Shown piece after piece: positions 1-64,000 of a DNA stretch of 64,000 nucleotides. The notes beneath the pieces are model-generated. The model searched no databases. It was not told the origin of the DNA and was given only the letters and a program-made list of their open reading frames with translations. The stretch is from Parabacteroides sp. FAFU027 (GTDB lineage: Bacteria; Bacteroidota; Bacteroidia; Bacteroidales; UBA7332): NCBI RefSeq assembly GCF_022808675.1, contig NZ_JAKZKV010000001.1:248001-312000 (forward strand). Reading direction: 5' to 3'. The translations under genes and the position numbers were made by a program. The first letter of the stretch is position 1; every line of letters starts with the position of its first letter.

Positions 1-2
1 AC

Positions 3-1226
3 AACCAGGGGACTCCCTCGCGCTATGTGGCCGAAGAGCGTGTCCGGAAAATGATCGAATACGAATACGATGAACTGATCGAAATACTGGACAAGAAGAA
101 TCCGCAGAAGTTTTTCGCCTTTGCCAATACGGTGGAGACGCTCAACTATACCAAAACCAATCAGGGAAACGGCTGGCTGGGGATTGCCGTGGAAGGAACC
201 GACCGCTACAAACCCAACAAAATCGTGATTCACGTCAAACTGCACGAAAACGACACGCTGCTTCAGCAATACACGCTCGGATCGTTGGGCATTAACCTGA
301 TTTACGGAGGCTTGTTTATGTGGGAAGAGCCGCGCAAGGTGCTGCTCTCGTTGCTCGACAACCTCGACACCGACCGTGTGGAGGTCGATTACATCTTCGT
401 GGATGGGCCCGACCTGCAATGGTGTGACAATCGCCTGCTCAACCTGATGCTGGTAAGCAACAGCATGACACCGGCCATTATGTTTGACCAGTCGGGACGC
501 GTGCGTCAGCCGGGGGATATGCTCTACAAAAAGAACGTATTGCTGATGCGTGGATTTTTCCGTCCGATCAACAACCTCGCCATCGAGTTTATGGAGGACA
601 GCCTCAACATCTTCAAAGGCGATGAAGATTACCGCCCCGACAATACCATTGCCTTCTGCGAAATTTCGCTGAAATACCTGATGCAAGGGGAAAAACTTGA
701 CGACAAAGACTTCCTCGACCGGGTTGACCTCGTAAACATGTCCGGCCACAGCGTCATGGTCTCCAATTTCTACCGTTATTTCAAACTGGTGGATTATTTT
801 GCCCAGTTCAGGATGAATAAATTGCGAGTAGTCCTCGGATTACCAACGTTCGACAAGATTTTCCACAGTTCACAGTACACAGACCTGCGTGGCGGGCTGC
901 TCGAAGCAATGGGAAAGCTGTTTCAGGAAAATGTGAAGCTCTACCTCTACCCCTACACCGACATGGAAACCGGCGATGTTATTTATCCCGAAGATAGCCA
1001 CTTCAAAGACGAATACCGCTCGTTGTGGCAATATCTCGTCTCGACACGCAAGGTTCTGATTCTTCAGGGCATTCCGGTCAGCCACCTTAAAATCACGGCA
1101 TCTTATATCTCCAGCCTGATTGAAAATGCTGACGAAAGCCTCCGGGATTATGTACCGGAGAAGATTTTTGAACATATCAAAACGAATCGGCTGTTTGGAT
1201 ATGGGAGGAATATTTCCAGTGAATAG
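3..1226 (+). CDS. Conserved hypothetical protein, 5'-truncated by the window edge
   Basis: The frame is open to the left edge, so the start lies outside the window; the first visible in-frame residues are NQGTPSRYVAEERVRKMIEY. About 407 residues are visible, ending at 1226. It resembles a family conserved in Bacteroidota and cyanobacteria, about 480-500 residues long, that automatic pipelines label nicotinate-nucleotide adenylyltransferase or, wrongly, TonB-dependent receptor. I see no signal peptide, membrane segment or nucleotidyltransferase HxGH motif in the visible part, so I assign no function. The protein looks soluble and cytoplasmic. It is followed by 440 bp without a gene. Family recognition is from memory; function is unknown. 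Confidence 0.7.
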   Translation, partial: NQGTPSRYVAEERVRKMIEYEYDELIEILDKKNPQKFFAFANTVETLNYTKTNQGNGWLGIAVEGTDRYKPNKIVIHVKLHENDTLLQQYTLGSLGINLIYGGLFMWEEPRKVLLSLLDNLDTDRVEVDYIFVDGPDLQWCDNRLLNLMLVSNSMTPAIMFDQSGRVRQPGDMLYKKNVLLMRGFFRPINNLAIEFMEDSLNIFKGDEDYRPDNTIAFCEISLKYLMQGEKLDDKDFLDRVDLVNMSGHSVMVSNFYRYFKLVDYFAQFRMNKLRVVLGLPTFDKIFHSSQYTDLRGGLLEAMGKLFQENVKLYLYPYTDMETGDVIYPEDSHFKDEYRSLWQYLVSTRKVLILQGIPVSHLKITASYISSLIENADESLRDYVPEKIFEHIKTNRLFGYGRNISSE

Positions 1227-1411
1227 TAACAATCATCCTCAGAAACTGAGTTTCCAGCCCCCGATCAGATCACCCAGGAAACTCAATTTTCAACATAGTT
1301 ATAGATACAAAGGCTTTATAACGAATAGTGTGGGGTACATTACTTAGGGGAATATTCCCCTATGCTTCGTGTAATTATTTTTGTAGAAAGAATTCTTTTC
1401 AAATAATACAG

Positions 1412-1545
1412 CCACGAATCCACGAATAAAAGTCAGAAACACCAAATGTGTTGATTTTCAAATGAAAATAAAAACTGAACAACACAAATACTTTTCCAAA
1501 ATTGGAAAAGAAAAGATACTTTCTTATTCGTGGATTCGTGGCTTA
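1412..1545. repeat. Inverted repeat pair in the 1227-1667 intergenic region
   Basis: A 20-base arm reading AGCCACGAATCCACGAATAA at about 1411 recurs as its reverse complement at about 1525, with roughly 95 bases between. Between them lies a short hairpin, CTTTTCCAA / TTGGAAAAG, near 1491-1510. The arms could fold into a long hairpin if transcribed. No gene is visible in 1227-1667. Arms of this kind are common interspersed repeats in Bacteroidota. Confidence 0.7.
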
Positions 1546-1613
1546 GAGATTAAGAATATTTCAGACTTAAATACACTACCCATACCATATAAACCGTTAT
1601 AGAGCCGACACAA

Positions 1614-1650
1614 AAAACTCCCGCCTTCATTGCGAAAGCGGGAGTTTTGT
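1614..1650 (-). terminator. Intrinsic terminator after the pyrB-pyrI-flavin reductase operon
   Basis: An 11-bp stem, AAAACTCCCGC / GCGGGAGTTTT, with flanking A and T runs lies 20 bp beyond the stop of the flavin reductase gene on the minus strand. It can act in both directions. Confidence 0.8.
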
Positions 1651-1667
1651 ATTGAATAGGCAACCAT

Positions 1668-2234
1668 TTATTTCTTCTTCTGTACCGACCAGCCGAACTT
1701 GCCGATATGCTCGCCCAACCCGTAATAGTGCCCGTGCGAATAGGCCAGCAGTTTGGATTCATAGAGCTTGAACTCTCCGGTCTCAGGATCGATGTATTTG
1801 TCATCGGCCTTCACATTCACCACATCGGCGATAAACATATCGTGGGTACCCAATGCCATCACCTCACGTACACGGCATTCGATGCAGACGGGAGACTCCT
1901 CGATGATGGGTGCATTTACCATTGTCGCCTTACCCGGTGTGAGCTTCATCTCCTCAAACTTGTTGAAATCCTTTCCGGAACGCACGCCCACCCAGTCGGT
2001 CGCAAACGCCATATCTTCCGTAGTCAGGTTAATGACAAACTCCATATTCTTCTTGAGAATCGGATAAGAGTGACGGCCCGGACGTACCGAGATGTAACAC
2101 ATCGGGGGATCGGAACAAATCGTTCCCACCCAACTTACGGTAATCAGGTTATACTCATCTTCAGTTGCTCCGCAGCTCACGATAGCTGCCGGAACCGGAT
2201 ATATCATGGTTCCCGGTTTAAAATCTACCTTCAT
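1668..2234 (-). CDS. Flavin reductase-like FMN-binding protein (flavoredoxin type)
   Basis: This 188-residue protein belongs to the flavin reductase-like, FMN-binding split-barrel family (DIM6/NTAB, flavoredoxin). It starts [20 protein letters not shown]; the GTxxYPxP..VVS start, the SWVG segment and the RPGRHSY segment are typical of FMN-binding members that transfer electrons to partner proteins or flavins. There is no signal peptide, so it should be cytoplasmic. Its start ATG overlaps the stop of pyrI by 4 bases (ATGA), so it is translationally coupled to pyrI and is the third gene of the pyr operon. The partner is unknown; a link to pyrimidine metabolism is only inferred from position. 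Confidence 0.88.
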
Positions 2235-2698
2235 CGGATAATCAGATTTTCTTTGTCAAATACTCGTTCGCAATATAGGCATTTCACCACACCCTCCTCT
2301 TTATTCACTACCTTGAAGTGGGTCTTCATCGGCTCGTTGTTGGTGATACATTTGGGGTTCGGACATTTCGCGATACCCACCAGTTCACCCGGGAGTTCGA
2401 TTTTAATCTTCTCCACCACGCGGAAGTTGCGGATCATACTCAGGATCACATTAGGTGCAACCAATGCGATGCGGTCAATTTCCTCTTTATGGAAATAACG
2501 GTTGGCAATCTTGATGATTCCTTTCTTACCCAGCTTCTGACTCTCCAGGTTAAATCCAATGGTGATACTATTTGAGCAGCTGTCCAATCCTAAAAGGGAA
2601 ACAACTTCAAACAGATGTTCGGACGGTATATGGTCAATTACAGTGCCGTTTTCGAGGGCGGCTACCAAAAGTTCTTTTTTACTAGTCATCGTACACAT
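2231..2698 (-). CDS. pyrI: Aspartate carbamoyltransferase regulatory subunit
   Basis: PyrI binds the effectors ATP/CTP and links catalytic trimers of aspartate carbamoyltransferase, the first committed step of pyrimidine synthesis. The protein has 155 residues, the usual length. Visible are the nucleotide-binding domain with GTVIDHIP (residues 18-25) and ITIGFNL, and a C-terminal zinc domain with Cys112, Cys117, Cys140 and Cys143. The start may be Met1 or Met4 (MTSKKEL). It begins 10 bp after the pyrB stop and overlaps the next gene by 4 bp. The subunit order pyrB-pyrI is as in enterobacteria. Confidence 0.97.
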
Positions 2699-2708
2699 AG
2701 TCGTTGAT

Positions 2709-3620
2709 TTACAATAGTCCTAATACGTCGCAGATAATGGCCTGGCGGGCATACATCCCGTTGCGGGCCTGGTCGAAGTAGTAAGCTTTAGGATTGTCAT
2801 CCACATCAATCGAGATTTCGTTGACGCGGGGCAGCGGATGCAATACACGAAGATTTTCCTTGCTATGTTCCAGCATCGCGTTGTGCAGGGTATAAACGTT
2901 TTTCACCTTTTCATATTCCATCAGGTCGGTGAATCGTTCACGTTGCACACGGGTCATATAGAGAATGTCGGACTGGTTAATCACCTCTTCGGTAAAGTCG
3001 CTGTACTCGAAGTACATGATATTATGCTTTTTGCAAAAGATCTTATACTCGTCCGGCATCTTCAGCTCTTTTGGCGCTACGAAATGGAAGGTCGGATTGA
3101 AATGCGACAGTGCAATCAGCAGCGAGTGTACGGTACGTCCGTACTTGAGGTCTCCCACCATTGTCACTTGAAGGTTCTCGAGCGTGCCCTGCGTTTTGTA
3201 GATAGAATAGAGGTCGAGCATGGTCTGAGACGGGTGCTGGTTGGCTCCGTCACCGGCATTTACTACCGGTACATTAGAAACCTCAGAAGCGTAACGCGCT
3301 GCCCCTTCGAGGTAGTGACGCATGATGATCAGATCGGCATAGTTGCTCACCATCTTGATGGTGTCTTTCAGGGTCTCGCCTTTCGAAGAACTGGTGGTAG
3401 CCGCATCGGTAAAGCCGATAATGCGTCCGCCCAAACGGTTAACGGCGGTCTCGAAACTCAGGCGTGTACGGGTAGAAGGTTCGAAGAAAAGCGTCGCCAC
3501 CACTTTCCCGTCGAGCAGCTTCTGATTAGGATTCTGCTCAAACTTCTCTGCTTCTTTCAATATCCGGAGGATATCCTCTCTGGAATAATCCTTGATGGAT
3601 ACAAGATTTTTGTGTGTCAT
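2709..3620 (-). CDS. pyrB: Aspartate carbamoyltransferase catalytic subunit
   Basis: PyrB condenses carbamoyl phosphate with aspartate to N-carbamoyl-L-aspartate in the cytoplasm. The 303-residue protein has the carbamoyl-phosphate site [10 protein letters not shown] at residues 48-57, the SSSKGET loop near residue 80 whose Lys reaches into the neighbouring subunit, the HPSQTMLDL motif and HPLPRV near residue 260. Length is typical. The start ATG at 3620 agrees with the family (conserved N-terminus, next to pyrI). About 130 bp separate it from its -7 box, and that leader contains a hairpin plus U-tract and a small leader reading frame (see separate entry), so attenuation is plausible. Confidence 0.97.
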
Positions 3621-3654
3621 ATCGGATAGTTGTTTTTATCGCTCGCAATCAGGC

Positions 3655-3749
3655 AAAAAAAAACCAACCGGAGATTACTTCCGACTGATTTTCCCTTAGA
3701 AATATTGAATCATTGATTTCATATTGCTTGCCTTACTCCTGCAAAAGTA
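3655..3749 (-). promoter_or_regulatory. pyrB promoter and candidate transcription attenuator with an 8-codon leader ORF
   Basis: Read on the minus strand: the -7 box TACTTTTG lies at 3749-3742; an 8-codon reading frame MKSMIQYF with a TAA stop occupies 3722-3696; a stem of about 11 pairs (AATCAGTCGGA pairing with TCCGGTTGGTT, several G-U) spans 3690-3662; then nine U residues are encoded by the A run at 3663-3655. pyrB starts 35 bases further on. The layout is that of an intrinsic terminator in the leader. The mechanism is inferred. Confidence 0.6.
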
Positions 3750-3980
3750 CAAAATCAAACTCATCTATTCACACTTATTTAGGTAAAAAAGAGTTGTTCT
3801 TCGGCAGATTTATTTTCAATGGGAGTCATTTGGAGCAATAGGGAGTTAAATGGAGCTAAATGAAACTCAGAGCCATTACCTGTAATCCTGAAAAGAAGAT
3901 TTACCCTAATCGACTTCCCATTTTCCAAAATAAAGTAGGATAAATAGAATCCCAACTTATCAAAAATCTTAACCCGGCAA

Positions 3981-4226
3981 ATATAAATGCCAACTCGGTT
4001 AAGACAAATGTAATCTCGGTATGCCAAAATACGATCTCAGAAGGTATAAATGCCATCTCGGCTGTTATGGATGTAATCTCGACTTTGCAAAATGCCATCT
4101 CGGCAGATATAAATGCCAACTTGCATAAGACAAATGTAATCTCGGTATGTCAAAATACGATCTCGGAAGGTATAAATGCCATCTCGGCTGATATGGATGT
4201 AATCTCGACTTTGCAAAATGCGAACT
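3981..4226. repeat. 21-bp tandem repeat, 12 units, in two 126-bp higher-order blocks
   Basis: The intergenic region between pyrB and rnpB holds contiguous 21-base units of the form AAATGCCATCTCGGCAGATAT. Six unit variants (126 bp) occur in a fixed order and the whole block is then repeated (3981-4106 and 4107-4226) with few changes; the last unit is incomplete. Because 21 is divisible by three, all reverse frames stay open and give heptad-repeat peptides, which I regard as spurious. The rest of the 3750-4368 gap shows no gene. Confidence 0.95.
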
Positions 4227-4368
4227 AAGGAGCAAAGAATGCTCATTCACCTCAAAAGAATGAGACCCAGCACCTTTCCACCCCATCTAACGACCTCTTT
4301 ACGACCTGTGACTCCCGCCAAATGCCACTATTTTCGCCCACCGGCAACCAATTCCCCATATTTTAAAC

Positions 4369-4376
4369 TATCTTTG
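4369..4376 (+). promoter_or_regulatory. -7 promoter box of rnpB
   Basis: TATCTTTG at 4369-4376 followed by CAC matches the Bacteroidota TAnnTTTG box and sits 6 bases before the first base of the P1 stem. I find no clear -33 TTTG element. Confidence 0.65.
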
Positions 4377-4381
4377 CACTG

Positions 4382-4742
4382 ATGCAGCAGAACGGTCTGT
4401 CGCTCTTCCGGTATAGGAAGGGAGGAAAGTCCGGGCAACACAGAGCACCATGCTTCCTAACGGGAAGGAGTTCGCGAGGGCTGAGTAGCGTAACAGAGAA
4501 TAACCGCCACGGTTCGCCGCGGTAAGGGTGAAAAGGTGGGGTAAGAGCCCACCGGTCTGGGCAGCAATGTCACGAGCCGTACGCCTCATGGGTTGAAAGA
4601 TCATGTATACCGACGCACGTAGGGCTGCTCGCCCGATGTCGGGGGGTAGATCGATAGAGCTGCGTAGTGATACGCAGTCAAGACAAATGACAGACATTCC
4701 GCTTCGGTGGAGTACAGAACCCGGCTTATAGGTCTGCTGCAT
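4382..4742 (+). ncRNA. rnpB: RNase P RNA
   Basis: This is the catalytic RNA that trims 5' leaders from pre-tRNAs. The ends pair as stem P1 (ATGCAGCAGA at 4382-4391 with TCTGCTGCAT at 4733-4742). The two universally conserved parts of the P4 core are present: GAGGAAAGTCCGGGC near 4422-4436 and ACAGAACCCGGCTTATA near 4715-4731. The length of about 361 nt fits bacterial type A. The open frame on the opposite strand is an artefact. Confidence 0.95.
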
Positions 4743-4760
4743 TACTTTTTATACTTACGG

Positions 4761-4768
4761 TAAATTTG
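4761..4768 (+). promoter_or_regulatory. -7 promoter box upstream of the BrkB-like gene
   Basis: TAAATTTG at 4761-4768 followed by CACT matches the TAnnTTTG consensus and lies about 75 bp before the start codon at 4843. Confidence 0.5.
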
Positions 4769-4842
4769 CACTCAGATGGAGTCCAGCATTTTTACCTTCT
4801 GCGAAAACGACCCTTTTTCTTTTACCTAAAAATGCTCTCCCC

Positions 4843-6195
4843 ATGGCTAAAGAAAATCAAATCATTCAAAAGTCTAAATCCCTGATAGAATTTGTCACTA
4901 CCGACATCTGGCGAATCTCAGAAACGGAACTCAGCAAAAGTAAACGACGGCTATATACGTTGCTCAAAGCGCTGACTGTATCCATCCGACGCTTCGATGA
5001 GGATGACCTCCAGACCAGAGCTTCGGCACTGACATACAGCACGCTGCTTGCCATCGTTCCTATCCTGGCATTGCTGTTTGCTATTGCCAACGGACTGGGA
5101 TTTAAAACACTGATCGAGACCCAGTTGATGGACTACTTCCCCGGGCAAAAGGTAGTACTGGAAAAAGGATTGGAATTTGCCTCTTCTTACCTGGAAAGTG
5201 CTAAAGGAGGAGTATTCGTAGGAATTGGTATTATCATGTTAATTTGGGCCGTGATCGTATTGATCAGCCACATTGAGAATGCCTTCAACGACATCTGGCT
5301 GGTAAAAAAACCCCGCTCCTACTACCGGAAGTTTACTGACTACCTATCTCTGTTTCTCATCCTGCCGGTGCTGATGATTGCGTCCAGCGGAGTCTCTATA
5401 TTCATCACAACAGCGCTCGAAAGCCTCAAAGAGTTTCAGGTAATCAGTCCGGTAATCGGGATTTTCATACGTTTTATTCCATTTATCATTACCTGGTTGA
5501 TTTTCCTCTCTATCTACATATTTATTCCCAACACCAAGGTCTCTTTCAAACATGCTTTAATACCTGCACTATTGATCTGTATTGCTTTTCAGGTATTTCA
5601 GTACCTCTATATCGGCGGACAGATTTGGGTGACAAGATACAATGCGATTTATGGTAGTTTCGCCGCGCTTCCGTTATTGTTATTGTGGCTTCAGGTCTCC
5701 TGGCTAATTACACTTTTTGGTGCCGAGCTCTGCTATGCCTCGCAAAATATTCACAATTTCTACTTCGAAAAAGACACGAAACACATCAGCCGCCGCTACA
5801 AGGATTTCGTAACGTTGCTGATTGCCTCCATTGTTATCAAACAGTTTGAGAACGGAGGTAAACCGTTACGGGCAAAAGACATTTCCCAGGCTCACCATAT
5901 CCCTATCCGCCTGACTCAGGATGTACTTTATCTTTTATCTGAAATCGAAATTATCAATGAATCGCTGGATGAAGATATTGACGAACAGATTTACCAGCCG
6001 GCATTGGATATCAATAAAATAACTGTGGGACTGTTGCTTTCCCGGCTCGATTTGCACGGCTCGGAAGTGTTTAGGATTGACTCCCAGAGTAAATTCTATT
6101 CCCAATGGAAATCCCTGCTGAAAAGCCGTGAAGAGATGCTGGTTTCGGCAAACGAGACGTTGATTAAGGATTTGGTCATTGAAGAAAAGAGATAA
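4843..6195 (+). CDS. YihY/BrkB family inner-membrane protein with C-terminal extension
   Basis: This 450-residue protein has the YihY/virulence factor BrkB fold: DDLQTRASALTYSTLLAIVPILALLFAIANGLG around residues 54-86, then about five further hydrophobic segments up to residue 310, including the family motif YGSFAALPLLLLWLQVSW. Members were once mislabelled ribonuclease BN; the real function is unknown. Residues about 320-450 form a soluble extension. Its RRYKDFVTLLIASIV segment and the following helices look like a winged-helix unit, often present in Bacteroidota members. It has its own promoter and ends at a strong bidirectional terminator, so it is monocistronic. Confidence 0.9.
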   Translation: MAKENQIIQKSKSLIEFVTTDIWRISETELSKSKRRLYTLLKALTVSIRRFDEDDLQTRASALTYSTLLAIVPILALLFAIANGLGFKTLIETQLMDYFPGQKVVLEKGLEFASSYLESAKGGVFVGIGIIMLIWAVIVLISHIENAFNDIWLVKKPRSYYRKFTDYLSLFLILPVLMIASSGVSIFITTALESLKEFQVISPVIGIFIRFIPFIITWLIFLSIYIFIPNTKVSFKHALIPALLICIAFQVFQYLYIGGQIWVTRYNAIYGSFAALPLLLLWLQVSWLITLFGAELCYASQNIHNFYFEKDTKHISRRYKDFVTLLIASIVIKQFENGGKPLRAKDISQAHHIPIRLTQDVLYLLSEIEIINESLDEDIDEQIYQPALDINKITVGLLLSRLDLHGSEVFRIDSQSKFYSQWKSLLKSREEMLVSANETLIKDLVIEEKR

Positions 6196-6221
6196 CGCCA
6201 ATCGGTTCTACCATAAAATTG

Positions 6222-6265
6222 AGCCCCGGATATACGATGCAAGACGTAAATCCGGGGCTTATTAT
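6222..6265. terminator. Bidirectional intrinsic terminator between convergent genes
   Basis: AGCCCCGGA (6222-6230) pairs with TCCGGGGCT (6251-6259) and is followed by a T-rich run. It separates the BrkB-like gene (+) from the MgtC-like gene (-). Confidence 0.85.
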
Positions 6266-6287
6266 TTATTGCAAATCAAAGGATGAA

Positions 6288-6992
6288 TCAGGCTACTATT
6301 CTGACAGATGTGACTGCATCAAGCTTTCTCAACTGCTCGAAAAGAAGTACGTAATCGGTTTTTATTTTTACATAGACACTAAAATGTAGTTCGGTGACAT
6401 TCCGGTGAAAATCCTGTTCGATGAAAATGTCATGTATCGACACGCCATGTTTTCTCAATAATTCTTCCACTTCTGCTTTCCTGACTAACAAGTCACTAAA
6501 AACCAGAATGACCGTTTTGGAGTTCCATTCAATCATGACCTTCCTTTCGAAATTGGCCATATTAATCAGGATAAAAAGCGTTATGACCATCCCTGCCAGA
6601 GAAACCTCATACATCCCGGCTCCGATAGCCAGTCCCAATGCTGCCACCATCCAGATGGAAGCGGCTGTGGTCATGCCTTTAATCGCTCCCCGGCTTTGAA
6701 TAATCGCCCCGGCACCAAGAAAACCAATTCCGGTAATCACCTGCCCGGCTACCCGTGTCGGGTCGGAGCTATACGTCCCCCAAAAGACCTGTGGTAAATA
6801 AAGAGATATCAGCATCATTACTGTGGAGCCGACGCAAATCAGCGTGAAGGTACGGAATCCGGCATAGTGCTTGCTGTGTTGGCGCTCATAACCAATTATT
6901 CCACCGATGATAAGACTGAGCGCAAGCCTGAACATTGAGGTCTCAAAAGTGACCTCTCTGGAATAAATGATATCGGTTAGCCAGGTTGACAT
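6288..6992 (-). CDS. MgtC/SapB family membrane protein
   Basis: The 234-residue protein has the MgtC/SapB N-terminal membrane domain: FRLALSLIIGGIIGYERQ, GFRTFTLICVGSTVMMLISLY, RVAGQVITGIGFLGAGAII and GMTTAASIWMVAALGLAIGAGMY, giving about four to five membrane helices up to residue 145. The C-terminal 85 residues form a soluble ACT-like domain. Homologues are linked to growth in low magnesium and to intracellular survival, but the biochemical activity is not settled. It is a single gene on the minus strand. Confidence 0.92.
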   Translation of the reverse strand: MSTWLTDIIYSREVTFETSMFRLALSLIIGGIIGYERQHSKHYAGFRTFTLICVGSTVMMLISLYLPQVFWGTYSSDPTRVAGQVITGIGFLGAGAIIQSRGAIKGMTTAASIWMVAALGLAIGAGMYEVSLAGMVITLFILINMANFERKVMIEWNSKTVILVFSDLLVRKAEVEELLRKHGVSIHDIFIEQDFHRNVTELHFSVYVKIKTDYVLLFEQLRKLDAVTSVRIVA

Positions 6993-7055
6993 GGTAGTAG
7001 GTTTTTAAGGAGTTTATGGAAGGAAATGGAGGAAAAGGTCTTTCCATTTCCGGTT

Positions 7056-7125
7056 ATCGAACCTTTCTATGAGTGAAAGGTTCGGGTGGCATTCGAAAGG
7101 TTCGCTCATAGAGAACCTTTCAATA
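7056..7125. repeat. Double-hairpin repeat, copy 1 (downstream of the ABC-F gene)
   Basis: Four 9-base segments occur in the order GAACCTTTC, GAAAGGTTC, GAAAGGTTC, GAACCTTTC, so two alternative hairpins can form. A diverged copy in the same orientation lies at 9131-9204, and the two bracket the ABC-F gene. The segment CGCTCATAGAGAACCT is identical in both. Confidence 0.85.
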
Positions 7126-7135
7126 TATGATAAAA

Positions 7136-9070
7136 TCAGCCTTTTATTTCGTCCAGTTCCATGGTCAGGTCCGTCCAGCGGTCCATTTCAGCGGAAAGCT
7201 TTTGTTTCAATGCCCCGTGTTGCGTGTAAAGAGAAACATCCGATGCGCCTTCCGGAGTTGCCATTTTTTCTTCCAATACTGAAATCTCCGTTTCGATTTT
7301 CTCTATCTGTTTTTCGGCATCGGCAATCGACTTCTCGATTTTACGGATTTGCTTACTGAACTCTTTACGCGCTTCGTAACTTTCCTGACCGGAACTTTTC
7401 GAAGCCTCTACGGTTGCAGCTTCTTTGTCTGCGACAGTTTTACGTTCCAGTTCCTGAAGGTTTTCCATCTTCTTTTTCTCGAGGAAAGCGTAGATTCCGC
7501 CAAGGTGTTCGGTCACTTTCTGATTACCGAACTCATAGACTTTATCCACCAGTCCGTCAAGAAATTCACGGTCATGCGAGACGACAATCACCGTACCGTC
7601 AAAGTCTTTGATAGCACCTTTGAGCACATCCTTCGAACGCATATCGAGGTGGTTGGTCGGCTCATCGAGAATCAGCAGGTTAACCGGTTCCAGCAGCAAA
7701 CGAATCATTGCCAAACGGCTACGTTCACCTCCCGAAAGCACCTTCACCTTCTTGTCCGAAGCCTCTCCGCCAAACATGAATGCGCCGAGAATATCCCGGA
7801 TTTTGGTACGGATGTCTCCGACTGCAACATAGTCAATGGTCTCAAAAACGGTCAGGTTCTCATCAAGCAACTGCGCCTGGTTCTGGGCAAAATAACCAAT
7901 CTTAACATTGTGACCCAGCTTTAGAACGCCCGAAAAACCGGTTTCGTTCATGATACATTTTACTAAAGTTGACTTCCCTTCACCGTTCTTGCCGACAAAC
8001 GCCACCTTCTCTCCCCGCTTGATGGTAAAGTTGGCATTGGCAAAGACCAGATAATCATCATAGTACTTGGTCAAATCATCTGCAATCACCGGATAATCAC
8101 CCGAACGGGGTGCCGGTGGAAATCGCAGGCTGAGTGCAGAACGGTCGATTTCATCAATTTCGATTCGCTCGATTTTATCCAGTTGCTTGATGCGCGACTG
8201 TACTTGTACCGATTTGGTTGACTTGTAGCGGAAACGTTCGATAAAGGCTTCGGTATCTGCAATCTGTTTCTGCTGGTTTTCATAAGCGCGAAGCTGCTGC
8301 TCACGGCGTTCTTCGCGCAGCACCACATATTTGGAATAGGAAACTTTATAATCATGGATGTCCCCCAGCGAAATCTCAATAGTACGGGTAGTCACGTTAT
8401 CGAGAAAGGCACGGTCGTGCGACACCAGCACCACAGCATTGGCACGCGTCGACAGAAACTGTTCCAACCACTGGATAGACTCGATATCGAGGTGGTTGGT
8501 CGGCTCATCGAGCAGCAACACATCCGGCTGACGCATCAGCAATTTAGCCAACTCAATACGCATACGCCATCCTCCGCTGAACTCCGAAGTAGGCCGGTCA
8601 AAATCACTGCGTTTGAAGCCCAATCCCATCAGCGTCTTTTCGATATCTGCCATGTAATTGGCAAAACCCATCATGGCCAGTTGTTCGTTGGCATGGGTCA
8701 CCCGGTCAATCAGTTTGTGGTAGGAATCAGACTCGTAATCGGTGCGTTCCGCCAGTTCGAGATTCATCTTCTCAATCTCTTTTTCCTTATCAAAAAGATG
8801 CTTGAATGCCTGCTCGGCTTCCTCAATCACGGTGCGGCTGTTATCATGCACCATGTGCTGGGGCAGATAGCCGATAGTCACCTCTTTGGGGTAGCTGACG
8901 TTTCCGCGTGTCGGAGTCTGCACACCTGCCAAAATCTTCAGCATGGTACTCTTTCCGGCACCGTTTTTACCGACCAGACCGATGCGGTCTTTCTTGTTTA
9001 TTACGTATGTGATGTCGTCCAACAGTGTAAAACCGCCAAACTCTACGGTCAATCCTTCTACTGAAATCAT
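7136..9070 (-). CDS. ABC-F family ATPase (Uup/YheS-like)
   Basis: This soluble protein of 644 residues has two ABC ATPase domains and no membrane segments, typical of ABC-F translation factors that bind the ribosomal E site. Domain 1 has Walker A GKNGAGKST (34-42), signature FSGGW and Walker B LLLDEPTNHLD; domain 2 has GKNGEGKST, LSGGERSRL and LLILDEPTNHLD. A charged coiled coil with many Glu and Lys fills the last 110 residues. I chose the ATG at 9070 (MISVEGLTVEFGG) because the in-frame extension upstream has no family similarity and runs through the 9131-9204 repeat. The exact subfamily, and any antibiotic-resistance role, cannot be told from sequence alone. Confidence 0.93.
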   Translation of the reverse strand: MISVEGLTVEFGGFTLLDDITYVINKKDRIGLVGKNGAGKSTMLKILAGVQTPTRGNVSYPKEVTIGYLPQHMVHDNSRTVIEEAEQAFKHLFDKEKEIEKMNLELAERTDYESDSYHKLIDRVTHANEQLAMMGFANYMADIEKTLMGLGFKRSDFDRPTSEFSGGWRMRIELAKLLMRQPDVLLLDEPTNHLDIESIQWLEQFLSTRANAVVLVSHDRAFLDNVTTRTIEISLGDIHDYKVSYSKYVVLREERREQQLRAYENQQKQIADTEAFIERFRYKSTKSVQVQSRIKQLDKIERIEIDEIDRSALSLRFPPAPRSGDYPVIADDLTKYYDDYLVFANANFTIKRGEKVAFVGKNGEGKSTLVKCIMNETGFSGVLKLGHNVKIGYFAQNQAQLLDENLTVFETIDYVAVGDIRTKIRDILGAFMFGGEASDKKVKVLSGGERSRLAMIRLLLEPVNLLILDEPTNHLDMRSKDVLKGAIKDFDGTVIVVSHDREFLDGLVDKVYEFGNQKVTEHLGGIYAFLEKKKMENLQELERKTVADKEAATVEASKSSGQESYEARKEFSKQIRKIEKSIADAEKQIEKIETEISVLEEKMATPEGASDVSLYTQHGALKQKLSAEMDRWTDLTMELDEIKG

Positions 9071-9130
9071 TATTCTGAAATCTATTTTAATGGGTAGTTT
9101 CGGGAAAATAATAAACTGCAAATCCATCGT

Positions 9131-9204
9131 ATCGACCCTCTTTCCATGAGCGAAAGGGTCGAATTGCACTCGACTGGTTCGCTCATAGAGAACCTGTCGA
9201 TAGT
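9131..9204. repeat. Double-hairpin repeat, copy 2 (5' leader of the ABC-F gene)
   Basis: This is the diverged copy of the 7056-7125 element. The first hairpin is GACCC...GGGTC, whereas copy 1 has GAACC...GGTTC, so both arms changed together. On the minus strand it lies between the -7 box at 9244-9237 and the ABC-F start at 9070, so it is in the mRNA leader. Confidence 0.8.
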
Positions 9205-9236
9205 GAAGATTCTCAATATATTCCTGAAACGGAGCA

Positions 9237-9244
9237 CAAAGATA
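9237..9244 (-). promoter_or_regulatory. -7 promoter box of the ABC-F gene
   Basis: On the minus strand the sequence reads TATCTTTG, matching TAnnTTTG. It implies a leader of about 160 nt that contains repeat copy 2. Confidence 0.6.
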
Positions 9245-9321
9245 GCCCAATTTTCGCAGGGTAAAAAAGGGGAAGAGCAAACAAATCCCCTATCCCACTC
9301 CTCTCTTTGCCGAATTTCCCC

Positions 9322-9329
9322 TACCTTTG
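9322..9329 (+). promoter_or_regulatory. -7 promoter box of menF
   Basis: TACCTTTG followed by CGGG at 9322-9329 matches the consensus and lies about 70 bp before the menF start. Confidence 0.6.
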
Positions 9330-9397
9330 CGGGAATTGAAAATGCAAAATCGTCTCCGGCGCTAAAAACCGGTGGATTTACGCCCTTTTCCTGAGAA

Positions 9398-10498
9398 ATG
9401 AATTTATCCGACATTCAACATATTTGCCTCAATAACGGGATTCCCTTCTACAGCTACCGGATGCCACAAAGCAACGTGGTGGTGACGGGCTTACAACTCT
9501 CTCCGGATGTAGAGTCTTTTACCGGTTTTGCAGGACATCAGCAGGGATTTGTGATCGCTCCGTTTGATACGGAAAACCATTTGCCCTCTCTCTTTATCCG
9601 CGGGGAGATTATTTTTGAGAATAACGACCTGACGGCTAAAGATTCCGAAAGATTGAAGGCCATTCATTACACTCATCCTGCCCCGAAAGAGGAAATCTTC
9701 GAAATTTCAAAATCAGATTACATAAAACAAGCTGACGGACTTATCCGAAAACTGGCTGACGGTGAATTGCAAAAAGTGGTGCTTTCGCGCATCATTCATC
9801 ACTCCAAAGGTTCACAGTTGGATGCTCCGACCATCTTCGAAGCGCTTACCCGCTCCTATCCGCATGCTTTCGTTTCGCTGTTTCATATTCCGGGAAAATG
9901 CACCTGGTTGGGCGCAACTCCCGAAACGCTCCTCTCTGTATCTGAAAATAGCCTCCGTACCATGTCATTGGCCGGAACCAAAAAGAAGGATGCCGCTATT
10001 GAATGGACGGTAAAGGAGAAAGAAGAACAGCAGATGGTAACCGATTTTGTGGAACAGGTTTTGGGAAAATTCAACGGACTGGAAATTTCTATCGACGGCC
10101 CCAAAGAGGTGGAAGCTGGCAATCTCTGCCACCTGATGACGGCATTCGATTGCAAAGGCAAACTTTCACCGGAGGATTTAGGCAAATTGGTCAGCGAATT
10201 GCACCCAACCCCGGCTGTGTGCGGACTTCCCAAGTCGGCATCGATGCAACTGATACGTGAAACGGAACAGCACGACCGTGAGTATTATGCCGGATTTATA
10301 GGTCCTGTTGTGGGTGAAAATATCGACCTGTTTGTCAACCTGCGCTGCATGAAGCTGATGAAAGAAAGTGTCGCCTTCTATGTCGGAGGCGGATTGACTG
10401 CCCTCTCCGACCCGGAATCGGAATGGCAGGAAACTTGCCTGAAAGCGGAGACGCTTTCGCGGTTTGTGGAGATGAACGCAAAGGAGCTAAGTCGCTAA
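9398..10498 (+). CDS. menF: Isochorismate synthase (menaquinone pathway)
   Basis: MenF converts chorismate to isochorismate, entering menaquinone synthesis. The 366-residue cytoplasmic protein carries the chorismate-binding fold in its C-terminal two thirds: FVSLFHIPGKCTWLGATPETLL, the SLAGTKKK segment, LHPTPAVCGLPKSAS and the DREYYAGFIGPV motif that binds magnesium and substrate. The N-terminal 110 residues are the usual variable part. menD follows after 170 bp that contain a hairpin repeat, so the two genes may be one transcript. Isochorismate synthase rather than anthranilate or salicylate synthase is called from length and from menD next to it. Confidence 0.94.
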   Translation: MNLSDIQHICLNNGIPFYSYRMPQSNVVVTGLQLSPDVESFTGFAGHQQGFVIAPFDTENHLPSLFIRGEIIFENNDLTAKDSERLKAIHYTHPAPKEEIFEISKSDYIKQADGLIRKLADGELQKVVLSRIIHHSKGSQLDAPTIFEALTRSYPHAFVSLFHIPGKCTWLGATPETLLSVSENSLRTMSLAGTKKKDAAIEWTVKEKEEQQMVTDFVEQVLGKFNGLEISIDGPKEVEAGNLCHLMTAFDCKGKLSPEDLGKLVSELHPTPAVCGLPKSASMQLIRETEQHDREYYAGFIGPVVGENIDLFVNLRCMKLMKESVAFYVGGGLTALSDPESEWQETCLKAETLSRFVEMNAKELSR

Positions 10499-10519
10499 GG
10501 GGCATATTAATATTTTATC

Positions 10520-10612
10520 ACAGAGGACACTGAGTTTTTGCACAGAGAACCACAGAGAAGGTTTTCTAAACCTCTGTGGTTCTCCGTGATTTTCTCTGTG
10601 AATCTCTGTGAT
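10520..10612. repeat. CACAGAG/CTCTGTG interspersed hairpin repeat
   Basis: The menF-menD gap is filled by repeated CACAGAG-type words and their complements: CACAGAGAACCACAGAG pairs with CTCTGTGGTTCTCCGTG across an 18-base loop. Elements of this composition are scattered through many Bacteroidota genomes. It is probably transcribed as part of a menFD message. Confidence 0.8.
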
Positions 10613-10668
10613 ATAAACCAATTCAAATAACATCATCAGGCGTCACCACGCCATTTCGATAAAAAACT

Positions 10669-12363
10669 ATGACCAGCACATCAGATAAAGAGACCGTACA
10701 AATCATTGTTGACCTTTGCGCCCGAAAAGGCGTGAAACGGGTGGTAATCTCTCCGGGGTCGCGCAATGCACCACTTTCCATCACTTTCAACCGCGACAAG
10801 CGCATCGAATGTTTCGTGATTGTGGACGAACGCAGTGCGGCATTCTTTGCCCTCGGCATGGCGCAGAAATCAGGCGAACCGGTCGGGCTGGTTTGTACCT
10901 CAGGAACAGCGTTGCTCAACTACGCTCCCGCCGTGGCCGAGGCTTTTTATCAGCGCATTCCGCTGGTGGTACTTTCGGCAGACCGTCCGACCGAGTGGAT
11001 TGGTCAGGATGACAGCCAGGCCATCAACCAGCAACTGGTTTTTGCCAATTTCACCAAATACAACTGCCAGTTGCCGTCTGAAGTGACCTGCGCCGACGAA
11101 GCCTGGCATGTGAACCGTAGCGTAAACGAAGCCATCAACGCAGCTACATCGGGGCGCAAAGGACCAGTGCACATCAACATTCCTTTGCGGGAGCCACTTT
11201 ACGGAACGATGTCGGCTAACGAAAAGTCGCAACGAACATTTACCCTGTTTGAACCGGAATCTGTCCTTTCGCAGCAAGCGATTTCCGAACTACAGAAACG
11301 TTGTGTTCAAAGCCCCAACATCCTGATTCTGGCCGGATTTTTACCTAAAGAATCAGGCGAAGCAGCAAATGCAATCATCAGGAAAATCGAGTCTCTACCC
11401 AATGTTGTGGTACTGGCAGAACCAATATCCAATATCCAAAGTAAAAAATCCATCAGCACCATCGACCGTGTGCTGAATACTTTTTCGATAGAAGAGGCGC
11501 AGAATTTCCGGCCTGACCTGTTGATTTCGTTTGGCGGTGCTTTGGTTTCGAAGCAAATCAAGACTTTCCTCAAAAAATACCCGCCCCGCGAGCATTGGTA
11601 CATCGGCAAAGGAGAATCGCACATCGATACTTTCCGCCAACTGACGGCATTGATACAAACAGAACCGGCCGCTTTCTTGGAGCAGCTTTTTGCCAATATT
11701 TCTCTTCCGGAAACTGACTTTGCCAGCCGTTGGCAAGCGAAAGCCGAACTGGCAACGGAACGCCACGATGCCTTTATGCAGACCGCCGAATGGAGCGACT
11801 TGAAGGCTTTTGACATCATCAACAACGCTTTGCCTGAAGGTTCTGACCTGCAATTGGGAAACAGTTCTGCTGTCCGTTACGGACACCTTTTTGAGCAAAG
11901 AAACATCAACAGCATACAGAGCAACCGCGGTACCAGCGGCATTGACGGCTCTACTTCGACAGCAATCGGAGCAGCATGGCTGAATGATAACATCACCACC
12001 TTTATCAGCGGCGACATCAGTTTTTTCTATGATTCGAATGCCTTTTGGAACAAATACCTTTCGCCCAACCTGCGCGTAATTGTAGTGAAAAACGGCGGTG
12101 GTGGCATTTTCCGGTATATCCCCGGACCTTCGTCGGTACAGGAGCTGGACGACTATTTCGAAACGGCTCAGGATGTGAATGTGGAAGGGATTGCCCGGTT
12201 GTACAACCTGCCCTTTTACCGGGTGACGAATGCAGAAGAGCTGGAACAGGTTCTGCCTAAATTCTTTGCTTCGCATGAACAGCCGCCTATATTAGAAATT
12301 CTGACACCGAGGAAGGTAAATGATGAGGTTCTGAGAAAATATTTCGCAGCGATGCGAAAATAA
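10669..12363 (+). CDS. menD: 2-succinyl-5-enolpyruvyl-6-hydroxy-3-cyclohexene-1-carboxylate synthase
   Basis: MenD is the thiamine-diphosphate enzyme that adds a succinyl semialdehyde unit from 2-oxoglutarate to isochorismate. The 564-residue protein has the family's N-terminal VVISPGSRNAPLS motif, ERSAAFFALGMA with the catalytic Glu, GLVCTSGTALLNYAPAVAEA, and the TPP/magnesium motif GDISFFYDSNAFWN near residue 450. Length is typical. A strong terminator follows, so the remaining men genes are not linked here. Confidence 0.96.
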   Translation: MTSTSDKETVQIIVDLCARKGVKRVVISPGSRNAPLSITFNRDKRIECFVIVDERSAAFFALGMAQKSGEPVGLVCTSGTALLNYAPAVAEAFYQRIPLVVLSADRPTEWIGQDDSQAINQQLVFANFTKYNCQLPSEVTCADEAWHVNRSVNEAINAATSGRKGPVHINIPLREPLYGTMSANEKSQRTFTLFEPESVLSQQAISELQKRCVQSPNILILAGFLPKESGEAANAIIRKIESLPNVVVLAEPISNIQSKKSISTIDRVLNTFSIEEAQNFRPDLLISFGGALVSKQIKTFLKKYPPREHWYIGKGESHIDTFRQLTALIQTEPAAFLEQLFANISLPETDFASRWQAKAELATERHDAFMQTAEWSDLKAFDIINNALPEGSDLQLGNSSAVRYGHLFEQRNINSIQSNRGTSGIDGSTSTAIGAAWLNDNITTFISGDISFFYDSNAFWNKYLSPNLRVIVVKNGGGGIFRYIPGPSSVQELDDYFETAQDVNVEGIARLYNLPFYRVTNAEELEQVLPKFFASHEQPPILEILTPRKVNDEVLRKYFAAMRK

Positions 12364-12369
12364 GAAATG

Positions 12370-12413
12370 AAGTCCGGAAATGAGTAATCAACGCTCATTT
12401 CCGGACTTTTTCT
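12370..12413 (+). terminator. Intrinsic terminator after menD
   Basis: A perfect 15-bp stem, AAGTCCGGAAATGAG / CTCATTTCCGGACTT, with a 9-base loop is followed by a T run. Confidence 0.9.
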
Positions 12414-12447
12414 TTAGCTAAAGCGTTATAAGAGAAAGCCATTAGTT

Positions 12448-13038
12448 ATGCACTTCTCTATCCAGCAAATCTACAAAATCATGAATGAGGTGGGCCGGAG
12501 AAACTTCCTTCCTTCTGAACTCAAATACCTCGCCGACATCGAAGAGGCTCTTCCCATCGGCCATGACCAGACCATTTCCCAACCTTACATCGTGGCATTT
12601 ATGACGGCTGCCCTTTCACCGGACAAAGACGACAAAGTGCTGGAAATCGGTACCGGGAGCGGCTTTCAGGCGGCGGTACTGGCCAAACTGGCTCATAAAA
12701 TTTATACGGTGGAAATCATTAAAACACTGGCCGATGAAGCCCGGGAGCGCCTGTTTCAATTGGGCTATGAGAATGTATTTGTGCAGCACGGCGACGGCTA
12801 CTGGGGATGGAACGAACAGGCGCCATACGATTGCATCATCGTGACGGCCTGTGCTGAGACGGTCCCCCAAACGTTGATTGACCAACTCAAACTGGGTGGT
12901 CGCATGATTATCCCGGTCGGACCGGTACATGGGGCGCAGAGTCTGGTCTTGATTCAGAAAGATGAAGCGGGGGTAATCTCCTCAAAAAATGTACTGGCGG
13001 TGCGTTTCGTTCCATTTACCAGAAATATCAGGTTGTAG
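12448..13038 (+). CDS. pcm: Protein-L-isoaspartate O-methyltransferase
   Basis: This SAM-dependent enzyme methylates isoaspartyl residues and so starts repair of damaged proteins. The 196-residue protein has the family start region (LPIGHDQTISQPYIVAFMT, residues about 35-53), SAM motif I VLEIGTGSGFQAAVLA, the YTVEI acidic end of strand 2, DCIIVTAC and the C-terminal VRFVPFT. It lies between the menD terminator and an array of palindromes, so it is monocistronic. Confidence 0.95.
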   Translation: MHFSIQQIYKIMNEVGRRNFLPSELKYLADIEEALPIGHDQTISQPYIVAFMTAALSPDKDDKVLEIGTGSGFQAAVLAKLAHKIYTVEIIKTLADEARERLFQLGYENVFVQHGDGYWGWNEQAPYDCIIVTACAETVPQTLIDQLKLGGRMIIPVGPVHGAQSLVLIQKDEAGVISSKNVLAVRFVPFTRNIRL

Positions 13039-13059
13039 GAAAGAGGATCTCAAAGTTCT

Positions 13060-13245
13060 GAGTTGTCGCAAAATTGCAGCGGCTCAGAACTTGAAGTTCC
13101 TGAGTCCTGCAAAATTGCAGGGGATAATTTCACCAAGTTCTGAGCTCCTGCAATTTGCAGCAGTCAGGATCCGGTTGAAATCGGGCCCTGCAAATTTGCA
13201 GGAGATAATTTCATGAAGTTTTCATCTGCTGCAAATTGCAGGAGA
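13060..13245. repeat. Five palindromes at 41-bp spacing
   Basis: Palindromes of the type CCTGCAAATTTGCAGG are centred at about 13072.5, 13113.5, 13154, 13194.5 and 13235, a spacing of 40.5-41 bp. The linkers share words such as GATAATTTCA and AAGTTCTGAG. The array fills the gap between pcm and the convergent regulator gene. Confidence 0.92.
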
Positions 13246-13265
13246 TATTCTCGCAAAGTTCTCAT

Positions 13266-13826
13266 TTAAACCTCATCCAGTGGTTTCCGGGGCTTTACCT
13301 TCAACTGCTTGTAGTGCGACGGAGTCATTCCGGTCTCCTTTTTGAAGCGGCTGGAGAGATAGGCCACGCTGCTGTACCCCATTTTATCGGATATTTCAGC
13401 CAGCGAAAGCTCTTCATAGGCAAGCAACTCCTTCACCCGTTCTATCTTTTGCAAAATGATATAACGCTCTATGGTCATGCCTTCCATCTCGGAGAAAAGA
13501 TTACTCAGGTAGGTGTAATCGCGGTTCAGCTGGCTTTCGATAAATTCAGAATAGTTCGTTTTAGGCTGCTCCTCGGAATAATGCACCAACTTCACTACGG
13601 CATTTTTGATCCTTTCCACCATCCGTTCCGGCGTATTCTCAATGAGCTCAAAGCCCAGTTCTTTCAAACGCACAGCCAGTAAATCCATTTGTCCGCTTGT
13701 TAATTCCCGGTCAAGTTCCACCATACCCAAGTCAATGGAGCTGGCAGGAAATCCCAACTCCTTAAGCAGCCCGTCAAGCGCCATGACGCAACGGTTGCAC
13801 ACCATATTTTTGACGTATATCTTCAT
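13266..13826 (-). CDS. AraC-type regulator with N-terminal metal-binding-like domain
   Basis: The 186-residue protein starts with a ferredoxin-like HMA-type region carrying a Cys-x-x-Cys pair (MVCNRCVMALDGLLKELG, Cys10 and Cys13), followed by a linker and an AraC/XylS helix-turn-helix domain over residues about 85-180 (LSAEISDKMGYSSVAYLSSRFKKE-type second helix, then GMTPSHYK). It is the last gene of the minus-strand copA-copZ cluster, so I infer a copper- or soft-metal-responsive regulator of that cluster. The first domain lacks some usual HMA residues, so direct metal binding is likely but not shown. Confidence 0.85.
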   Translation of the reverse strand: MKIYVKNMVCNRCVMALDGLLKELGFPASSIDLGMVELDRELTSGQMDLLAVRLKELGFELIENTPERMVERIKNAVVKLVHYSEEQPKTNYSEFIESQLNRDYTYLSNLFSEMEGMTIERYIILQKIERVKELLAYEELSLAEISDKMGYSSVAYLSSRFKKETGMTPSHYKQLKVKPRKPLDEV

Positions 13827-13888
13827 CGGTCACGGATTCTTTTTCTCAAAAGTAGGGCTTTTCTCTTTTGTTTCCTGAAAATGAAGAG

Positions 13889-14101
13889 TTAATCAATCTT
13901 TTCGGCCTGATAACCGAAGCCATTCAACGCGCCAATAATTTCTTCCGCAGCTACGGAATCGGGTTCCACTGTCAATACTTTGGCAGGAACAGTTACATCT
14001 ACGCTCCAGTTTCCGTCACCGACCAGTTTATCGAGCAGGGCTGATACTTTTGCTACACAGTTGTTGCAGTTGAGGCTGGTTTTGAATTTTAATGTTGCCA
14101 T
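13889..14101 (-). CDS. copZ: Copper chaperone-like HMA protein
   Basis: This 70-residue protein is a single heavy-metal-associated domain with the metal-binding motif SLNCNNCVAKV (Cys12 and Cys15) and the typical FGYQAEKID end. CopZ-type proteins carry Cu(I) to CopA. The CxxC is CNNC rather than the usual CxHC or CASC, so metal choice is not certain. It lies 200 bp after copA and 60 bp before the regulator gene on the same strand. Confidence 0.88.
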   Translation of the reverse strand: MATLKFKTSLNCNNCVAKVSALLDKLVGDGNWSVDVTVPAKVLTVEPDSVAAEEIIGALNGFGYQAEKID

Positions 14102-14149
14102 AATCTATTGTTTTTTGTTTGTTTGTAAAATGCTTTGTTATCTGAGGTT

Positions 14150-14300
14150 GAACCCTTTCAGGGTTCAGTTTTGCTTAGTGTTTTTTTTCCACGGGTTTTA
14201 CCCGTGGTTATTGAAATTCAATCCCTTCAGGATTACTAAAGTCAGCATTCGGTTCGACTCCTCCCCTTTGGGGAGGCCGGGTGGGGTCTCCCTCACCCCC
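14150..14300. repeat. Cluster of short hairpin repeats between copA and copZ
   Basis: Three elements are visible: TGAACCCTTTCAGGGTTCA (14150-14168), CCACGGGTTTTACCCGTGG (about 14191-14209), and CTCCCCTTTGGGGAG near 14262. All are of kinds scattered in Bacteroidota intergenic DNA. They may process or terminate the copA message. Confidence 0.7.
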
Positions 14301-16514
14301 TCAATCCTTCATTCCCTTCAATCGGAGGCTATTCGTCACCACCGACACCGAGCTAAACGCCATCGCCGCCCCGGCAATCATCGGATTCAGCATAAATCCG
14401 AACACCGGATAAAGTGCACCCGCAGCGATTGGAATCCCGATGAGGTTATAGATAAATGCCCAAAAGAGATTCTGGTGTATGGTGCGCACCGTCTGTTTGG
14501 ACAGGCGAATGGCTTGTAAAATCAGGCGAAGGTCTGAGGAAATAATGGTCATCTTGGCCACATCCATCGCAATGTCGGAGCCTTTCCCCATCGCAATACT
14601 AACATCAGCCTGTGCCAATGCGTGCGAATCGTTGATGCCGTCCCCCACCATCGCGACTATTTTACCCTCTCGTTGAAGTTGTTGGATAAATCCGGCTTTA
14701 TCAGCAGGCATCACTTCGGATTGGAAATGATTGACTCCAACCGATTGGGCAACAGCCCGTGCCGTCTGTTCATGGTCACCGGTCAGCATATAAACTTCGA
14801 TGCCTTCGTTTTGCAGGTCGCGAATGGCTTCAGTAGAGGTCGGTTTTATCCGGTCGGCAATGGCAAAAGCAGCCAGTAATTCATTTTCCCGGGAAAAGAA
14901 AACGACCGTTTTGGCCTGTTGTTGCCACGATTCGATTTGACGTTGCATGTCATCAGCTATCGATACGTCCGCTTCACGACAAAGCTTTTCATTCCCCACG
15001 AAATAGTTTTGATCCTTATATTCTGCCTGAACACCTTTCCCCGTGAGGCTTTCAAAGCGAGACAAAGGCAGTCTTTCCCCGCTGTCTGGCAACGCATGAA
15101 TGACCGCTTCTGCCAAGGGATGTTCAGACTGCTTTTCGATGGATAACAAAATCTGCCCCGAGTCCTTTTGCTCTTCGTCAGGAACCGTCCACAACAGATC
15201 GGTCACTTCCGGTTTTCCCTCCGTGATGGTTCCGGTTTTGTCCAGCACCACAGCATTCACACGAAGAGCCAGCTCCAGGCTCTCAGCATCTTTAATCAGG
15301 ATTCCCTGCGAAGCGCCTTTGCCCATTCCCACCATAATCGCCGTGGGCGTGGCAAGTCCAAGAGCGCAAGGACAGGCAATCACCAATACCGTCACCATCG
15401 CCAGCAACGCTTGTGTAAAAGCATTTTCCCCACCAAAAATCATCCAGAGTGTAAAGCTCAGGATTGCGATCAAAAGAATCACCGGCACAAAGATTCCGGC
15501 TATTTTATCCACCAATTTCTGCACCGGAGCTTTGCTTCCCTGCGCCTCCTGCACCATTTTGATGATTTGTGCCAATATCGTTTCACCCCCCACCTTTTCT
15601 GCTTCAAAGACGAAACTACCTTTTTGATTGACCGTCCCGGCAAAAATTTTATCTCCGGGCATTTTCTCAACGGGCAATGATTCTCCCGTTATGGTGCTTT
15701 CGTCCACAAATGAAGTGCCGGAAACAATTACGCCATCAACAGCTATCCGTTCGCCCGGTTTCACCAATAGTCTGAAACCGACCTTCACCTGCGAGACGGG
15801 GATCTCCATTTCCGGCTCACCTTCGGCTACGAGCGTAACGGTTTTGGGTTGCAGGCCGATGAGTTTCTTTATAGCTGAAGAAGTCACGGACTTTGCCCGC
15901 TCTTCCAATAATTTGCCCAACATCACAAAGGCAATCACCACCGCCGAAGCCTCGTAATAGACATGCGGATGCAAACCGCGACTGTGCCAAAATTCGGGGT
16001 AAACCGTGTTGAAAAGGCTGAAAAGAAAAGCAATGCCGGTGCTCATAGCGACCAGCGTATCCATATTGGAACGCCCTTTCAGTGCCAGACGAGTGGCATT
16101 GACAAAAAACTTCCGGCCAAAGATAGTCAGCACAGGCAGGGTCAATGCCATCATAATCCAGTTGGCATAAGGGATATCCATCAGCAACATTCCGATAATC
16201 ACCACCGGCACGGAGAAGACTCCGGCCAGAATCGTGTTACGCTGCATCTGTATATATTGTGTGCGGTGAATCTCTTCCACTTGCTCGCCTGCCTCTTCTT
16301 CAACCAACAAGTCGTAGCCGACATTATTCAATACCGATTTCAATGCTTCGGGCGAGGTTTTGTTCGGGTCGTATTCAATCATCGCCATGGCATTGGCCAA
16401 ATTGACCGAAACGGACGATACTCCTTGCTGCATCTTCAGCACGCTCTCCACGCTGGCTGAGCAGGAGGCGCAACTCATTCCCATGACCGGGAAACTTTTC
16501 TTTATGGTTGACAT
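14301..16514 (-). CDS. copA: Cu(I)-translocating P1B-type ATPase
   Basis: CopA pumps Cu(I) out of the cytoplasm. The 737-residue protein has one N-terminal HMA domain with GMSCASC (Cys15, Cys18), about eight membrane helices, the actuator motif TGES (286-289), the membrane CPC (Cys381, Cys383), the phosphorylated Asp425 in DKTGTITEG, the nucleotide-domain HP motif (SEHPLAEA) and the hinge [15 protein letters not shown]. Its usual partners copZ and a regulator follow on the same strand. A -7 box TAACTTTG on the minus strand at 16588-16581 gives a leader of about 60 nt. Confidence 0.96.
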
Positions 16515-16580
16515 ACATGTTAGGGTTTGAGGGATTGATTAATTGAGGGATTGAATCCCTTCGGCACTTTATCCTGATTG

Positions 16581-16588
16581 CAAAGTTA
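16581..16588 (-). promoter_or_regulatory. -7 promoter box of copA
   Basis: The minus strand reads TAACTTTG followed by CAATC, matching TAnnTTTG. Confidence 0.6.
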
Positions 16589-16728
16589 AAGCCGCATTGA
16601 GCGGAATTTGTTATACTATCAGACTATTTACTTATAAGATTTACAGGTTTAATGACTAAAACTAATTGAAACAGTACAATACAAACCTTTTAGAAGTAAG
16701 TTTGTTCTGAAAAATTAAAAACAAAGCT

Positions 16729-17364
16729 ATGACTGAAAAGGAACAAATACTCTACAAAAAGGCTTATGCACTGAGCCTCTTCACCATCTTCTATAATGTA
16801 GTCGAAGGAGTTGTTTCGATGATTCTGGGATATTCCGATGATACGTTGACGCTATTTGGCTTCGGGGTGGATAGTTTTATTGAGGTGATGTCGGGCATTG
16901 GCATTGCGGTGATGATTCGCCGTATCGGTAAAAATCCGGATAGCCCGAAGAGCTATTTCGAAATCACGGCGCTCAAAATCACCGGTACGGCATTTTATCT
17001 CTTATCAGCAGGTTTGCTGGCGGGAATTGTGGTAAATATCATCACACACCACAAACCGGAAACTACCCTCTGGGGAATTGTGATTTCGCTGATCTCCATC
17101 CTGGTAATGATATGGCTGATGAATGCCAAAAAGCTGATCGGACACCAGCTCGATTCCTCACCCATCCTTGCCGATGCCAATTGCACCAGGGTGTGCGTCT
17201 ATATGTCGGTAGTATTATTGATGTCAAGCCTGATTTACGAACTAACCGGATTTGCCTATGCTGATGCAATCGGTGCGGCTGGTTTGATTTATTTCTCCAT
17301 TATGGAAGGGAAAGAAGCCTTTGAAAAAGCAAAAGGTAAAGCGTGTTGCTGCGATTGTGATTGA
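16729..17364 (+). CDS. CDF-like cation transporter, membrane domain only
   Basis: The 211-residue protein has five to six hydrophobic segments and resembles the membrane part of cation diffusion facilitators: TLFGFGVDSFIEVMSGIGIAVMIRR near residues 42-66 holds the Asp of the transport site, and SSPILADANCTRVCVYMSVVLL and FAYADAIGAAGLIYFS contain the second acidic cluster. The cytoplasmic C-terminal domain of classical CDF proteins is missing; instead the protein ends in a Cys-rich tail CCCDCD. Divergent from copA, it probably exports a metal cation; the substrate is unknown. Confidence 0.8.
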   Translation: MTEKEQILYKKAYALSLFTIFYNVVEGVVSMILGYSDDTLTLFGFGVDSFIEVMSGIGIAVMIRRIGKNPDSPKSYFEITALKITGTAFYLLSAGLLAGIVVNIITHHKPETTLWGIVISLISILVMIWLMNAKKLIGHQLDSSPILADANCTRVCVYMSVVLLMSSLIYELTGFAYADAIGAAGLIYFSIMEGKEAFEKAKGKACCCDCD

Positions 17365-17440
17365 CCGAACACTTTTTTATTGATATATATTTCCCATTTA
17401 TTTTCTCTCTTTTTTCTTGCATAATAAATTCTTATCCCAT

Positions 17441-17465
17441 TACTTTGCATTTCAAAGTACTTTAT
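17441..17465 (+). promoter_or_regulatory. Promoter/operator O1 of the membrane protein-regulator-DUF4173 module
   Basis: The inverted repeat TACTTTGCATTTCAAAGTA (arms TACTTTG / CAAAGTA) includes the likely -7 box (TTACTTTG, 17440-17447) and continues CTTTAT. A 25-base match with 23 identities recurs at 18385-18409 before the third gene of the module. Confidence 0.7.
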
Positions 17466-17468
17466 CTT

Positions 17469-18074
17469 ATGAAAAACGACGAAGCATTAGAATCTATAAA
17501 GGAGATTCGAGAAATGATGAACCGCTCCTCCAAATGCCTATCTTTAAGCGGTATATCAGGAGTATTTATTGGTTGTTATGCTCTTTTGGGGGCATATTCC
17601 ATTCACTATATTTTATTAGAAATGACTGCTCTCCATACGACAGAGCGTAAAATTTATGTTGCAGCTATAGCAATAGTTATACTTCTGATATCTGTATTAA
17701 CAGCCGTCATTCTATCTAAACGAAAAGCCCGTAAAAAGGGCGATTCCATATTCTCAGCTACGGCTATAAAAATACATAAGACCTTATTTACAGGACTTTT
17801 ACCAGGAGGAATCCTATCAATAGCTATGGGAATATCTGACCATTCACAGTATATTACAACTGTAATGCTTTTGTTTTATGGACTGGCAATGGTTAATGCT
17901 TCACATTACACCTACCGGGACATTCGTTTCCTTGGTTATTCATTTCTGGCTACAGGATTTGTGAATTGTTTTCTTACCGAATACTCTCTTGAAATCTGGT
18001 GTTTAGGATTTGGACTTCTTCACATCATCTATGGAATCGTAATGTATTTCAAATACGAAAAAGCCGTCGAATGA
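17469..18074 (+). CDS. Membrane protein of unknown function, partner of a winged-helix regulator
   Basis: A 201-residue protein starting MKNDEALESIKEIREMMNRSSK; the ATG at 17469 is chosen because it follows the promoter-like site directly, whereas the longer frame would start before that promoter. After a soluble N-terminus of about 25 residues come roughly six hydrophobic segments. I do not recognise a functional family. Its stop overlaps the start of the winged-helix gene (ATGA), a coupling that suggests the two work together, for example the membrane protein controlling the regulator. Confidence 0.8.
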   Translation: MKNDEALESIKEIREMMNRSSKCLSLSGISGVFIGCYALLGAYSIHYILLEMTALHTTERKIYVAAIAIVILLISVLTAVILSKRKARKKGDSIFSATAIKIHKTLFTGLLPGGILSIAMGISDHSQYITTVMLLFYGLAMVNASHYTYRDIRFLGYSFLATGFVNCFLTEYSLEIWCLGFGLLHIIYGIVMYFKYEKAVE

Positions 18075-18370
18075 AAAACCCGATTGAAAAGCTCAATAAA
18101 GCCTTCGAAAGTAAAGTTCGATTAGGGATAATGTCAACGCTTATGGTCAATGAAAGCGTTGACTTTAACTCCCTTAAATCATGGCTGAACCTGACAGACG
18201 GTAATCTCTCCAGCCACATCAAGGGGTTGGAAGAATTGGGGTATATTGAAGTTCGTAAGCAATTTGTAGGTAAAAAACCCAATACAACCTACCACATTAC
18301 CGATGCTGGTAAAATTGCTTTCGAAGAGCACATTAACGGCCTTGAAGCCTTACTTAAAAGTATGGGATAA
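18071..18370 (+). CDS. Winged-helix transcriptional regulator
   Basis: The 99-residue protein MKNPIEKLNKAFESKVRLGIMSTLMVN... is a one-domain winged-helix DNA-binding protein of the MarR/ArsR-like type (HTH_34 group): LGIMSTLMVNESVDFNSLKSWLNLTDGNLSSHIKGLEELGYIEVRKQFVGKKPNTTYHITDAGK covers helix-turn-helix and wing. There is no effector domain. The start overlaps the previous stop by four bases. Two near-identical sites (17441-17465 and 18385-18409) are good candidates for its operators. Confidence 0.88.
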   Translation: MKNPIEKLNKAFESKVRLGIMSTLMVNESVDFNSLKSWLNLTDGNLSSHIKGLEELGYIEVRKQFVGKKPNTTYHITDAGKIAFEEHINGLEALLKSMG

Positions 18371-18384
18371 TTTTTTTGCACATT

Positions 18385-18409
18385 CACTTTGCATTTCAGA
18401 GTACTTTAT
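18385..18409 (+). promoter_or_regulatory. Promoter/operator O2 before the DUF4173 gene
   Basis: CACTTTGCATTTCAGAGTAC followed by TTTAT differs from O1 (17441-17465) at only two of 25 positions. It holds a CTTTGCA -7 core and lies 15 bp before the ATG at 18425. Confidence 0.7.
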
Positions 18410-18424
18410 AAACAATACATCAAT

Positions 18425-19873
18425 ATGAAAAACGTAAAATTATTCGCCGGTCTTCTTGCAGGCTCAAGCCTGTATTGTTTGCTTATGTGGTATCAGGAAC
18501 TTGGAATTAACACTCTTATATTCTCAGTTTTACTCATCGGTATGATTTACTTATACAAACCGGAACAACGGAATCTTCCGATAGTTAAGTGGCTGGCATT
18601 GGCATTCTTTGTCAGCACAGTGGGTGTTGTAATTAACGGAAACATCTTTAGCAAAAGCATTTACTACATGAGTATGCTTACTTTTTTGAGCGTTACCCAA
18701 TCCCCCAAATTAAGGTTATGGCCATCAGCGGGACTTTCATTTCTAATCCATTGGGGTAAAGGAATCGTACTGGATCTAAGATTATTGGGAGATGTGATTC
18801 AGACTCTATTTTACAAAAACAAAACAAAGAATTTAAAAAACAGGATCGGAAACAAATTACTCCGCATAAGTATCATTGGTATGCTTTTCATCATATTTTT
18901 TCTCATCTTCACTTCTGCGAACCAGCAGTTCAGACACTTATGTGAGGGTATCTTTATTCCATTAAACAATTTCATAGAATTGATTTTCAAGACAATCAAA
19001 CCGTTCGATATTATCCATTACCTTTTTGTTTTATTATTCCTTTCACTCTTTTTTCTCCGTTTCCAGGAGTCAACCCTATCAAAGTGGGAGGTCGAACAAA
19101 GCGATATCCAATTACGAAAAAAAGAAAAGTTGGTCTCTGATTATATGAGTATGGGATTAAAGGAAGAATATAAAACACAATGGTGGAGTATAGTTATACT
19201 TAATGCATTGTTACTTGTCGTAAATCTCACTGACGTGTCAACTGTCTGGATAGGAATTACCCCTGAAGACCCGGGAGACCTCTCCCACTTTGTCCACACA
19301 GGGACTTACTCATTGATTTTTAGTGTGCTGATTTCAGTTGGGGTATTATTAATTACTTTCAGGGGAAATCTCAATTTCATCAGAAATAACCGGCAATTAA
19401 AGATTTTATCGTATATCTGGATTTATCAAAATGGATTTCTGCTCATGTCCGTCGCTCTTCGAAACATCTTTTACATCAGTGAGTGGGGCCTTACTTATAA
19501 ACGAATAGGTGTATTCATGTTCCTTATCCTAACTGGAATCATGCTCGTTTATCTTGCAATAAAGATTAAAAACAGACAATCCTTCTTCTACTTTATTCGT
19601 AAAAGTATGTGGGGTATTTACGCTGCACTGATACTTTTCGGACTATTCAATTGGGATTTGATGATTGCATCATATAATCATTTTCACAACCAAACAGATG
19701 CCAACTACAATAAGTACCAACTATCAGATCAGACTCTTATCTATGTTCCATTAAACCAAAGGGATAATCTGGATACAAATTATCGACAAAGAGTGACTAA
19801 CAGACATTGGCTTTCATTCAACTGGTTTGATTATTGGGCAGTAAAACAATTGGAAAAGGAAAAACGTAACTAA
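18425..19873 (+). CDS. DUF4173-like multi-pass membrane protein
   Basis: The 482-residue protein (MKNVKLFAGLLAGSSLYCLLMW) has about ten or more hydrophobic helices. The second half has the DUF4173 pattern: HFVHTGTYSLIFSVLISVGVLLITFRGNLNF, LKILSYIWIYQNGFLLMSVALRNIFYI, and GLTYKRIGVFMFLILTGIMLVYLAIKIKN. The family has no known biochemical role; it is often found with small winged-helix regulators in Bacteroidota, as here. The ATG at 18425 is preferred over an upstream in-frame ATG because the latter overlaps the promoter. Confidence 0.85.
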   Translation: MKNVKLFAGLLAGSSLYCLLMWYQELGINTLIFSVLLIGMIYLYKPEQRNLPIVKWLALAFFVSTVGVVINGNIFSKSIYYMSMLTFLSVTQSPKLRLWPSAGLSFLIHWGKGIVLDLRLLGDVIQTLFYKNKTKNLKNRIGNKLLRISIIGMLFIIFFLIFTSANQQFRHLCEGIFIPLNNFIELIFKTIKPFDIIHYLFVLLFLSLFFLRFQESTLSKWEVEQSDIQLRKKEKLVSDYMSMGLKEEYKTQWWSIVILNALLLVVNLTDVSTVWIGITPEDPGDLSHFVHTGTYSLIFSVLISVGVLLITFRGNLNFIRNNRQLKILSYIWIYQNGFLLMSVALRNIFYISEWGLTYKRIGVFMFLILTGIMLVYLAIKIKNRQSFFYFIRKSMWGIYAALILFGLFNWDLMIASYNHFHNQTDANYNKYQLSDQTLIYVPLNQRDNLDTNYRQRVTNRHWLSFNWFDYWAVKQLEKEKRN

Positions 19874-19900
19874 ATCTACAAAGATTTTGACCGGACTTAA

Positions 19901-19948
19901 AAATAGAAAAGCTGCCTGGAATTAAAAATCCGGACAGCTTTTCTATTT
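19901..19948. terminator. Bidirectional terminator
   Basis: A perfect 14-bp stem AAATAGAAAAGCTG / CAGCTTTTCTATTT separates the convergent DUF4173 (+) and cupin (-) genes. Confidence 0.88.
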
Positions 19949-19961
19949 GCTTTTCAAAGAT

Positions 19962-20303
19962 TTATTTCTTATCCCCCTTCACCATCACCAACATCATTTT
20001 AAACTTTTCGGTAGCAAAAACAGCGTGCGGAATGTGTGCGGGCATGACGATAGCCTCACCTTCGGTCAGCTCGTAAGGCTGTCCGTCGATGGTAATCTTT
20101 GCCAGCCCCTCAATGACCACCACCATGGCATCAAACGGTGCCGTATGTTCGCTCAGCCCTTCTCCTTTATCAAAGGCAAAAAAAGTAACATTTCCACCGG
20201 ACTGTTTAATGGATTGTTTGCTGACTACAGAGCCGTCTGCATAAGATACAACCTCTTTGAGTGAAAATTTCTTCGGGGGGACATACATTTTGAATTCCAT
20301 CAC
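19962..20303 (-). CDS. Small cupin-domain protein
   Basis: A single cupin barrel of 113 residues. Cupin motif 1 reads GEGLSEHTAPFDAMVVVIEG (residues about 49-68) and motif 2 is GEAIVMPAHIPHAVFA. The two His of a metal site (SEHTAP and PHAVFA) are present but the first motif lacks the second His, so metal binding is not certain. Similar proteins are annotated only as cupin-domain proteins. The start may be the second Met (MEFKMYVPP). It is monocistronic. Confidence 0.88.
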   Translation of the reverse strand: MMEFKMYVPPKKFSLKEVVSYADGSVVSKQSIKQSGGNVTFFAFDKGEGLSEHTAPFDAMVVVIEGLAKITIDGQPYELTEGEAIVMPAHIPHAVFATEKFKMMLVMVKGDKK

Positions 20304-20526
20304 ATCTTCATTTTTGGATAAATAATTCGGTAAACATCGCCACTCATGGTTATGTTCAATCGCGCCAAATTATTTTAACAGATTTTTCATGCAAAAAACC
20401 TCCATCTTATCTTTCTGAAAAGCAATAAAATAGCCATGAAACCCTTTCTAAATGGGCGTTCCAGAGAGCAAATACAGTTCATTTGTATTGCAGATTCAGA
20501 AAAAAGCACTACTTTTGCAATGTGAT

Positions 20527-20597
20527 TGTCCCATGGTGTAATGGTAGCACAGCAGATTTTGGTTCTGTTAGTCTGGGTTCGAATCCTTGTGGGACAA
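20527..20597 (+). tRNA. tRNA-Gln (anticodon UUG)
   Basis: Acceptor arms TGTCCCA (20527-20533) and TGGGACA (20590-20596) pair fully. The D loop AATGGTA, anticodon loop TTTTGGT within GCAGA/TCTGT giving anticodon TTG, and the T loop TTCGAAT are present. The T stem CTGGG/CCTTG has one T-T mismatch. A terminator follows at once. Confidence 0.93.
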
Positions 20598-20603
20598 CGA
20601 AGT

Positions 20604-20641
20604 AAACGTTTGATTATCTGAATGATAGTCAAACGTTTTTC
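20604..20641 (+). terminator. Terminator after tRNA-Gln
   Basis: Stem AAACGTTTGA / TCAAACGTTT followed by a T run. Confidence 0.85.
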
Positions 20642-20742
20642 TTTTCTATAACTTTGGGTAGAAAGCAGACCCTCTTTTAGTTAAATAGCTCAAAGCCAAG
20701 ACTAAATTACATACATTAAGATAATCCGGACAGCTTTGATTG

Positions 20743-20750
20743 TATCTTTG
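20743..20750 (+). promoter_or_regulatory. -7 promoter box of mnmA
   Basis: TATCTTTG then CACG, followed 20 bases later by a Shine-Dalgarno-like AAAGGAG and the ATG at 20783. Confidence 0.65.
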
Positions 20751-20782
20751 CACGTCCAAAAATTATAGCAAAAGGAGTTTTT

Positions 20783-21847
20783 ATGGAAATTGCAGCATTG
20801 GTATCGGGAGGAGTGGACAGCTCCGTAACCGTCCATTTGTTGAAAGAACAGGGTTACGACCCAACGATCTTTTACATCAAAATCGGAATGGAAGACGAGC
20901 ACGGTTACATCGATTGTCCGGCAGAGGACGATATGGTAATCGTGAACTGGCTTGCCAAAAAGTACGGTTGCCGTGTGGAAATGGTATCGTTGCACGAAGA
21001 GTACTGGGAGCATGTCGTATCTTACACCATCGAGAATGTAAGACGCGGCCTCACGCCCAACCCCGACATGATGTGTAACAAAATGATTAAGTTCGGCTAC
21101 TTTGAGCAGAACTGGGGCAAGGAGTTTGATAAAATCACAACCGGTCACTATGCTACCACAACAGAACATGACGGTAAACTCTACCTTTCTACCGCTAAAG
21201 ATGCAGTAAAAGACCAGACCTACTTCCTCGGACAGATTACACAACAGCAACTTTCCAAAATCATGTTCCCCATCGGGAGTTATGAAAAAAGTGAAGTGCG
21301 TCGCATTGCCGAAGAAGCCCGCCTGATCAGCGCCCAGCGTAAGGATAGCCAGGGAATCTGCTTCCTTGGAAAGATTCACTATAACGACTTCATCAAGCGA
21401 TATCTGGGGGAAAAACCGGGTAAGATTGTGGAGCTTGAGACCGGCAAGGTACTAGGCTCACACCGCGGGTTCTGGTTTCACACCATCGGCCAGCGCAAAG
21501 GTATCGGTCTCAGCGGAGGTCCGTGGTTTGTGGTGAAGAAGGATATTGAGAATAACGTCATCTTCGTATCTAACGGATATGATCCCGAAACGCAATACGG
21601 TAATGTGGTTAACCTGAAAGGATTTAACTTTATCAGCGGAGATCCGTTTGGAGAGTTCGCAGGAGAGCGGGATATTACGTTTAAAATCCGCCACACTCCT
21701 GAATTTACAAAAGGTACACTGGAGAAAATCGGAGACATTTATCGCATCCGTTCTGAAGAGAAGATCCAGGGTATTGCAGCCGGGCAATTCGGCGTGCTTT
21801 ACGATACCGAAAGTAAACTATGCTACGGTAGCGGTGAGATTATTTAA
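20783..21847 (+). CDS. mnmA: tRNA-specific 2-thiouridylase
   Basis: MnmA puts the 2-thio group on U34 of tRNA-Gln(UUG), tRNA-Lys and tRNA-Glu, using ATP and a sulfur relay. The 354-residue protein has the PP-loop SGGVDSSV (residues 8-15), the catalytic Cys region LTPNPDMMCNKMIKFG (Cys about residue 98), the KDQTYFL segment and the second catalytic Cys in DSQGICFLG. Length is normal. The upstream neighbour is its own substrate, tRNA-Gln(UUG), in a separate unit. TusA proteins that usually feed such thiolation occur at 53 and 56 kb, though a link is only inferred. Confidence 0.95.
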   Translation: MEIAALVSGGVDSSVTVHLLKEQGYDPTIFYIKIGMEDEHGYIDCPAEDDMVIVNWLAKKYGCRVEMVSLHEEYWEHVVSYTIENVRRGLTPNPDMMCNKMIKFGYFEQNWGKEFDKITTGHYATTTEHDGKLYLSTAKDAVKDQTYFLGQITQQQLSKIMFPIGSYEKSEVRRIAEEARLISAQRKDSQGICFLGKIHYNDFIKRYLGEKPGKIVELETGKVLGSHRGFWFHTIGQRKGIGLSGGPWFVVKKDIENNVIFVSNGYDPETQYGNVVNLKGFNFISGDPFGEFAGERDITFKIRHTPEFTKGTLEKIGDIYRIRSEEKIQGIAAGQFGVLYDTESKLCYGSGEII

Positions 21848-21874
21848 GCGCATTCATTTTTAAGATAAGATAGG

Positions 21875-21914
21875 AACGTGATTCAAAATAGATTATATTT
21901 TGAATCACGTTTTT
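21875..21914. terminator. Bidirectional terminator
   Basis: A stem of about 16 bp (AACGTGATTCAAAATA with TATTTTGAATCACGTT) and a T run separate mnmA from the convergent gene. Confidence 0.88.
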
Positions 21915-22640
21915 TTATTCTTCGTTAGTAACAGCAACAGCTTCGGTCAGGTAATACTGAACAGGTATAAACCCTCTCTTTTTACCCTTAAATACATAAC
22001 TAATTCCTGCTGACACAGTCACAAGCCCATCATAATCAAAGTCTTTATTAGCCTGATAACTAACTGGTATGACCGTCCCCTGTATATCCGTAAATACGGA
22101 TAAAGCTTCACTCAGGTTATATTTCACCACTCCTCCTGCTTTTAGATTCAGATGAAAATTCTGGGGAAAATTGAGACTATTAACCGTACGTGTAGCTCCC
22201 GGACCTGCATAAGTAATTACTGTTATTTTCCGATGTCGGTTGTAGCTGTCGAAAAGATTGAATACATCCACCATCAGATTGAGATGTCCTTCCAGAATAT
22301 TAATCCGTTCTTTGACCGGATCCTCCTTTACTTTGAGATAAGACCGTGGATTCTCACCGCCCAAAGAGCAGAAACCAGCTACCATCCTGACTCCGACCGA
22401 TGGTGTCAGCCACTTTCCTCCATTAACATTAATATTTGGAATGATCACATCTTTGAAAACAAGCTGATTGTGATAAATATCTTCACCCAGATACACGCTG
22501 TTTCCAATTCCAGCACTCATAAACCAATTATCATTAGCATGACTGGTGTAGAGTGTTCGCACAGACTGCCCTTTAGTAAGTGTAAAATGAGAGTAGCAAC
22601 AAAGGGCGAGTATTAGAAATCTAATCGCCGACAACATCAC
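21915..22640 (-). CDS. Secreted or outer-membrane protein of unknown function
   Basis: A 241-residue protein with a signal peptide (MMLSAIRFLILALCCYSHFTLTKGQ, cut likely after KGQ). The mature part starts NDNWFMSAGIGNSVYLGED and contains alternating hydrophobic and polar strands (LTPSVGVRMVAGF, ITVITYAGPGATRTV, FHLNLKAGGVVKYNLS, LVTVSAGISYVF), like a small eight-strand beta-barrel of the OmpA/OprF-like kind. No peptidoglycan-binding domain follows. The start may be the first or second Met. Function is unknown. Confidence 0.75.
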   Translation of the reverse strand: MMLSAIRFLILALCCYSHFTLTKGQSVRTLYTSHANDNWFMSAGIGNSVYLGEDIYHNQLVFKDVIIPNINVNGGKWLTPSVGVRMVAGFCSLGGENPRSYLKVKEDPVKERINILEGHLNLMVDVFNLFDSYNRHRKITVITYAGPGATRTVNSLNFPQNFHLNLKAGGVVKYNLSEALSVFTDIQGTVIPVSYQANKDFDYDGLVTVSAGISYVFKGKKRGFIPVQYYLTEAVAVTNEE

Positions 22641-23168
22641 AAAAAAGGTTTAGGTTAAATCTTACGTTATAATCAAAATAAAATGGCTAAATCATATTCT
22701 ATCTTCAGAAACAGGACAATAGCCTAATCACATATACAGAGTTACTCTTATAACGGTCAGACCTGAGTTTAAATCAACAGGTCAGACAACAAAAAATAAT
22801 ACTTTTCAACTCACAGAATATCTGCGCAAACAATACAAAACAACGTAATAAAATTCAGCTTATAGATCAATAGCCTTTAATATAAATACAGAACTGACTA
22901 TGTCTTTCTTTCATTCGATCTTCTATATTAAAAACAACAAGAATACTATTTTGTTTATACTGGTTTTAAATAAAGACAAAAACTAATATGAAGCTATTGC
23001 TATAGTATATGATACAAAAAAAGGATTTTCGAAATCCATTGGACACGTCTTTATTTAAAGGGAGAACCTAAAAACAAAGACGTATCCGGCAGATTAAACG
23101 AAAACCCCAGAGTAATATTAAAATCCCGGTTTAATTACATTTCATCTTAAAAACAGACAATCAAAACG
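22641..23168. other. Gene-free AT-rich gap
   Basis: No reading frame, RNA gene or clear repeat can be supported here. The only structure seen is an 8-bp inverted repeat ACGTCTTT / AAAGACGT near 23045-23085. The gap lies upstream of the minus-strand exported protein and downstream of metY. Confidence 0.6.
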
Positions 23169-24398
23169 TTATACCAACGCCTGCTTAATATCTGCCAACA
23201 AATCATCAACAGACTCAAGCCCTATGGAAATACGGATCAGACAATCGTCAATATCCATCTCGTCACGCTGAGCCTGCGTAAATGTGCCGTAAATAGTAGA
23301 AGCCGGATGGATAATCAACGTGCGGTTGTCAAACAGATTTGTAGCACGACGTATCAGCTTCAGTTTATCAAGAAATGCAAAACATGCCTCCTGAGAGTCA
23401 AGCGTAAAGGTGAACATGGCTCCGGTATATTCACCAAACTGCTCTTTGCTTATACTGTAGTAAGGATGGTCTTCCAATCCGATGTGATTCACATGTTTAA
23501 TACCAGTCAGTGATTTCATTCGCTTTGCCAGCTCTTTTGCAGAATTGGAAGCCTGACGGAAACGCAATTCTACGGTCTCCAATCCGAGAGTCTGCAACTG
23601 TGCCGTTTGAGGTGACATATAAGCTCCTACATTGCGGTGAATCTCTTTGCGCATTTTTGCAGTGAAAGCCATCGGTCCGAATTGTTTGGCAAATGCTTCC
23701 AATCTTTTCGAATGCTTCCAGTTGAAATTGCCGTAGTCTATAACCAGGCCGCCAATGCTTGTCGCACCGCCCGAAATATATTTTGTACTGGAAACAATCT
23801 CAATATTTACCCCAAAATCCTGCGCATGAAAATCAATAAACGGGATAATGGTCGTATCGGCCACCAATGGTACATTTTTGCTTTTAGCGACAGCTGACAA
23901 AGCCTTCAGGTCAGCCACTTCAAGGTGCGGATTGGTTACGATTTCAAGGAAAATTGCACAGGTATTTTCATCCACGTTAGCCGCGACTTCTTCGGGATTA
24001 GTTAAGTCGCAAAAGCGGGTTTCGAGTCCGAATGGAGCTAGCGTACTACTGAGTAACGACCATGTATTACCAAAAAGATGCGATGAGGTCACGATATTTG
24101 CCCCTGCATAGGCCAGTTCAAGAATGACATTAGTAATGGCAGCCATCCCGGAGTTTAAAGCCGTCACACCGACAGCACCGGTAATCTTTTGTACTCTTTG
24201 TTCAAAATATTGAACAGTAGGATTGGTGATACGTGAATAGGTATGTTCAGCCGAACGACCCTGAAAAGCATCCGCCATCGCTTCCGCAGACTCAAACTCG
24301 TAGGCGGCATTGGCATACAACGGCATTTGCAAAGCATTGTATGCGTCTTTTTTGAAATACCCGGTACTGATAATACCGGTAGTGAAATCTTTTTGCAT
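23169..24398 (-). CDS. metY: O-acetylhomoserine sulfhydrylase-type PLP enzyme
   Basis: This 409-residue protein of the Cys/Met-metabolism PLP family most resembles O-acetylhomoserine sulfhydrylase, which makes homocysteine from O-acetylhomoserine and a sulfur donor. Motifs seen: YSRITNPTVQYFEQRV, GMAAITNVILELAYAGANIVTSSHLFGNT, the PLP-Asp region PLVADTTI, and the Schiff-base Lys in SSTKYISGG. The ATG at 24398 (MQKDFTTGII) is preferred; the nine upstream in-frame residues are not conserved. It is downstream of the LuxR-type gene on the same strand, so the two are probably co-transcribed. The local ThiS-like carrier could be its sulfur donor. Methionine gamma-lyase is the alternative. Confidence 0.88.
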   Translation of the reverse strand: MQKDFTTGIISTGYFKKDAYNALQMPLYANAAYEFESAEAMADAFQGRSAEHTYSRITNPTVQYFEQRVQKITGAVGVTALNSGMAAITNVILELAYAGANIVTSSHLFGNTWSLLSSTLAPFGLETRFCDLTNPEEVAANVDENTCAIFLEIVTNPHLEVADLKALSAVAKSKNVPLVADTTIIPFIDFHAQDFGVNIEIVSSTKYISGGATSIGGLVIDYGNFNWKHSKRLEAFAKQFGPMAFTAKMRKEIHRNVGAYMSPQTAQLQTLGLETVELRFRQASNSAKELAKRMKSLTGIKHVNHIGLEDHPYYSISKEQFGEYTGAMFTFTLDSQEACFAFLDKLKLIRRATNLFDNRTLIIHPASTIYGTFTQAQRDEMDIDDCLIRISIGLESVDDLLADIKQALV

Positions 24399-24412
24399 AA
24401 TAATAAGAGAGA

Positions 24413-24552
24413 GACCCCACCCCATCCCGATAGCTATCGGGACTCCCCTAAGGGGAGAGAGATGGAAAGTGCGGTCATTAATATTTGTAAGTTAATTCTG
24501 TTTCCTCAGTTTCAAAACGGACTCTTTCTCCCCTCCTTTGGAGGGGAAGGGG
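24413..24552. repeat. Interspersed repeats: CCCGATAGCTATCGGG and CTCCCC/GGGGAG hairpins
   Basis: A 16-base perfect palindrome CCCGATAGCTATCGGG at about 24426-24441 is followed by ACTCCCCTAAGGGGAG; a second hairpin TCCCCTCCTTTGGAGGGGA lies near 24533. The palindrome core CGATAGCTATCG recurs at about 25249-25260. These fill the gap between metY and the LuxR gene. Confidence 0.85.
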
Positions 24553-24556
24553 GAGG

Positions 24557-25213
24557 TCATATATAATATTCAGTCAAATCCACCAACCCGTGCTTCAACG
24601 CATATTTAATCAACTCCTGCACACTGTTTACCTCCAGTTTACGGAAAATATTTTTGCGATGCGTATTTACCGTATGGTGGCTGAGGCAGCGTTCTTCGGC
24701 AATCTCCTTGGTGGTTTTTCCTTGTGCCAACAGCTGCACCAACTCATTTTCAGTAGGTGTCAGCAGACTCTTATGGTCAATGTGCTTGCGGGTGCGTCCT
24801 TCAAGAATCACATCAAGCGCTTCACTGCAAAAGTATTTCTTCCCGGCCATTGTTGATTGAAGGGCCGCCACTACGATATCGTGCGTATTGGTTTTGAGGA
24901 TAAAGTTGGCGCCCGGCAATGCTGAGGTCAAAGGCAGCACGAATGTCTCATTGACCTTCTCGGAGACAAACAGCCATTTGGATTCGGAAAAAGCCTGCGC
25001 CAGCGTTGCAACCTCATCAATCCCGGAAAAATCGAAGGTCTCGAAATCAACAATCACTACCGGAAGGTCGTTCATCGCCAATGCACGACGTAATTCCGAT
25101 TTGGTGGTTACAATCTCAATAGGATGGTTGCGGATTTCGGCTTGTATCAGGTATTCAAATCCCAAACGGATGAGATCCTGATTGACTGCTAAGACAAATG
25201 TGGGCTTATTCAT
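24557..25213 (-). CDS. LuxR/NarL-type regulator with degenerate receiver domain
   Basis: The 218-residue protein has a receiver-like N-terminus and a LuxR helix-turn-helix at residues about 150-210 (LTPTENELVQLLAQGKTTKEIAEERCLSHHTVNTHRKNIFRKL). In the receiver the usual acidic pair is replaced by Asn11-Gln12, while Asp56 (VVIVDFETFDFSG) and Lys107 (ANFILKTN) remain, so normal phosphorylation is doubtful. It is upstream of metY on the same strand and divergent from the Pst-like operon, whose promoter has the palindrome shared by the sulfur genes. I infer that it regulates sulfur assimilation. Confidence 0.88.
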   Translation of the reverse strand: MNKPTFVLAVNQDLIRLGFEYLIQAEIRNHPIEIVTTKSELRRALAMNDLPVVIVDFETFDFSGIDEVATLAQAFSESKWLFVSEKVNETFVLPLTSALPGANFILKTNTHDIVVAALQSTMAGKKYFCSEALDVILEGRTRKHIDHKSLLTPTENELVQLLAQGKTTKEIAEERCLSHHTVNTHRKNIFRKLEVNSVQELIKYALKHGLVDLTEYYI

Positions 25214-25246
25214 ACGTCATTAATTATTTTGTTTGGGCTACGTATG

Positions 25247-25262
25247 GTACCGATAGCTATCG
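25247..25262. repeat. ACCGATAGCTATCGGT palindrome
   Basis: A 16-base perfect palindrome upstream of the LuxR-type gene, sharing its CCGATAGCTATCGG core with the copy at 24426-24441 on the other side of the gene. Confidence 0.85.
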
Positions 25263-25426
25263 GTGTCGCATACAATGTCATCAACTTTGATAAACATTAC
25301 GTCAAGCTCGTTTCATAAGATTAGTATTAATCCATTGGCAAAGGTAAAGCAAAATGGGGAATTATGGCTTTTTCACCACCATTTCGGTAGGAAAAAATCT
25401 GTTTTCAAACATAATTCACTTCAATT

Positions 25427-25495
25427 TACCCTAAACTAAGTATGGATATACCTAAATCAGGGTATTCTTTTCGGCCTGTATAGTGGCCACCTTTG
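25427..25495 (+). promoter_or_regulatory. Sulfur-regulon operator and -7 box, site a (Pst-like operon)
   Basis: Outer arms TACCCT (25427-25432) and AGGGTA (25459-25464), inner arms GTAT-GGAT-ATAC, common centre 25445.5. The -7 box CACCTTTG starts at 25488, 42.5 bp from the centre. The coding start is at 25569. Confidence 0.8.
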
Positions 25496-25568
25496 CAGTA
25501 TCAATTTCAAGTAAAGATTTACCTCTAACAAATATAGGTCAATAAGAAACATTAAAACCCCACATCAG

Positions 25569-26513
25569 ATGAAAAAATTCACTTCACTTCTCGTTTTAGC
25601 GACACTTTTGCTGGCTTTGCCATTCAAAGCGAAAGCAGCAAGCAACGAATTGCAAGGAGAAATTTCCCTATCGGGCGCCTTCGCTCTTTATCCATTGGCT
25701 GTAAAATGGGCCGATGAGTTCAAAAAACTTCACCCGAAAGTAAAAATCGACATTTCAGCCGGTGGCGCAGGTAAGGGAATCACCGATGCTTTGGCAAAGG
25801 TGGTTGACCTCGGCATGGTTTCCCGCGAAATCCACCCGGATGAAGTCAAAAAAGGAGCTCTGGCATTCGCCGTGGCTAAAGATGCCGTGGTGCCGACCAT
25901 CAACGCGAAAAACCCGAAAATCAAAGAGCTTCTGGCTAAGGGAATTTCTCAAAAGGCAGCTGAAAAGCTCTTTATCACCGGAGAGTTCAACGACTGGGGG
26001 GATATTACCGGCGTAAAAAGCAGCGTCCCGGTACACCTATATACCCGTTCGGATGCTTGTGGCGCGGGTGAAACCTGGGCTAAATTCCTCGGCAAAAAAC
26101 AGGAAGACCTGAAGGGTACCGCCGTTTTCGGTGACCCGGGCATCGCCTCTGCCGTGCAAAAGGACCCGCTGGCATTTGGCTACAACAATATCTCTTATGC
26201 CTATGATATCAAGAGCAAAAAACCGAATCCCGGCATCCTCGTTTTGCCTATCGACATTAATAATAATGGAAAAATAGATGCGGACGAACAGTTTTACGCC
26301 AATTCAAACCAGCTAATCCGTGCCATTGCCGGAGGTAAATATCCTTCTCCTCCCGCCCGTGACCTTTACCTGGTTTCAAACGGTAAACCAAAACCGGTGG
26401 TAGTCGAATTCCTGAAATTTATCCTGACCGAAGGCCAAAAATACAGCAACGCCGTGGGTTACATCCAATTGAATAAAGACAAGCTGAAAGCTAATCTGGC
26501 TAAACTGAAGTAA
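25569..26513 (+). CDS. pstS: PstS-like periplasmic anion-binding protein
   Basis: A 314-residue exported protein (signal peptide MKKFTSLLVLATLLLALPFKAKA) of the PstS family. It begins LQGEISLSGAFALYPLAVKWADEF and has the glycine-rich loop SAGGAGKGITDALAKVVDLGM and YTRSDACGAGETWAKF, matching E. coli PstS anion-binding segments. In E. coli Asp56, which selects protonated phosphate, lies in VDFGASDA; here the segment is VDLGMVSR and the Asp is missing. DINNNGKIDADE looks like a calcium loop. Together with the sulfur-type promoter this suggests sulfate or another sulfur oxyanion rather than phosphate; that is inference. Confidence 0.85.
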   Translation: MKKFTSLLVLATLLLALPFKAKAASNELQGEISLSGAFALYPLAVKWADEFKKLHPKVKIDISAGGAGKGITDALAKVVDLGMVSREIHPDEVKKGALAFAVAKDAVVPTINAKNPKIKELLAKGISQKAAEKLFITGEFNDWGDITGVKSSVPVHLYTRSDACGAGETWAKFLGKKQEDLKGTAVFGDPGIASAVQKDPLAFGYNNISYAYDIKSKKPNPGILVLPIDINNNGKIDADEQFYANSNQLIRAIAGGKYPSPPARDLYLVSNGKPKPVVVEFLKFILTEGQKYSNAVGYIQLNKDKLKANLAKLK

Positions 26514-26524
26514 AAAAGGCTGCC

Positions 26525-26660
26525 ACTAAGCTTAGTGATAAGGAAAAAAGGTTCAAAAGCTCATCACTAAGCTCAAGTATGAAGAAAACAAACCCAAAAC
26601 CTCATAATTGAGCTCAACGATGAACAAAAAAGATTGCACGGCTCAGACCTGAGCTCTTGC
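26525..26660. repeat. Four degenerate units with palindromes at exactly 41-bp spacing
   Basis: Palindromes ACTAAGCTTAGT, CTAAGCTCA, TTGAGCTCAA and CTGAGCTC are centred at 26530.5, 26571.5, 26612.5 and 26653.5. Linkers share an A-rich part followed by AAAGCT or a similar word and CATxA. The array lies in the gap between the pstS-like and pstC-like genes. The spacing equals that of the array at 13060-13245, whose palindromes are different. Confidence 0.85.
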
Positions 26661-26688
26661 ATCAAAAAACAAAATCGCACCCAACATC

Positions 26689-27585
26689 ATGTCATCAATT
26701 GCTTACAACAGAATTCTCAAAGAAAAAATAGCCGGAGGTACCATGCTGGTTATTACCATTGCCTCTGTGCTGCTGGTAATTGCCATCGCCATCGGACTAT
26801 ACCTGAAATCGGCACCCATCTTTGAAACCAAATCCCTCTGGGAATTACTCTCCTCATCAGAATGGAAACCAGGCGAAGCAAAATTCGGGTTCCTGCCCTT
26901 TATCCTCAGCACGCTCTGGATTACCCTACTGGCTATTGTTCTGGCTCTACCGATTGCCTTGCTGACAGCCATATTCCTGACCGAGCACTCCAAAACATAC
27001 GTTAAGAAATGGGTATTTCCTGCCCTCGATATCCTGGCCGGACTTCCTTCGGTGGTGTATGGCGTGTGGGGAATCCTGCTCATCGTGCCCTGGATTTCGG
27101 AGAAACTGGCCCCTCATTTTGTGGAATATGCCACAGGCTACAGCACACTGGCTGGCGGTATCGTGTTGGGAGTTATGATCCTGCCGCTACTGGTTAGCCT
27201 GTTTATCGAGATATTTTCATCGGTTCCGCGTGAGTTGCGTGATGCTTCTCTTTCACTGGGCGCGACACCTTGGCAAACGACCAAACTGATCATCCTGCGC
27301 AAAAGCCTTCCGGGTATTATCGCCGCAGTGGTGCTGGCCGTTTCCCGCGCTTTCGGAGAAACTATCGCCGTGTTGATGGTGTGCGGAAACCTGCCCCAGA
27401 TACCGCATTCGTTATTCGACTCATGCTACCCGCTACCTGCATTGATCGCTAATAATTACGGAGAAATGCTCTCTGTTCCGCTTTATGAATCAGCCCTGAT
27501 GCTGGCGGCATTCTTCCTGTTTATCGTAGTGCTGCTGTTTAATGCAGGGTCACGGATTGTGTTACATCGAATTGAAAAGGTTTGA
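26689..27585 (+). CDS. pstC: Pst-type ABC transporter permease, PstC-like
   Basis: The 298-residue inner-membrane protein has about six membrane helices and the PstC pattern: FILSTLWITLLAIVLALPIALLTAIFLTEH, ALDILAGLPSVVYGVWGILLIVPW, and the EAA-type coupling loop SVPRELRDASLSLGATPWQTTKLIILRKSLPGIIAAVVLAVSRAFGETIAVLMV, which docks on the ATPase. The start ATG at 26689 follows the palindrome array. It is the second gene of the transporter operon, and any substrate change inferred for the binding protein would apply to the whole system. Confidence 0.93.
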   Translation: MSSIAYNRILKEKIAGGTMLVITIASVLLVIAIAIGLYLKSAPIFETKSLWELLSSSEWKPGEAKFGFLPFILSTLWITLLAIVLALPIALLTAIFLTEHSKTYVKKWVFPALDILAGLPSVVYGVWGILLIVPWISEKLAPHFVEYATGYSTLAGGIVLGVMILPLLVSLFIEIFSSVPRELRDASLSLGATPWQTTKLIILRKSLPGIIAAVVLAVSRAFGETIAVLMVCGNLPQIPHSLFDSCYPLPALIANNYGEMLSVPLYESALMLAAFFLFIVVLLFNAGSRIVLHRIEKV

Positions 27586-27673
27586 GGGGTTGAGGGAATG
27601 AAGGATTGAGGGTCCTTAACCTGTAATCTTCAAATTTGCTAATTCTCTAATCTGCTAATTTACAAATTAAGAT

Positions 27674-28513
27674 ATGCGCTTCATCGAAGAAAAAATATTC
27701 AAAGTCCTGATGATACTGGCTACCCTGTTGGTGTTTGCCTTTGTCGGGAACATCCTATATACCATCCTGGAGCGGGGACTGCCTGCGCTTAACTGGGACA
27801 TGATTACCAAGCTGCCGAGCGGAGGATTCTACATCGGCGGTGAAGGCGGTCTGCTTAATGCGATTGTCGGTTCGCTGTACATCGTGGGAGGTTCTACCCT
27901 GCTGGGCTTGCTTATCAGTATTCCGGTCGTTTTTTACCTGAATGTATATCTCTCGCGACAATCGAAACTGGCCTATCTGGCACGATTGTCATTCGACATC
28001 CTGTTTGGCATTCCCTCCATCGTGTATGGTGCATTTGCCTTTACCATCATGATTTTCCTGGGATTGAAAACATCACTCGGAGGAGGTATTCTGGTCATCA
28101 CACTGCTGATCATCCCCATCTTCATCCGCTCGATGGACGAGGTGGCACGACAGCTTCCGCGTGATTTGCTGGATGCCTCCTACTCGCTCGGCGCTACCCG
28201 ACTCGAAACCATCAAAGTGGTGGTGCGACAGATTGCACCGGGCATTGCGACCGCAACATTATTATCCATCGGCCGAGCCATTGGTGATGCTGCTGGGGTG
28301 ATGTTTACCGCCGGATTTTCGGATAGCATCCCCACATCGCTGAGCCAACCGGCCGCTACGCTGCCCCTGTCGGTATTCTTCCAGTTGAGCAGTCCGTCGG
28401 CCGATGTGCAGGACCGCGCCTACGCTGCGGCATTAATCCTGACCATCATCGTACTCATCCTGAGCATCCTCGGAAGAATCGTTACCAACAAGTTTTCCAA
28501 ACACAAAGTATAA
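27674..28513 (+). CDS. pstA: Pst-type ABC transporter permease, PstA-like
   Basis: The 279-residue permease pairs with the PstC-like protein. Visible are about six helices, LARLSFDILFGIPSIVYGAFAFTIMIFLG, and the coupling loop QLPRDLLDASYSLGATRLETIKVVVRQIAPGIATATLLSIGRAIGDAAGVMFTAG. The gap after pstC (88 bp) holds short repeats of the kind TTGAGGG..AAGGATTGAGGG and AAATTTGCTAATTCTCTAAT seen elsewhere in the window. Substrate is discussed under the binding protein. Confidence 0.93.
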   Translation: MRFIEEKIFKVLMILATLLVFAFVGNILYTILERGLPALNWDMITKLPSGGFYIGGEGGLLNAIVGSLYIVGGSTLLGLLISIPVVFYLNVYLSRQSKLAYLARLSFDILFGIPSIVYGAFAFTIMIFLGLKTSLGGGILVITLLIIPIFIRSMDEVARQLPRDLLDASYSLGATRLETIKVVVRQIAPGIATATLLSIGRAIGDAAGVMFTAGFSDSIPTSLSQPAATLPLSVFFQLSSPSADVQDRAYAAALILTIIVLILSILGRIVTNKFSKHKV

Positions 28514-28543
28514 AGCAAACAACATCAAAACACATAAGGAGAT

Positions 28544-29434
28544 ATGAAGAGTAATGATTTTGGCATTCCTGCCCTCAACCTCGAACCGGTGACCGAACGC
28601 CGTTCTTTCCTCAGCCTGTTTAAATCAAAACAGGAAGAACCGGCTTTCATTCCCAATCATAAAATCCGCAACAACGTAGTTGGCGCCGAACTAAAGGTGG
28701 AAAACCTCAACGTTCACATTCAGAAAAATCATATTCTGAAAAATGTCAACCTGGCCATTCCCGACAAGAAGATTACCTGTATCATCGGCCCTTCGGGTTG
28801 CGGTAAATCGACTTTGCTAAAGACATTCAACCGCTTAATCGACAACACGGAGAATGTGACTCTCGATGGAAGCGTACTCGTCGATGGCGAAAACCTCTAC
28901 GATAAAAAAGCGGAAGTAACCCACATCCGCAAAAAGATGGGATTGCTGTCACAGCGCCCCTGCCCGCTGCCGATGTCCATTTACGACAATATCACTTACG
29001 GACTGCGCATACACGGCATCCGCAACAAGAAGCAACTGAACCGCACGGTGGAGCATTACCTAAAAGCGGTTGGACTGTGGGACGAGGTAAAAAACCGTCT
29101 GCACGCTCCGGCTGCGAAGCTTTCCATCGGTCAGCAACAACGCCTCTGTCTGGCTCGTGGACTGGCTGTGGAACCTCAGTTTATCCTGGCTGACGAAGCC
29201 ACTTCGGCTCTCGACCCCATTTCAAGCCGCCACATCGAAGAGCTTTTCGTGAAGCTGAAAGAAGAATATGCGATTATCCTGGTGACGCACACCCTGCGTC
29301 AGGCCCTGCGCATCGCCGACCATGTCATCTTCATGTATTTGGGTGAAGTAATCGAAGAAGGTCCGGCCAATGAGGTATTTAAAAATCCGAAGCAAGAACT
29401 GACCCGCAAGTATCTGGAAGGAGCATTTAGCTAA
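28544..29434 (+). CDS. pstB: Pst-type ABC transporter ATPase, PstB-like, with N-terminal extension
   Basis: The 296-residue ATPase drives the transporter. Walker A is GPSGCGKST, the signature is LSIGQQQRLCLARGLA rather than the usual LSGGQQQR, and Walker B is FILADEATSALD (DEA rather than DEP, as in other PstB-like proteins). About 45 residues precede the ABC domain (MKSNDFGIPALNLEPVTERRSFLSLFKSK...), which is longer than in E. coli PstB. No phoU follows, unlike typical phosphate operons; a terminator closes the unit, again hinting that phosphate control is absent. Confidence 0.92.
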   Translation: MKSNDFGIPALNLEPVTERRSFLSLFKSKQEEPAFIPNHKIRNNVVGAELKVENLNVHIQKNHILKNVNLAIPDKKITCIIGPSGCGKSTLLKTFNRLIDNTENVTLDGSVLVDGENLYDKKAEVTHIRKKMGLLSQRPCPLPMSIYDNITYGLRIHGIRNKKQLNRTVEHYLKAVGLWDEVKNRLHAPAAKLSIGQQQRLCLARGLAVEPQFILADEATSALDPISSRHIEELFVKLKEEYAIILVTHTLRQALRIADHVIFMYLGEVIEEGPANEVFKNPKQELTRKYLEGAFS

Positions 29435-29448
29435 ATAACCGGACTGGA

Positions 29449-29481
29449 AACTTTTCCAAAGTTTAGAACTTTGGAAAAGTT
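29449..29481 (+). terminator. Hairpin after the Pst-like operon
   Basis: A 14-bp stem AACTTTTCCAAAGT / ACTTTGGAAAAGTT with a 5-base loop, 15 bp after the stop. The T-tract is short, so termination may be partial. Confidence 0.7.
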
Positions 29482-29495
29482 GAATTACATCAAAT

Positions 29496-29564
29496 TACTA
29501 CAAACGAGGTATCGATTTACCCTGAATATGGTATTTATTGGGGGATGAAGTTGGTGCATCTTTG
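29496..29564 (+). promoter_or_regulatory. Sulfur-regulon operator and -7 box, site b (DUF2061 gene)
   Basis: Inner arms GGTAT-CGAT-TTACC centred at 29514.5; weaker outer arms TACTA / TGGTA. The -7 box CATCTTTG starts at 29557, 42.5 bp from the centre. Confidence 0.75.
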
Positions 29565-29632
29565 CATTATCGATTCGATTGAAATTTTGCAAAGAAAAAA
29601 CCCAACACATCAACAACCCAAACAATATCATC

Positions 29633-29866
29633 ATGACATCAGAAAAATCATACCGCAGCATCATTAAGGCCATATCGTGGCGTACCATCGGTACATTCGA
29701 TACGATCATCATCTCATTTATCATCGTGGGCAACATCAAGTTTGCCTTCTCCATCGGCGCCGTAGAGTTATTTACCAAAATGACGCTATACTATCTCCAT
29801 GAACGGGCCTGGAATAAGATTAAATTCGGCAAAGTGGAAACTCCCCCCATTGAGTACCAGATTTAA
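29633..29866 (+). CDS. DUF2061 membrane protein
   Basis: The 77-residue protein MTSEKSYRSIIKAISWRTIGTFDTIIISFIIVG... is a complete DUF2061 domain: SWRTIGTFDT is the family hallmark, followed by one or two membrane helices and the ending FTKMTLYYLHERAWNKIKFG. In other bacteria this domain occurs beside or fused to sulfate activation genes, so a role in sulfate uptake or activation is suspected, but no activity is known. It has its own promoter of the sulfur type and its own terminator. Confidence 0.88.
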   Translation: MTSEKSYRSIIKAISWRTIGTFDTIIISFIIVGNIKFAFSIGAVELFTKMTLYYLHERAWNKIKFGKVETPPIEYQI

Positions 29867-29885
29867 GTTATTCAATAATCATCTT

Positions 29886-29951
29886 AAAAAGCTATTGCAA
29901 AACCAGGAACAGTCAATATCGAATGCTCTTCGTTCTGCAATAGCTTTTTTG
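29886..29951 (+). terminator. Terminator after the DUF2061 gene
   Basis: AAAAAGCTATTGCA (from 29886) pairs with TGCAATAGCTTTTT (to 29950) and is followed by further T residues. Confidence 0.75.
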
Positions 29952-30109
29952 TTTTTAGTGCCTTTAGAAGTGACAATCTATCCCAATTATAAGCCTTAGT
30001 ACAGGTTGACATTTACGCTACTCTTTCGAGCCAAAGCATCTTATTTTTTAGTCTAATTGAGTATAAACAGCTTATTCCATGTGTAACAAAATGCTATGCA
30101 ACACAAAAT

Positions 30110-30179
30110 ATCCCATAAACGTGGTATGAATATACCCATTCAACGGGATTTCGGGAAGACTTGCAAATAAAGAACTTTG
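30110..30179 (+). promoter_or_regulatory. Sulfur-regulon operator and -7 box, site c (PstS2-SusCD-sulfatase)
   Basis: Perfect inner palindrome GGTAT-GAAT-ATACC centred at 30129.5; outer arms ATCCC (30110-30114) and GGGAT (30145-30149) share the centre. The -7 box GAACTTTG starts at 30172, 42.5 bp away. The leader to 30377 is about 190 nt and contains a 17-codon reading frame at about 30212-30265 (MKQKKMTIIRLFKSQRY) of unknown meaning. Confidence 0.82.
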
Positions 30180-30376
30180 CATTATAAACCATAACCAAAA
30201 ATTATACAGTTATGAAACAGAAAAAAATGACAATTATCAGGCTATTTAAATCTCAACGATATTGACGTTCTCCTTCCTTTGAAGCACATAAGATTATTCA
30301 GATAAAATTCTCATTAACTACTATTACTCCGGTTATGCAATACCGGGAAATTTTCTAATTAGCAAACTACAAGATT

Positions 30377-31309
30377 ATGAAAACGAATAAATTACTTCCC
30401 CTGCTCCTTATTTTGGCACTTACCGTCAGCGCCACAGCTCAGGAAAAGAGCGACAAAACCATTTATATCAAAGGTGCTAAATTTGCTTATCCTTTAGTTG
30501 AGAAATGGATCTCCGAATACAAGAAAGAGAATCCGAAAGCTGACATTCAGATTATCAGCAAAGCAAACGCTTCGAAAGAACCTAACGTGACCATCCTCGC
30601 CCGAAAACCGGCAGAAAATGAGCTGGAGAAAGACCAACAGTTGACTTACGTGGCCCGTTATGCACTACTACCGGTTAGCAATAAGAAAAATCCGCTTCTG
30701 GACGAAATTAAGAAAAACGGCATCAGCAAAAAAGAGTTGAAGTTATTGGTTTTCAACGGTGATCCGTTCGACGAAGACCAGCCCAAATCAAAAATAAAAA
30801 GCCGCATCAACATTTATACCCGTGAAACGCAAGCATGTACTGCAGTCACGCTGGCTAAACATTTTGGATTCAACCCGTCCGATATCAAAGGGAAAAAAGT
30901 GACTGGTGATGACAATTACCTGATCAGCGCAGTGAAAAAGGACTCTATTGGATTTACGTTCAATAATTTCAACAGCATCTTCGACCTGCAAACCCGTAAA
31001 GTAAAAGATGATTTGGCAATTGTTCCGCTTGATCTGAAAACCGAAGTCAAAGAACAAATTTATTCCTCAAACCTGGATCAGGCGATTGCCCTGCTTGAAA
31101 AGAGTAATGTGGAATCCATTCCGGTCGAAAAGATTAGCTTTGTCGTTGCCAAGAATGATGGAGTTAACCCCGAGTTAACTGGATTTTTATCCTGGATATT
31201 AAGAAAAGGGCAAGAATACAACCACGAACTGGGATTCCTCAATCTCTCAGGCGATGATCTGGTAGAGCAACAAAACAAATTAAACGAAAAACTGCTAACC
31301 TTGAAATAG
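30377..31309 (+). CDS. Divergent PstS-like periplasmic binding protein
   Basis: A 310-residue exported protein (signal peptide MKTNKLLPLLLILALTVSATAQ). It aligns with the PstS-like protein at 25569 over its full length: IKGAKFAYPLVEKWISEYKKENPKADIQI, IYTRETQACTAVTLAKHFG, GKKVTGDDNYLISAVKKDSIGFTFNNF. The anion-binding glycine-rich loop is lost (ISKANASKEPNVTILARKP), so ligand choice must differ or binding may be lost. No permease genes follow; SusC and SusD genes do. It may present a ligand to the nearby transporter or to the outer-membrane complex. Function is inferred only from context. Confidence 0.8.
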   Translation: MKTNKLLPLLLILALTVSATAQEKSDKTIYIKGAKFAYPLVEKWISEYKKENPKADIQIISKANASKEPNVTILARKPAENELEKDQQLTYVARYALLPVSNKKNPLLDEIKKNGISKKELKLLVFNGDPFDEDQPKSKIKSRINIYTRETQACTAVTLAKHFGFNPSDIKGKKVTGDDNYLISAVKKDSIGFTFNNFNSIFDLQTRKVKDDLAIVPLDLKTEVKEQIYSSNLDQAIALLEKSNVESIPVEKISFVVAKNDGVNPELTGFLSWILRKGQEYNHELGFLNLSGDDLVEQQNKLNEKLLTLK

Positions 31310-31334
31310 GCTGCTATCTTTAAATATAAACTAA

Positions 31335-31402
31335 AGCGAGCGCCCCTTCGTCCGTCGGCAAACTGATTCAGGGTGCGCCCGCTACAATTCACGAAAAATT
31401 GT
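31335..31402 (+). promoter_or_regulatory. SusC leader element L1 (conserved stem-loop)
   Basis: AGCGAGCGCCCC (31335-31346) pairs with GGGTGCGCCCGCT (31371-31383); the loop contains CGTCCGTCGGCAAA and GATTC. It is followed by CACGAAAAATTG and the SusC ATG at 31403. A second element with the same loop and the same CACGAAAAATTG tail occurs at 42498-42562. Confidence 0.6.
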
Positions 31403-34400
31403 ATGGCAAAATTATTCATTTTTTCCGGAAATCAAAATCGATTTCCACTACTCTCTTATTCCCGACAAGGAATACTACTCCTTCTCTTTACACTCTCTTC
31501 TCTATCGTCTTACGCCCAACAGGTATTACTTAAAGGAACTATCATCGACGAAAAGAGCAAACTATCCGTTATTGGCGCTACCATCAAAATCAAAGGCCAA
31601 CCCGGCGGAGCCATCACTGATGTGAATGGAAATTATTCGCTTAAGGTAAAATCGCTCCCGGCAACGCTGCTCATCACTATTGTAGGTTATAAATATCAGG
31701 AAGTCGATGTGTATGATGCTGAGCCAGTCACCATTTACCTGAATGAAGATTTCAACAAACTGAGTACAGTGGTTGTGGTGGGATATGGTACGCAAAAGCG
31801 GAGTGACTTCACCGGTTCCTTATCATCTATTCCTCAGGAACTAAAAGCGTTACCGGTAGCATCACCAGACCTATTGCTTCAGGGAGCAATAAGTGGTATT
31901 CAGGTCACTCAATCTACCGGTCAGCCGGGAGGTTCAGCATCCATCCAAATCCGGGGAACTTCATCTATTAATGCAGGAACCGAACCTTTGTATGTTATTG
32001 ATGGTATTCCGGTTTATAATGGAAACAGTTCGGTGGATGCAGGTGTTACCACCGGTTCGAAAATTGATCCGCTCACAGGTCTTAATCCATCGGATATTGA
32101 GTCTATTGATGTATTGAAAGACGCTTCTGCAACTTCTATTTATGGTTCGCGCGGAGCCAACGGGGTAATCATTATTACCACAAAAAAAGCAAAGAAAAAC
32201 GAATCAACCATCACTTACTCAGGTTATGCTGGCATTCAGCAGATAAGCCGACAGATTGATTTATTAAACGGACAACAATGGGCGGCTCTTAAAAATGACG
32301 CATTGGCCACCTCTGGAAAAACTGCGTTATTTACACAGGAGCAAATAGATGCATTTGGTGAAGGCACCGACTGGCAAAATGAGATTTTCCGCAAGGCCAA
32401 TACGCAGAGCCATACTTTGTCATTAGCATCTGGTTCTGATAAAACACAATTATTTTTCTCTGGCAATTATCTAAAGCAAGATGGTATAATTCTCAATACA
32501 GGATTTGAAAAATATTCCGGACGACTGAATGTAAATCATGATGTGAACAAGGTACTGAAGTTCGGATTTCTCGGAAACGGCAGTTACTCACATGCCGACG
32601 TAGCTCCTGCCGGAATAGTAGAAAATACGTTAGCTATGGTGCCTATTGTACCTGTAAAAGATGAAAATGGGAACTACACTTCTTTCAGTAATTACGGTTC
32701 TGCTGTGGCAAATCCGGTTGCCACTTTGTACGGGACGACCAATGAGACAAACACCACCCGCTTTCTGGCAAATGCCTTTGGAGAATATCAGGTTCATAAA
32801 AACCTGACAGCAAAAGTTCTTTTGGGTACTGATATTGTTAGTAACAAACAGAACCGATATCTTCAATCATCTTTGTATGAAAGCGCAACAGGTGGACAAG
32901 CTTCAATAGGGTCACTGAATACTATCAGTTGGCTTAACGAGAATACTTTAAACTACAACAAAACGCTTCATGAAAAGCATTCGTTGGATGTGTTGGTCGG
33001 AAACTCACAACAACGTTCCATTACAGAACTTGTTACAGCAGGTGCAACTAACTTCTTGACCGATGAAACAACCTATAACAATATGGGCTCAGGTTCGGTT
33101 ATTTTAACTCCTACGTCAAATGCGAGTCAGTGGTTTCTCCAGTCATTCTTTGCCCGGGTTAATTACGGATATAATGAAAAATATTTCGTGACATTAACGG
33201 CGAGAGCTGATGGTTCGTCAAAATTCTCAGAAAATCATAAATGGGGTACTTTTCCGTCAGCAGCGTTGGCCTGGAATGTCGCAAAAGAAGACTTTCTGAA
33301 GGGAAATAAAGTTATTGACGTCTTAAAACTCCGTTTGAGTGCGGGTCTGACTGGTAATCAGGAAATTAGTCCATACCAATCATTCTCAAGATTATCATCG
33401 TATCCTTATACAATAAACAACGCTTTAGTATATGGAACAGCCCCCAGTACTTATAAAATCTCAAATCTTACTTGGGAAAAAACGGCACAATACAATCTAG
33501 GATTGGATATTAATCTATTGAAAGACAGAATACAGCTAACAACAGACGTGTATTACAAAAAGACCTCCGATTTATTCTTGGAAGTACCTGTTCCATTCTC
33601 CTCCGGGTTGAATAGTGTATTTCAAAACACAGGGTCTGTTGAGAATAAGGGGTTAGAATTAGGATTGAAAACATCCAACATAAGAAAAAAACACTTCGAT
33701 TGGTCTAGCAATGTGGTGTTTACGCTGAACAGAAATAAAGTTCTGGATCTGGGAGGTGCCGACTATTACATACCCGTTGATCCTTCAAACGTAACACAAC
33801 CATCGCAAATAGTGAAAGTCGGAGAGCCGTTGGGGGCATTTTACACCTATATTACGGACGGACTGAATGCCGATGGAAGCCAGAAATACAAACTGGATGC
33901 AAGCGGAAATAAAGTAAAAGAAATAGTAGGAAGCGCTCAACCTGCATTTTTGGCAAGTATTACCAATTCCTTCAAATATCACAATTTCGATTTAAGTGTT
34001 TTCGTCTATAGTTCTTACGGAAATAAAATTTTCAACAGAACGAGAGCGAACATAGATTTAGGATCCGGTTACACTAATGCATCATCCGATTTATTGAATC
34101 GTTGGACTCCGACCAATACCAATACGAGTGTTCACAGAGCCGAAGAAAATCCGTCTGTCTCCATTTCTGATCGCTATATCGAAGATGGGTCCTACCTGAA
34201 GATTAAAAATATTACCCTGGGATATTCTTTCCCTAAGAAGCTGGTATCTAAGTTTAAAGTTCAGTCATTACGAGTATATGCATCAGCGCAAAACTACTTT
34301 ACATTCACAAACTACAAAAGCTATGATCCCGAAGTAAGTGTAAATGGACAAAGCGCCGTAAATGCAGGTATTGATACAGGTGCATACCCATCTTCCAAAT

Positions 34401-34432
34401 CACTTATCGGAGGCTTAACCATCCAGTTCTGA
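31403..34432 (+). CDS. SusC/RagA-type TonB-linked outer-membrane transporter
   Basis: About 1009 residues from the ATG at 31403 (MAKLFIFSGNQNRFPLLSYS); the GTG ten codons earlier lies inside a stem-loop. A signal region ends at YAQQ, followed by a carboxypeptidase-D-like repeat (LKGTIIDEKSKLSVIGATIKIKG), the TonB box/plug (VVVVGYGTQKRSDFTGSLSSIP, VIDGIPVYNG, DIESIDVLKDASATSIYGSRGANGVIIITTKK) and a 22-strand barrel with the aromatic end TIQF. With SusD it takes up oligomers or small conjugates across the outer membrane. The sulfatase behind it suggests a sulfated substrate. Confidence 0.95.
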   Translation: MAKLFIFSGNQNRFPLLSYSRQGILLLLFTLSSLSSYAQQVLLKGTIIDEKSKLSVIGATIKIKGQPGGAITDVNGNYSLKVKSLPATLLITIVGYKYQEVDVYDAEPVTIYLNEDFNKLSTVVVVGYGTQKRSDFTGSLSSIPQELKALPVASPDLLLQGAISGIQVTQSTGQPGGSASIQIRGTSSINAGTEPLYVIDGIPVYNGNSSVDAGVTTGSKIDPLTGLNPSDIESIDVLKDASATSIYGSRGANGVIIITTKKAKKNESTITYSGYAGIQQISRQIDLLNGQQWAALKNDALATSGKTALFTQEQIDAFGEGTDWQNEIFRKANTQSHTLSLASGSDKTQLFFSGNYLKQDGIILNTGFEKYSGRLNVNHDVNKVLKFGFLGNGSYSHADVAPAGIVENTLAMVPIVPVKDENGNYTSFSNYGSAVANPVATLYGTTNETNTTRFLANAFGEYQVHKNLTAKVLLGTDIVSNKQNRYLQSSLYESATGGQASIGSLNTISWLNENTLNYNKTLHEKHSLDVLVGNSQQRSITELVTAGATNFLTDETTYNNMGSGSVILTPTSNASQWFLQSFFARVNYGYNEKYFVTLTARADGSSKFSENHKWGTFPSAALAWNVAKEDFLKGNKVIDVLKLRLSAGLTGNQEISPYQSFSRLSSYPYTINNALVYGTAPSTYKISNLTWEKTAQYNLGLDINLLKDRIQLTTDVYYKKTSDLFLEVPVPFSSGLNSVFQNTGSVENKGLELGLKTSNIRKKHFDWSSNVVFTLNRNKVLDLGGADYYIPVDPSNVTQPSQIVKVGEPLGAFYTYITDGLNADGSQKYKLDASGNKVKEIVGSAQPAFLASITNSFKYHNFDLSVFVYSSYGNKIFNRTRANIDLGSGYTNASSDLLNRWTPTNTNTSVHRAEENPSVSISDRYIEDGSYLKIKNITLGYSFPKKLVSKFKVQSLRVYASAQNYFTFTNYKSYDPEVSVNGQSAVNAGIDTGAYPSSKSLIGGLTIQF

Positions 34433-34515
34433 TTCATAAATCAAAGGCCAATCATGAAGCCGTTCTCCGTGAAAACGAGGACGAGTTACGTACGGCCTAA
34501 ATTAATTACTATCTT

Positions 34516-36033
34516 ATGAAAATAAATATTTTAACAGCAATAATAGCATTATCGGGGTTGACGGCATGCTCCTCACTCTTAGAAGAGACACCTCAGTCTT
34601 TTATTTCTCCTGAACAATTCTATAAAACGTCGGCTGATGGTACCGCTGCAGTAAATGCGATTTATTACAATTTCGCCAGTAATGGAGATGGGAATCAACC
34701 CATTTATAATTCCTTGTTTAATACCGGGATGGACTTTATGACGGATGACCTCGACGCAGGCCCCGGATCTCCGAACAACGATGTGAGGACAATGGCAGTC
34801 CTATCTCATATTTCTGCAAATCTACGGGTAAAAGAAATCTGGCAACAACACTATTCGGGAATAAACAAAGCGAATGTAGCACTGGCCCGCATCCCGGGAA
34901 TAGAGATGGATGTGAAATTGAAAAACAAATTGTTGGGGGAAGCCCGTTTTTTGAGAGCATTATATTATTTCAACCTGGTGCGTTTGTACGGTGCAGTCCC
35001 ATTGTTGCTGACAGATCAGACTCAGGAAAGTGTTGAAGACCTGGATGTCGCACGAACACCCGTAGATGATGTATATACTCAGATTATAACAGATTTGAAA
35101 ACTGCCTCAGTTCTGTTTAAGACTGGTTCCACCCCGGAAACCGGACGAGCAACGGAAGGAGCAGCCAAGGCTTTATTGTCAAAAGTGTATCTTACCAAAC
35201 GCGACTGGACAAACTCAATTTTGTATGCCGATTCGGTGATTAATGGTTCTTTCGGATATGATCTATTTGCAGATTATAGTCAGGTCTTTTTGCCGGCTTA
35301 TAAAAATGGCAAAGAACATATATTCTCAATTCAGTTCAAAAATGGAGTACAAACCAATCAGGTTTTAAGCCGGGATATTAAATCAGGTGTGCCGGGATTG
35401 AAAGGATCTTACGGTGATCAGGTCCGTTTTTATACGGTTGGTAATGATAATTATTTCAGCATTTTCAAATTATTCCCCAAAGGAGATAAACGTAAATACG
35501 TATCATTTACCACGAAATATGTAAGTCCGACCAATGGTAAAACCTATATAACACTGAATGCACCAGGCGATTCTGTTCCGTTTATCAACAAATACTGGGA
35601 TCCGAACTATGCAAGTACCAATGTTTCTGAAGCGAATGCCACCATATTACGTTTTGCAGAAGTATTGCTGATAAGAGCAGAGGCGGAAAATGAATTGAAT
35701 GGACCTGCAAACGCTTATGTTTATGTTAACAGAGTAAGAAAGAGAGCCGGATTAGCCGATTTGAAAGATCTTACGCAGAACAAGTTTCGCGAAGCAGTGT
35801 ATCTGGAACGAAGGCTGGAATTGGTTGGCGAATATCAGCGCTATTTTGATCTGATTCGTGAAACCGACAGCATTGCTACCGGAGAAGGTCCTTTGGGACG
35901 GGGAATATTGAGTAAAAGCTTGAAAGCGGTGGGTAAAACCAATGTGGTAGTCCCCAGACATTATTTGTATCCGATTCCTCAAACTGAAAGAGAGCGAAAT
36001 CCAAAACTTACTCAAAATCCCGGATGGGAATAA
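34516..36033 (+). CDS. SusD/RagB-family outer-membrane lipoprotein
   Basis: The 505-residue protein has a lipoprotein signal with lipobox LTACSS (Cys18). SusD features are LLEETPQSFISPEQFYKTSADGTAAVNAIY, YSGINKANVALARIP, LGEARFLRALYYFNLVRLYG (the TPR-like core), EVLLIRAEAENELNG and the C-terminal YPIPQTERERNPKLTQNPGW. It caps the SusC barrel and binds substrate at the cell surface. It is 83 bp after susC and 12 bp before the sulfatase gene, so all are co-transcribed. Confidence 0.95.
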   Translation: MKINILTAIIALSGLTACSSLLEETPQSFISPEQFYKTSADGTAAVNAIYYNFASNGDGNQPIYNSLFNTGMDFMTDDLDAGPGSPNNDVRTMAVLSHISANLRVKEIWQQHYSGINKANVALARIPGIEMDVKLKNKLLGEARFLRALYYFNLVRLYGAVPLLLTDQTQESVEDLDVARTPVDDVYTQIITDLKTASVLFKTGSTPETGRATEGAAKALLSKVYLTKRDWTNSILYADSVINGSFGYDLFADYSQVFLPAYKNGKEHIFSIQFKNGVQTNQVLSRDIKSGVPGLKGSYGDQVRFYTVGNDNYFSIFKLFPKGDKRKYVSFTTKYVSPTNGKTYITLNAPGDSVPFINKYWDPNYASTNVSEANATILRFAEVLLIRAEAENELNGPANAYVYVNRVRKRAGLADLKDLTQNKFREAVYLERRLELVGEYQRYFDLIRETDSIATGEGPLGRGILSKSLKAVGKTNVVVPRHYLYPIPQTERERNPKLTQNPGWE

Positions 36034-36045
36034 AAACTGAATACA

Positions 36046-38343
36046 ATGATATCGAAAAATAAAAATATAAAACTGTTGGCTTCTACCCTCCTATTGGGAG
36101 GTGGAGTTACACAAGTCACCTTGGCTCAACACCAACCGCTTCAACCGTTCGGAGGTAAAATCGGTAAAACGCTTGATGAATCAACTCAAGCATGGCCCGA
36201 AAAGAATAAAGCGCCTAGAAATGCACCAAATGTTGTCTGGATTTTGCTTGATGATGTGGGGTTTGGAGCCTCATCAGCCTTTGGTGGTTTGGTGGAAACA
36301 CCCCATTTCGAGGCACTAGCCAATGACGGGTTACGATTTACCAACTTTCATACAACCGGAATTTCAAGTCCGACCCGGGCTGCTTTACTGACTGGAAGAA
36401 ATCATCACAAAGTAGCCATGGGGCACCATGCCGAGCTACAGATAGGAGCGCCTGGCTACACTGGAGAAATCCCTTTGGAAGCCGGACTCATCAGTGAAGT
36501 ATTTCTCGAAAACGGATACAATACTTTTGCACTTGGTAAATGGCACGGGATTCAACCTCAACAGCAAAGTCTTAACGGCCCCTTTAACCGGTACCCAACC
36601 GGACGTGGCTTTGAGCATTTTTACGGATTCTTTGGTGGTTCCACCGACCAGTGGCATCCGCAGTTAGTAGATGGCATCAATCAGGTTAATATTGAGCCCA
36701 ATGCCAAACACCTGAATGAATTATTGGCTGATAAAGCTATTGCTTACATTGCCAATCAAAAATCAACAGACCCGGAAAAACCATTCTTTGTGTATTATGC
36801 TACCGGAGCGACACATGCCCCCCATCATGTTGCCAAAGAATGGAGTGATAAGTATAAAGGTAAGTTTGATAAAGGCTGGGACTGGTACCGTCAGGAAGCT
36901 TTTAAACGTCAAACAGATCGCGGTCTTTTGCAAAAAGGGACGGTTCTGCCTCCGCGCCAAACAGGTGTAAAGGCATGGGATAGTCTTTCGGTAAATGAAA
37001 AGAAAGTTTTTGCCCGATTCATGGAAAATTATGCCGGATACCTTTCCTATACCGACCATGAAATTGGCCGTGTTATTGATTATCTAAAAGACAACGATTT
37101 GTATGATAATACATTGATCTTCCTGATTATCGGAGATAATGGCGGAAGTAAGGAAGGAACTTATACAGGAACGGTTGGGTTAGGCCAGCAAGAGAAGGCA
37201 TTGGGTAATAATATCGATTTACTTTTAGGACAATATAACAATATAGGTACTGAAAAATCGAATCCGAACTACCCTCTTGGTTGGTCACAAGCTTGTAATA
37301 CACCTTTCCGTTATTGGAAAAGTGATGCTAATAGTGAAGGTGGTACGCACAATCCTTTAATTGTTCACTGGCCGAAAGGTATTAAGGAAAAGGGGGGAAT
37401 CCGCACGCAGTATTCGCATGTATCTGATGTATTCCCGACCACCGTTGAGTTATTGGGGCTAAATGTTCCTGAGAGCATCAATGGCTATCCACAATTACCG
37501 ATTCAGGGAACCAGTTTTGCCTATGCGGTGAATGACGCTAAAGCTCCGACACGCAAATCTGTACAATATTATGAACTGCACGGAGGCCGCTCTATATACA
37601 AGGAGGGTTGGAAAGCCAGTGTGTACCATCCGCGAAATGTATTTGGTGAAGTGGGTGGAACTGACCCAAATTTCAGTCCGCGACCATTCAGTCAGGATAA
37701 ATGGGAATTGTATAATCTCAATGAGGATTGGAACGAAGTTAATGACTTAGCTGATAAAAATCCCGAAAAGCTAAAAGAGTTACAGGATTTATTTGATAGC
37801 GAGGCTAAGAAAAACAATGTCTATCCGCTACATAGTTATCAGGAAGGATTAGCTGCACCTGTAATTAAACCTCAGACCGTTATACTTGAAGGTACTGATC
37901 AGAAAATCGCTGTAAACATTGGGAAAGGTGCTATAAAAATAACTGCAACAATAGAAACAAACGGGATAAATTCCGACGGAGTTATTTTTGCCGATGGAGG
38001 GTTGCTTGGAGGTACAAGTTTGTATGCTCAAAACGGAAGGATCAAATATCTGCTGAATGATGGCCTTTCAGAAAAACTGTTAGTTTCAACAAACACCCTC
38101 AAATCAGGATTAAATACAATAACCGTCGAGTTTACCGATAGCAAAACAGTAGTTCTTTCGGTAAACGGCGAAAAAGTGACGCAGGAAAATATCACAGCCC
38201 GCGCTAAATATCTGAATCCCATTTCCGGGGAAGGACTTAGCGTTGGGAAGGACTTGAATTCTCCGGTAACTAAATCATACCCCTGGCCGTTTCCATTCAA
38301 AGGAAAAGTGAAAAAACTGACAATTGATCAGGTTGTAAAATAA
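36046..38343 (+). CDS. Exported arylsulfatase-type sulfatase 1 (Ser-type)
   Basis: A 765-residue family S1 sulfatase with a signal peptide (ending about TLAQ). The formylglycine motif is Ser107-Ser-Pro-Thr-Arg111 followed by AALLTGRN, so it is a Ser-type enzyme that needs an anSME maturase, found at 49 kb. The metal-site DD (LLDDVGFG), GKWHG, and GDNGGSKEGT are present. The last 140 residues form a beta-rich C-terminal domain. It frees sulfate from sulfate esters in the periplasm; the substrate is unknown. Best length match is arylsulfatase (S1_4-like). Confidence 0.94.
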   Translation: MISKNKNIKLLASTLLLGGGVTQVTLAQHQPLQPFGGKIGKTLDESTQAWPEKNKAPRNAPNVVWILLDDVGFGASSAFGGLVETPHFEALANDGLRFTNFHTTGISSPTRAALLTGRNHHKVAMGHHAELQIGAPGYTGEIPLEAGLISEVFLENGYNTFALGKWHGIQPQQQSLNGPFNRYPTGRGFEHFYGFFGGSTDQWHPQLVDGINQVNIEPNAKHLNELLADKAIAYIANQKSTDPEKPFFVYYATGATHAPHHVAKEWSDKYKGKFDKGWDWYRQEAFKRQTDRGLLQKGTVLPPRQTGVKAWDSLSVNEKKVFARFMENYAGYLSYTDHEIGRVIDYLKDNDLYDNTLIFLIIGDNGGSKEGTYTGTVGLGQQEKALGNNIDLLLGQYNNIGTEKSNPNYPLGWSQACNTPFRYWKSDANSEGGTHNPLIVHWPKGIKEKGGIRTQYSHVSDVFPTTVELLGLNVPESINGYPQLPIQGTSFAYAVNDAKAPTRKSVQYYELHGGRSIYKEGWKASVYHPRNVFGEVGGTDPNFSPRPFSQDKWELYNLNEDWNEVNDLADKNPEKLKELQDLFDSEAKKNNVYPLHSYQEGLAAPVIKPQTVILEGTDQKIAVNIGKGAIKITATIETNGINSDGVIFADGGLLGGTSLYAQNGRIKYLLNDGLSEKLLVSTNTLKSGLNTITVEFTDSKTVVLSVNGEKVTQENITARAKYLNPISGEGLSVGKDLNSPVTKSYPWPFPFKGKVKKLTIDQVVK

Positions 38344-38358
38344 CTTTCGCTTCAAAAA

Positions 38359-38412
38359 AAAGAAGTCGTCGGAATATGATATTCAGAATCATTAAGACGA
38401 CTTCTTTCTGCT
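38359..38412 (+). terminator. Terminator after sulfatase 1
   Basis: Stem AAAGAAGTCGTC (38359-38370) / GACGACTTCTTT (38396-38407) with a 25-base loop, 16 bp after the stop. Confidence 0.75.
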
Positions 38413-38471
38413 TTAGATATAACCTTCCCTAATCGGATAACATTGAGTTACCCAAAACATACAATTTAATC

Positions 38472-39722
38472 ATGTTGAAATCAGCATTTAAAGTCATCAT
38501 GTTTTTGTCATTACCCCTAAATGTGTGGGCACAGCAAAGCGAGTTTAATGGAAATGAGATATTTGCTACGGTGAACAAATATGTTTCGCTTGGTGAGCAC
38601 AGGACTGGAACTAAAACAGATATACAGACGTCGGAATGGATAGGTTCGGAACTCAAATCTGCGGGTTATGAAGTAAACTTTCTTGAATTTCCGATTCGTC
38701 AGTTTTTCCCAGAAAAAGTTTATCTCGCAACAGGGAAAGATACCATTCAGGCATTTCCACTCTGGTGGGTCAACGAAAGTATAAACAGAGAAGTATCAGG
38801 TAAATTGCAACAAGCCCAATTGGCAAAATCCGGAGATATAGCACTTATACATTTTCCATTAAAAGGGGCCGAATCGGGGCTTAAAACCAGAGAGTATATT
38901 GATTCCTTAGCAAGAAAAGGTATTTCCGGCATTGTTGCTATTACCGACAATCCGTCAGGAGAAATAGAAGCTTATAATACGGATTGGAAACAGAAACCGT
39001 GGCCCATTCCAGTCGTATTGATTGCACCAAAAGATGAATCTCAAGCATTGAACTTCATTAAACAACATAATCAGATTCTTTTGTCTATTCAGGGGCAGTT
39101 CAGAGATGTAAAAGGTAGAAACATATATGGAACAATCGGGCATGGCGATAAATATATAGTTGTATCAACTCCCATAAGCGGATGGGTTACATGTGGCGGA
39201 GAAAGAGGTTCTGGTATAGGTATCTGGTTGGCTCTGGCTAAGTGGGTTGCCAGGCAAAACAGCAACTACACATTTGTTTTCACCGCAAATTCCGGACATG
39301 AACATGCTTTTAAAGGAGCACATGAGTTTTTAGAAAGATTTGCCCCACCTGTAGAAAAAACAGCGCTATGGATACATTTCGGAGCAGGAGCTGCTACCCT
39401 GGAATGGAAGCAAACTGCTACCGGATTGGTAAAACAGGCTAATGTAGATCCCCAAAGAAGGTTCTTTTATAGCTCTTTAGAAAAAGAGGTGTTCAACAAT
39501 GCCTTTAGTAACATCACCGCTGTAAAGGTTCAAAGCGATGACAGTCCGGGTGGTGAACTAATTTATGTTGCCCAAAAAGGGTATAAAAATTTTGTGGGTG
39601 TTTCATACGCTCATCCGTTCTTTCATGTCAAGACCGACAATGAATACACGACTTCATCGGAAATACTGGAGGAGACTGCCAATGCTTTTAAAAATCTGAT
39701 TAAAGCAACTATCACAAAATAG
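38472..39722 (+). CDS. M28-like peptidase homologue with an altered metal site
   Basis: A 416-residue exported protein (signal MLKSAFKVIMFLSLPLNVWAQ). The order PA-type insertion then M28 core fits M28 aminopeptidases: GEHRTGTKTDIQTSEWIGSELKSAGYEV at the start, DIALIHFPLKG...ARKGISGIVAITD in the insert, GIWLALAKWVARQNSNYTFVFTANSGHEHAFKGAHEFLE in the core. The usual zinc ligands look changed: the His-x-Asp segment reads STPISGW and the Glu-Glu pair reads SGHEH. It may be a lyase, an esterase or an inactive homologue. It starts a second operon with the fragment and sulfatase 2. Confidence 0.75.
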   Translation: MLKSAFKVIMFLSLPLNVWAQQSEFNGNEIFATVNKYVSLGEHRTGTKTDIQTSEWIGSELKSAGYEVNFLEFPIRQFFPEKVYLATGKDTIQAFPLWWVNESINREVSGKLQQAQLAKSGDIALIHFPLKGAESGLKTREYIDSLARKGISGIVAITDNPSGEIEAYNTDWKQKPWPIPVVLIAPKDESQALNFIKQHNQILLSIQGQFRDVKGRNIYGTIGHGDKYIVVSTPISGWVTCGGERGSGIGIWLALAKWVARQNSNYTFVFTANSGHEHAFKGAHEFLERFAPPVEKTALWIHFGAGAATLEWKQTATGLVKQANVDPQRRFFYSSLEKEVFNNAFSNITAVKVQSDDSPGGELIYVAQKGYKNFVGVSYAHPFFHVKTDNEYTTSSEILEETANAFKNLIKATITK

Positions 39723-39734
39723 CAATATGAAAAT

Positions 39735-39995
39735 ATGAAAAAAGGACTTCTGGCTGGTATTCTACTGACGACATCAGCGCTATCAGCTCAAACAATTGAT
39801 ATTGTTGCACCTGAGAAAGATTACGAAGGAGCCAATCTCCCGTTTACGACATCGAAGTATGGATTATTCTGGGGAAAAACCCGTGAGTTACGAGATCCGG
39901 CTTTATTCGTAGAAGGGAGCAAATGGTATCTGCTCTATTCTGTTGCCGGTGAGAGTGGGATAGCTATTGGAGAATTAGACTTTATAAATCAATAA
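39735..39995 (+). pseudogene. Remnant of an exported beta-propeller glycoside hydrolase-like protein
   Basis: 86 residues: a signal peptide (MKKGLLAGILLTTSALSAQ) joined directly to a piece that looks like the C-terminal end of a longer five-bladed propeller protein (YEGANLPFTTSKYGLFWGKTRELRDPALFVEGSKWYLLYSVAGESGIAIGEL). Full proteins of this kind have several hundred residues, so an internal deletion has probably removed the catalytic part while keeping the frame. It sits between the M28-like gene and sulfatase 2. A real short secreted protein cannot be excluded. Confidence 0.65.
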
Positions 39996-40005
39996 GAATT
40001 TACGT

Positions 40006-42321
40006 ATGAAAAGAGAAAAACTAATTAAAGGCGGACTGGGTATTGTAGCCTCCTCACTTTTTGTAGGGACGTATGCACAAAATGCAATTAACGTCACCCC
40101 AAACACCGGATTTAAAGGAAAAATAGGGAAAACTTTGGCTGAATCAGAGCAATCCTGGCCTGAAAAGAAACAAGCCCCGGCCGGAGCTCCGAATGTATTA
40201 GTCTGGCTTATTGACGATGCCGGTTACGGAACCTCCAGTGCATTCGGAGGCTTAATGCAAACACCGGTTTTGGATAGTTTGGCAAACAATGGATTACGGT
40301 TTACTAACTTTCACTCCACGGGGGTCAGTTCTCCAACACGTGCCGCCTTATTGACCGGTCGCAATCACCATTCGGTACACATGGGAACGCTCAATTACAG
40401 TTCGCAGGGTTTTCCAGGCTACGATGCCATCATGCCGGGCGACAAAGCAACCATTGCCGAAGTGTTGCACGAAAATGGCTACAGCAATTTCGCCGTAGGT
40501 AAATATCACGTAGCTCCTCTCGACGAAATCACCGCCAACGGACCATTTGACCGTTGGGCGGTAGGACGCGGGTTCGACCATTTCTATGGTTTCCAGCTTG
40601 GACATACCGACCAATATCATCCTAATTTGTATGAAGATACAAAAGTGATCGACATTGAGCCAAATTCCAAGCATTTAACTACTTTGCTGGCCGATAAAGC
40701 GATTAGCTATATCGCCAACCAAAAGTCTATTCAGCCTGAAAAACCATTTTTCCTCTATTTTGCAACTGGAGCTATTCACTCACCTCATCAGGTGGATAAG
40801 AAATGGAGCGACTTATACAAAGGCAAGTTGGATAAAGGTTGGGATTGGTACCGCGAAGAAGTATTTGCCCGTCAGAAAAGATTGGGCGTTATTCCGGCCG
40901 ATGCCGTGTTGCCCGATCGCGATCCGACGGTAAAATCCTGGGATAGCCTTACACCCGAACAACGAAAAGTATATGCCCGATTCATGGAAGTATATGCCGG
41001 TTTCTTAACTCATGCCGATTATGAATTTGGTCGCATCATAGACTATCTGAAAGAAATCGGACAAGATAAGAATACAGTTATTCTGGTGAGCATTGGCGAT
41101 AATGGTTCAAGCCACAGCCCGAGAAACGGAAGTCTGAATCCATATATCAGTAGCCTCGATGAAGACAAACAAGTGGCCGAATTGTACAAGAACATTGATA
41201 AAATTGGTACAGAACACTCGTTCGAAGACGCTCCATCGGGTTGGACGCAAGCCACCAATACGCCTTTCCGTTTATGGAAAGCCGATCCCAATAGCGAAGG
41301 TGGAACTCACCAACCGTTGATTGTTTATTATCCGAATGGAGGTTTGGAAAAAGGGGGCATTCGTGGACAATATGGCCATGTGATTGATATTGCCCCAACT
41401 ATTTATGAACTTACCGGAGCAAAAGTACCCGAAGTGATTAAAGGATACAAACAACAACCCATCGAAGGTACTAGTTTGGTGTATTCACTAAAAGACGCCG
41501 ATGCGCCAAACCGTCATACCGTGCAATACTACGAACTATTTGGCAAGCGAGCCATAGTGAAAGACGGTTGGAAAGCATCCGTATTTCACCAATCGGGAAC
41601 TGATTTCTCGAAAGATGTATGGGAGCTTTACGACTTGAAAAAAGATTTCAACGAACGTATTGACCTGGCTGCCAAATTCCCCGAAAAGGTAAAAGAACTG
41701 CAAGCTGTATTTGAAGCCGAAGCAATCAAATATAATGTTTATCCATTAAATGATAATGCATTGGGACATGGTGCAGGTGGCAGAGCCCGCAGTCCGTTTG
41801 GATTGAATAAAAAAGTGGTTTTGTACCCGGGTATTGATCAATTGCTTACTTATAGCGGGCCTCAATTTCAAAATGACCCATTTTCCATCACTGCCGATAT
41901 TGAACTAAAATCTGCAACCGAACAAGGCGTATTGTTTGCAACAGGTTCCGAGTTCGATGGGTTAAGTTTGTATATTAAAGACGGTAAATTTCAGGTGGCT
42001 CACAACACCGGAAGCATAGTTCGATATTTGGAATCCAACGTCACTGTTCCTGCTGGAAAATCTAAGTTGAGATTTGAGTTAAACTACAAAGCACCTGAGA
42101 AAGGGACGAGAAATTATAATGCACCTGCGGGAACAGAAGCCATTTACATTAACGACCAAAAAGTGGGAGAAAGGGACATTGTTGCTTCCGAAGGTAGAAT
42201 TGCCGTTTACAAAGATGGCATTGATGTGGGTTCTGACCGAAACTCGCCGGTTACCGACCGTTACAAGGTACCATTTGCCTTTACCGGAAAATTGAACAAT
42301 GTGACGATTGAATATAAATAA
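40006..42321 (+). CDS. Exported arylsulfatase-type sulfatase 2 (Ser-type)
   Basis: A 771-residue S1 sulfatase similar along its whole length to sulfatase 1. Formylglycine motif Ser108-Ser-Pro-Thr-Arg112 then AALLTGRNHH; metal-site WLIDDAGYG; GKYHVAPLDE; SIGDNGSS; a C-terminal beta domain of about 150 residues. The signal region is MKREKLIKGGLGIVASSLFVGTYAQN. It starts 10 bp after the fragment. Two close sulfatases with different substrate loops suggest breakdown of related sulfate esters. Maturation would need the anSME at 49 kb. Confidence 0.94.
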   Translation: MKREKLIKGGLGIVASSLFVGTYAQNAINVTPNTGFKGKIGKTLAESEQSWPEKKQAPAGAPNVLVWLIDDAGYGTSSAFGGLMQTPVLDSLANNGLRFTNFHSTGVSSPTRAALLTGRNHHSVHMGTLNYSSQGFPGYDAIMPGDKATIAEVLHENGYSNFAVGKYHVAPLDEITANGPFDRWAVGRGFDHFYGFQLGHTDQYHPNLYEDTKVIDIEPNSKHLTTLLADKAISYIANQKSIQPEKPFFLYFATGAIHSPHQVDKKWSDLYKGKLDKGWDWYREEVFARQKRLGVIPADAVLPDRDPTVKSWDSLTPEQRKVYARFMEVYAGFLTHADYEFGRIIDYLKEIGQDKNTVILVSIGDNGSSHSPRNGSLNPYISSLDEDKQVAELYKNIDKIGTEHSFEDAPSGWTQATNTPFRLWKADPNSEGGTHQPLIVYYPNGGLEKGGIRGQYGHVIDIAPTIYELTGAKVPEVIKGYKQQPIEGTSLVYSLKDADAPNRHTVQYYELFGKRAIVKDGWKASVFHQSGTDFSKDVWELYDLKKDFNERIDLAAKFPEKVKELQAVFEAEAIKYNVYPLNDNALGHGAGGRARSPFGLNKKVVLYPGIDQLLTYSGPQFQNDPFSITADIELKSATEQGVLFATGSEFDGLSLYIKDGKFQVAHNTGSIVRYLESNVTVPAGKSKLRFELNYKAPEKGTRNYNAPAGTEAIYINDQKVGERDIVASEGRIAVYKDGIDVGSDRNSPVTDRYKVPFAFTGKLNNVTIEYK

Positions 42322-42363
42322 AGCCTCTATTTATAAGCCTCATCCGGGAAATACCCGTCAATC

Positions 42364-42432
42364 TACCGCAATCAGGGTATGCAAATACTCCGATTGCGGT
42401 ATTTTCCTTTAACGTCAGTAGATATAATTTTG
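42364..42432 (+). promoter_or_regulatory. Sulfur-regulon operator and -7 box, site d (TonB receptor)
   Basis: Perfect outer arms TACCGCAATC / GATTGCGGTA (42364-42401) and inner GTAT-GCAA-ATAC share the centre 42382.5. The -7 box TAATTTTG starts at 42425, 42.5 bp away. The mRNA leader to the start at 42753 would be about 310 nt. Confidence 0.82.
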
Positions 42433-42497
42433 CTTTATCAAATGTAACGGATTAATCAAGTCTTATCCGGCATTATATTTCTATATAAAAACAGGCA

Positions 42498-42562
42498 AAC
42501 GACTTCCTCGTCCGTCGGCAAAACAGATTCGGGAAACGGTAGCCACAACACGAAAAATTGAT
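42498..42562 (+). promoter_or_regulatory. Leader element L2 (conserved stem-loop) in the TonB receptor leader
   Basis: The loop CGTCCGTCGGCAAA...GATTC and the tail CACGAAAAATTG match element L1 before SusC. The tail runs into an ATG (42560) that opens a 44-codon frame ending TAA near 42694 (MKSISSQSGKPNRLPRDYLC...). That small frame has no recognisable family and may only mark the leader. Confidence 0.55.
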
Positions 42563-42752
42563 GAAAAGTATCTCCTCTCAATCGGGTAAACCCAATAGGT
42601 TACCCCGGGATTATCTCTGCATTCCGGCATCCCATCCAATCTCTGTTACTTGCATTCACTATTCGTGTCGTTTTACACGAAACCGTTCGTAATAAATTAT
42701 TACGCAACCGCATATATCCCAAATACATTAATAGTCACTAAAATTGAAAAAG

Positions 42753-45329
42753 ATGAAACTACGAATTTACCTACCTTATCTTCTATTCATATTAGCAGCG
42801 CTCCCGGTGAGTGTATTGGCGCAACAAGTCACGGGAAAAGTTATTGACAGCAATTCCGGAGAACCTCTCATCGGCGTTACCCTTAAACTGGAAGGCACCA
42901 ATACGGCTATCCAGACTGACGCAAAAGGAAAATTTATCCTGAAAACAAGCAAAAAACCGCCACTGACGATCTCTGTATCCTATACAGGATACCAGAAACA
43001 AGAATATATTATTGAAAATACAGAGGACGAGCTTACTTTCGACCTCCATCAGGATTATAACATTTTAAATCAAGTGGTAGTCACATCACGTCGCCGCAAG
43101 GAAACGGTTCAGGAGAGCCCTATTCCGGTCTCTGTAGTAACAGGTGTTAAGGTGGCCGAAGCCGGTGCATTCAATGTAAACCGGCTCAAAGAGTTAATCC
43201 CTACCGTACAGCTTTACTCGTCCAATCCCCGCAATACGGGTCTGAGTATCCGTGGATTAGGTACCACTTTCGGTCTGACCAATGACGGCATCGACCCGGG
43301 TGTGGGCTTCTACGTGGACGGTGTTTACTATGCCCGTACAGCTGCCACCACACTCGACTTTATCGACGTGGAGCGCGTGGAAGTATTGCGCGGCCCACAG
43401 GGAACACTTTTTGGTAAAAATACCACCGCCGGAGCATTCAATGTGACCACCCGCAAGCCAAGTTTCAAGCCGGGGGCAAACTTCGAACTGAGCTACGGTA
43501 ACTACGGCTATATCCAGGCTAAATCATCCATAACCGGTCCTTTGAGCAAAAAGCTGGCAGGAAGATTCTCGTTCTCGGGAACCCAACGCGACGGACTGAT
43601 TTACAACGTGGCCACCCAGCAGCATGTAAATGACCTCAACAACCTGGGAGGCAGAGCGCAGTTGCTATACAGACCATCTGACAAAACCGACATTATCCTG
43701 GCTGCCGATGCTTCCCGCCAACGTCCGAACGGTTACGCACAGGTGTATGCCGGAACCGCTCCTACCCTTCGTGCCAACTACCGCCAGTTCAGCCAAATCA
43801 TTGCCGACCTCGGCTATACCTTACCGAGCACCAATCCGTTTGACCGCGTCATCGACCAGGATACTCCATCCCGTTCGTTCCAGGATTTGGGCGGTGTCTC
43901 ATTGAATATCGAAACAGAACTGGGCAAAGGAACACTGACCTCTACCACAGCTTGGCGTTACTGGAACTGGAATCCATCCAACGACCGCGACTTTACCGGC
44001 CTTCAGGCATTAGCCTTGTCTCAGGCTCCGTCAAAACACCAGCAATGGTCACAAGAGGTGCGCTGGGCAGGTGATTTCTCTAAAAAACTGAGCGGTGTAT
44101 TCGGTTTGTTTGCATTCGGACAGAATCTGAAATCGGACCCTTATCACACTGAAGAATCGGGTGTGGATACCTGGCGTTTTTCCCAAAATACGACCAACAC
44201 CGCACTGTGGAAAACCACCGGTCTGTTTGACGGATTCGGTATCCATACCACTTCAGAACTGAACACGTTCAGTGGTGCTCTCTTCGGACAGCTAGACTGG
44301 GCCGTAACCAAAAAACTGCATGTACAACCGGGGCTTCGTGCCAATTATGATAAAAAGAAAGTGAACTTCGACCGTCAGACTTACGGCGGATTGCAAACCA
44401 CTGATGCTGCATTGCTGAAACTAAAAAATGCGGTGTACACCAACCAGACTTTCAACGCAGATGTGGACAATACCAACTTCTCCGGTCAATTCACGGTAAG
44501 CTATAAGTTCAGAAAAAACATCAATGCATTTGCAACCTACTCTACCGGTTACAAGCCTGTGGGACTGAACCTCGGCGGTCTGCCTACCGGAACTGACGGT
44601 AAACCGTTACTTGACCTTGCAGTAATCAAACCGGAACGTGTACACCACGTGGAAGTAGCAGTAAAAACCTCTCCGACAAAGTTCTCTACGCTAAATATTA
44701 CTGCGTATAATTCAGATATCAAAGACTACCAGACTCAGGTACAGTCTCCCGAACTAGGTGTAAACCGCGGTTACCTGGCCAATGCTGAAAAAGTTCGCGT
44801 TCGTGGTGTGGAAATCGAAGGGGATATCAAAGCGAATAAGCATTTCACCTTCAACGGTTCTGCTGCTTACACTGATGCTAAATACCTATCGTTCAAAAAC
44901 GCACCACTTCCGTTGGAGGAAACCGGTAAAACCGACAACGGCGTTCAGGTAGCATTCAAAGACATCTCCGGCGGCGAACTTCCCGGTGTATCCAAATGGG
45001 CCGGTTCATTGGGTGGTGATTACAGCACAGCGGCAAAATTCTTAGGTCAGAAGGGCGATTTCTTCGTAGCGCTTGACACTTATGCTCGCTCTACCTTCTC
45101 CTCTAACCCATCACCTTCAAAATATCTGGTAGTTAAAGGATATGCCCTGCTGAATGGCCGCATCGGGTTCCGCAGCTCAAAGAAAGTATCAGTGTTCTTC
45201 TGGGGACGCAACCTGCTCAACAAAAACTACTTCGAGCAATTGCTGCCGGGCGCCGGAAACTCTGGTCAATATGCAGGTGTACTGGGCGACCCGAGAACTT
45301 ACGGTATCACGCTGAAATACACCCTGTAA
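42753..45329 (+). CDS. TonB-dependent outer-membrane receptor without SusD partner
   Basis: About 858 residues from the ATG at 42753 (MKLRIYLPYLLFILAALPVSVLAQQ signal). It has a carboxypeptidase-D-like repeat (VTGKVIDSNSGEPLIGVTLKLEG), a plug (VVVTSRRRKETVQESPIPVSVVTG, LSIRGLG, DVERVEVLRGPQGTLFGKNTTAGAFNVTTRKP) and a barrel ending YGITLKYTL. It is of the siderophore/small-molecule receptor kind, not SusC. The sulfur-type promoter suggests import of a sulfonate, sulfate ester or sulfate. No iron box is visible. A terminator follows. Confidence 0.93.
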   Translation: MKLRIYLPYLLFILAALPVSVLAQQVTGKVIDSNSGEPLIGVTLKLEGTNTAIQTDAKGKFILKTSKKPPLTISVSYTGYQKQEYIIENTEDELTFDLHQDYNILNQVVVTSRRRKETVQESPIPVSVVTGVKVAEAGAFNVNRLKELIPTVQLYSSNPRNTGLSIRGLGTTFGLTNDGIDPGVGFYVDGVYYARTAATTLDFIDVERVEVLRGPQGTLFGKNTTAGAFNVTTRKPSFKPGANFELSYGNYGYIQAKSSITGPLSKKLAGRFSFSGTQRDGLIYNVATQQHVNDLNNLGGRAQLLYRPSDKTDIILAADASRQRPNGYAQVYAGTAPTLRANYRQFSQIIADLGYTLPSTNPFDRVIDQDTPSRSFQDLGGVSLNIETELGKGTLTSTTAWRYWNWNPSNDRDFTGLQALALSQAPSKHQQWSQEVRWAGDFSKKLSGVFGLFAFGQNLKSDPYHTEESGVDTWRFSQNTTNTALWKTTGLFDGFGIHTTSELNTFSGALFGQLDWAVTKKLHVQPGLRANYDKKKVNFDRQTYGGLQTTDAALLKLKNAVYTNQTFNADVDNTNFSGQFTVSYKFRKNINAFATYSTGYKPVGLNLGGLPTGTDGKPLLDLAVIKPERVHHVEVAVKTSPTKFSTLNITAYNSDIKDYQTQVQSPELGVNRGYLANAEKVRVRGVEIEGDIKANKHFTFNGSAAYTDAKYLSFKNAPLPLEETGKTDNGVQVAFKDISGGELPGVSKWAGSLGGDYSTAAKFLGQKGDFFVALDTYARSTFSSNPSPSKYLVVKGYALLNGRIGFRSSKKVSVFFWGRNLLNKNYFEQLLPGAGNSGQYAGVLGDPRTYGITLKYTL

Positions 45330-45464
45330 TCAACTACATGGATGTACCCACATAGATTAATCATTCAAAGACAATTCGTTTAGAAGAAGATAATAAGAAT
45401 AAATCAAACCATCTCCTGATGTCAATAGTGCACAGGAAGTGATGTCTTGATGTATGTTGGGTGA

Positions 45465-45496
45465 GGGAGTGCGATGTGAATCGCACTCCCTTTGTT
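45465..45496 (+). terminator. Terminator after the TonB receptor
   Basis: Stem GGGAGTGCGAT / ATCGCACTCCC with a 4-base loop followed by a T-rich run, about 135 bp after the stop. Confidence 0.8.
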
Positions 45497-45900
45497 TTTG
45501 TGAAGATTTTCTGTTGGGAGAATAAAAGAATGGCTCTGAGATTTCCTTTATCGGTCAGGCATTCAAATCGGAACTCCTCAGCACCTGGTTCTGAACACGG
45601 AGGGAACTTATTTTCTGTTCGGTATCCATTAATCAGCTTAGAGACGCAGGACGGTGTACGACAAGCGTCCCGCGGCTCGAGGCCGCTTGACGCGTTAGGA
45701 AGGAAACCGATCAGCATCAATGCGAACTTACCTTTCCTGTTTTCAAACGGATATACTTTTAAGCAGTTACAACTTGCTTTTGTTTTCGGTCCAGGTTTTG
45801 AAAATTTGAACCAGAAGTTATCTTCAATACTTGCGAGAAGATGTGCCAAAAGTTACTTCTCAAATTCGCGCCAAATAGAGAGAGAGTTGATAGATTAATT
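45497..45900. repeat. Interspersed-repeat-like region containing direct repeat R1
   Basis: No believable gene; open frames on both strands look like translated repeat DNA. It holds a GC-rich hairpin (CCGCGGCTCGAGGCCGC near 45678) and, at about 45765-45850, direct repeat R1 (containing TTGAACCAGAAGTTATCTTC and ATACTTGCGA), which recurs imperfectly as R2 near 47757-47845 beyond the kinase gene. Confidence 0.7.
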
Positions 45901-47697
45901 CTAATCATAGTCTTTTTTTAATCCAAGAATAATAGGTAATGGTTTTGCAATATAAAACACCCTCGAAAGTTTTATCTCCACTATACCATTAGCATAATTA
46001 TATTCCTTGATAATATCCAATATTTCCCCCTTTATAATATCTATCGTTTCAGGCAAGTTCGCTACTTTATGAGTGTGCTTTCTGAATTTTTCAAACTGCC
46101 GATAGCTCTTAAATTTTATTGAATAATATCTTTCGTCAATTTTGTTGAATACTATTTGCCACTGCCGTTGGAACTCTATAAGTATTTCATTGATTTGTTT
46201 TTCATCATCCACATAACTATCTTTTATCAATTCGAGATCATCTTCGTTAGTTTCATAATTTATTGTGCGACTCCAGTTGATCGAAATATGTTCATCTAAA
46301 TTAAACTTATAATGTGCCCCAAAAATATTTGAATAACCTTCGATCATTCCAGACCTATTTTCCTCAATCGTATTTTTCAATGCACTAACTATCCATAAAA
46401 CAGGTGCATCTAAAAGATGGTATTTAGTCATTTTTAAAAGGTCATTTTCCTGGATGTGTTTCAGGATTTCTTTGCAATGATAATCTGCGCAGGACGAAAA
46501 GTATTTTAGGATTTGCCCAGATAAATCAAAGAATCTTTCGTATTCATACTTCAATGGATATTGATCAATTAAATCGCTCATCTGGTGATACAAAAGTAAA
46601 TGTTCTTTATTCTCGTCCAGATTAAGAGGCGTATAAGTGTTATTGCGCTTATACACATTACTTTCATAAACGAACTTATTTTTGCAAAGCGTCAAAATCC
46701 TTTCCTGAAAACATATATTAAACAAAAAGGAGTCCACATTATATCCAATCTTCTTGTGCCAGTTCAGATTGATTTTATTTATTTCTTCAAGAGATTTAGT
46801 TTCAAAAACCATTTTAGCAAATAATATATCTTCGCTTGCTCTATTAATGATTTTGTTCAATGTTTTTCTACTAACATCATTCGGGTATACATCTTCAAGT
46901 AATACAGTCTGAATCTCTTGTAAATCCTGCTTGATTTTACCATGAATATATTTTAGTTCAACAATAACATCTTCAATTGTGAATCTTTCAATTGGATTTT
47001 GTTTGGTCATATTTTCCACCAAAGTGTCCAGATTGAAAAACAATGGATAATCGTCAGCTATGACTTTGAAACTTGAGCCTGCCGGATTTTGCTTGGTAAA
47101 GCATTCATTAATCACCAATCCCAGTGCATAAATATCAGCGGATTTCTCAATGTTATTGGCATTATTCTTTAGTTTTTGCTCAGGGGCTAAATAATTACGA
47201 CTAACCAACAAATCGTTAGGCTTAGTTAGTTTTGAGTCTTTGAAATGAGCAATTCCAAAATCTGCAAGAACTAACTTTCTCCCGGCGATTAAAATATTCT
47301 CTGGCTTTATATCTCTATGTACAACACCATTCTTATGTGCAAACTTTATAGCAACGCACAATTGCAAAATATACTTTACTAAAAGATCAGCATCTTTTTC
47401 ATCATGAATAATTTCTCTAAGAGTTTTTGTATAAAGAGGCATTACATAAAAGCGTTTACCTTTATGCATGCCTGCTGCTATAACAGAACATATATTTTTA
47501 TGAGAATTTTCCGCGCAGAATTTCAATTCATTTTCAAATCGAATACCCTTTTTTGTTTCGATAGAATGCAAGAATTTTATTGCATAGTATTCGTTATTTG
47601 TAGTAGCTTTCCAAACTTCACCAGAGCCTCCTATTCCAATTGATTCAATTAACGAATAACGAACGTCTTTACAATAAATAAATTCGCCCTTTCTCAT
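45901..47697 (-). CDS. Hanks-type serine/threonine protein kinase with unknown C-terminal region
   Basis: A 598-residue protein. Residues about 15-270 are a complete kinase domain: GIGGSGEVW loop, AIKFL with the ATP Lys, HRDIKPEN catalytic loop, DFG, APEQ and DIYALG. The remaining 330 residues are Lys/Glu/Tyr-rich without a recognised domain or membrane segment, so it is not a PASTA kinase. The gene is clearly more AT-rich than its neighbours and lies between imperfect direct repeats, pointing to horizontal gain. Such solitary kinases sometimes serve in phage defence, but nothing here proves it. Confidence 0.9.
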   Translation of the reverse strand: MRKGEFIYCKDVRYSLIESIGIGGSGEVWKATTNNEYYAIKFLHSIETKKGIRFENELKFCAENSHKNICSVIAAGMHKGKRFYVMPLYTKTLREIIHDEKDADLLVKYILQLCVAIKFAHKNGVVHRDIKPENILIAGRKLVLADFGIAHFKDSKLTKPNDLLVSRNYLAPEQKLKNNANNIEKSADIYALGLVINECFTKQNPAGSSFKVIADDYPLFFNLDTLVENMTKQNPIERFTIEDVIVELKYIHGKIKQDLQEIQTVLLEDVYPNDVSRKTLNKIINRASEDILFAKMVFETKSLEEINKINLNWHKKIGYNVDSFLFNICFQERILTLCKNKFVYESNVYKRNNTYTPLNLDENKEHLLLYHQMSDLIDQYPLKYEYERFFDLSGQILKYFSSCADYHCKEILKHIQENDLLKMTKYHLLDAPVLWIVSALKNTIEENRSGMIEGYSNIFGAHYKFNLDEHISINWSRTINYETNEDDLELIKDSYVDDEKQINEILIEFQRQWQIVFNKIDERYYSIKFKSYRQFEKFRKHTHKVANLPETIDIIKGEILDIIKEYNYANGIVEIKLSRVFYIAKPLPIILGLKKDYD

Positions 47698-47756
47698 TGA
47701 AAATCTTTTTTGATTATCGGGACTGGACCCAAAACTCGTTCAGTTGTCAGACTGAT

Positions 47757-47845
47757 ATTCTTTCAGGTTGTTACAAACTGCTCCTATTTTAGGTTCAAGT
47801 TTTAAAAACTTGAACCAGAAGTTACCTTCTATACTTGCGACAAGA
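47757..47845. repeat. Direct repeat R2 beyond the kinase gene
   Basis: Imperfect copy of R1 (about 45765-45850) in the same orientation; both contain GTTACAA, TTGAACCAGAAGTTA, and ATACTTGCGA. R2 has a hairpin TTCAAGTTTT / AAAACTTGAA. Confidence 0.75.
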
Positions 47846-48153
47846 GAAGCAAAGCATCCCTGACAAATATGAGGATTATATCATAAATCCCGGTAGCTTA
47901 CGGTTTCTCTAAAATCCACTTCCCCCACAAAAGTACACACATTTCTAACCCTTTTACCAAGTCACATCAAATAAACACAAAAACAACAAACAATTTTACT
48001 CCGGCAACAAATCACATTATTATCGGGCGTTAAAGGCTTGCAATAATTCCATAGTGCATTACAAGGATTACGTAGCGTTACATTCCCCCATCAAGTCACA
48101 ATGGAGTGACAGTATAGGATAATACTACTTCAACACTGTCCATTTCCTGCCAT

Positions 48154-48245
48154 ACAATGAACATTATCGGAGCTACAATGTCCATTATCGGCGCTATAAT
48201 GTCCATTGTAGCTCGAATAATGTTCTCTATTCTCGCAATAATCCT
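48154..48245. repeat. 21-bp tandem repeat, four units and a part
   Basis: Units start at 48154, 48175, 48196, 48217 and 48238, with the form ACAATGTCCATTATCGGCGCT. The period equals that of the array before rnpB but the sequence is unrelated. Confidence 0.85.
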
Positions 48246-48259
48246 AAGCAGCTAAATAG

Positions 48260-48514
48260 TAATCCATTGATATTCAACATCAAGACAATCCCTATAAGTT
48301 GGAGAAACATCGCTGCATTGGATATGGTATCGGTGCGGTTCTTCTCTATCAGGGCGGAACGATGATTACAAACCGTATTGGGGCTGATAAACAATTTACG
48401 GGCAACTTATTCGGCGATATCCCCCTTCAGATTCAGACCGGCCACCTCCTGTTAGGAGTCAGAAAGGTGTTCTGTAGTTTAAAAGAGTGTCCAATGGGAG
48501 ATTATAGTTCGTAA
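48260..48514 (+). pseudogene. Possible remnant of a membrane or barrel protein
   Basis: A frame open from about 48263 contains QDNPYKLEKHRCIGYGIGAV and continues to GDIPLQIQTGHLLLGVRKVF, which looks like real coding sequence with barrel-like strands and an aromatic end, then drifts into an unrelated tail. There is no proper start or promoter. I read it as a decayed fragment; family unknown. Confidence 0.35.
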
Positions 48515-48929
48515 TCAGATATACATCCCAGTCCTTTACTCGATAGTATCTAATCGGAGTAAAGTCTTGAGGGCAAAAACGGCTTTGTTTTCTTCAACCT
48601 CCGATGATGCTCCTGTGATCCTCTAAGGACACTCTAGGGATCCTCTAAGGATGCTCCGAAAAAGTTGGTTGGATTGATCTTTTAGATTATTATTATATAG
48701 AAGTGCTTTTCTTATGATTTGATGATGTATGGAGTATGATTGTTTTAAATTGAAAGTTCGGTTTTATTGATGTGAAAAGTCTTTGTATGATGTGTGATAC
48801 CTGAGAGTATTTGTATCTGCCCACATAAATTGCTTGACGGCACTGATCTTACCATTGCCAACACTAACTATAACAATCAGGGGCTCAACGGCAAGGTAAC
48901 CGGTGAAACATTATTGCCGATTCACATCA
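48515..48929. other. Gene-poor stretch with one possible coding fragment
   Basis: Apart from the 11-bp repeat, the only coding-like part is near 48836-48908, reading DGTDLTIANTNYNNQGLNGK, without start or ending typical of a gene. I see no RNA gene. Confidence 0.4.
48606..48660. repeat. 11-bp tandem repeat, five units
   Basis: Contiguous 11-base units GATGCTCCTGT, GATCCTCTAAG, GACACTCTAGG, GATCCTCTAAG, GATGCTCCGAA; units 2 and 4 are identical, units 1 and 5 nearly so, giving a symmetrical order. Confidence 0.85.
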
Positions 48930-48998
48930 TACCCCGATTATGGTACGCAAATACTTTAATCGGGGTATTTTCATTTGTAAATAAAATCAACACCTTTG
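48930..48998 (+). promoter_or_regulatory. Sulfur-regulon operator and -7 box, site f (anSME-GNAT)
   Basis: Perfect outer arms TACCCCGATTA / TAATCGGGGTA (48930-48967), inner GTAC-GCAA-ATAC, centre 48948.5. The -7 box CACCTTTG starts at 48991, 42.5 bp from the centre. Confidence 0.82.
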
Positions 48999-49020
48999 CA
49001 GACAATAAATTAATCGGTCA

Positions 49021-50292
49021 ATGAACCACACTCCCCGACACTCAATGAAAAAAACTATACAATTCAATCCCCTCAAATATCCCGTCTATGTGATGGCTAA
49101 GCCCATTGGGGCAGCCTGTAACCTGCGCTGTAACTACTGTTATTTTCTCGAAAAAGAGAAACTGCGCCCCAGGAACAGTTCTCCTAAAATGAGCGATGCC
49201 CTGCTTGAAGAGTTTACGCAGCAATACATCAATGCGCAACCCATCGAACAGGTGCTTTTCACCTGGCACGGCGGCGAACCGCTGCTGCTCGGGATTGACT
49301 ATTTCCGCAAGGCGCTGCAATTCCAGAAGAAATACGCCCGTGGCCGCCAGATTGACAATGTACTGCAAACCAACGGCACATTGCTGTCTGACGAATGGTG
49401 CCGCTTCTTCAAAGCCAACAATTTCCTGATTGGACTTTCACTGGACGGGCCGGAGCATTGTCATGACCGCTACCGCAAAGACATTGCAGGCAAAGGCTCT
49501 TTTGCTGAGGTTATGCGTGCGGTGGAACTGCTCCAGTTGCATGATGTGGAGTTCAACATCCTGTCGGTGGTGAATGATTACAACGTGAAATATCCGTTGG
49601 AAGTCTATCATTTCTTTAAATCCATTGGCGCGCAATACATCCAGTTCTCACCGGTGGTGGAAAGGCTTGCACCCGACTCCGAGCTGTTGGCGACACTCCA
49701 AGAGCAAGACATTGCACTCACTTCCTGGTCGGTTCCGGCGCTGGAATACGGCAAGTTCCTGACTGCCATCTTTGACGAATGGGTGCGCAACGATGTGGGG
49801 CGGGTGTATGTCACCACTTTCGACAATACGCTGGCCGGATACGTGGGCGCTCCACACGGCACCTGCATCTTCGCCCCTACCTGCGGACATGCGGCAGCTC
49901 TCAGCCCGAACGGAGACCTATACGCCTGCGACCACTACGTCTTTCCGCAATATAAACGGGGCAATATTAAGGAAAAAACCATCACCGAAATGATGCTATC
50001 GAAAGAGCAGATTCAGTTTGGAAACGACAAGGCTGAGCGCCTGACACAAGCCTGCCGCCAGTGTGAATACCTGAAGCTTTGCAACGGGGAATGTCCCAAA
50101 AACCGCTTCGTCAGAATTTCCGGAGAGTCCAATGCCCACAACTACCTCTGTGCGGGACTCAAGCATTACTTCCGGCATACGGAACAGGCGATGCGATTCA
50201 TGGCCAACGAACTCTCATACAAACGCGCTCCGGCCAATGTGATGTTGCAATATATCGATAAATCACCAATTCCAACATCTTCAAAGCATTAA
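49021..50292 (+). CDS. Anaerobic sulfatase-maturating radical SAM enzyme (anSME)
   Basis: This enzyme turns the active-site Ser or Cys of sulfatases into formylglycine without oxygen. The 423-residue protein has the radical SAM triad CNLRCNYC (Cys33, 37, 40 counting from 49021), the SPASM region with TCGHAAALSPNGDLYACDHYVFP and CRQCEYLKLCNGECPKNRF that hold two auxiliary Fe-S clusters, and the conserved WHGGEPLL. A start at 49045 (MKKTIQFNPLKYPVYVMAKP) is equally possible; both follow the -7 box. The two Ser-type sulfatases of this window are its obvious clients. Confidence 0.95.
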   Translation: MNHTPRHSMKKTIQFNPLKYPVYVMAKPIGAACNLRCNYCYFLEKEKLRPRNSSPKMSDALLEEFTQQYINAQPIEQVLFTWHGGEPLLLGIDYFRKALQFQKKYARGRQIDNVLQTNGTLLSDEWCRFFKANNFLIGLSLDGPEHCHDRYRKDIAGKGSFAEVMRAVELLQLHDVEFNILSVVNDYNVKYPLEVYHFFKSIGAQYIQFSPVVERLAPDSELLATLQEQDIALTSWSVPALEYGKFLTAIFDEWVRNDVGRVYVTTFDNTLAGYVGAPHGTCIFAPTCGHAAALSPNGDLYACDHYVFPQYKRGNIKEKTITEMMLSKEQIQFGNDKAERLTQACRQCEYLKLCNGECPKNRFVRISGESNAHNYLCAGLKHYFRHTEQAMRFMANELSYKRAPANVMLQYIDKSPIPTSSKH

Positions 50293-50295
50293 TCG

Positions 50296-50781
50296 ATGAA
50301 TGTACACATCCGCCCTATCTCCCCTCAAGACAACGCTCCGTTAGCAGCGCTTATCCGGCAGATCTTTCGTGAGTTTGGCATCGATCGTCCCGGCACGGTA
50401 TATACCGATCGTGACACCGACCGGCTTTACGAAGTATTTCAGCATCCGAAATCAGCTTACTGGATTGCAGAGGAAGAGGGACAAATCATTGGCGGATGTG
50501 GTATTTACCCTACAGAAGGATTACCGGAAGGGTGTGCCGAGCTGGCAAAGTTCTACCTTCTCCCCCAATCCCGCGGAAGAGGTATTGGCAGACTTCTGAT
50601 GGAAAAGAGTCTCTCGTCGGCTCGTGAGCTGGGCTACAAACAAATTTACCTCGAATCATTTCCGGAACTATCAGGTGCTGTATCGATGTATCGCAAAGCC
50701 GGATTCAAAGACCTCCCGCATTCCTGGGGAAACTCAGGACACTTCGCCTGTACGATATGGATGGTGAAATCACTCGAATAA
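50296..50781 (+). CDS. GNAT-family N-acetyltransferase
   Basis: A 161-residue GNAT domain. The acetyl-CoA loop is LAKFYLLPQSRGRGIGRLLMEKSL (Q/RxxGxG/A type), followed by LGYKQIYLESFPELSGAVSMYRKAGFKDLP. It starts 3 bp after the anSME stop, so it is in the same operon. The substrate is unknown; position in a sulfur operon may hint at amino-thiol or homoserine-type acetylation but the sequence does not show it. Confidence 0.92.
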   Translation: MNVHIRPISPQDNAPLAALIRQIFREFGIDRPGTVYTDRDTDRLYEVFQHPKSAYWIAEEEGQIIGGCGIYPTEGLPEGCAELAKFYLLPQSRGRGIGRLLMEKSLSSARELGYKQIYLESFPELSGAVSMYRKAGFKDLPHSWGNSGHFACTIWMVKSLE

Positions 50782-50820
50782 TTCTACTTCTCATGGGATT
50801 TATTTCCCAACACCCTCCCC

Positions 50821-50890
50821 TACCACGATTTAGGTATATCAAATGCCCTGATTGCGGGATTTTCCCGCCCGCCATTTTCCACGACCTTTG
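50821..50890 (+). promoter_or_regulatory. Sulfur-regulon operator and -7 box, site g (sulfite reductase)
   Basis: Outer arms CCACGAT / ATTGCGG are imperfect; the inner pair is GGTAT (50833-50837) and ATGCC (50843-50847). The centre is about 50840-50840.5 and the -7 box GACCTTTG starts at 50883, about 42.5-43 bp away. The leader to 51057 is about 160 nt. Confidence 0.72.
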
Positions 50891-51056
50891 CTTTCTCAAT
50901 TTTGCATCCCTGTTTGCGGATGAATGGATAACCAACAGTTATGCTCTATGGTTATTATTGATTTTTCCGTGAAATGGGAAAGCCATACTTTTGTGCCCAA
51001 ACCCAAGAACTCAAAAACGTATAACATAATACGTAAAACATATAACTCATATCATC

Positions 51057-53378
51057 ATGTACAAACTTCCTTCAACGCTTACGGACGACATTGCCTATTT
51101 CGGCACGTTGATTGACGACTTCCAACAGGGAAAAACCGAACCGGTCAAATTTAAGGGAATCCGCGTCCCGATGGGGATTTACGAACAGCGCAAAGACGGC
51201 ACCTACATGGTGCGGGTGCGCACTACCGGAGGTTTTATCACCCCGCAGCAACTCAAACAGGTGGCATTGACAGCACAGGCACATCAATCGCCTTTTCTGC
51301 ACATCACCACCCGTCAGGAGATTCAGATTCACCACATAGGCATCGACCAGGTGAAAACGATCCTGCCCGAACTGCAACAGGTGGAGCTTTCGTCAAAAGG
51401 CGGCGGTGGTAACACGACCCGAAACATCCTGGTAGATGTCGAAAGCGGCATCAGTGCCGAAGAGGAGTTCGACGTACTGCCTTATGCCATTGACCTCACC
51501 ACCCGCCTGATTGCCGAGGCAGATTCATTCACGCTGCCCCGTAAACTGAAGATTGCTTTCTCGGCACATGCCGCTAACGGTGACCTGGCATTGGTCAATG
51601 ACCTCGGCTTTGTGGCTAAGACCGTGGATGGCAAACGTGGTTTTACCGTTTACCTCGGTGGCTCGCTCGCTTCACACGCTACACTGGGCTGGAAAGTCTT
51701 TGACTTTGCACCGGAAGAAGAGCTTTATTATATTGCTGAAGCGGCTAAACAGTTCTTCTCCGCGCACGGTAACCGCAAGAACCGCCACAAGGCACGTATC
51801 CGTTACATTTTCTATAAACTGGGTGAAGAGAAAACGCTCGAACTATTCTTCAATGCCTACAACGAGCTGAAGAAAGACCCGAGCCTGAAATATACTCCGG
51901 GCAAACTGGATGTGCAGCTCACTACTCCCTCTTTTGCTCCTGCAACCATTGAAAGCGCCGCTTTCGAAGCCTGGAAAAACCGCTATGCACAACCGCAGAA
52001 ACAGGCTGGATTATTTGCAATAACCATACCGGTGGAACATGGAAATGCACCCGCCGAGACCTTCCTCAAGATTGCTAAGTTTACCGAAGCATTCGGCACT
52101 GATGTGATACGCTTTACGGTTCGCCAAAACATCCAGCTGCGAAATATTCCTGAAGCATATCTTGGCAATGTCTATCAGTTGGTGAGCGAATTGAGACAAA
52201 AGGCAGATGTGCCTGCTTTGGTCAACAATGTTATCTCCTGTACAGGTGCTGATACATGCCGCTTGGGAATCTGTTTGCCCAAAGGTGCAGCGGCCGCCCT
52301 TCGCCAGAAACTGAACGAGAGCAAACTGCCGGTGGATGAGCTGAAAGATTTGCACATCAACATCTCCGGTTGTCCAAACTCCTGCGCACAACAGCGCTGG
52401 GCTGACCTCGGATTTGCCGGTCGCGTGTCACGCAACGATAGCCAGAAGATGTTCCCTGCATATACCATCTTCGCCGGAGCCGATCGTACGGGAAACGGCG
52501 AATTGGGCAATCCGTTCGGGGTGGTAAGCGCCAAGGATTTGCCTGACTTCACCCATGATTTGCTTGAGGAATATTTGAAAGTAAAAGCGAAATACGCTTC
52601 ATTCCGCGAATACATTCAGCAGGAAGGAGCTAAAGCGATTGCTCTTTTGACCGAGAAATACGCCGATGTACCGTCATTCGAAGAAAACCCGGATTACTAC
52701 TACGACTGGGGTAGCACCGAGCAGTTCTCGGTGGTAAACAAAGGACCGGCAGAATGTTCTGCGGGACTGTTTGACCTGATAGATGTGGACCTCAAAACCA
52801 TCCAAACCGCTCTGGACTCATTGGAGGGTGAAGTGGATTTACAGAAAGTAAACCAACTGCTCTACACCATCGTTTTTGCATCGTCACGCATGTTGCTCGT
52901 GACCCGCGGTGCCGAGGCCAAAACAACAGAAGAGACCTTCGACCTGTTTATTGATAAATTCATCAAAGAGGGATACGTCAGCAAAGAGTTTACCTCGCTG
53001 GTGGAAGCTGCGAAAGCGGATCAGAAATATGACTTTGGCAAAAACAAAGAGGCAGTGATTGCCTTGGCCAAAGAGGTCATCGCACTCTATGAAAGCATGG
53101 ACGATTCGCTCCAGTTTAAGGTAAAAGCGGAACCGGCAAAAGAAGAAAAGGCAGAAGCCGCAAGAGTGAAAGACCTCCGCCGTGTAGCTTGCCCATTCAA
53201 CTTCGTAAAAACCAAGATTGAGCTTTCCACCCTCAAATCGGGCGATCTGCTTGAAATCCTGCTTGATGACGGCCAACCTATCGAAAACGTGCCGGGTTCG
53301 GTTCGCAACGAAGGACATGAGGTGGTATCAGCCACTCCCGTGCAGGACTACTGGAAGGTACTGATTCGTAAAGCGTAA
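51057..53378 (+). CDS. Sulfite/nitrite reductase fused to a C-terminal TusA domain
   Basis: A 773-residue cytoplasmic protein. Two ferredoxin-type half domains and the siroheme/[4Fe-4S] site (CTGADTC, Cys395 and Cys401; GCPNSC, Cys439 and Cys443) mark it as a siroheme sulfite or nitrite reductase. A helical linker (about 560-690) leads to a TusA-like domain from residue 700, with the sulfur-carrying Cys712 in RVACPFNFVKTKIELSTLKSGD. The fusion points to sulfite rather than nitrite, with the sulfide passed to a carrier. It has the sulfur-type promoter and precedes the carrier cluster. Confidence 0.92.
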   Translation: MYKLPSTLTDDIAYFGTLIDDFQQGKTEPVKFKGIRVPMGIYEQRKDGTYMVRVRTTGGFITPQQLKQVALTAQAHQSPFLHITTRQEIQIHHIGIDQVKTILPELQQVELSSKGGGGNTTRNILVDVESGISAEEEFDVLPYAIDLTTRLIAEADSFTLPRKLKIAFSAHAANGDLALVNDLGFVAKTVDGKRGFTVYLGGSLASHATLGWKVFDFAPEEELYYIAEAAKQFFSAHGNRKNRHKARIRYIFYKLGEEKTLELFFNAYNELKKDPSLKYTPGKLDVQLTTPSFAPATIESAAFEAWKNRYAQPQKQAGLFAITIPVEHGNAPAETFLKIAKFTEAFGTDVIRFTVRQNIQLRNIPEAYLGNVYQLVSELRQKADVPALVNNVISCTGADTCRLGICLPKGAAAALRQKLNESKLPVDELKDLHINISGCPNSCAQQRWADLGFAGRVSRNDSQKMFPAYTIFAGADRTGNGELGNPFGVVSAKDLPDFTHDLLEEYLKVKAKYASFREYIQQEGAKAIALLTEKYADVPSFEENPDYYYDWGSTEQFSVVNKGPAECSAGLFDLIDVDLKTIQTALDSLEGEVDLQKVNQLLYTIVFASSRMLLVTRGAEAKTTEETFDLFIDKFIKEGYVSKEFTSLVEAAKADQKYDFGKNKEAVIALAKEVIALYESMDDSLQFKVKAEPAKEEKAEAARVKDLRRVACPFNFVKTKIELSTLKSGDLLEILLDDGQPIENVPGSVRNEGHEVVSATPVQDYWKVLIRKA

Positions 53379-53460
53379 GTTTCATTTTCCATAAATAAGA
53401 ATAGCGTCATTCTCTGTCTCACGGCAGCGGGTGGCGCTTTCTTATAATATTAAGGTGATG

Positions 53461-53543
53461 AATACGCCCGTATTAAGGCGTCCAATACGGGCGTATTGAG
53501 GTATCGCATACGGGCGTATGGGGATGTCGCATACGCTCGTATG
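53461..53543. repeat. Phased palindrome array, family A (4 units, 23 bp)
   Basis: AATACGGGCGTATT-type palindromes centred at 53467.5, 53490.5, 53513.5 and 53536.5, exactly 23 bp apart. Confidence 0.95.
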
Positions 53544-53614
53544 TTCTCATCGAATATTACCCTATATTATTTTGGAATATTGCTTTTGCAAATCCCCAGT
53601 GCGGGATAAAGGGT

Positions 53615-53701
53615 TTATCTCGTACGAGATAAGGTGTCGATCTAATACGAGATAAGCCCATTATCCCGTATTAGATAAGATCTATATCTAACGTTGTAGC
53701 G
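53615..53701. repeat. Phased palindrome array, family B (3-4 units, 23 bp)
   Basis: The perfect 18-base palindrome TTATCTCGTACGAGATAA at 53615-53632 and two variants are centred at 53623.5, 53646.5 and 53669.5; a decayed fourth follows and merges into the 64-bp duplication. Confidence 0.93.
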
Positions 53702-53799
53702 TCAGGCACTATCGCCCGTTAGCGGGTGACACTACTAGATAAGATCTATATCTAACGTTGTAGCGTCAGGCACTATCGCCCGTTAGCGGGTGACACTAC
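53672..53799. repeat. Exact 64-bp tandem duplication with a hairpin
   Basis: Bases 53672-53735 are repeated without change at 53736-53799. Each copy ends in a long imperfect hairpin with outer arms GTAGCGTCA / TGACACTAC and inner arms CGCCCG / CGGGTG. Confidence 0.97.
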
Positions 53800-53816
53800 T
53801 ATGTTATTCAGGGAGG

Positions 53817-53903
53817 CTGAATCGTACGATTCAGGGTGTCAGAGTCGGGCGATTCAGAGGGTCTGAATCGCTCGGTTCAGGGTGGCTGAATCGTACGGGC
53901 GGG
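53817..53903. repeat. Phased palindrome array, family C (4 units, 23 bp)
   Basis: The perfect 18-base palindrome CTGAATCGTACGATTCAG at 53817-53834 and three variants are centred at 53825.5, 53848.5, 53871.5 and 53894.5. Confidence 0.95.
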
Positions 53904-53911
53904 TTTCGGGG

Positions 53912-53976
53912 GTAAACCCGGGTTAGTTTCACACGTAAACTCGTACGGGTTTCACCGGTAAACTAACGTTAGTTTA
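53912..53976. repeat. Phased palindrome array, family D (3 units, 23 bp)
   Basis: GTAAAC starts at 53912, 53935 and 53958; the last unit contains the perfect 18-base palindrome TAAACTAACGTTAGTTTA (53959-53976). The array stops 18 bp before operator site h. Confidence 0.93.
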
Positions 53977-53993
53977 AGTGCCAAACCCGCCAT

Positions 53994-54063
53994 ATCCCAT
54001 AAACAGGGTAGATAAATGCCCCTTTTGTGGGATTTCTTTGCCCTCCGCTTTGGCGTTACTTTG
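53994..54063 (+). promoter_or_regulatory. Sulfur-regulon operator and -7 box, site h (carrier cluster)
   Basis: Outer arms ATCCCATAAA / TTTGTGGGAT (one G-T change), inner GGGTA / TGCCC, centre 54013.5. The -7 box TTACTTTG starts at 54056, 42.5 bp from the centre. Confidence 0.8.
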
Positions 54064-54096
54064 CATTATCAAACAACAACATCAAATCATCATATT

Positions 54097-54312
54097 ATGA
54101 GCAACATTATTGTAAATGGAAAATTACAGGCGATTGAAACCGAAAACATCTCGGTGATCGACCTGATTAAACTGAACAACGTGCAACAACCCGACATGGT
54201 ATCGGTACAGTTGAACGAGGAGTTTGTTCTTCGTGATAATTTCGAATCGACCCTTGTAAAAGAAGGCGATGAGGTGGATTTTCTTTACTTCATGGGTGGA
54301 GGCGGTAAGTAA
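54097..54312 (+). CDS. ThiS-like sulfur carrier protein with masked C-terminus (HcyS-like)
   Basis: A 71-residue ubiquitin-like protein: MSNIIVNGKLQAIETENISVIDLI, then VSVQLNEEFVLRDNFESTLVKEGDEVDFLYF and the tail MGGGGK. ThiS/MoaD/HcyS-type carriers receive sulfur as a thiocarboxylate on the terminal Gly-Gly. Here a Lys follows the glycines, so the last residue must be removed first, as in HcyS and some CysO-like carriers; a JAMM protease is encoded four genes on. The ATG at 54097 is chosen over an upstream frame that spans the promoter. With metY present, a role in homocysteine synthesis is more likely than thiazole synthesis, and no thiG lies nearby. Confidence 0.88.
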   Translation: MSNIIVNGKLQAIETENISVIDLIKLNNVQQPDMVSVQLNEEFVLRDNFESTLVKEGDEVDFLYFMGGGGK

Positions 54313-54317
54313 TTTAC

Positions 54318-54440
54318 CATTTAATCATTTACCATTTACAATTGAATATAGCTCATAAGCTTAAATTGTAAATATGTAAATTGTAAATCCTACAGCCCGT
54401 TTCCCTAAATAGTAAATTGTAAATCTCTAAATCGTAAATA
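54318..54440. repeat. TAAATTGTAAAT-type short repeats
   Basis: The gap after the carrier gene holds several copies of AAATTGTAAAT and TAAATCTCTAAATCGTAAAT. Similar strings precede the TusA gene (56045-56080), the JAMM gene (56345-56384) and, less closely, the pstA-like gene (27625-27672). Confidence 0.75.
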
Positions 54441-54445
54441 AACAA

Positions 54446-55255
54446 GTGGAACTAAACGAAGAACAAATACAAAGATATAGCCGCCACATCCTGCTACAGG
54501 ACGTAGGTGTGGAAGGACAGGAGAAAATCAGCAACGGTAAGGTATTGATTGTCGGCGCAGGCGGACTTGGCGCTCCTATCGCACTTTATCTGGCAGCTGC
54601 CGGTGTAGGTACCATCGGCATTATCGACGGTGACGTAGTGGATCTATCCAACCTGCAACGCCAGGTGATTCACTTCACCGAAGATGTCAACAAGCCCAAA
54701 GTGCTTTCGGCCAAGGAGAAAATCAACCGCATCAATCCCGATGTCAAAGTGGTGACTTATCAGGAACTGCTTACTGCCAGCAATGCGCTCGACATCATTA
54801 AGGATTACGACTTTGTGGTGGACGGTACGGATAATTTCCCCGTCAAGTTTCTCATCAATGATGCCTGTGTGAAGGCGCAAAAGCCTTTCTCCCACGGAGG
54901 AATCCTCCGCTTCGAAGGCCAGACCATCACCGTGCTTCCGGGCACAGCCTGTTACCGTTGCGTATTTCATGCCCCCCCTCCGCCGAATGCCGTACCTACC
55001 TGTTCGCAGGCTGGTGTATTGGGAGCCATCGCGGGAATGTTGGGAACTATCCAGGCCGCCGAAGTATTGAAATACCTGACCGGCGTGGGCGAACTGCTCA
55101 CCAACCGTCTGCTCACTTTCAATGCCAAGACAATGGAGTTTCGCACCATCAAGGTGAAACACAACCACAAATGCGGGGTGTGCGGCGATGAACCTACGAT
55201 TACCGAATTAATCGACTACGAGCAAGCGGCTTGTGAATTTAAACCTAAAAAATAG
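54446..55255 (+). CDS. ThiF/MoeB-type E1-like adenylyltransferase (HcyF-like)
   Basis: The 269-residue enzyme adenylates the C-terminal Gly of a ubiquitin-like carrier so that sulfur can be added. Seen: RYSRHILLQDVGVEGQEKI, nucleotide loop GAGGLG (37-42), DGDVVDLSNLQRQ, the DGTDNFPVK motif, candidate catalytic Cys186 (PTCSQAG), and the zinc Cys pairs 169/172 and 243/246. The start is GTG at 54446; no ATG fits. There is no rhodanese domain, so sulfur must come from a separate donor, probably TusA or DsrE-type proteins of this cluster. Its substrate is most likely the carrier 134 bp upstream. Confidence 0.93.
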   Translation: MELNEEQIQRYSRHILLQDVGVEGQEKISNGKVLIVGAGGLGAPIALYLAAAGVGTIGIIDGDVVDLSNLQRQVIHFTEDVNKPKVLSAKEKINRINPDVKVVTYQELLTASNALDIIKDYDFVVDGTDNFPVKFLINDACVKAQKPFSHGGILRFEGQTITVLPGTACYRCVFHAPPPPNAVPTCSQAGVLGAIAGMLGTIQAAEVLKYLTGVGELLTNRLLTFNAKTMEFRTIKVKHNHKCGVCGDEPTITELIDYEQAACEFKPKK

Positions 55256-55483
55256 TTCTGAGCAACAAGTATCGCCTTGCCGTAAACTACTCAGGAAAAT
55301 GGTTATGAAAGTCTCATTAGCGATCCCTCCGTTTTCCTTATAATTTAAATTAGAGATTGGGTTTTGTGTGTTAGTCATGCCTGTTAATGAGGATGGTTTC
55401 ATTAGCCTCCCCTCATTACTCTCAGGCAAATGCTATTCAAACCCTCATTCCCTCACTCCTTCAATCCCTCAATCCTTGTAAAT

Positions 55484-56005
55484 ATGGGAATTACAGAATA
55501 TGCCAGAAATCAGGAAGCCCAACAGATAACCCATCCGAAAAAGCTTTCGCTTATCGCCTTCAGCGGCGACTTTGACAAACTGGTGGCAACTTTTACTCTC
55601 GCCACAGGTGCAGCGGCCGTAGGTTACGAGGTGAATATCTTCTTCACCTTCTGGGGGCTGGATGCCATCAAGAAGAAACAGGGACGTGCCTTTGTCGGTA
55701 CGGGATTCCTGCCGAAACTCTTCGGTTTCTTCATGGGTGGACCTAAAAGCTCACCCGTCAGCCGACTTAACTTCTTAGGCCTAAGCCCGAAGATCTTCCG
55801 CTACCTGATGAAAAAGAATAACGTTGCCACGCTCGAAGAGCTAATAGAAGCTGCCAAACTGCTCGGCATCAATCTTTATATCTGCGAAATGGCAATGCAC
55901 ATCCTCGGATTGAAGAAAGACGACTTCATCCACGAGGTGAAAGACGTACTGGGTGTACCTACCTTCCTGGAAATCTCTGAAGGTGGACGCACGCTATTTA
56001 TCTAA
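55484..56005 (+). CDS. DsrE/DsrF-like sulfur-relay protein
   Basis: A 173-residue protein of the DsrE/F/H-like (DrsE-fold, peroxiredoxin-like) family. LSLIAFSGDFDKLVATFTLATGAAAVGYEVNIFFTFWGLDAIKK is the typical start, and Cys in INLYICEMAMHILG is the conserved sulfur-binding site. These proteins pass persulfide sulfur between TusA and acceptors; some sit in the membrane side. The ATG at 55484 (MGITEYARNQ) gives the family's N-terminus. It is placed between the adenylyltransferase and TusA genes. Confidence 0.9.
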   Translation: MGITEYARNQEAQQITHPKKLSLIAFSGDFDKLVATFTLATGAAAVGYEVNIFFTFWGLDAIKKKQGRAFVGTGFLPKLFGFFMGGPKSSPVSRLNFLGLSPKIFRYLMKKNNVATLEELIEAAKLLGINLYICEMAMHILGLKKDDFIHEVKDVLGVPTFLEISEGGRTLFI

Positions 56006-56080
56006 AGGACGAATTGATTGGTCGTCTATGAATGAGGTTTCTTGAAATTGTAAATGGTAAATCCATAAATTGTAAATAAC

Positions 56081-56308
56081 ATGGCACTCAAACAACTAGA
56101 CATCACCCGCGAACATTGCCCGATGACATTCGTTCGCACCAAAATACAACTCTCACAACTCAATCCCGGTGACCAGCTCGAAGTATTGGTATCCGAAGGC
56201 GAACCCTTGGAGAATATTCCCCGCAGTGCTGCCGAACAAGGCTATAACGTACTCGAGGTAGCACACGTGGAAGGCACTACCCACCGGATTCTCATTCAAA
56301 AGGATTGA
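56081..56308 (+). CDS. tusA: TusA-family sulfur-transfer protein
   Basis: A 75-residue TusA protein with the sulfur-binding Cys13 in EHCPMTFVRTKIQLSQLNPGDQLEVL (the CPxP motif is CPMT here). It is similar to the TusA domain fused to the sulfite reductase at 53 kb, including the GEPLENIPRS segment. It probably carries sulfur from the reductase or a desulfurase to the carrier protein. A role in tRNA thiolation via MnmA is an alternative. Confidence 0.92.
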   Translation: MALKQLDITREHCPMTFVRTKIQLSQLNPGDQLEVLVSEGEPLENIPRSAAEQGYNVLEVAHVEGTTHRILIQKD

Positions 56309-56384
56309 ATGACTGAAGGATGGAGGGAATGAAGGTTATATGCTCAAATTGTAAATGGTAAATCTTTAAATTGTAAATCAACAG

Positions 56385-56789
56385 ATGCTCACAATACCCC
56401 AACATATCATTGACGAAATCATAGCCCATACCCGACAGGAGCTACCCAACGAAGCTTGCGGTTACCTGGCAGGAAATGGAAACGAAGTAAAGCAGGCTTA
56501 TGCGTTGACCAATATCGACCATAGTCCGGAGCACTTCTCCTTCGACCCGGCGGAGCAGTTCCGCACAGTTAAGTCTGCCCGCAAGGCCGGTCTGGAGATT
56601 CTGGCAAACTTCCATAGCCATCCAGAGACACCGGCGCGTCCATCGGTCGAGGATATCAAGCTGGCATACGACCCGGAGATAAGCTATATCATTATCTCAT
56701 TTGCAGGCGAGACGCCGGATGTAAAATCATTCAAGATCCGTAACGGAGAAGTAGAAAAAGAAGAAATACGTGTTGTTGTAAGTGTTTAG
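56385..56789 (+). CDS. JAMM/Mov34-type metalloprotease (Mec/HcyD-like)
   Basis: A 134-residue zinc protease of the JAMM (M67) family with complete active site: Glu23 (LPNEACGY), His77 and His79 (FHSHP), Ser87 and Asp90, in the HxHx10D pattern. Relatives act on ubiquitin-like sulfur carriers: HcyD in Wolinella removes the residue that masks the Gly-Gly end, Mec in Mycobacterium releases cysteine from CysO. Given the GGGGK tail of the local carrier, unmasking is the likely job. It is the last gene of the cluster. Confidence 0.93.
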   Translation: MLTIPQHIIDEIIAHTRQELPNEACGYLAGNGNEVKQAYALTNIDHSPEHFSFDPAEQFRTVKSARKAGLEILANFHSHPETPARPSVEDIKLAYDPEISYIIISFAGETPDVKSFKIRNGEVEKEEIRVVVSV

Positions 56790-56923
56790 ATTTGATGTTG
56801 GAACAGGTTCCGGAGAGAAGATTCCGACTTTTCCCGGAACCGTTTTTTACTTCATCCTACTTATTCTCTGTCAAATCGATTGAGTTAAAACATATAACGC
56901 ATTTTGTCAAAAGAATATTCAGT

Positions 56924-56992
56924 ACACCCCAAATCCATCGTCAACCACGTTGGGTATGGGGTGTTTTATTTCCGTCTTAATCCTTCAATTTG
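56924..56992 (+). promoter_or_regulatory. Weak sulfur-regulon-like site i (ABC exporter pair)
   Basis: Outer arms ACACCCC (56924-56930) / GGGGTGT (56958-56964) centre at 56944, and a possible -7 box TCAATTTG starts at 56985 (41 bp). The inner GGTAT/ATACC pair is not recognisable. A better -7 box, TTACTTTG, lies at 57036-57043. I rate this site as doubtful. Confidence 0.35.
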
Positions 56993-57067
56993 CACCACTT
57001 AACGATTATCAGATGGGAAAACCGACGGATTCTCGTTACTTTGCACTCCTTATTTTGAAGATGAAAT

Positions 57068-58819
57068 ATGTCAACCCAACAAGCCAAACCCCAAAAACCT
57101 CCCAGGCCCAATCTCTTCGCCATACTAAAGCCCTACAAAGGGCTGACTTTTATACTGATCGCCTTTGCCCTGCTGAGTAACGGCGTCAACCTCATTATTC
57201 CGAAAATTATCTCGCGGGGGATCGATTCCTTCGGTCACGGGGCATTCAACTACCGAACCATAGCCATAGAGTTTCTTTCGGCAGCATTGGTAATCTTCAT
57301 CTTTGCCTATTTGCAGGGAATCCTCCAGACGCTTGTATCAGAGCGGGTTGCCAGAGATATGCGCACTAGCCTATCTGACAAGATCTCCCGCCAGGACTTC
57401 GTCTATATCCAGCAGGCAAATCCCTCGAAACTGTTGACTAACCTGACTTCCGACATCGACTCCGTCAAATTTTTTGTCGCACAGGGCTTTGTTTCCATCA
57501 TTTCGTCGCTCTTCATGATTATCGGAGCCAGTGCGCTGCTGATTTCCATCAACTGGGAACTGGCACTGGCCGTGCTGACCATCATTCCGCTGGTAGGTGT
57601 AGCTTTCTTTCTCATCTTCCGCAAAGTGCGTGTGCTCTTCAAGCGCAGCCGGGAGATCATTGACCGCCTCAACAAGGTGATCAACGAAAGCATTCTCGGC
57701 GCGGCCATTATCCGTGTGCTCAATTCGCAGCAACTCGAATACAACAAGTTCCTTTCCGCCAACAGCGAGGCGCTGGGCCTGGGACTATCCATCCTGAAAA
57801 TGTTTGCCACGCTGATCCCGATTGTCAACTTCGTGGGTAATATGGCCGGACTGACCATCCTCGTTCTGGGTGGGCATTTCGTCGTGACGGGCAACATGAC
57901 GCTGGGTAATTTTGCTGCGTTTAACAGCTATCTGGTACTCCTGATTTTCCCGATTATCGTTATCGGATTCATGAGCAATTTCATTGCGCAGGCCGGAGCG
58001 TCATATCAACGAGTCAAAGAGGTGCTGGACGCCGCTGAACCGGTAGAATCCGGCACGCTGGAAAAGAAGTTGCAGGGAAATGTAGAACTACAAAACGTTT
58101 CCGTCAGATACGGAGAAAAGTACGCTCTGAAAGAGGTTTCCCTTCAGTTGAAAGGTGGCACGCAAACCGCGATTATCGGGCCGACGGCAGCGGGAAAGAG
58201 CCAGCTGCTCTACCTGCTGACGGCATTGATCAAACCCGAATCGGGCGCTGTCCTGTTTGACGGGGAAAGGATAGAAAACTATCGCAAGGAGGTTTTTCAC
58301 CGCCAGATTGGACTGGTTTTTCAAGACAGCATTCTCTTTAATCTGTCGTTGAGGGAAAACATTGCCTTCAGTGACAAGGTGTCTGACGAATTGCTGCAAA
58401 AGGCGATTGAAACAGCCGAACTGGGTGAGTTCATTGAATCGTTGCCGGATAAATTAGACACGATCGTATCGGAGCGTGGCACATCACTCTCAGGCGGACA
58501 AAAGCAGCGCATCATGCTGGCGCGTGCCCTCGCCCTGAATCCGCAGATATTGCTTCTGGACGACTTTACGGCACGCGTGGATACGCTCACCGAACGTAAG
58601 ATATTGCAGAATGTGCGCCGCAACTATCCCGATATCACAATTATCTCCGTCACCCAGAAGATTGCCTCCGTACAGCATTACGAGCAGATCGTACTGCTGA
58701 TGGAAGGTGAAATCAGCGGTATCGGCACACACGAAGAGCTGCTCAGCAGTTGTCCGGAATATGTGCAAATCTTCAATTCGCAAAAAAGTCTCAACCATTA
58801 CGAAACCGGCATCCGCTGA
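57068..58819 (+). CDS. ABC exporter half-transporter A (degenerate ATP site)
   Basis: A 583-residue type IV ABC exporter subunit with six membrane helices (to about residue 320) and an ATPase domain. Walker A is GPTAAGKSQ, signature LSGGQKQR is intact, Walker B reads LLLDDFTARVD with Asp in place of the catalytic Glu, and the switch His is Gln (SVTQKIA). Such changes mark the non-hydrolytic side of heterodimeric exporters. Its partner starts 9 bp downstream. The substrate is unknown; lipid or drug export is typical. Confidence 0.93.
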   Translation: MSTQQAKPQKPPRPNLFAILKPYKGLTFILIAFALLSNGVNLIIPKIISRGIDSFGHGAFNYRTIAIEFLSAALVIFIFAYLQGILQTLVSERVARDMRTSLSDKISRQDFVYIQQANPSKLLTNLTSDIDSVKFFVAQGFVSIISSLFMIIGASALLISINWELALAVLTIIPLVGVAFFLIFRKVRVLFKRSREIIDRLNKVINESILGAAIIRVLNSQQLEYNKFLSANSEALGLGLSILKMFATLIPIVNFVGNMAGLTILVLGGHFVVTGNMTLGNFAAFNSYLVLLIFPIIVIGFMSNFIAQAGASYQRVKEVLDAAEPVESGTLEKKLQGNVELQNVSVRYGEKYALKEVSLQLKGGTQTAIIGPTAAGKSQLLYLLTALIKPESGAVLFDGERIENYRKEVFHRQIGLVFQDSILFNLSLRENIAFSDKVSDELLQKAIETAELGEFIESLPDKLDTIVSERGTSLSGGQKQRIMLARALALNPQILLLDDFTARVDTLTERKILQNVRRNYPDITIISVTQKIASVQHYEQIVLLMEGEISGIGTHEELLSSCPEYVQIFNSQKSLNHYETGIR

Positions 58820-58828
58820 TAAAGATAT

Positions 58829-60634
58829 ATGTATATGCCTGAAACAAAGCAAACCCCTCACCCATCCCGATATACGCTCAACCCGAAAACGGATCAACCC
58901 GCCAAATCCATGTCGGTGTACGCCACGCTCAAACGCATCATCGATTTGCTGGGTGACGAACGGCGTAACCTCTTGATTGCCTTTTCGGCTATCCTGGTCA
59001 ATGCAACGATAAACATGGTTGCTCCGATGATGATCGGTTACAACATCGACCATTATGTGCAAACGAAGCAATATCACGGCATACTGGTCTTTTCTGGTAT
59101 TCTGCTGGGCATGTACCTGACGGCATTGGTAGCCAACTACCTGCAAACGAAACTGATGGGTGGCATCGGCCAGCGCACGCTTTATAACCTGCGTAACCGC
59201 GTCTTCAGCAAACTGCAGGAGCTGCCCGTGGAGTTTTTCAACCAGAACCAGGCCGGAGACCTGATCTCCCGCATCAACAACGATACAGACAAGCTCAACC
59301 AGTTCTTTTCCCATTCGCTGATGCAGTTTGTCGGCAGCATCTTTATGATGCTCGGAGCAGGGATATTCCTCCTGAGCATCAACTTCCGCCTCGGTGCAGC
59401 AGCCCTTGCCCCTGCCCTGCTGGTCTATATTTTCACCCAATTTGTATCTCCATGGGTAAAACGACGCAATGCCGTGAACATGAAAAGTACAGGTACCATG
59501 AGTGCCGAGATACAGGAAAGCCTCAACAACTTCCGGGTAATCATTGCCTTCAACCGCCGCGATTACTTCCGCCGCCGCTTCGACGAAGTGAATGAAATCA
59601 ATTACCGCACTGCCATCAAAGCGGGATTAGCCAATAACATCTTTATGCCGGTATATGGCCTAGCTTCCAATATCGGGCAGTTTGTGGTACTGGCTTTCGG
59701 TATTTACCTGATCTCCACCGGCCATTTCTCTATCGGTTTGCTGATCAGCTTCCTGGCCTATATCAACAACTTCTACAACCCGATGCGCCAACTGGCAGCG
59801 CTGTGGGCAAACTTCCAGGTAGCATTGGCAGGCTGGGACCGCATCTCGCAGATTCTGGATATGCACAATGACATGACCGTTATTGCATCTTCAACGGTTG
59901 CCCCTTCGGCCCCGTTGCTTTCGTTCCGCGATATTTCGTTCCGCTACCCCAATGGCAAAGAGGTGCTTCATCACATCAACTTCGATCTGGAACGGGGGAA
60001 AACCTATGCCTTTGTCGGCCCGACCGGAGGAGGAAAGACCACCACAGCATCGCTGATTGCACGCCTGTACGACCCGACAGAGGGAACCGTATTGCTGAAT
60101 GGAAAAGACCTGCGCTCCATTTCGATAGAAGAACGGACGCAGAAGATCGGCTTTATTTTACAGGAACCGTTCCTCTTTTCCGGAACGCTGAAGGAGAATA
60201 TCCTCTATGGCAATAGCGACTACGCCGGATACAACGATGAAGAGACCGAAAAGCTGATTCGCGAAACAGGGCTGGAACGTCTGCTGGAACCGTTCGAAAA
60301 CGGACTGGCAACCCCATTATCGGTAAATGGGGACGGCATCAGCCTCGGACAAAAACAGCTGATCGCCTTTATGCGTGCTATTCTCAGAAAACCCGACCTG
60401 CTCATTCTGGACGAAGCTACCGCCAATATCGACACTGTTACCGAACAACTTCTGGATTCGATTCTGGAGAAATTACCGGCAACGACCACCCGTGTTATCA
60501 TCGCACACCGTCTCAACACCATCACCAATGCCGATGAAATCTTCTTTATCAGCGAGGGCGAAGTGCAACGCGCCGGCTCTCTCGATGATGCCATCCGCCT
60601 GTTGCTTCACGGAAGTAGAAAGCTGACTTCATAA
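58829..60634 (+). CDS. ABC exporter half-transporter B (catalytic ATP site)
   Basis: The 601-residue partner. Six membrane helices and an ATPase domain with Walker A GPTGGGKTT, intact Walker B LLILDEATANID, switch His (IIAHRLNTI), but a degenerate signature ISLGQKQ instead of LSGGQ. Together with subunit A this gives one normal ATP site (B's Walker motifs plus A's signature) and one degenerate site, as in TM287/288. The start may be 58829 or 58835 (MPETKQ). The two genes form a closed pair. Confidence 0.93.
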   Translation: MYMPETKQTPHPSRYTLNPKTDQPAKSMSVYATLKRIIDLLGDERRNLLIAFSAILVNATINMVAPMMIGYNIDHYVQTKQYHGILVFSGILLGMYLTALVANYLQTKLMGGIGQRTLYNLRNRVFSKLQELPVEFFNQNQAGDLISRINNDTDKLNQFFSHSLMQFVGSIFMMLGAGIFLLSINFRLGAAALAPALLVYIFTQFVSPWVKRRNAVNMKSTGTMSAEIQESLNNFRVIIAFNRRDYFRRRFDEVNEINYRTAIKAGLANNIFMPVYGLASNIGQFVVLAFGIYLISTGHFSIGLLISFLAYINNFYNPMRQLAALWANFQVALAGWDRISQILDMHNDMTVIASSTVAPSAPLLSFRDISFRYPNGKEVLHHINFDLERGKTYAFVGPTGGGKTTTASLIARLYDPTEGTVLLNGKDLRSISIEERTQKIGFILQEPFLFSGTLKENILYGNSDYAGYNDEETEKLIRETGLERLLEPFENGLATPLSVNGDGISLGQKQLIAFMRAILRKPDLLILDEATANIDTVTEQLLDSILEKLPATTTRVIIAHRLNTITNADEIFFISEGEVQRAGSLDDAIRLLLHGSRKLTS

Positions 60635-60774
60635 GTTAACTTCGGATGTTTATATCCGGAAAATCATTTGCCTGAAAAACGCCAGATCTTGATAAATGTA
60701 ATCGTCTCTGAAAATCGGAGAAAAAAGTCTATTTTTAACATGCCATATCCGATTGCGGCCTGTGACTTTATGTT

Positions 60775-60782
60775 TATCTTTG
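60775..60782 (+). promoter_or_regulatory. -7 promoter box of the esterase gene
   Basis: TATCTTTG at 60775-60782 followed by CCCTG fits the consensus; the 60635-60929 gap holds no gene and this is its only clear signal. The leader would be about 140 nt. Confidence 0.55.
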
Positions 60783-60929
60783 CCCTGTTGAGAATGGAAT
60801 ATGCCACACAAAGACTCGCTCCTTTCTTTGTTCCTGCTTCAGTCTTTAGACATAAAAACAAACATCAATTGTCTTACGAATAAAAAGTAACAAGAAATAA
60901 CCAGGAATCATTTAATTAAATCATGAACG

Positions 60930-61838
60930 ATGAAAAAAACAGTTGTAATCTTTTTCCTTTTGGCTTCAATTTTTGCGGTCAATGCGCAATCAGGTAAATC
61001 AGTCGAAGCAGCACGTAAACTAAAAAATGCACCAACTCACAGCGCCGGCTACGGCAAAGACCTTGGTGATTTTAAGAGCGGAATTTACACGATCAACAGT
61101 GCAGGACTTGAACGCCAATATACCATTGACATTCCCAAAAACTACGACAAAAACAAAACGTACCGTTTGATCTTTACCATGCACATGATGGGCGGAAGTA
61201 TGAAAACAATGGTTGATAATAACTATTATGGTCTTAAAACCTATGCTGAAAAAGAGAATGTTCCTGTTATTTTCGTTGCACCTCAGGGATATACCGACCA
61301 AACTCCCTGGCGTACACGTGATAACAAAGATCATATCTTCTTTACCGATATGCTTAAGTTGTTTAAGGATAAATTGAGCATTGACACCTCCCGCGTATTT
61401 TGCTGCGGCTTTAGCTTTGGGGCTATGTTTACCTACTCATTATCATTAGAATTCCAGAGCGATCTTCGTGCTGTGGCTTGTTATGCACCGGCCAACTGGA
61501 ACATTTATCTTCCTGAAAACAAACACAAACCTCTGGCTTACTTTAGCACAACAGGTACTCAGGACGGTCTTTGCAAGTATGTCAACTCTGATGAAAAAAG
61601 GGAGGGGGGTAAGTATTGTGTATTGACTCATGCCGAAGATAACGGATTAAAACAATTGCCGGAATTACCATTAGCCACTACTCCTACTCATGTCACCACT
61701 GAACTTAAAGGACTTCCTGCTGAATATCCTGTAATGTTTGGTTCATTCGTGGGTGGTCATACCGATAACGCTAAAGATCCCGGTTCTGATGTTAACTGGA
61801 TTGCTAAAGAAACGTGGGATTTCTTTATGCGTTTCTAA
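60930..61838 (+). CDS. Exported alpha/beta-hydrolase esterase (CE1/PHB-depolymerase-like)
   Basis: A 302-residue protein with signal peptide MKKTVVIFFLLASIFAVNAQ. It has the alpha/beta-hydrolase layout of CE1-type esterases and PHB depolymerase-like enzymes: RQYTIDIPKNYDKNKTYRLIFTMHMMGG, nucleophile Ser in CCGFSFGAMF, acid Asp in GTQDGLC and His in GGHTD. Paired Cys residues near the nucleophile and the acid are typical of feruloyl/acetyl esterases. It probably removes acyl groups from plant polysaccharides; the substrate is inferred only from family. Confidence 0.87.
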   Translation: MKKTVVIFFLLASIFAVNAQSGKSVEAARKLKNAPTHSAGYGKDLGDFKSGIYTINSAGLERQYTIDIPKNYDKNKTYRLIFTMHMMGGSMKTMVDNNYYGLKTYAEKENVPVIFVAPQGYTDQTPWRTRDNKDHIFFTDMLKLFKDKLSIDTSRVFCCGFSFGAMFTYSLSLEFQSDLRAVACYAPANWNIYLPENKHKPLAYFSTTGTQDGLCKYVNSDEKREGGKYCVLTHAEDNGLKQLPELPLATTPTHVTTELKGLPAEYPVMFGSFVGGHTDNAKDPGSDVNWIAKETWDFFMRF

Positions 61839-61870
61839 TGGCTCATCACATTTGATTTGAATAATAATTG

Positions 61871-61913
61871 CCGGGGGTATTTACAGTTCGCTTGTAAATA
61901 CTCCCGGTCTTTA
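61871..61913 (+). terminator. Terminator after the esterase
   Basis: CCGGGGGTATTTACA pairs with TGTAAATACTCCCGG and is followed by TCTTT. Confidence 0.85.
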
Positions 61914-62046
61914 AACAGGCTATTATATCTGTAAAGTAAGTTCTTATTCAGACTTTTCCTCACAACTCTTTGAGGCTAAAAAAGTTAAACAAACAGATTA
62001 AATCCGGCTCTTTCGTTGTTATATTCATATAACTAAAGAAAAAGCC

Positions 62047-63240
62047 ATGAAGGCATATTTATTCCTGATATTATACCTTGGTACGTACCTGGTTACTGTT
62101 GCGCAGGACAGCCTGAAATTCGGGTTCAAAGCGCAACCTTATCTGCAACGCATGACCGAAACCGGTGTGACGGTGATGTGGGTAGCCAATAAGATGTGCA
62201 CCTCTTATCTGTTATTTGGAGAAAACGATCGCCCGGATAATAAAGCATTAACGACCCATTACGGACTGATTGATGCGAATGTACCCGTCCAAAAGATCCG
62301 TCTGGACAATCTGACTCCGGGCAAGACCTACTTTTACCGGGCTGTCTCGGTTGAAATCAAGCAATACGGTGCCTACCGGATGACCTTTGGCGATACCATC
62401 ATCAGCACATTACACTCGTTTACTCTTCCCCGGAAGCAAGTTTCTGCTTTCAACTTCCTCGTTTTTAACGACATTCACGGCAAGCCTTATTATGTGGACT
62501 CTGTAATTAAAGCCAATCCGGATTTCGATTTTGCTATTTATAATGGCGACATCATGCCAACCGCCTCTTCCGAAGAAGAGATTCTGAGCTTTATTTGCGG
62601 AAATGCTTTGGGTTCAGTGGCGGGAAACAAACCATTCATCATGGTGCGCGGCAATCACGAAACCCGCGGTGCCGAAGCCCGAAACCTCATCAACTATATC
62701 GACACGCCCAACGGTCAGTTTTATTACCTGTTTCGATGGGGAAATACCTGTTTTCTGATCCTCGATAGCGGAGAAGACAAGGAAGACAAGAACGCTCAAT
62801 ATAGTGGCCTGAGCGACTTTGATTACTACCGTAGTGAAGAGGCCGAATGGCTGAAAAAGGCTGTCACATCGGAAGAATGGAGAAATACTGATCACCGGAT
62901 TGTCTGCTGCCACATCCCGGTTTCATTAAATCGCGGAGACGGACGTCACGGAACCACTGAGATCAGGAATAAGTTTGCGTCTATTCTCGATACAGCCAAT
63001 GTTGATCTGGTGATCTCCGGACATACGCACCATGCCGAGCTGAAAAAACCCGGAAACGGACACCATTATGCCCTCGTGATCGGTGGAGGTCCCGAAAAAA
63101 GCGTTCCGTTTGTATTGTCCGGCCCCACCTACATAAGGGTTTCCATCGACGGCAAAAGGTTGTTTGTCGGACTATACCACATTGATGGCAGGATGATCGG
63201 ATATTATAGAAAAGAGTTTACCGACGTCAGGGAGAATTAA
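62047..63240 (+). CDS. Exported purple-acid-phosphatase-like metallophosphoesterase
   Basis: A 397-residue exported protein (signal MKAYLFLILYLGTYLVTVAQ). Residues about 25-125 form a fibronectin-III-like purple acid phosphatase N-terminal domain (QPYLQRMTETGVTVMWVAN, DNLTPGKTYFYR). The metal site follows: FNDIHGK, IYNGDIMP, RGNHETRG, CCHIPVS and SGHTHHAEL, all five metallophosphoesterase blocks. It hydrolyses phosphomonoesters or related bonds in the periplasm. It is a single gene between terminators. Confidence 0.9.
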   Translation: MKAYLFLILYLGTYLVTVAQDSLKFGFKAQPYLQRMTETGVTVMWVANKMCTSYLLFGENDRPDNKALTTHYGLIDANVPVQKIRLDNLTPGKTYFYRAVSVEIKQYGAYRMTFGDTIISTLHSFTLPRKQVSAFNFLVFNDIHGKPYYVDSVIKANPDFDFAIYNGDIMPTASSEEEILSFICGNALGSVAGNKPFIMVRGNHETRGAEARNLINYIDTPNGQFYYLFRWGNTCFLILDSGEDKEDKNAQYSGLSDFDYYRSEEAEWLKKAVTSEEWRNTDHRIVCCHIPVSLNRGDGRHGTTEIRNKFASILDTANVDLVISGHTHHAELKKPGNGHHYALVIGGGPEKSVPFVLSGPTYIRVSIDGKRLFVGLYHIDGRMIGYYRKEFTDVREN

Positions 63241-63502
63241 CACCATCATGACTTCTTGTCATTGAGTTTAAGGGGTTATTGCCAACATAATACGTCATTC
63301 CACTTCACCATCGGTATGTCCGATGATGACTATTTCTCTTTCGAGTCACCCCTTTTCCGGTATATTTCTAGGCTATTGCTTTGCATCAATAGTTTTACCT
63401 GAAAACGTATTTGAAGAACGCACCTAAAATCCATCTCATAAACATTTGTTATTTCCACTTTGTTATCAGTACAATCTGAAATAACCTAAAAACCAATATT
63501 TT

Positions 63503-64000
63503 ATGAGATCAATACATTTTGCCGTTGCATCATTGCTCGTTACCAGCATCTCTGCTCAGGCTCAAAACAGTAAAATCCTGACAAGCAAGAGTGACACCCT
63601 CAACTCAAAAGATAAACAGATTACCAAAGTTACCACCTCCAAACAAACGCAGGGGGCAACATTTGGTAAAAAGGTCAATCAAGGCATACACGCAGCAGGA
63701 AGCGCTATAAACCAGGGAGCAACGCTGGTAGGTGGAGCTTTGCCGGGCGGAGCTATCGTCAGCGCCCGACAGATTCCCAATAGCATGCCCAATCGTATTT
63801 CCATGAATGTCACGGTAGCCAAACAGACACAGGGCGCCACATTCGGTGAACGTGCGGCTTCTTCAGCGGCAGGAACCATACACATTAGCCTGACCGATGA
63901 AGGTTGTGTGGTTTTTATGCCTGACAATACAACAATTCAGATCAACACCCGCACACAGACTGCCTCACAATTGAACGAAAAGGAGGCCATACCACTTAAA
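63503..64000 (+). CDS. Exported repeat-containing protein, 3'-truncated by the window edge
   Basis: Starts with ATG at 63503 and stays open to the window end (166 codons). A signal peptide (MRSIHFAVASLLVTSISAQA) is followed by a Ser/Thr/Lys-rich part with two copies of an element: KVTTSKQTQGATFGKKV near residue 46 and NVTVAKQTQGATFGERA near residue 104, about 58 residues apart, separated by a Gly/Ala-rich stretch (GSAINQGATLVGGALPGGA). I do not recognise a family. It is probably secreted or surface-bound. Confidence 0.7.
   Translation, partial: MRSIHFAVASLLVTSISAQAQNSKILTSKSDTLNSKDKQITKVTTSKQTQGATFGKKVNQGIHAAGSAINQGATLVGGALPGGAIVSARQIPNSMPNRISMNVTVAKQTQGATFGERAASSAAGTIHISLTDEGCVVFMPDNTTIQINTRTQTASQLNEKEAIPLK

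Follow-up and report, generated by a model that had tools for sequence, protein, structure and literature searches.

Between a sulfite reductase gene and a sulfur-carrier gene of Parabacteroides sp. FAFU027 lies a run of short palindromes whose sequence changes from one group to the next while the distance between units stays the same. We wanted to know what kind of element this is. The original prediction, made from the letters of the window (the whole stretch of 64,000 nt that was analysed), described four palindrome families and an exact duplication, and named no known element that would fit. In the text below, G000 is the source genome, C1, C2 and so on are its contigs, and G002 is a sister genome, an independent metagenome-assembled genome of the same genus. 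The features of the region are as follows.

51057..53378, plus strand: upstream gene, sulfite/nitrite reductase with a C-terminal TusA domain (open reading frame; Pfam NIR_SIR and TusA)
53459..53545: family A, four palindromes of the AATACG-NN-CGTATT type at 23-bp pitch (53459-53476, 53482-53499, 53505-53522, 53528-53545)
53551..53568: decayed fifth A unit, CGAATATTACCCTATATT
53615..53678: family B, three palindromes of the TTATCTCGTACGAGATAA type at 23-bp pitch (53615-53632, 53638-53655, 53661-53678)
53672..53801: perfect 64-bp tandem duplication (2.0 copies, 100% matches)
53817..53903: family C, three palindromes of the CTGAATCGTACGATTCAG type (53817-53834, 53840-53857, 53863-53880) and a half unit (53886-53903)
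53913..53976: family D, three palindromes of the TAAACTAACGTTAGTTTA type at 23-bp pitch (53913-53930, 53936-53953, 53959-53976)
54097..54312, plus strand: downstream gene, ThiS sulfur-carrier protein

The array occupies 53459-53976 and begins about 80 bp past the stop of the sulfite reductase-TusA fusion gene. The unit coordinates agree with the prediction of four families with 3-4 units each at exactly 23 bp: units are imperfect palindromes of 18 bp, the start-to-start distance is 23 bp throughout every family, and the summed score of the 23-bp palindrome chains is 81.5, while the best of 1000 dinucleotide-preserving shuffles gave 11.9. The predicted 64-bp duplication is indeed exact, and the repeated piece is made of palindromic stretches of about 23 bp and about 41 bp. 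The palindromic design of the units needs one correction. Matching is good at the outer and middle base pairs, but pairing of the central dinucleotide is at about the level of chance (the central pair is matched in 15 of 54 units), so we regard each unit as a pair of 8-9-bp half-sites with a free centre between them. Past the array, at 53990-54030 and upstream of thiS, is TATCCCATAAACAGGGTAGATAAATGCCCCTTTTGTGGGATTT, which is conserved and recurs, slightly altered, upstream of an apparent cysteine synthase gene in the sister genome (L011, around 1501-1560). This stretch is a candidate promoter or sulfur-regulon motif.

Since the sister genome was assembled independently and has the mosaic too, the mosaic is not an assembly error, which was one way that the prediction could have failed. 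The two mosaics correspond unit for unit and are in equivalent positions. The main difference is that the sister genome has a single copy of the 64-bp piece, which means that the duplication is recent and that the remaining mosaic predates the split. A Paludibacter relative has no array 3' of its sulfite reductase gene; the next gene differs there, so it does not provide a clean empty site.

Several familiar classes of repeat were considered and rejected. A CRISPR array does not fit because the units diverge and just 5 bp separate them, in line with the predicted lack of unique spacers. We found no match in a plasmid collection, and no Rfam family matched near its gathering score.

To look for further arrays we scanned 2.05 Mb of the source genome (C1-C4, less than half of it) for palindrome chains of any motif and any spacing. 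Chains with a score of at least 24 numbered 14 at a spacing of 21, two at 22 and five at 23; all other spacings from 16 to 40 gave 0 or 1 chain each, with multiples near 41, 42 and 44 recurring. The search for other 23-bp arrays, which the prediction had proposed, turned up several, with other sequences:

C1:323150: an A array, then remnants of B, C and D in window order
C1:378000: two further families, E and F
C3:14150: family F
C1:801500 and C2:409000: family G

At C1:323150 the same decayed fifth unit comes after the A units, and family D has a second copy at C17:45733. That the spacing is kept while the sequence changes was the central claim of the prediction, and it applies well beyond the window, with the 23-bp pitch found over unrelated sequences at these loci and at the Parabacteroides and Treponema loci described below.

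Between the source genome and the sister genome, three other orthologous arrays have gained or lost whole units. Each differs by exactly two units, which is 42 bp at two loci with 21-bp units and 46 bp at the 23-bp locus with families E and F. Within the 21-bp GTCC family, changes between the two genomes are rarer in the core half-sites (5/184) than in the rest (24/304; Fisher p = 0.018).

Intergenic tandem arrays in the same 2.05 Mb have unit lengths almost only near 11, 21-23, 41-43 and 82-83 bp, which comes close to full turns of the DNA helix (41, 10 and 5 arrays at 21, 22 and 23 bp, respectively; the window has examples at 3975-4221 and 48153-48223). Several of the 21-bp families are palindromic and dispersed, and we found no shared flanking gene beside the 21-bp arrays. 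Palindromic or tandem arrays of 21-23 bp also occur in relatives at the family or order level (G003, C1:48012 and 69100; G020, C1:8231 and 9647; G001, C2:161), with sequences that differ from those of the window. A different type of repeat, of about 70 bp, lies at C2:530299-530373 (L089:10299-10373) and has about a dozen dispersed copies in the sister genome.

What some of the 23-bp arrays do have in common is a neighbouring gene. Its product combines an HU-like DNA-binding domain (HU-DNA_bdg, PF14848) with an Ig-like domain (DUF4469, PF14734), and we refer to the gene as an HU-DUF4469 gene. The source genome has four PF14848 genes, two of them within the 2.05 Mb that was read and the others on C9 and C14. 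A 23-bp array comes after each of the two HU-DUF4469 genes in the part that was read, at distances of 18 and 76 bp from the gene end. We noticed this link post hoc, and then tested it in other genomes. For each gene we determined which lag between 15 and 35 gave the highest self-similarity in the 230 bp 3' of the gene, and used 32/46 matches at lag 23 as the threshold of strength.

In Parabacteroides distasonis TSDC17.2-1.1, palindromic repeats come directly 3' of the stop in 6/6 HU-DUF4469 loci. Four loci were examined after the idea had formed. Treponema saccharophilum was positive at one of two (plasmid pTS2 has the array, pTS1 does not), as were the gut phage contigs (MT838150 weakly positive, MT836435 negative). 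On contig C47 of the sister genome (locus L010), a C-family array starts 1 bp past the HU-DUF4469 stop; this locus was found through its array, so we do not count it as a test of the link. The best lag was exactly 23 in 10/12 HU-DUF4469 loci and 24 in one, and nine of the ten lag-23 loci reach 32/46 matches. Among control genes of the source genome, 5/1330 3' flanks (about 0.4%) reach this threshold, and two of these five are the HU genes themselves. The 5' flanks of the HU-DUF4469 loci showed no lag-23 signal (0/13). Overall, 11/13 loci are positive, in Bacteroidales and one Treponema, with MT836435 and pTS1 lacking a 23-bp array; most of the comparison loci come from the one P. distasonis strain, whose 'plasmids' resemble pieces of chromosome. 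The linked arrays have a 23- or 24-bp pitch and a sequence private to each gene.

Besides the two negative loci and the one array at 24-bp pitch, it counts against explaining the arrays by this link that PF14848 is absent from most of the sampled genomes of the order and that the relative G020 has 23-bp repeats, yet a search found no PF14848 there. Its two arrays flank an ATPase-like gene. Scans of viral contigs for further relatives of the HU-DUF4469 proteins gave none except two single-domain HU proteins on IMG/VR contigs (L191 and L192), whose genes have no clear array at the 3' side. These two proteins share a C-terminal GGGDSESPDEI tail with the HU-DUF4469 proteins of P. distasonis, and this common acidic tail may act as a signal for docking or targeting. 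The protein family profile has a whole-length match to PDB 4fmr (E 5e-61), which is a solved structure of the family without an assigned function. Our literature search found no paper that uses the name DUF4469.

We compared the units of the mosaic to the arrays that follow HU-DUF4469 genes. The half-sites of family A, and likewise those of the A units at C1:323150, agree at 8/8 positions with the array that follows the HU-DUF4469 gene at C2:408242. Family C is identical to the array behind the gene on C47 of the sister genome (18/18), and among 194 loci the C motif occurs only at the window locus, at its orthologue and behind that gene. Two arrays elsewhere in the source genome also have partners: C1:801500 agrees over the whole unit with the array 3' of the C2 HU gene (18/18), and C1:378000 agrees at 17/18 with the array 3' of the C3 HU gene. 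Against the P. distasonis arrays, these same five (window A, window C, C1:323150, C1:801500 and C1:378000) reach at most 6/8. Families B and D reach at most 5/8 with all of the gene-linked arrays compared, and we found no cognate gene for them. P. distasonis has a similar case, with an array about 8 bp 3' of an ABC permease gene, between convergent genes, that is of the same family as one of the HU-linked arrays there.

With family C identical to an array behind an HU gene and family A sharing its half-sites with another, we call the window array an orphan. Being an orphan copy also accounts for why the HU-DUF4469 gene was out of sight of a reader who had only the window. The source genome's own orthologue of the C-type gene, at C14:42145-42864, has an open frame of just 140 aa, and its match to the gene on C47 ends 71 bp before the stop position, short of the array. 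Judged from this, the C-type gene is probably a pseudogene in the source genome, while the window retains the C sites.

Our explanation is that the window mosaic is an orphan and composite member of a two-part system of HU-Ig gene and array, and we give this reading as a whole a probability of roughly 0.6. That the window array belongs to the HU-linked class we consider very likely, as it has at least three dyad units at 23-bp pitch and shares half-sites with HU-gene-linked arrays in two of its families, A and C, though not in B and D. The first part of the system would be the gene for the protein with HU-like and Ig-like domains, and the second would be 3-6 dyad-symmetric sites at 23-bp pitch directly 3' of that gene, with a site sequence private to each gene and with copies of the array also placed 3' of unrelated genes. 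It is probable that the HU-DUF4469 protein binds its array. Each dyad would then be bound by one homodimer, and the fixed pitch would let adjacent dimers pack into a nucleoprotein stack, perhaps via the Ig-like domain. Located between the sulfite reductase gene and thiS, the window array would present sites to as many as four HU-Ig specificities, and is probably a composite of predicted dimer-binding sites for several of these proteins. At the 3' ends of genes, such a stack would most likely be a transcription boundary or roadblock, or else a DNA-organising node. We favour a role at gene 3' ends because most arrays start within about 150 bp of a stop and some lie between convergent genes, away from any promoter. 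A boundary or roadblock is our first choice, with a selfish pair and autoregulation as serious rivals; by itself, the proposal that the arrays act as a 3' boundary is tentative and has the odds against it.

The proteins IHF and HU are nucleoid proteins, and HU is usually thought of as a packer of the chromosome with weak sequence specificity; the difference here is that each gene comes with a palindrome array of its own. Expansions in the Bacteroidetes are reportedly discussed in a published computational study of the clades of the HU superfamily. The order of a DNA-binding protein gene and then its sites is found in partition centromeres, where, as in sopB-sopC of the F plasmid, tandem repeats carrying inverted repeats follow the gene. 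The HU-linked arrays differ in having chromosomal orphans and 3-6 units, and we rejected a centromere of the sopC/parS type, as none of the genes annotated around the P. distasonis and Treponema loci is named as a ParA-type ATPase. One HU-DUF4469 locus has two AAA ATPases some kb upstream.

The closest published repeat is BrickBuilt, a minisatellite/MITE of Porphyromonas gingivalis with intergenic tandem units of 23 nt for which dyad symmetry was noted (PMC4596501). It gains and loses whole units between strains, and among its 38 flanking genes is one with the annotation of a DNA-binding protein from the HU family, PF00216 (PMC4596501). The window array shares the 23-nt tandem unit and the order Bacteroidales with it. 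However, BrickBuilt is one sequence family that has a leader and a tail as well as IS5-like terminal repeats (PMC4596501), whereas arrays of the window type come in several sequence families that have only the pitch in common, and they are linked to PF14848/DUF4469 genes. The terminal inverted repeat of BrickBuilt, GAGACCTTTGCA, is absent (the best match has 4/12 mismatches), and on this ground we rejected the array as a BrickBuilt copy. With this and the searches above, the prediction that no named element fits still stands, and the pairing of an HU-Ig gene with a private 23-base palindrome array is so far undescribed.

Could the gene and the array instead be a mobile pair, like REP/RAYT or a MITE, whose orphans are non-autonomous copies of no service to the host? 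In favour of this, several loci have orphans with half-sites in common with gene-linked arrays, arrays are placed behind unrelated genes, and at C1:323150 part of the window element is found again in the order A-B-C-D. The REP/BIME and RAYT system is similar in having a gene with cognate palindromes adjoining, orphans scattered between genes and one family per gene, but its protein is an HUH transposase (PMC3733652), compared to a protein of HU fold and Ig domain and a fixed 23-bp tandem pitch here. As a REP/BIME element the array was rejected, since units A-D have no GTAG or CGTC tag in common and the linked genes are HU-DUF4469. We saw no transposase or HUH nuclease adjoining the arrays, and neither a target duplication nor an empty site. 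Within a family, the similarity does not extend past the array, flanks and ends are not shared, and the compared loci keep their position in the sister genome. We consider a selfish repeat unlikely.

We think it similarly unlikely that the arrays are operators, with which an HU-DUF4469 protein controls the operon that follows its own gene (for example the fimbrillin genes in P. distasonis) and the orphans form a regulon. At most loci the next gene is co-directional and the array fills the gap, as operators would. However, several arrays lie between convergent genes (L185, L063 and L194), where no downstream promoter is expected, and thiS in the window is preceded by a conserved motif of its own past the array.

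An array of RNA hairpins, which would protect or terminate transcripts at mRNA 3' ends, is improbable. The stretch folds strongly as RNA (z -10.5 against shuffles) and the arrays are located behind stop codons, but palindromes fold well irrespective of their role, so that the folding is no proof of one. In 54 units oriented with the upstream gene, we counted 26 G.U and 28 A.C oppositions, which is not the sense-strand excess of wobble pairs that a structured RNA should have. There are no U-runs 3' of the hairpins, and the Rfam search, as described, gave no match. The lack of a G.U excess together with the free centre leads us to prefer dimer sites in double-stranded DNA. As a second test of base-pairing selection we looked at covariation within units. 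The large 21-bp GTCC family shows little if any of it, and the signal is clearly positive in places with two alternating palindrome types. In loose form, the half-site NNNANACG is found again across families, as it would be with relatives of a single protein family differing in outer bases. The last rival, functionless tandem palindromes left by hairpin-driven replication errors, would fit whole units gained or lost two at once in 3/3 cases and the recent 64-bp duplication, but it is very improbable, as it leaves unexplained the constant 23-bp pitch over unrelated sequences and the link to one gene family.

If the two-part reading is true, specificity evolves as pairs of protein and site within one HU fold, and DUF4469 proteins get their first testable role. 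A class of Bacteroidales minisatellites would be explained, possibly including BrickBuilt. Both partners are present at each locus and the family has a structure in 4fmr, so the idea is directly testable, and the loci would offer ready-made orthogonal DNA-protein pairs for study. In its broadest form, which we put forward tentatively and hold slightly less probable than its opposite, widespread sequence-specific HU-Ig proteins with private, fast-diverging dyad arrays may make up many orthogonal nucleoprotein systems per genome, and orphan and composite arrays like the one in the window may wire several of them to single sites at the ends of genes.
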